12,415 bases of DNA, from positions 1 to 12,415 of the forward strand of contig JACVJG010000031.1 of assembly GCA_015711875.1 (NCBI GenBank). Direction: 5' to 3'. Each line of letters begins with the position of its first letter. Within the stretch, counting starts at the first letter, position 1. This DNA is from Candidatus Solincola jinzensis (GTDB taxonomy: Bacteria; Actinomycetota; Geothermincolia; Geothermincolales; RBG-13-55-18). The translations under genes were made by a program, and so were the position numbers. Under the pieces are notes generated by a model. That model saw only the letters and a list, made by a program, of their open reading frames with translations, did not search any database and was not told the origin of the DNA. Shown piece by piece: positions 1 through 12,415 of this stretch.

Positions 1-330
1 CACCAGGCAGATAGCCCGGTTTCAACCCTGGTTTGCCTTTTCGGTGACCACCTACAAAAGACAGCTGCTTCCTTTACGCCATCCTGGCGCTCCTCGAACG
101 TAACCAGTTATTTTTGCTCCCTCCCAGAAACAAACCGCTTCGTTTCGACCTTGCCAGACTGCATCCCCCTACTCGGAGATCCAGCCGTTTCCTATCCTCA
201 CGAGTCGGTTCCAGAAATCCATGAACGAGCATATGCCATGCTCCCTTCTCAGAGCCTCTTTTCTGCTATGCCAAACCGGGGCCTTTATGCCCGCGTAAGA
301 ACGCTGTTTTCTTAGTCCTCCCTGAGATGT
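1..330. other. Non-coding region downstream of GRE-1
   Basis: No convincing gene lies here, and the stretch looks less GC-rich than the flanking genes. It has three things worth noting. An imperfect hairpin at 2-32 (arms ACCAGG and CCTGGT) is followed by a T-rich run and could be a weak terminator for a plus-strand gene to the left. A short hairpin at 227-243 has arms GAGCAT and ATGCTC around ATGCC. A diverged copy of the end of GRE-1 lies at 212-243. The GRE-1 reading frame stays open for 53 codons past its TGA, to a TAG at 169-171, but codon content gives no support for translation. Confidence 0.6.
212..243 (-). repeat. Diverged direct repeat of the GRE-1 3' end
   Basis: On the minus strand, 243 to 212 matches 363 to 332 (the last 32 bases of GRE-1 before its final A) at 25 of 32 positions, with no gaps. 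The offset is exactly 120 bases, so both copies share a reading frame: the real tail reads EQDICAF and the copy reads EHGICSF. This looks like a decayed short duplication. Similarity is not visible further into the enzyme: the glycyl-radical motif is not repeated. Confidence 0.55.
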
Positions 331-2997
331 TCAGCAGGCCCTGAACGCGCATATGTCCTGCTCGGTGCGGCGGATGATGTCGGCCTGGATCTCCGGGTTG
401 AGCTCGGTGAAGAAGGCGCTGTAGCCGGCCACGCGCACGATCAGGTTCTTGTGCCTTTCCGGGTGGAGCTGAGCATCGCGCAGGGTATCGGCGTCGATGC
501 AGTTGAACTGGATGTGCCAGTTGCCAAAGTCCGCCCACGTCCTGAGGTAATCCGCGAAGAGCTTCCTGTTCTCCTTTTTCAGCAGCGTGGGAAGGAACTT
601 CTGGTTGATGAGCTGATTCCCGCAACGCGTGGGATTGACCTTAGAGCATGACTTGAGCACGGCGGTGGGCCCGTTCACGTCCCTGCCGTGCATGGGCGAG
701 AGCTGTCCGTCGGATAGGGTCTCTCCCGCGTGCCGCCCGTCCGGGGTCGCCCCTGTCGAGAGACCGGTTGCGAAATAACCACCAGCCAGGGTGGCCTCGG
801 GCACGAATGGCTTTCCGAAGTGGTCCTTAACCCCTTTGAATACCTTGACCGCCTTGCGGTACAAGTCCTCGAGAAGCAGGTCCACGTAGTCATCATCGTT
901 GCCGAACTTGGGTACGGCAAGGCACTTCCGCCTCAGGTCTTCATGGCCGACCCAGTCCGACCTGCATGCCTTGATGAGCTCCTCCATGCTCACCGACCTC
1001 TCCTCGAAGACCAGCTTCTTGATCACCGCCAGGGAATCGGCGGCATTAACACACCCCGCCAGGAAGACCTCGCTGTAAGCCACGTCCCCTTTACGAGTGG
1101 CGTCAATGCCCCGCTTTATAGAGGTCTTCCTCCCCACCAGCATGGAGGCCAACGGCCTGGGCATCATCTCCTGAAACGCCTTCTCGCTTATCTCATACAC
1201 CTTGGCATTCTGCTCCAGCGCGTACCGCAGCTGCCACAGGAAAGCATCAAGGAAGTCCTCGTAGGTTCGGAAGGAACGCGGATCCGGAGTTCTCGCCCCG
1301 AGCTGTTCTCCAGTAGTCGGCTCCACCCCCTGGTAAAGGACATACTCCAGGCACTTGGCGTAATTGATGATCGCGGCGGCGATAATGGTGGTGAGAGTTC
1401 CTTGCACCGAGGCCATGCCCGTAAGCCCCGGGCCTACGCAGGCGGTGTTTGACCAATTCCGGGCGAGATAGAGAATCTCCTCCGCATCGAAGATACCCAG
1501 GCGCTTGGTGATGCCGCGCAGCATGTCCCCAATCCTGCCACCGGCGGCGCAAAGCTTGTAGGGCCAGTTATGGAAATAATCCTCGATAGCCTGCTCCCAG
1601 GATCTGGGAAGATACGAAATGGCTCTTTTCGCCGCGTCATGCGCCCATTTGAGAAGGGGCAGGCAGGCCACCCCGAAGAGTTTGCCGCACTCGGGATAGA
1701 GGTGCTCCATGGCGATGTAGAGGGTCCAGGGGATGACCGCCTTGTCGTTGAAAATAGCCGGCATGCCGATGCCGGTGGCGATGCACTCTATTGCCTTGTC
1801 CACGATTCTCGGGTCGATGTCGTCATGATACCTGAGGGTGAGGCTTGGCTGCAGAGTACGGATGTTCATGGTGGCATCGATCATAGCGAAGGAGAGCTCG
1901 TTAGTGGCGTCTTTACCGTAGCGATCGACTCCCCCCAGGGTGGCGCTCTGGAACTTGGTGCCACCCACTTGCAGCATGGAGGGGTTCATGGGGTTGATCT
2001 GACCCAGCTCGTCAAGCTTTATCCAAAGGTGCTCGAACAGCTCTACGGCACGCTCGTATGTGATGCGGCCCTCAGCTTTGTCTCGCTCGTAATACGGCCA
2101 GAAGAGCTGGTCGAATCGTTGACCCAGGCCAACGCTGTTCCAGTCTATTTGCGAGGTAATAAGGTGGTAGAACCAGAAAGCCTGCAGGGCCTCATGGAAG
2201 GTGCGGGGCGGGCTATCAGGGACGTGTGAGCATATCTCAGCGATCCTTTCGTACCGCTCCTTTTGCTCGCCCTCGGCCCCGGCGGCCTTCTCCCTGGCCA
2301 GAGCGGCGAATCGCCTGGCGAAGGCCTTAACCGCCTCGCCACAGGTCTCGGCCGCGTCGTAGAAGTCCCTCTTTTCCTTGTAGTCGCGGTCACCGGGTTG
2401 CAGCTTGTCGCGATGCTCGCGCACGTCGTCTAGAAGGCCGTCTAGCCCTACCTGGAAAGCAAGCTCGTAATTAAGAACCATGCACCCCAGCGGCCACTGC
2501 CAGAACCCGCCGACAGCACCCGTCCATTCCGTGAACGGCTTCAGCTCCTGCGGCACCGTCGCCAGCACTCTGCTCTCCACGCTGTTGGCCTCCCAATAGC
2601 GGTGTATCTCCTTGAGCCTGCGCTTCCCCTCCTCGTCCAGTGCGTGCTTGAAATGGGTCTCAAGACCCTTCTCCAACCAGCGGTAAGAAAACTCGGGATA
2701 GGTGGGGAGGCTATAGGGGGTGCTGCTGTAATTGCCCACTATCTCCTCCCCCTCAAGGATGTAGATGGTCATGTTGCGCAACAGAAAGTCGAGGGCTTTA
2801 GCTCGGCGCAGGATCCAGGGCTCGCCCTCGGTCTTCTTGTAGGATTCTGTGACAAGCTCGGCTCTCTCCAGGCATATTTTCACCCTGGGGTCCAAAGTGG
2901 GCTCGATCGGGACGTGTACGGTCGGGTTTTCCGCGACCCGGATGTGAATAACCCTGTGGATTCGGCTGGAATTCAAGGTCTCGGTGATCGTGCTCAA
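331..2997 (-). CDS. Glycyl radical enzyme GRE-1, unusual active-site loop, substrate unknown
   Basis: A complete glycyl radical enzyme of the pyruvate formate-lyase-like superfamily, 888 residues from the proposed TTG start. Cytoplasmic and oxygen-sensitive by family. The PFL domain fills most of the protein. The glycyl radical motif is RVAGYSAFF near the C-terminus, with the radical glycine at residue 858 (codon 424-426). The partner thiyl cysteine is at 520 (codon 1438-1440) in a loop reading TACVGPGLTG. Eliminases and the characterised 4-hydroxyphenylacetate decarboxylase have Cys-x-Glu here; this protein has Cys-x-Gly. About 70-75 extra residues (roughly 429-500) sit between the conserved FND strand (about 416) and the thiyl loop. 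The C-terminal stretch GPTAVLKSCSKV and the GNDDDY element recall benzylsuccinate-synthase and arylacetate-decarboxylase relatives (from memory). A TTG start is preferred because GAAGGGGGG lies 6 bases upstream; a GTG at 3021 would add 8 residues but has no ribosome site. It is divergent from the GntR gene. An enzyme is certain; its reaction is not. Confidence 0.93.
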   Translation of the reverse strand: MSTITETLNSSRIHRVIHIRVAENPTVHVPIEPTLDPRVKICLERAELVTESYKKTEGEPWILRRAKALDFLLRNMTIYILEGEEIVGNYSSTPYSLPTYPEFSYRWLEKGLETHFKHALDEEGKRRLKEIHRYWEANSVESRVLATVPQELKPFTEWTGAVGGFWQWPLGCMVLNYELAFQVGLDGLLDDVREHRDKLQPGDRDYKEKRDFYDAAETCGEAVKAFARRFAALAREKAAGAEGEQKERYERIAEICSHVPDSPPRTFHEALQAFWFYHLITSQIDWNSVGLGQRFDQLFWPYYERDKAEGRITYERAVELFEHLWIKLDELGQINPMNPSMLQVGGTKFQSATLGGVDRYGKDATNELSFAMIDATMNIRTLQPSLTLRYHDDIDPRIVDKAIECIATGIGMPAIFNDKAVIPWTLYIAMEHLYPECGKLFGVACLPLLKWAHDAAKRAISYLPRSWEQAIEDYFHNWPYKLCAAGGRIGDMLRGITKRLGIFDAEEILYLARNWSNTACVGPGLTGMASVQGTLTTIIAAAIINYAKCLEYVLYQGVEPTTGEQLGARTPDPRSFRTYEDFLDAFLWQLRYALEQNAKVYEISEKAFQEMMPRPLASMLVGRKTSIKRGIDATRKGDVAYSEVFLAGCVNAADSLAVIKKLVFEERSVSMEELIKACRSDWVGHEDLRRKCLAVPKFGNDDDYVDLLLEDLYRKAVKVFKGVKDHFGKPFVPEATLAGGYFATGLSTGATPDGRHAGETLSDGQLSPMHGRDVNGPTAVLKSCSKVNPTRCGNQLINQKFLPTLLKKENRKLFADYLRTWADFGNWHIQFNCIDADTLRDAQLHPERHKNLIVRVAGYSAFFTELNPEIQADIIRRTEQDICAFRAC

Positions 2998-3003
2998 CGC
3001 AAT

Positions 3004-3012
3004 CCCCCCTTC
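3004..3012 (-). promoter_or_regulatory. Ribosome binding site fixing a TTG start for GRE-1
   Basis: The minus strand reads GAAGGGGGG here, 6 bases before TTG at 2995-2997. It lies inside the reading frame that would begin at the upstream GTG (3019-3021), and the bases before that GTG (ATTCCGCAC) are not Shine-Dalgarno-like. The TTG is therefore the likelier initiation codon. Confidence 0.6.
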
Positions 3013-3180
3013 GTCATTCACGTGCGGAATGATACCGCAACTCCATATCGGGCGGTCCGGCGGAGCCAGCCAGGGTAAAATCTCTGGGTAGCTGTCTCCG
3101 TCTTCGTTATCTACCCCTTGCTATATCCCCTTGCGATATGCGTCCGCGTAAGAATCGCAAAAAGACGAATGTCGATTTTC

Positions 3181-3226
3181 GATTGACTACACGGTAGTAT
3201 ACCTTCAACCGTTCATTGAGTCAATC
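3181..3226. promoter_or_regulatory. Candidate operator: inverted repeats over the GRE-1 promoter
   Basis: Two overlapping symmetric elements cover the promoter. GATTGACT at 3181-3188 is perfectly inverted as AGTCAATC at 3219-3226, so one arm covers the -35 and the other the likely transcription start. Between them GGTA-GTA-TACC (3193-3203) covers the -10, overlapped by ACTAC-ACG-GTAGT (3186-3198). FadR-type GntR proteins bind short palindromes with a few central bases, so the adjacent regulator is the natural candidate. Short inverted repeats arise by chance in a region this size; position is what makes them notable. Confidence 0.4.
3196..3224 (-). promoter_or_regulatory. Sigma-70-type promoter for GRE-1
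   Basis: On the minus strand a -35 element TTGACT (3219-3224) and a -10 element TATACT (3196-3201) are separated by exactly 17 bases. Each differs from consensus at one position. Transcription would begin near 3189, giving a leader of about 190 bases before the TTG start. This is the best promoter in the window. Confidence 0.7.
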
Positions 3227-3463
3227 TTCTTCGGAAAATTGCGCCTGCAGCTCTCTGGAAATAATGGTAAGGCGGTTTTCCCCTATCTCTGTATGAACGG
3301 GTCTCTACCGTGAGGTTGCCCGCTCATCGCCGATCTCATTTTTTCCTTTTAGGTGTCCGCCTATTCTCATCACATGGTGGTTACAATAAAATCCATGATG
3401 GAATATCCACGAGGAGAATCGATGCCATGCACGGGCGAAGATCTCCTTCTAAAGCCCGCTCGC

Positions 3464-3470
3464 GGGAGGA
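3464..3470 (+). promoter_or_regulatory. Ribosome binding site for the GntR gene
   Basis: GGGAGGA lies 7 bases before ATG at 3478 and supports that start. An in-frame ATG at 3427, preceded by GAGGAG at 3411-3416, would add 17 mostly basic residues ahead of the winged helix. It remains possible but is less usual for the family. Confidence 0.6.
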
Positions 3471-3477
3471 TAGGATT

Positions 3478-4146
3478 ATGACCTTTGAAGCATCCCAGAA
3501 CCTATCAGAACAGATAGCCCAATATCTCGGCAACAAGATCATCCAGTTCGAGATGAAGCCGGGGGAGAGGATACTTGAGGCAAGGCTGGCGGAGGAGCTG
3601 GGGGTCAGCCGCTCCCCGCTAAGAGAAGCCCTGCGCATCCTTGAAAAACAAAGACTGGTGGAGTTGATACCCCGCAGGGGAGCGCGCGTCACCGAGCTGA
3701 CGCGGGAATACATTGAGAACCTGAGCGACGTCCTCAAGGAGATCCTGGGGCTGGTGGCATACAGGGGAGTGGAAAAGGGAACCCCCCATGATCTGGACAA
3801 CCTTTATTCCGCCTTGCGGGAAATGGAGAGCTGTGCCAGGAGAAAGGACATCCCCGCCTACCAGGACGCCACCTTTACTTTCGCGATCTATTCCTGCCGT
3901 GGCACCAAGAACCATTTGCTTGAGGAGCTAGTGCTCTTCCTTTGGCCCGACGTCAGACGAATACAGTTCGCGGCTTTGAGCTTCCAGAAAGACACCCTCC
4001 TCGACAATCTCAGATTCTATAGATCCGCTTGTGAATACTTCGCCGCCGGCGACGCGGAGGGAGCTTCCCAGGTCATCCGCGAGCTTGTGGAACATGAGAC
4101 GTCTTATTCCCTCAGGATATTGAGCGAGGGCTTCCCCACGCGGTAA
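3478..4146 (+). CDS. GntR-family (FadR/FCD-type) transcriptional regulator
   Basis: A 222-residue DNA-binding regulator. Residues 8-75 form a classic GntR winged helix: LSEQIAQYLGNKII, then KPGERI, the recognition segment ELGVSRSPLREALRIL, and the wing ELIPRRGARVTEL. The remainder (about 80-215) is all-helical, as in FCD effector domains. FCD domains usually bind a metal through one Asp and three His. Here Asp130 and His206 remain, but the D-x3-H histidine is Thr134 and the next is Tyr181, so the metal site seems lost or rebuilt. The gene is divergent from GRE-1, whose promoter carries inverted repeats, so it most likely controls GRE-1 and perhaps itself. Its 3' end converges on GRE-2 with a 160-base gap. 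Family assignment is firm; the effector is unknown, possibly the GRE-1 substrate or a related carboxylate. Confidence 0.9.
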   Translation: MTFEASQNLSEQIAQYLGNKIIQFEMKPGERILEARLAEELGVSRSPLREALRILEKQRLVELIPRRGARVTELTREYIENLSDVLKEILGLVAYRGVEKGTPHDLDNLYSALREMESCARRKDIPAYQDATFTFAIYSCRGTKNHLLEELVLFLWPDVRRIQFAALSFQKDTLLDNLRFYRSACEYFAAGDAEGASQVIRELVEHETSYSLRILSEGFPTR

Positions 4147-4151
4147 CGCCG

Positions 4152-4166
4152 CCGCCTGCGAGGCGG
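4152..4166. terminator. Hairpin after the GntR gene, possible terminator
   Basis: CCGCCT-GCG-AGGCGG starts six bases after the TAA of the GntR gene, a perfect 6-base-pair stem with a 3-base loop. No T-run follows on either strand, so it is not a standard intrinsic terminator. A second GC stem at 4257-4275 (GCGCC and GGCGC) lies nearer the end of GRE-2. Together they may separate the two convergent genes. Confidence 0.3.
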
Positions 4167-4306
4167 AAGCCCTATCTGTCAACGCCTGTTCAGAATGCGA
4201 AGGCTGCGCCGAAGACACGCGGACAGCGCAGTGTAAAGCGGGTACCATGGTTCCTTGCGCCAACCCCTTAGGCGCGTCACCCCATGCGCGCCATGCCCCG
4301 GCCGCG

Positions 4307-6916
4307 CTACAGGTCCGCGAACTCCGTGCGGGCGATGATGTCGTCCTGCAGCGACCTGGACAGGTCAACGAAACGAGCCGAATAGCCCGTGACCTTCACC
4401 GTGAGGTCGGGGTATCTCTCGGGATGCTCCTGCGCGTCGCGCAACGTGGCCGCATCCAGCGGGTTGAACTGCACGTGCCTGCCTCCCAGCACGAAGTAGG
4501 CCTCGAGCAGGGAGGCCAGCTTCTCCAGGTTCTCTTCAGACTGCAGCATGACCGGGGACAAGTTTACGTTAAGGGCGGAGCCGTCGCTCATGAAGGTACT
4601 GCCGGCAGCCGCGACGGAGTGAAACACCGCTGTTGCGCCGCTCGCCTCCATGCCGTTGACGGGAGAGATGCCGTTGGAGATCACCTCGCCCGCCCGCCTG
4701 CCGTCCGGGGTGGCCCCGCACAAGGCGCCCTCCAGGTCCTGGGTCCCCGATGAGAACATGCTGGGGCGGTAACGCCCTCCCCGCCAGCACGCGTGCTTCC
4801 TCGCCTCGCGCGTGAAGACCTCCGAGACCCATCGCGCAATGTCATCGACGCGGGGGTCGTCGTTGCCGAACTTCGGGGCTTTGCGCTGCAGCTCCTGGCG
4901 CAGGATCTCGTAGCCCACGAAGTCCCGCCGCAGGGCCTTGATCAACTCCCGCATGGAGACGATGCCTTCCTCGAAAACCGCCCAGCGAATGGCGGCCAGG
5001 GAATCGGCCACCGTGGCCAGCCCCTGGGCGTTGACGTGCCCGTGGTTGTAGCGGGCTCCCCCCCAGGTGAGGTCAAGCCCCGACTCCAGGCAGCCCTCGA
5101 CGGTGCACGAGAGCAGGGGAGTGGGGAACTCGGAGAAGACGCGGTCCTTGACCTCTGCCATGCGCACCAGCCTGGCGCCCGTATGCTCGACCTGGCGCTC
5201 GAACGCCTCCTGGACGTCCTCGAAGCGGCGGAAACGGCGCGGGTCGCGGGTGCGGGCCCCCACGCGGCGCCTTCCGGTGAGGAGGCGGCGCCCCCGGTTC
5301 AGGGCCATCTCCAGAACCGCCACCAGCCAGATCGCGTTGCCCGCGGTGTATGAGTTGTCGTTGCCGGTCGAGGCCGGCTCCACGCAGCCCACGATGGAGT
5401 AATCGCGCGCGTCCTCCAGGCTGTAGCCGTCCTCCAGCATATCCCGGATGATGATGTCGTCGTTGTAGAAGGCCACCCCCGCGGTCAAGCGGTGGGTCTC
5501 GCAGGCGCGCAGCAGGAACTCACGCGGCGTGGCATGGGAGACCCTCACCGCAAGGCCGTCGCCCAGGCCCCGAACGTTCTCCAGGGCCTCCAGGAAGATG
5601 TAGGACATCTCGTTGACTGCATCCCTGCCTTCACGGTCCACGCCACCGATGGTGATGTTGTTCGGCCCGAAGACAAGGTTGCATGCCGCCTTTACCAGAA
5701 ACTCCTCCACCGCCTCCACGGCCTGTTCCCTCGTAAGGCGGCCCGCATCGATGTCCGCCGCGTAATACGGGAACAGATACTGGTCCATCCTGCCTGCCGT
5801 GAAGACGTTGTCCAGGCCGTAACTGATGGACAGGGCCACCTGGGTCATCCACACCGACTGCAAGGCCTCCATGAAGGTGCGGGGCGTCCGCGCCGGCACC
5901 CGGCGGCAGCGCTCCGCGATCGCCATCAGCTCGGCCTTCCTCCCACCCTCTGCATTATCCGCCAGCCGTTCGGCCAGGTCTGCGTAACGCGAGGAGAAAT
6001 CGCAGACCGCCCGTGCCGCCACCTGTACCGAGCGCAGGAAGTCGAGCTGCCTATAAGACCCTTCTTCGTTATCTTCCAGCTCGCGCTCCCTGCCTTCCGC
6101 CCAAGCCGCGATACCCTCGAAGCCGAGCTCAAGGACCCTCGGGTAACCGGGCACGATGTGCCCCTGCATGTCCAGGAGAAGGAAGGTGAGGTCGGGCATC
6201 AACTCGTAGGCCAAGCGCATGGCTCTGGGGGCTATGGCCAGGGACCTCCAGCTCATCAAGCTGATGTTCCCGCCTATGTTCCTGGAGATCACCCGCAGCG
6301 CGTTCCTGAGACCGCCCAGGCCCCTGATCATGCGATAGAGGGAAACTGGGCCGATGAGAGGCTGGCCCGCGTAGAGGCCTTCCAGGGTAAGCTCCCTTAT
6401 TTTCCGGTCGTGGGCGGTCTTGTTGCGCCAGAAGGGTAGGATGTCTTTTTTCATCTCCCGGCGCATCTGCGGTGTAATGCTGCCTATGACCTCAGCCGAC
6501 CGCTCCTTGCTTATCCCCCCCACGGGCAGGGCCAGGTCCCGATCGGCGAAGCGGCTGAGGAAGAGCGCTATCGCCCCGTTGAAAGAACCTCTCTCGATCC
6601 CGATGGGCTCGGCCAGGGGGTTGGCGGCCTTCATCCCCACGAGCTGCTCGTCTTCGTCGATGCTCACCGGTATCTCGCGCAATGTCTCCCGCAGGGCCAG
6701 GGCCGCCCGCAGGCAGGGCTTCTTATTCCCGGACCTGCCCATACGCTTCCATACCCGCGTATAGCACCTCGCCCTCACCGCATCCAGTTCGTACGGGCTG
6801 GAAAGAACGCGCTCTTTCATCCTGCGCGTCCTCGGCGACGGGATCCCCCTGGGCTCCCGCATGGTCTCTGTTTTCCGCATAGCCTGCTCTCCCTCTTCCC
6901 TGGACTCTCTCGCCAT
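4307..6916 (-). CDS. Glycyl radical enzyme GRE-2, eliminase/dehydratase type, substrate unknown
   Basis: A second complete glycyl radical enzyme, 869 residues and only distantly similar to GRE-1. The thiyl cysteine is Cys511 in IVGCVEPAS (codon 5384-5386), followed by Glu513, the Cys-x-Glu pair of GRE eliminases such as glycerol, propanediol and hydroxyproline dehydratases, choline lyase and isethionate lyase. The radical glycine is Gly844 in KVTGYSARF (codon 4385-4387), with Thr where Ala is usual. QGHIVPGY (251-258) matches the Gly-His region that lines eliminase pockets. Fourteen residues after the cysteine, where glycerol dehydratase has the substrate-binding Asp of its WHD motif, this protein has an Ala in a GNDNSYTAG stretch, so glycerol or propanediol is unlikely. 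The start could also be ATG at 6878-6880 (12 residues shorter), which has the better ribosome site. It is divergent from the STAND-SARP regulator. Enzyme class is firm; the reaction, probably radical elimination, is inferred. Confidence 0.93.
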   Translation of the reverse strand: MARESREEGEQAMRKTETMREPRGIPSPRTRRMKERVLSSPYELDAVRARCYTRVWKRMGRSGNKKPCLRAALALRETLREIPVSIDEDEQLVGMKAANPLAEPIGIERGSFNGAIALFLSRFADRDLALPVGGISKERSAEVIGSITPQMRREMKKDILPFWRNKTAHDRKIRELTLEGLYAGQPLIGPVSLYRMIRGLGGLRNALRVISRNIGGNISLMSWRSLAIAPRAMRLAYELMPDLTFLLLDMQGHIVPGYPRVLELGFEGIAAWAEGRERELEDNEEGSYRQLDFLRSVQVAARAVCDFSSRYADLAERLADNAEGGRKAELMAIAERCRRVPARTPRTFMEALQSVWMTQVALSISYGLDNVFTAGRMDQYLFPYYAADIDAGRLTREQAVEAVEEFLVKAACNLVFGPNNITIGGVDREGRDAVNEMSYIFLEALENVRGLGDGLAVRVSHATPREFLLRACETHRLTAGVAFYNDDIIIRDMLEDGYSLEDARDYSIVGCVEPASTGNDNSYTAGNAIWLVAVLEMALNRGRRLLTGRRRVGARTRDPRRFRRFEDVQEAFERQVEHTGARLVRMAEVKDRVFSEFPTPLLSCTVEGCLESGLDLTWGGARYNHGHVNAQGLATVADSLAAIRWAVFEEGIVSMRELIKALRRDFVGYEILRQELQRKAPKFGNDDPRVDDIARWVSEVFTREARKHACWRGGRYRPSMFSSGTQDLEGALCGATPDGRRAGEVISNGISPVNGMEASGATAVFHSVAAAGSTFMSDGSALNVNLSPVMLQSEENLEKLASLLEAYFVLGGRHVQFNPLDAATLRDAQEHPERYPDLTVKVTGYSARFVDLSRSLQDDIIARTEFADL

Positions 6917-7231
6917 GCCCGCCCTGAGCCGCGGAGGGTCGGAACGGTAAGCCTATCTACATGATAAAGGCGGCAGAGTTTAAGTAGAATTAACCTGGTG
7001 GCCCTTCGCCATAAAGAGCATTTATCCTGAACATGGGCGATCACGCCCTCTTGCGGGCGAAGAACCGGCCTAACAATAACGATGAGGCATATGGGGAAAA
7101 GAGCGAGCTTTGATCGGCTTTCCACTATAATCTGGGGTATGGGGAACATGCGGCGATTTTCACGATGCCTGTCCCGGCATGTCCCTTCGCCCCGGAGCGG
7201 AGGGGGCTGGGGTTGACCGCAAGGGGATGAG
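6917..7231. other. Divergent control region between GRE-2 and the STAND-SARP regulator
   Basis: About 315 bases without a gene. GGGCG at 7035-7039, CGCCC at 7044-7048 and GGGCG at 7055-7059 allow two mutually exclusive hairpins. ATAAA-gagca-TTTAT lies at 7011-7025. The leader side of the regulator has hairpins at 7165-7180 (ATGCC and GGCAT) and 7189-7207 (GCCCC and GGGGC). I find no convincing promoter for GRE-2 on the minus strand, which would fit a weak promoter needing an activator. Confidence 0.5.
7126..7131 (+). promoter_or_regulatory. Possible -10 element for the STAND-SARP regulator
   Basis: A perfect TATAAT stands about 100 bases before the ATG at 7232. There is no good -35 at 16-18 bases upstream: TTGATC is only 10 bases away. 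If used, this promoter may depend on an activator. Confidence 0.3.
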
Positions 7232-10200
7232 ATGGCCCGCAAAAAGGTTGATGGAAACCAGGCGCTCGAGGCGATCCACATCCTCTCCTCAAAGCTCACC
7301 CCGCCTCGCCTGCACGCCGTCGTGACCCGCGAGAGACTGCTCAAGGCGCTGGACCGCTCCTCTTCCGCCAGGTTGACCGCCATCGTCGCCGGCGCCGGCT
7401 TCGGCAAGAGCACGCTCGCGGCGGATTACCTTCGCCGGCGCAGCCAACCTTTTCTCTGGTACCAGCTGGAGGACACGGACCGCGACCTCAGTGTGTTCAT
7501 CGCCTATCTCGAGGAGGCAATGGCCAGGTCAGGAGCAGGCGGCGCGAGGATGTGCCGCAGCGCGAGGGAGTTGCTCGGCTCCCATGGGAAAGACCGGCGT
7601 CCCGCCCTCTCCCTGCTCCTGTCGCGCATGGAAGAATGCCTGCCGGAAGACGCATACATCGTCCTGGACGATTTCCAGGAGGTCAACGACAGCCCGGAGA
7701 TCACCGCTGCTCTTGACTACATCCTGGCTCACCTGCCTCACAACCTCCACATCCTCATCCTCAGCAGCCGCGAGATAGGCCTGGACCTCTCCCGCCTCAG
7801 AGCGCGCAGGGAAACACTGGAGCTGCGCGAGGAGGATATCTGCTTCACCGCCGAGGAGACCGCAAGGCTGTTCAATGAGGTCTTCGCGCTGAGGGTTAGT
7901 GCCGAGCAGGCGGCGGCCTTGACCGACCTGGCCGAAGGCTGGATAACCGGCTTGGTGCTCTTCTCTCACGCCATGCGGGAGGGCGAAGGCCCCCGGAGTA
8001 TCGACCTGGCGGACACGGCGGGCCTGTCCAATTCGCAGGTGTTCGACTATTTCTACCGGGTCATCTACCTGAGGATGGACGATCGCATGAGGTATTTTCT
8101 CCTCAGGACCTCCATCCTCTCGCGCATCGATGCGGGGTTCTGCGATGAATTCCTGGAGGCGGAGGACTCCCGCGACCTCCTCGACCACCTGGCCGCTTCC
8201 CATCTCTTCGTCGTTCGCCTCGACGAGGCGGGCAACTCCTACCGTTATCATCACCTTCTCAGATCCTTCCTGCGCAGCATACTGGAGAACACCCTGTCCC
8301 CACATGAGATAAAGCGGCTTCACGCCCGGGCCGCAGCGCTGTGGGGACGGCGCGGCGAGGCGGAGGAGGCGCTGCGGCACTGCATCGAAGCCGGCGATCA
8401 CGCCGCCACCGCCAGGCTCATGGAGGAAATGGCGGACAACCTGATGAAGGCCAACCGCATCACCTACGTGCTTGAAGCCATCTCCTCTCTGCCGGAGGCG
8501 ACCATACATGACCACCCACGGCTGGCCTTAACGCAGGCCTGGTGCCACGAACTTCTGGGCCAATACCGGCAGGCCATTGAGAAATACCGTGAGGCGGCGA
8601 CTGTCTTCTCCGATCTCGGGGAAGCGGCCTACAGCGTCGACTGCCTGAGAAACGCCATGAAGCTGTCCGTCCTGAGCGGCGCGGAGCCGGACGCCGGATG
8701 CGCGGTGACGGGATTCGCGCGATTGCTCGAGGGAGTACACCTGGAGCAAGATTCCTGGTACGAATCGGCCGCCATGCTCGGCGCGGGTTCTGCCTACCTG
8801 GGGCTGACGGAATGGGCGCGCTACTTCCTCGCGGTTTCCCTGGCGCATGTCGACGGGATCCGGGAAGAGCGCGCCCGCATAACCGTGCTCACCTGGAGCG
8901 GATACGTCGCTCTCTTGCTGGGAGAGTATAACAAAGCGGCACAACTGCTGGAGGGCGCCGAAAGGCTGTGCGAGAGCGCCGGTTTCTTCTCCCATCTGCC
9001 CGACATATGCAGCCTGAGATCCTTCACCCTCAGCGCACTGGGCAAGTATGCGGAGGCCAGGAAGGCCGCGGAGAAGGGTCTGCGGGTGAGCACAGATATC
9101 GGCGGAGGGGTGGCCTTGCCTCCCGGCCTATTACAGAATCGCCTGGCGAGGGCCATCTGCCTTGCAGATACGGGGGAGGAGGCCGGGGCTCTGCGGGAGC
9201 TGGAGCAGCTTTGTGAACTGGTTGAGGGGAGCGAGGACAGCTGGCTGGTCATCAATTGCAACCTTTTTGCCGGAACGGCGTATATGAAAGCGGGGGACAT
9301 AGAGAGATCGCTATGTTATTTCCGCAAAACCGAGGCGCTGTGCAGGGACAGCGGCTTCGTTGACGACCAGCTCCTCTCCCGCCTCTCGCGGTTAGCGCTA
9401 TCCGCGCGCGAGAGCGACCCGGATGAAGTGAAGCAAGAGGCCCTCTCCATCCTGGATGCTCTGAAGGGACGGGCAGCCGGAATCCTGCGATCCCCTTCTC
9501 TCCTCCTCCTCGCCTCCATCCTGCACCAGCTCGGCGAGGGGGAAGCCGCCCTTGAAACCCTCAACGCGGCGATACGTACCGACGAGGCAAGCGGCGGGCT
9601 CGGATGGTGGAACGCGTACTCGCGCCTGATATTGCCGGTAATGGAGAGTGCGTTCTCCCGGGGCGAACACCTCGATTTCCTGGCCCGGGCGTTCAGGGTC
9701 ATCGGCACCCCATCCCTTCCCTTCCTGCGCCGGTTGCGTAAGAGCGACAGGCGAGAGGTCAAGCGGAAAGCTCAGGAGTTGATCATGGAGCTGAGCCTCT
9801 TCAGAGCCTTGCCGCTGCGCATATATATGCTGGGAGATTTCCGGGTGATAAAAGGCGATATCCTGATAGAAGAGACCGTCTGGAGGAGCAGGAAGGCGCT
9901 CACGGTACTGAAATATCTGGCGGCATTTCACGGCAAGGGCCCCGTGCAGCGGGAAATGATCATGGAATTGCTGTGGCCCGGGATGGACCCCGATAGAGCG
10001 TCAAAGAACCTGAACGTCGCCCTGACCACCCTGCGCAAGGCCTTGGACCCGGACTCGGGCTGGGGCGATTGCCCCTACTTGAAAACGAGCGGCGACACCT
10101 TGCGGCTGAACCTCGGGGAGGGAGGCTACATAGACGTCGAGGCCTTTGAGGCGAAGTTGAAGGAAGCGGCGCGCGAAGTTGCAGCGGGAGACCGCGGCTC

Positions 10201-10606
10201 ACGCCTCAAGGCCTTGCTGGAAGCCGAGGGGATATACGGTGGAGACTTCCTCTCCGAGGATATATACGAGGACTGGTGCATCCCCCTGAGAAACGCTCTG
10301 CGAAGCTCTTATCTCAATCTATTACGGGAAATAGCGGACGCATACCTGGACGCGGGAGAGCACACGAAAGCTCTCACCTACGTTGAAAAGGCCCTGTGCG
10401 CAGACGCAGGAAGCGAAGATCTCTACCGGCGCCTGATGGTAATCAGGGCCGCCATGGGCGACAGGGCCGGCGTCGAGGAGGCGTTCGACCGCTGTCGTGC
10501 CCACCTCGAGGACAACCTTGGCGTTTCCCCCTCTTCCGAGACACATGAACTCCTCGAGAGGCTACGCAAACCCGGTGGGTCGATCCGGCCCGCGAAGAGA
10601 ACATAA
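7232..10606 (+). CDS. MalT-like STAND ATPase with C-terminal winged helix and BTAD (SARP-type) regulator
   Basis: A 1124-residue transcriptional regulator. The N-terminal part is a MalT-like STAND ATPase: an SKLTPPRLHAVVTRERL entry segment, Walker A GAGFGKST (54-61), Walker B YIVLDDF (142-148), SSR (178-180), GWITGL (236-241) and the YRYHHLLRSFLR element (338-349). Residues about 360-850 are helical repeats of TPR type, the usual ligand-sensing arm. MalT ends in a LuxR helix-turn-helix; here residues about 862-955 instead form an OmpR/SARP-like winged helix (LRIYMLGDFRV, LLWPGMDPDRASKNLNVALTTLRKAL split across its helices), and about 966-1112 a BTAD domain. AfsR-type SARPs have the reverse order. 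Such proteins are ATP-dependent switches that oligomerise on inducer binding. It is divergent from GRE-2, so it probably activates that gene. AAGGGG precedes the ATG by 5 bases. Confidence 0.9.
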   Translation: MARKKVDGNQALEAIHILSSKLTPPRLHAVVTRERLLKALDRSSSARLTAIVAGAGFGKSTLAADYLRRRSQPFLWYQLEDTDRDLSVFIAYLEEAMARSGAGGARMCRSARELLGSHGKDRRPALSLLLSRMEECLPEDAYIVLDDFQEVNDSPEITAALDYILAHLPHNLHILILSSREIGLDLSRLRARRETLELREEDICFTAEETARLFNEVFALRVSAEQAAALTDLAEGWITGLVLFSHAMREGEGPRSIDLADTAGLSNSQVFDYFYRVIYLRMDDRMRYFLLRTSILSRIDAGFCDEFLEAEDSRDLLDHLAASHLFVVRLDEAGNSYRYHHLLRSFLRSILENTLSPHEIKRLHARAAALWGRRGEAEEALRHCIEAGDHAATARLMEEMADNLMKANRITYVLEAISSLPEATIHDHPRLALTQAWCHELLGQYRQAIEKYREAATVFSDLGEAAYSVDCLRNAMKLSVLSGAEPDAGCAVTGFARLLEGVHLEQDSWYESAAMLGAGSAYLGLTEWARYFLAVSLAHVDGIREERARITVLTWSGYVALLLGEYNKAAQLLEGAERLCESAGFFSHLPDICSLRSFTLSALGKYAEARKAAEKGLRVSTDIGGGVALPPGLLQNRLARAICLADTGEEAGALRELEQLCELVEGSEDSWLVINCNLFAGTAYMKAGDIERSLCYFRKTEALCRDSGFVDDQLLSRLSRLALSARESDPDEVKQEALSILDALKGRAAGILRSPSLLLLASILHQLGEGEAALETLNAAIRTDEASGGLGWWNAYSRLILPVMESAFSRGEHLDFLARAFRVIGTPSLPFLRRLRKSDRREVKRKAQELIMELSLFRALPLRIYMLGDFRVIKGDILIEETVWRSRKALTVLKYLAAFHGKGPVQREMIMELLWPGMDPDRASKNLNVALTTLRKALDPDSGWGDCPYLKTSGDTLRLNLGEGGYIDVEAFEAKLKEAAREVAAGDRGSRLKALLEAEGIYGGDFLSEDIYEDWCIPLRNALRSSYLNLLREIADAYLDAGEHTKALTYVEKALCADAGSEDLYRRLMVIRAAMGDRAGVEEAFDRCRAHLEDNLGVSPSSETHELLERLRKPGGSIRPAKRT

Positions 10607-10617
10607 TAGAACATAAT
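10598..10617 (+). repeat. Perfect 10-base tandem repeat across the regulator stop codon
   Basis: AGAACATAAT occurs twice in immediate succession, and the TAA stop (10604-10606) lies in the first copy. It is probably a slippage duplication at the end of the gene with no evident function. Confidence 0.6.
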
Positions 10618-10938
10618 GATCCTGGGATGCGTTCGGTCCCCCGATCTTCCGATGAAAAACCTGCTTACAGCATTTACCATTGGAGCCATCATCAGGCTCC
10701 TACCCTTCTCCGGGATGTGACAAAGCCATATGCTCTTCCAGCTGGTGGGGAGACCCCAGCGGCTATTAAGGGATGGTCTTTTCGCTTGAACACGGCGCGG
10801 TGCTCGATCCGCCCATTCCTATGGCGAGAGGCGCACAAGCAACAACCGGCAAGCAGCATCCGGGAGACAGACCTCTTAGGCTGCCATCACCCGCAGACGG
10901 AGTGCCTGGAACTGCAACCCCCGCTGCGGAAGCATGGT
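10607..10938. other. Convergent intergenic region, no gene seen
   Basis: This stretch lies between two converging genes. A plus-strand frame stays open through it and on across the alcohol dehydrogenase, but its composition is antisense-like and it has no ribosome site. Apart from two hairpins (10682-10700 and 10741-10760, arms GCTGG and CCAGC), I see nothing recognisable. Confidence 0.5.
10682..10700. terminator. Hairpin between convergent genes, possible terminator
   Basis: GGAGCC-ATCATCA-GGCTCC is a perfect 6-base-pair stem with a 7-base loop, 76 bases after the regulator stop. Only a weak pyrimidine stretch follows on the plus strand, so termination here is a guess from position. Confidence 0.3.
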
Positions 10939-12156
10939 TCATGCTGGAGTGAAGGCCACTTTGATAGCCTTGTGTTCCCCCTTGCTCAGGGCCACGCGCA
11001 GAGCCTCCCGCCACTCATGCAGGCTGAAGCGGTGAGTCACCAGGCGGGAGAGGTCCACTTTTCCCTCCGCGAAGAGGCGCAGCGCCAGCTCGAAGTCGTG
11101 TACTCTTTCCCCCTGCCACTCCTCCTCCTGATAGCAGTAGATACCCCTGATGGTGAGTTCCTTAAGCCACACCGGCGTCCAGTCTATCTTCCCGGGCATC
11201 CCTATCCCCAGCAGGTTGTACCATCCTCCGTTGGCCAGCACGCGCAGGGAATCGTCGATGGTCCGGGTGGAGCCGACGGTGTCGAATACCCGGTCCACCC
11301 CGCCGATGAGGATAGGCCTGGCCATGAGGGGCGTGAACATCTTGGCCCCTGTGAGGTCGGCAACGCGCCGGTAGAATTCCTTGCCGCCCGGCTCGACCAC
11401 CTCATCCGCTCCCATCTCCCTGGCTATCATGGAGTGGAAGGGGTCGATCTCGACGGCGATGATGCGGCAGCCGGGGTGAAGCGCTTTCAGCGCGGCTATG
11501 GTGCCCAGTCCCATCATACCGCAACCTGTGACCATCACCGTCTCGTCCCCCTGAAGGCGGTTGAGGATGACCATATGCAGGCACGTGGCGAAGGGCTCGA
11601 CCAGCATGGCGTTCTCGTCGCTCACTTCCTCAGGGACTCGGTAGAGACCGGAGACATGAGCCACTCCGACCTCGCTGATGTACCCCGCGGCCGCCGCGCT
11701 GACCCCCACGTGAATGCCCGGCTCCAGACCCACGGTGAAGTTCTCGCATAGCTGCTGCCTGCCGGAAGCGCACATGGGGCAGGGCGGCTCTATGCCCCGG
11801 GCAGCGCATGCCAGGTGGGGCATGACCGTCACCCTGTCCCCCACCTCGAAACCCTCGACCGCCCCGCCCTTCTCGATTATCTCCCCGCAGACCTCGTGTC
11901 CCATGACGAAGGGAGAGGAGCCGACGAACTGCAGGGTGCGCGACTGGTGGCAGCGGATGATGCTGAGGTCGCTGCCGCACAAGCCCGACAGCCTGGGCCT
12001 GATCTTGACCCAATCTTCCCCCGGCAGGACCGGCTCCGGCACCTCCCTGACCTGCACCGGCGCCCATCTGGAGAAAAGCACCTCGGGGCGGCGCGAGGAC
12101 AGTGCCCCGACGGCGAGATATACAGGGATGTTGAGCTCGAAGGTCATGGCTTTCAT
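10939..12156 (-). CDS. Zinc-dependent alcohol dehydrogenase (MDR superfamily)
   Basis: A 405-residue medium-chain dehydrogenase that probably oxidises an alcohol or polyol, or reduces the matching aldehyde or ketone, with NAD(H). Catalytic zinc ligands are Cys60 in GLCGSDL, His87-Glu88 in MGHEV, and probably Glu187 in VEPFA. Four structural-zinc cysteines are Cys117, 126, 129 and 137; the first gap is 8 residues instead of the usual 2, with CAARGIEPPC, a spacing I recall from an uncharacterised branch of the family. The Rossmann loop is GCGMMG (211-216), and acidic Glu236 at the end of the second strand favours NAD over NADP. AGGAGG lies 5 bases before the ATG. The epimerase-like gene ends 143 bases upstream on the same strand, so co-transcription is possible. 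A link to the GREs, for example reducing an aldehyde product, is speculative; the specific substrate is unknown. Confidence 0.9.
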   Translation of the reverse strand: MKAMTFELNIPVYLAVGALSSRRPEVLFSRWAPVQVREVPEPVLPGEDWVKIRPRLSGLCGSDLSIIRCHQSRTLQFVGSSPFVMGHEVCGEIIEKGGAVEGFEVGDRVTVMPHLACAARGIEPPCPMCASGRQQLCENFTVGLEPGIHVGVSAAAAGYISEVGVAHVSGLYRVPEEVSDENAMLVEPFATCLHMVILNRLQGDETVMVTGCGMMGLGTIAALKALHPGCRIIAVEIDPFHSMIAREMGADEVVEPGGKEFYRRVADLTGAKMFTPLMARPILIGGVDRVFDTVGSTRTIDDSLRVLANGGWYNLLGIGMPGKIDWTPVWLKELTIRGIYCYQEEEWQGERVHDFELALRLFAEGKVDLSRLVTHRFSLHEWREALRVALSKGEHKAIKVAFTPA

Positions 12157-12161
12157 CCTCT

Positions 12162-12167
12162 CCTCCT
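12162..12167 (-). promoter_or_regulatory. Ribosome binding site of the alcohol dehydrogenase
   Basis: A full AGGAGG on the minus strand, 5 bases before ATG at 12154-12156. It supports this start over the ATG three codons later. Confidence 0.7.
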
Positions 12168-12299
12168 TTCAATCCATATTCCCGAGCAAGTCCTCCTCAT
12201 CACGCCCCCATGCAAGCGCCACAATGCCGGCGAGTAGCCATCTAAAGCCCCCACGGTCGTTTTCTCATTTCTTATGCGGTCCGAAAAGCCCCGCACTGC

Positions 12300-12415
12300 C
12301 TACATCTCCCGCAATACCCATTCCCGGATCCTTTCCATGGCTTCGGGATAGGATACTCTGGTGCTCCATCCAAGCTCCTCCTTGGCGCGGCTGCAATCGA
12401 GATCAAGATCGCGCC
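12300..12415 (-). CDS. C-terminal end of an NAD-dependent epimerase/dehydratase-type SDR (partial)
   Basis: Only the last 37 codons and the TAG (12300-12302) are inside the window; the gene continues past the right edge. The tail reads DLDLDCSRAKEELGW, then a short linker and SYPEAMERIREWVLREM. The D-x-S-x-A-x-x-x-LGW pattern followed by a final amphipathic helix is the hallmark ending of extended short-chain dehydrogenases acting on nucleotide sugars, such as UDP-glucose 4-epimerase relatives. Catalytic Tyr-x3-Lys and the Rossmann glycines would lie outside the window, so the exact activity cannot be told. It reads toward the alcohol dehydrogenase on the same strand. Confidence 0.7.
   Translation of the reverse strand, partial: RDLDLDCSRAKEELGWSTRVSYPEAMERIREWVLREM

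What the first reader, a model, noticed from the sequence alone, without database searches (positions are those of the whole stretch)
1387..1461. GRE-1 has a Cys-Val-Gly-Pro-Gly thiyl loop instead of Cys-x-Glu
Seen: the catalytic cysteine is followed by Val-Gly-Pro-Gly, and the glycyl radical motif is intact. Known: dehydratases, choline lyase, isethionate lyase and 4-hydroxyphenylacetate decarboxylase use a Glu two residues after Cys. From memory, benzylsuccinate synthase reads Cys-Met-Ser-Pro there and uses an Arg 15 residues further on to bind fumarate; this protein has Leu at that place. Inference: GRE-1 does not do standard eliminase chemistry and may not use fumarate, so it could belong to an uncharacterised reaction class.
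Basis: partly seen in the sequence, partly recalled or inferred. Interest (0 to 1): 0.7.

Follow-up and report, generated by a model that had tools for sequence, protein, structure and literature searches.

The report
Undescribed glycyl radical enzyme subfamily
This gene encodes an oxygen-sensitive radical enzyme from a small, rare group found in uncultured anaerobes, whose active-site loop lacks both the acid used by the elimination enzymes and the arginine used by the fumarate-adding enzymes, so its reaction is probably one not yet characterised.

Summary
GRE-1 (331-3021, minus strand) carries Cys528-Val-Gly-Pro-Gly (1426-1440), an intact radical motif, no Glu at Cys+2, no loop Arg and Leu at Cys+15. 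It belongs to a separate clade of 26 sequences; all 26 read C-V-[GAT]-x-G, 9 of 26 exactly CVGPG. None of my reference enzymes falls inside, and all 12 NCBIfam models it hits are below cut-off. Lacking Glu is not itself unusual: 0 of 26 family and 0 of 99 neighbouring sequences have it, and all sit in one superclade with the X-succinate synthases (UFBoot 100). What sets the family apart is the loss of any loop Arg seen in 87 of 99 neighbours (4 of 26 keep one elsewhere in the loop), a helical insertion just before the Cys loop (23 of 26), a conserved Glu651, and a divergent GntR/FCD gene (3 of 4 loci). In Smithella the relative lies directly in front of an alkylsuccinate synthase gamma gene. 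Best reading: a C-H-activating radical enzyme on a mostly nonpolar, perhaps hydrocarbon-derived substrate, without CxE elimination and probably without BssA-type fumarate binding. The reaction is inferred. New variant of a known kind.

The parts
331..3021 (-). GRE-1, glycyl radical enzyme large subunit, 896 aa from GTG or 888 aa from TTG at 2995-2997
   Evidence: PF02901 526 bits, PF01228 97 bits
1426..1440 (-). Cys loop C528-V-G-P-G532
1393..1404 (-). Q540-G-T-L543; Leu543 is at Cys+15, the spacing of the BssA/MasD fumarate Arg
424..426 (-). Gly866, aligned with the radical-bearing glycine (RVAGYS)
1069..1071 (-). Glu651 on strand S7 (E in 22 of 25, Q 2, N 1), family-specific
1486..1716 (-). 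Helical insertion (residues about 436-512) just before the Cys loop, family-specific
2998..3477 (.). Intergenic region between divergent GRE-1 and GntR genes, presumed control region
3478..4146 (+). GntR/FCD regulator, 222 aa, divergent from GRE-1

Best explanation
GRE-1 belongs to an undescribed subfamily of glycyl radical enzymes within the Glu-free superclade that also holds the X-succinate synthases. Step 1 (from superfamily knowledge; both residues shown by alignment): a radical-SAM activase makes the Gly866 radical, which passes to Cys528 as a thiyl radical. Step 2 (inferred): the thiyl takes an H atom from a C-H bond of a largely nonpolar, perhaps hydrocarbon-derived substrate, in a pocket that has lost the eliminase polar set (Glu435, His164, Ser282, Asp447) and the Bss/Mas fumarate Arg. 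Step 3 (inferred, weaker): the substrate radical breaks or makes a C-C bond, or is decarboxylated or isomerised, without CxE-type 1,2-elimination; the small Cys-loop residues may leave the backbone oxyanion hole open, and Glu651 may serve as acid or base. Step 4 (inferred, weak): the inserted helices next to the Cys loop act as a lid or docking surface. The divergent GntR/FCD protein controls the gene, probably in response to a pathway metabolite.
Against: No substrate, product or activity is known. No residue distances could be measured, as the model's coordinates are not returned; pLDDT of the Cys loop itself is 84-87. Gln540 and Lys356 (K in 26 of 26) could bind a carboxylate. Gln351 (25 of 26) and Glu651 are polar, so the pocket is not purely hydrophobic. 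No gammasubunit-like gene was found beside the relatives in L002, L003 or L028, nor in the 330 bases downstream of GRE-1; the Smithella neighbour may simply be the next operon. The inserted helices are not clearly unusual in GRE-1: net charge 0, and 25 of 63 same-length segments of the protein reach the same amphipathic score. 3 of 26 members lack the long insertion. No activase lies within the 330 bases downstream of GRE-1.
Confidence: 0.5

Rival explanations
1. A fumarate-adding or related co-substrate-adding enzyme (works like an X-succinate synthase) in which the Arg anchor is replaced by Gln540, Lys356 or another residue.
For: Same superclade, UFBoot 100. BssA-like Pro-Gly after the Cys; W523, C413, A379 and Q301 shared with BssA, the first three also with MasD. 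Position 540 is polar in 26 of 26. The Smithella relative lies directly in front of a MasC-type gamma subunit gene, and that genome has four loci with MasD-like loops.
Against: No residue at the BssA Arg508 / MasD Arg492 column in 26 of 26; BssA Gln707 and Asn615 are replaced mostly by Thr and Phe, Glu189 mostly by Gly (Gly in MasD too). Outside the BssA/MasD clade. The gamma gene is 98-100% identical to the copies that precede masD-like genes in the same genome, so it more likely serves those; no such gene beside the other relatives.
Confidence: 0.2
2. A non-oxidative decarboxylase of an aryl- or alkyl-acetate that starts by H-atom transfer, as proposed for phenylacetate decarboxylase.
For: Glu651 lies on strand S7, where HPAD Glu637 sits (IAD paper PMC6181972, passages; by my spacing estimate the HPAD column is F653, two residues on). 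An H-transfer route is one of two proposed for PAD (PMC9248008, passages). FCD regulators often sense organic acids (recalled).
Against: The Cys+2 Glu of HPAD and IAD is absent, and the NCBIfam IAD (403.5 of 1100 bits) and HPAD (301.1 of 1150) cut-offs are missed.
Confidence: 0.16
3. An eliminase whose acid/base Glu has moved from the Cys loop to Glu651 on strand S7.
Confidence: 0.11
4. A decayed or inactive enzyme.
For: The relative in L003 is split between two reading frames.
Against: GRE-1 is one open frame with intact Cys and Gly; Cys is kept in 26 of 26, and Gly in 24 of 24 members that reach it. The L003 break may be an assembly error.
Confidence: 0.03

Closest known systems
X-succinate synthases: benzylsuccinate synthase (BssA/TutD) and (1-methylalkyl)succinate synthase (MasD)
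   Same: Glycyl radical fold, Glu-free Cys loop, same superclade (UFBoot 100); Pro-Gly after the Cys as in BssA; the Smithella relative stands next to a MasC-type gamma gene
   Different: No residue at Arg508/Arg492, other fumarate contacts replaced, insertion before the Cys loop (spacing 34 in TutD and 27 in MasD against 103), separate clade
GRE eliminases: glycerol and propanediol dehydratase, CutC, HypD, IslA, HpsG
   Different: No CXE, dehydratase polar residues lost, NCBIfam cut-offs missed where models exist
Arylacetate decarboxylases HPAD, IAD, AAD and PhdB
   Different: No Cys+2 Glu; IAD and HPAD cut-offs missed; AAD loop and PhdB not compared
Uncharacterised Glu-free neighbours (99 sampled; many read C-[MV]-x-x-x-IPGK)
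   Same: No Glu at Cys+2, same superclade
   Different: 87 of 99 have an Arg at Cys+10 to +17 (4 of 26 in the family); spacing before the Cys 25-27; the listed search hits are 36-48% identical, mostly over partial alignments

Membership tests
Glycyl radical enzyme superfamily | PFL-like domain plus C-terminal glycine radical domain | tested here: met
   PF02901 and PF01228 over cut-off
Glycyl radical enzyme superfamily | Catalytic Cys and radical Gly aligned with characterised enzymes | tested here: met
   C528 and G866
Glycyl radical enzyme superfamily | Dedicated radical-SAM activase | tested here: inconclusive
   Activase beside the L002 relative (TIGR02494 331 bits, cut-off 174); its tblastn found none in the window, L001 or L003 (one query only); no genome held for the window
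[quoted passage not shown]
   Gly530 at Cys+2; 0 of 26 family members have Glu
Glycyl radical enzyme families with NCBIfam models (HypD, HpsG/HpfG, CutC, IAD, HPAD, PflD, PFL and others) | Curated cut-off | tested here: not met
   All 12 models listed are below cut-off, best equivalog 440.5 of 1000 bits; control L007 passes HpsG at 1182 of 1000
X-succinate synthases | Arg that binds a fumarate carboxylate | tested here: not met
   No residue at the column in 26 of 26; feature from PMC12358834 passages
X-succinate synthases | Phylogenetic placement with BssA and MasD | tested here: not met
   Separate clades in both trees
X-succinate synthases | Small Fe-S accessory subunits | tested here: inconclusive
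   MasC/BssC-type gene directly behind the Smithella relative, but near-identical to copies that precede masD-like genes there; none among Cys-rich ORFs of 40-150 aa within 2.5 kb in L002, L003, L028 or the window, which ends 330 bases downstream
Phenylacetate decarboxylase PhdB | Sequence clustering with PhdB | not tested
   Sequence not obtained; its mechanism paper is not held

The most novel reading that the evidence does not exclude
A new reaction class: fumarate-independent radical activation of a hydrocarbon or hydrocarbon-derived compound. The enzyme family would feed, or work beside, the alkylsuccinate pathway, as its place in front of the assC-type gene in Smithella suggests; in at least some members the cationic amphipathic insertion would dock it on a membrane or other lipid surface (in 12 of 23 members with the long insertion no other same-length segment scores as high; not so in GRE-1).
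Probability: 0.18. Interest if true: 0.85.

Novelty: new variant of a known kind. Interest (0 to 1): 0.52.

Why it matters
Glycyl radical enzymes carry out some of the hardest anaerobic reactions, and function is often read from the Cys-loop residues. This family breaks both of the rules used here (CxE for elimination, loop Arg for fumarate addition), so it marks a clear target for a new anaerobic radical reaction, with a genomic link to alkane activation in Smithella. The sampled Glu-free superclade is also far wider than the X-succinate synthases alone.

Tried and rejected
Benzene-activating gene cluster of methanogenic cultures (PMC13101534: abstract, section list and four passages seen): a proposed flavin/Fe-S complex, not a glycyl radical enzyme; rejected as identity. 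Limonenylsuccinate synthase (PMC12583861: abstract, section list and 12 passages): 61% identical to BssA with fumarate residues conserved; not this family. GRE-2 as a conserved partner: its 120 listed relatives share no listed longest-contig length with the 26 GRE-1 family rows except the window's own 12415; a limited test, as only the longest contig per cluster is shown. Operator search: the FadR/FCD-like patterns tried were not found in the window's intergenic region; ATTGTCGAC occurs once in L001 and twice in L003. Taxonomic spread: phylum draws of 297, 297 and 395 genomes (overlapping) rang only in genomes already known, as did 155 of the L001 genome's class and groups of 2, 3 and 2; 4 genomes of another class gave nothing, with no positive control. 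Membrane docking as part of the main reading: one search compared the insertion's best window with all other single windows, which favours any long stretch; the fairer control (same-length segments) leaves 12 of 23 members above every other segment and GRE-1 itself unremarkable (25 of 63 segments reach it), so I moved it to the novel case. In the alignment only 2 of 99 neighbours have their Arg in the very column of MasD Arg492; the 87 of 99 counts distance from the Cys, so equivalence to the fumarate Arg is not shown. The Cys841 count (25 of 25) included a misaligned broken tail (P0027); without it 24 of 24. Print searches for this family or a membrane-bound GRE; no paper on this subfamily in the listings seen. 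One search asked for two of four terms and listed only unrelated membrane papers, so it tests little. Other papers seen only as passages: PMC12358834, PMC9248008, PMC11194802, PMC6181972, PMC8473560. Residue distances in the model: not possible, coordinates are not returned.

Full report
Observation. The minus-strand frame 331-3021 encodes an 896-residue glycyl radical enzyme. The loop ACVGPGLTGMASVQGTL and the radical motif RVAGYS are as reported. Cys528 and Gly866 align with the catalytic residues of BssA, MasD, HypD, glycerol dehydratase, IslA and HplG.

Family. The protein search (1163 hits, best 120 listed) returned 24 further proteins at 50-82% identity (P0004-P0027) plus fragment P0040 (55%), and then a sharp drop to 36-48%, mostly over partial alignments. 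These 26 including GRE-1 form one clade (FastTree support 1.0; UFBoot 90 for 13 representatives). All read C-V-[GAT]-x-G; 9 read CVGPG exactly, and 8 of those 9 are the subclade around GRE-1. The genome collection scan gave three relatives: a Smithella MAG, a Nitrospirae MAG and an unclassified bacterial MAG. Phylum draws of 297 and 395 genomes rang only in the two already known. The family appears rare.

Where it sits. In both trees (which I rooted on IslA) the Glu-free sequences form one superclade, support 0.998 and UFBoot 100. It holds the X-succinate synthases on one side, and GRE-1's family nested among 99 sampled uncharacterised neighbours on the other. Glu at Cys+2 is absent in 26 of 26 and 99 of 99, present in 12 of the 18 other sequences, and Ser in the remaining 6, the X-succinate synthases. 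An Arg at Cys+10 to +17 is found in 87 of 99 neighbours but in 4 of 26 family members, where it replaces Gln540. No family member has a residue at the BssA Arg508 / MasD Arg492 column; of the neighbours only 2 of 99 have Arg in that exact column, so I do not claim that their Arg is the fumarate Arg.

Active site by alignment. Glycerol dehydratase His164, Ser282, Glu435 and Asp447 are replaced in GRE-1 by C180, V297, G530 and A548; BssA Asn615, Ile617, Gln707 and Val709 by F653, A655, T744 and A746. Family-specific conserved residues include Gln351 (25 of 26, at BssA Phe385), Lys356 (26 of 26), Glu651 (22 of 25), Gly532 and Gly541 (26 of 26 each), Trp835 (24 of 24) and Cys841 (24 of 24 after leaving out a misaligned broken tail). 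Glu651 lies on the strand that carries HPAD Glu637 and IAD Leu616 (PMC6181972 passages), two residues before the column I estimate for them from spacing; this is approximate. In MASS and BSS one fumarate carboxylate sits in the Cys-loop oxyanion hole and the other on the Arg (PMC12358834 passages). The CXE rule is from PMC8473560 passages.

Insertion. Between Asn425 and Cys528 lie 103-114 residues in 23 of 26 members and 40 in three (P0018, P0025, P0026), against 25-27 in the P-numbered neighbours, 26-34 in the six reference chains and 26 in GRE-2. The model shows five helices there with block pLDDT 86-96. In 12 of the 23 the insertion holds a more strongly amphipathic-cationic 18-mer than any other same-length segment of the protein, and in 10 of 23 its net charge is in the top 5% of segments; in GRE-1 itself 25 of 63 segments do as well and the net charge is 0. 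A lid, a partner surface, a lipid-docking or a CoA-type binding patch are all open.

Neighbourhood. A GntR/FCD gene is divergent from the enzyme gene in the window, L001 and L003 and not found in the 17.8 kb of L002, that is 3 of 4 distinct loci with upstream sequence; the second G003 copy (L028) ends at the contig edge. Four of the closest GntR relatives lie on contigs with the same length as family contigs: 5874, 5026, 6456 and 131662 bases, the last being L003's own. L002 has a glycyl-radical activase directly downstream, below all specific activase cut-offs including BssD (240 of 496 bits), over the generic one (331 of 174). L003 has a two-cluster Fe-S protein downstream and L028 a short-chain dehydrogenase.

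Link to alkane activation. In the Smithella genome the family gene (to 7391 of L001) is followed on the same strand at 7526-7690 by a 54-residue MasC/BssC/TutF-type gamma subunit gene (PF08201 60.5 bits against a cut-off of 25; MasC E 3.5e-13, TutF 2.2e-5). It is 98-100% identical to other copies in that genome; in L022 such a copy directly precedes a masD-like gene, and the last 178 bases of L001 are identical to the edges of contigs L018 and L020, which carry masD-like genes. L018's product matches MasD with 1220 bits. So the family gene very probably stands in front of an alkylsuccinate synthase operon; the join runs through a repeated stretch and is not proven. No such gene was found beside the relatives in L002, L003 and L028, or in the window.

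Verdict. That this is a glycyl radical enzyme of an undescribed subfamily is well supported. That it does not do CxE-assisted elimination is likely. That it does not bind fumarate as BSS does is likely. The actual reaction is unknown; C-H activation of a mostly nonpolar, perhaps hydrocarbon-derived substrate is the best guess, at about even odds.

Noticed in passing
window 4307-6916 (-): GRE-2 has CVEP (eliminase type) but also misses the cut-off of all 12 NCBIfam models listed (HypD 480 of 1100 bits); the few named relatives are from Actinobacteria, Geothermincolia, Acidimicrobiales and Promethearchaeota, which hints at an Actinomycetota host and possible transfer of GRE-1.
   Followed up: partly
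P0028-P0122 (without P0040) and L008, L011, L017, L021, L023: A large set of uncharacterised Glu-free glycyl radical enzymes beside the X-succinate synthases, 87 of 99 with an Arg in the Cys loop (Cys+10 to +17): possible further carboxylate-binding or fumarate-adding enzymes.
   Followed up: partly
L001 7526-7690 (+) and contig end: assC/masC-type gamma subunit gene directly behind the family member in Smithella; contig end overlaps contigs with masD-like genes.
   Followed up: yes
genome G003 (behind L003): 26 matches to the PFL-like family (some are pieces of one gene) in one 8.9 Mb genome, two loci of them from the GRE-1 family.
   Followed up: no
L003 9947-12677: The relative's frame is split into two overlapping pieces in different frames: frameshift or assembly error.
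   Followed up: no
L001 4661; L003 9865 and 9954: ATTGTCGAC palindrome-like sites between the divergent GntR and enzyme genes, a possible GntR operator; not found in the window.
   Followed up: partly
P0004/P0006 and P0007/P0020: Pairs of family paralogues share contig lengths (138754 and 10287), which suggests two copies on one contig.
   Followed up: no
window 7232-10606 (+) and 10939-12156 (-): A large MalT-like regulator with a BTAD domain and a zinc alcohol dehydrogenase; no link to GRE-1 shown.
   Followed up: no
L003 12740-13618 (+): A 292-residue protein with 4Fe-4S motifs and a hydrophobic-looking N-terminus directly downstream of the enzyme gene.
   Followed up: partly
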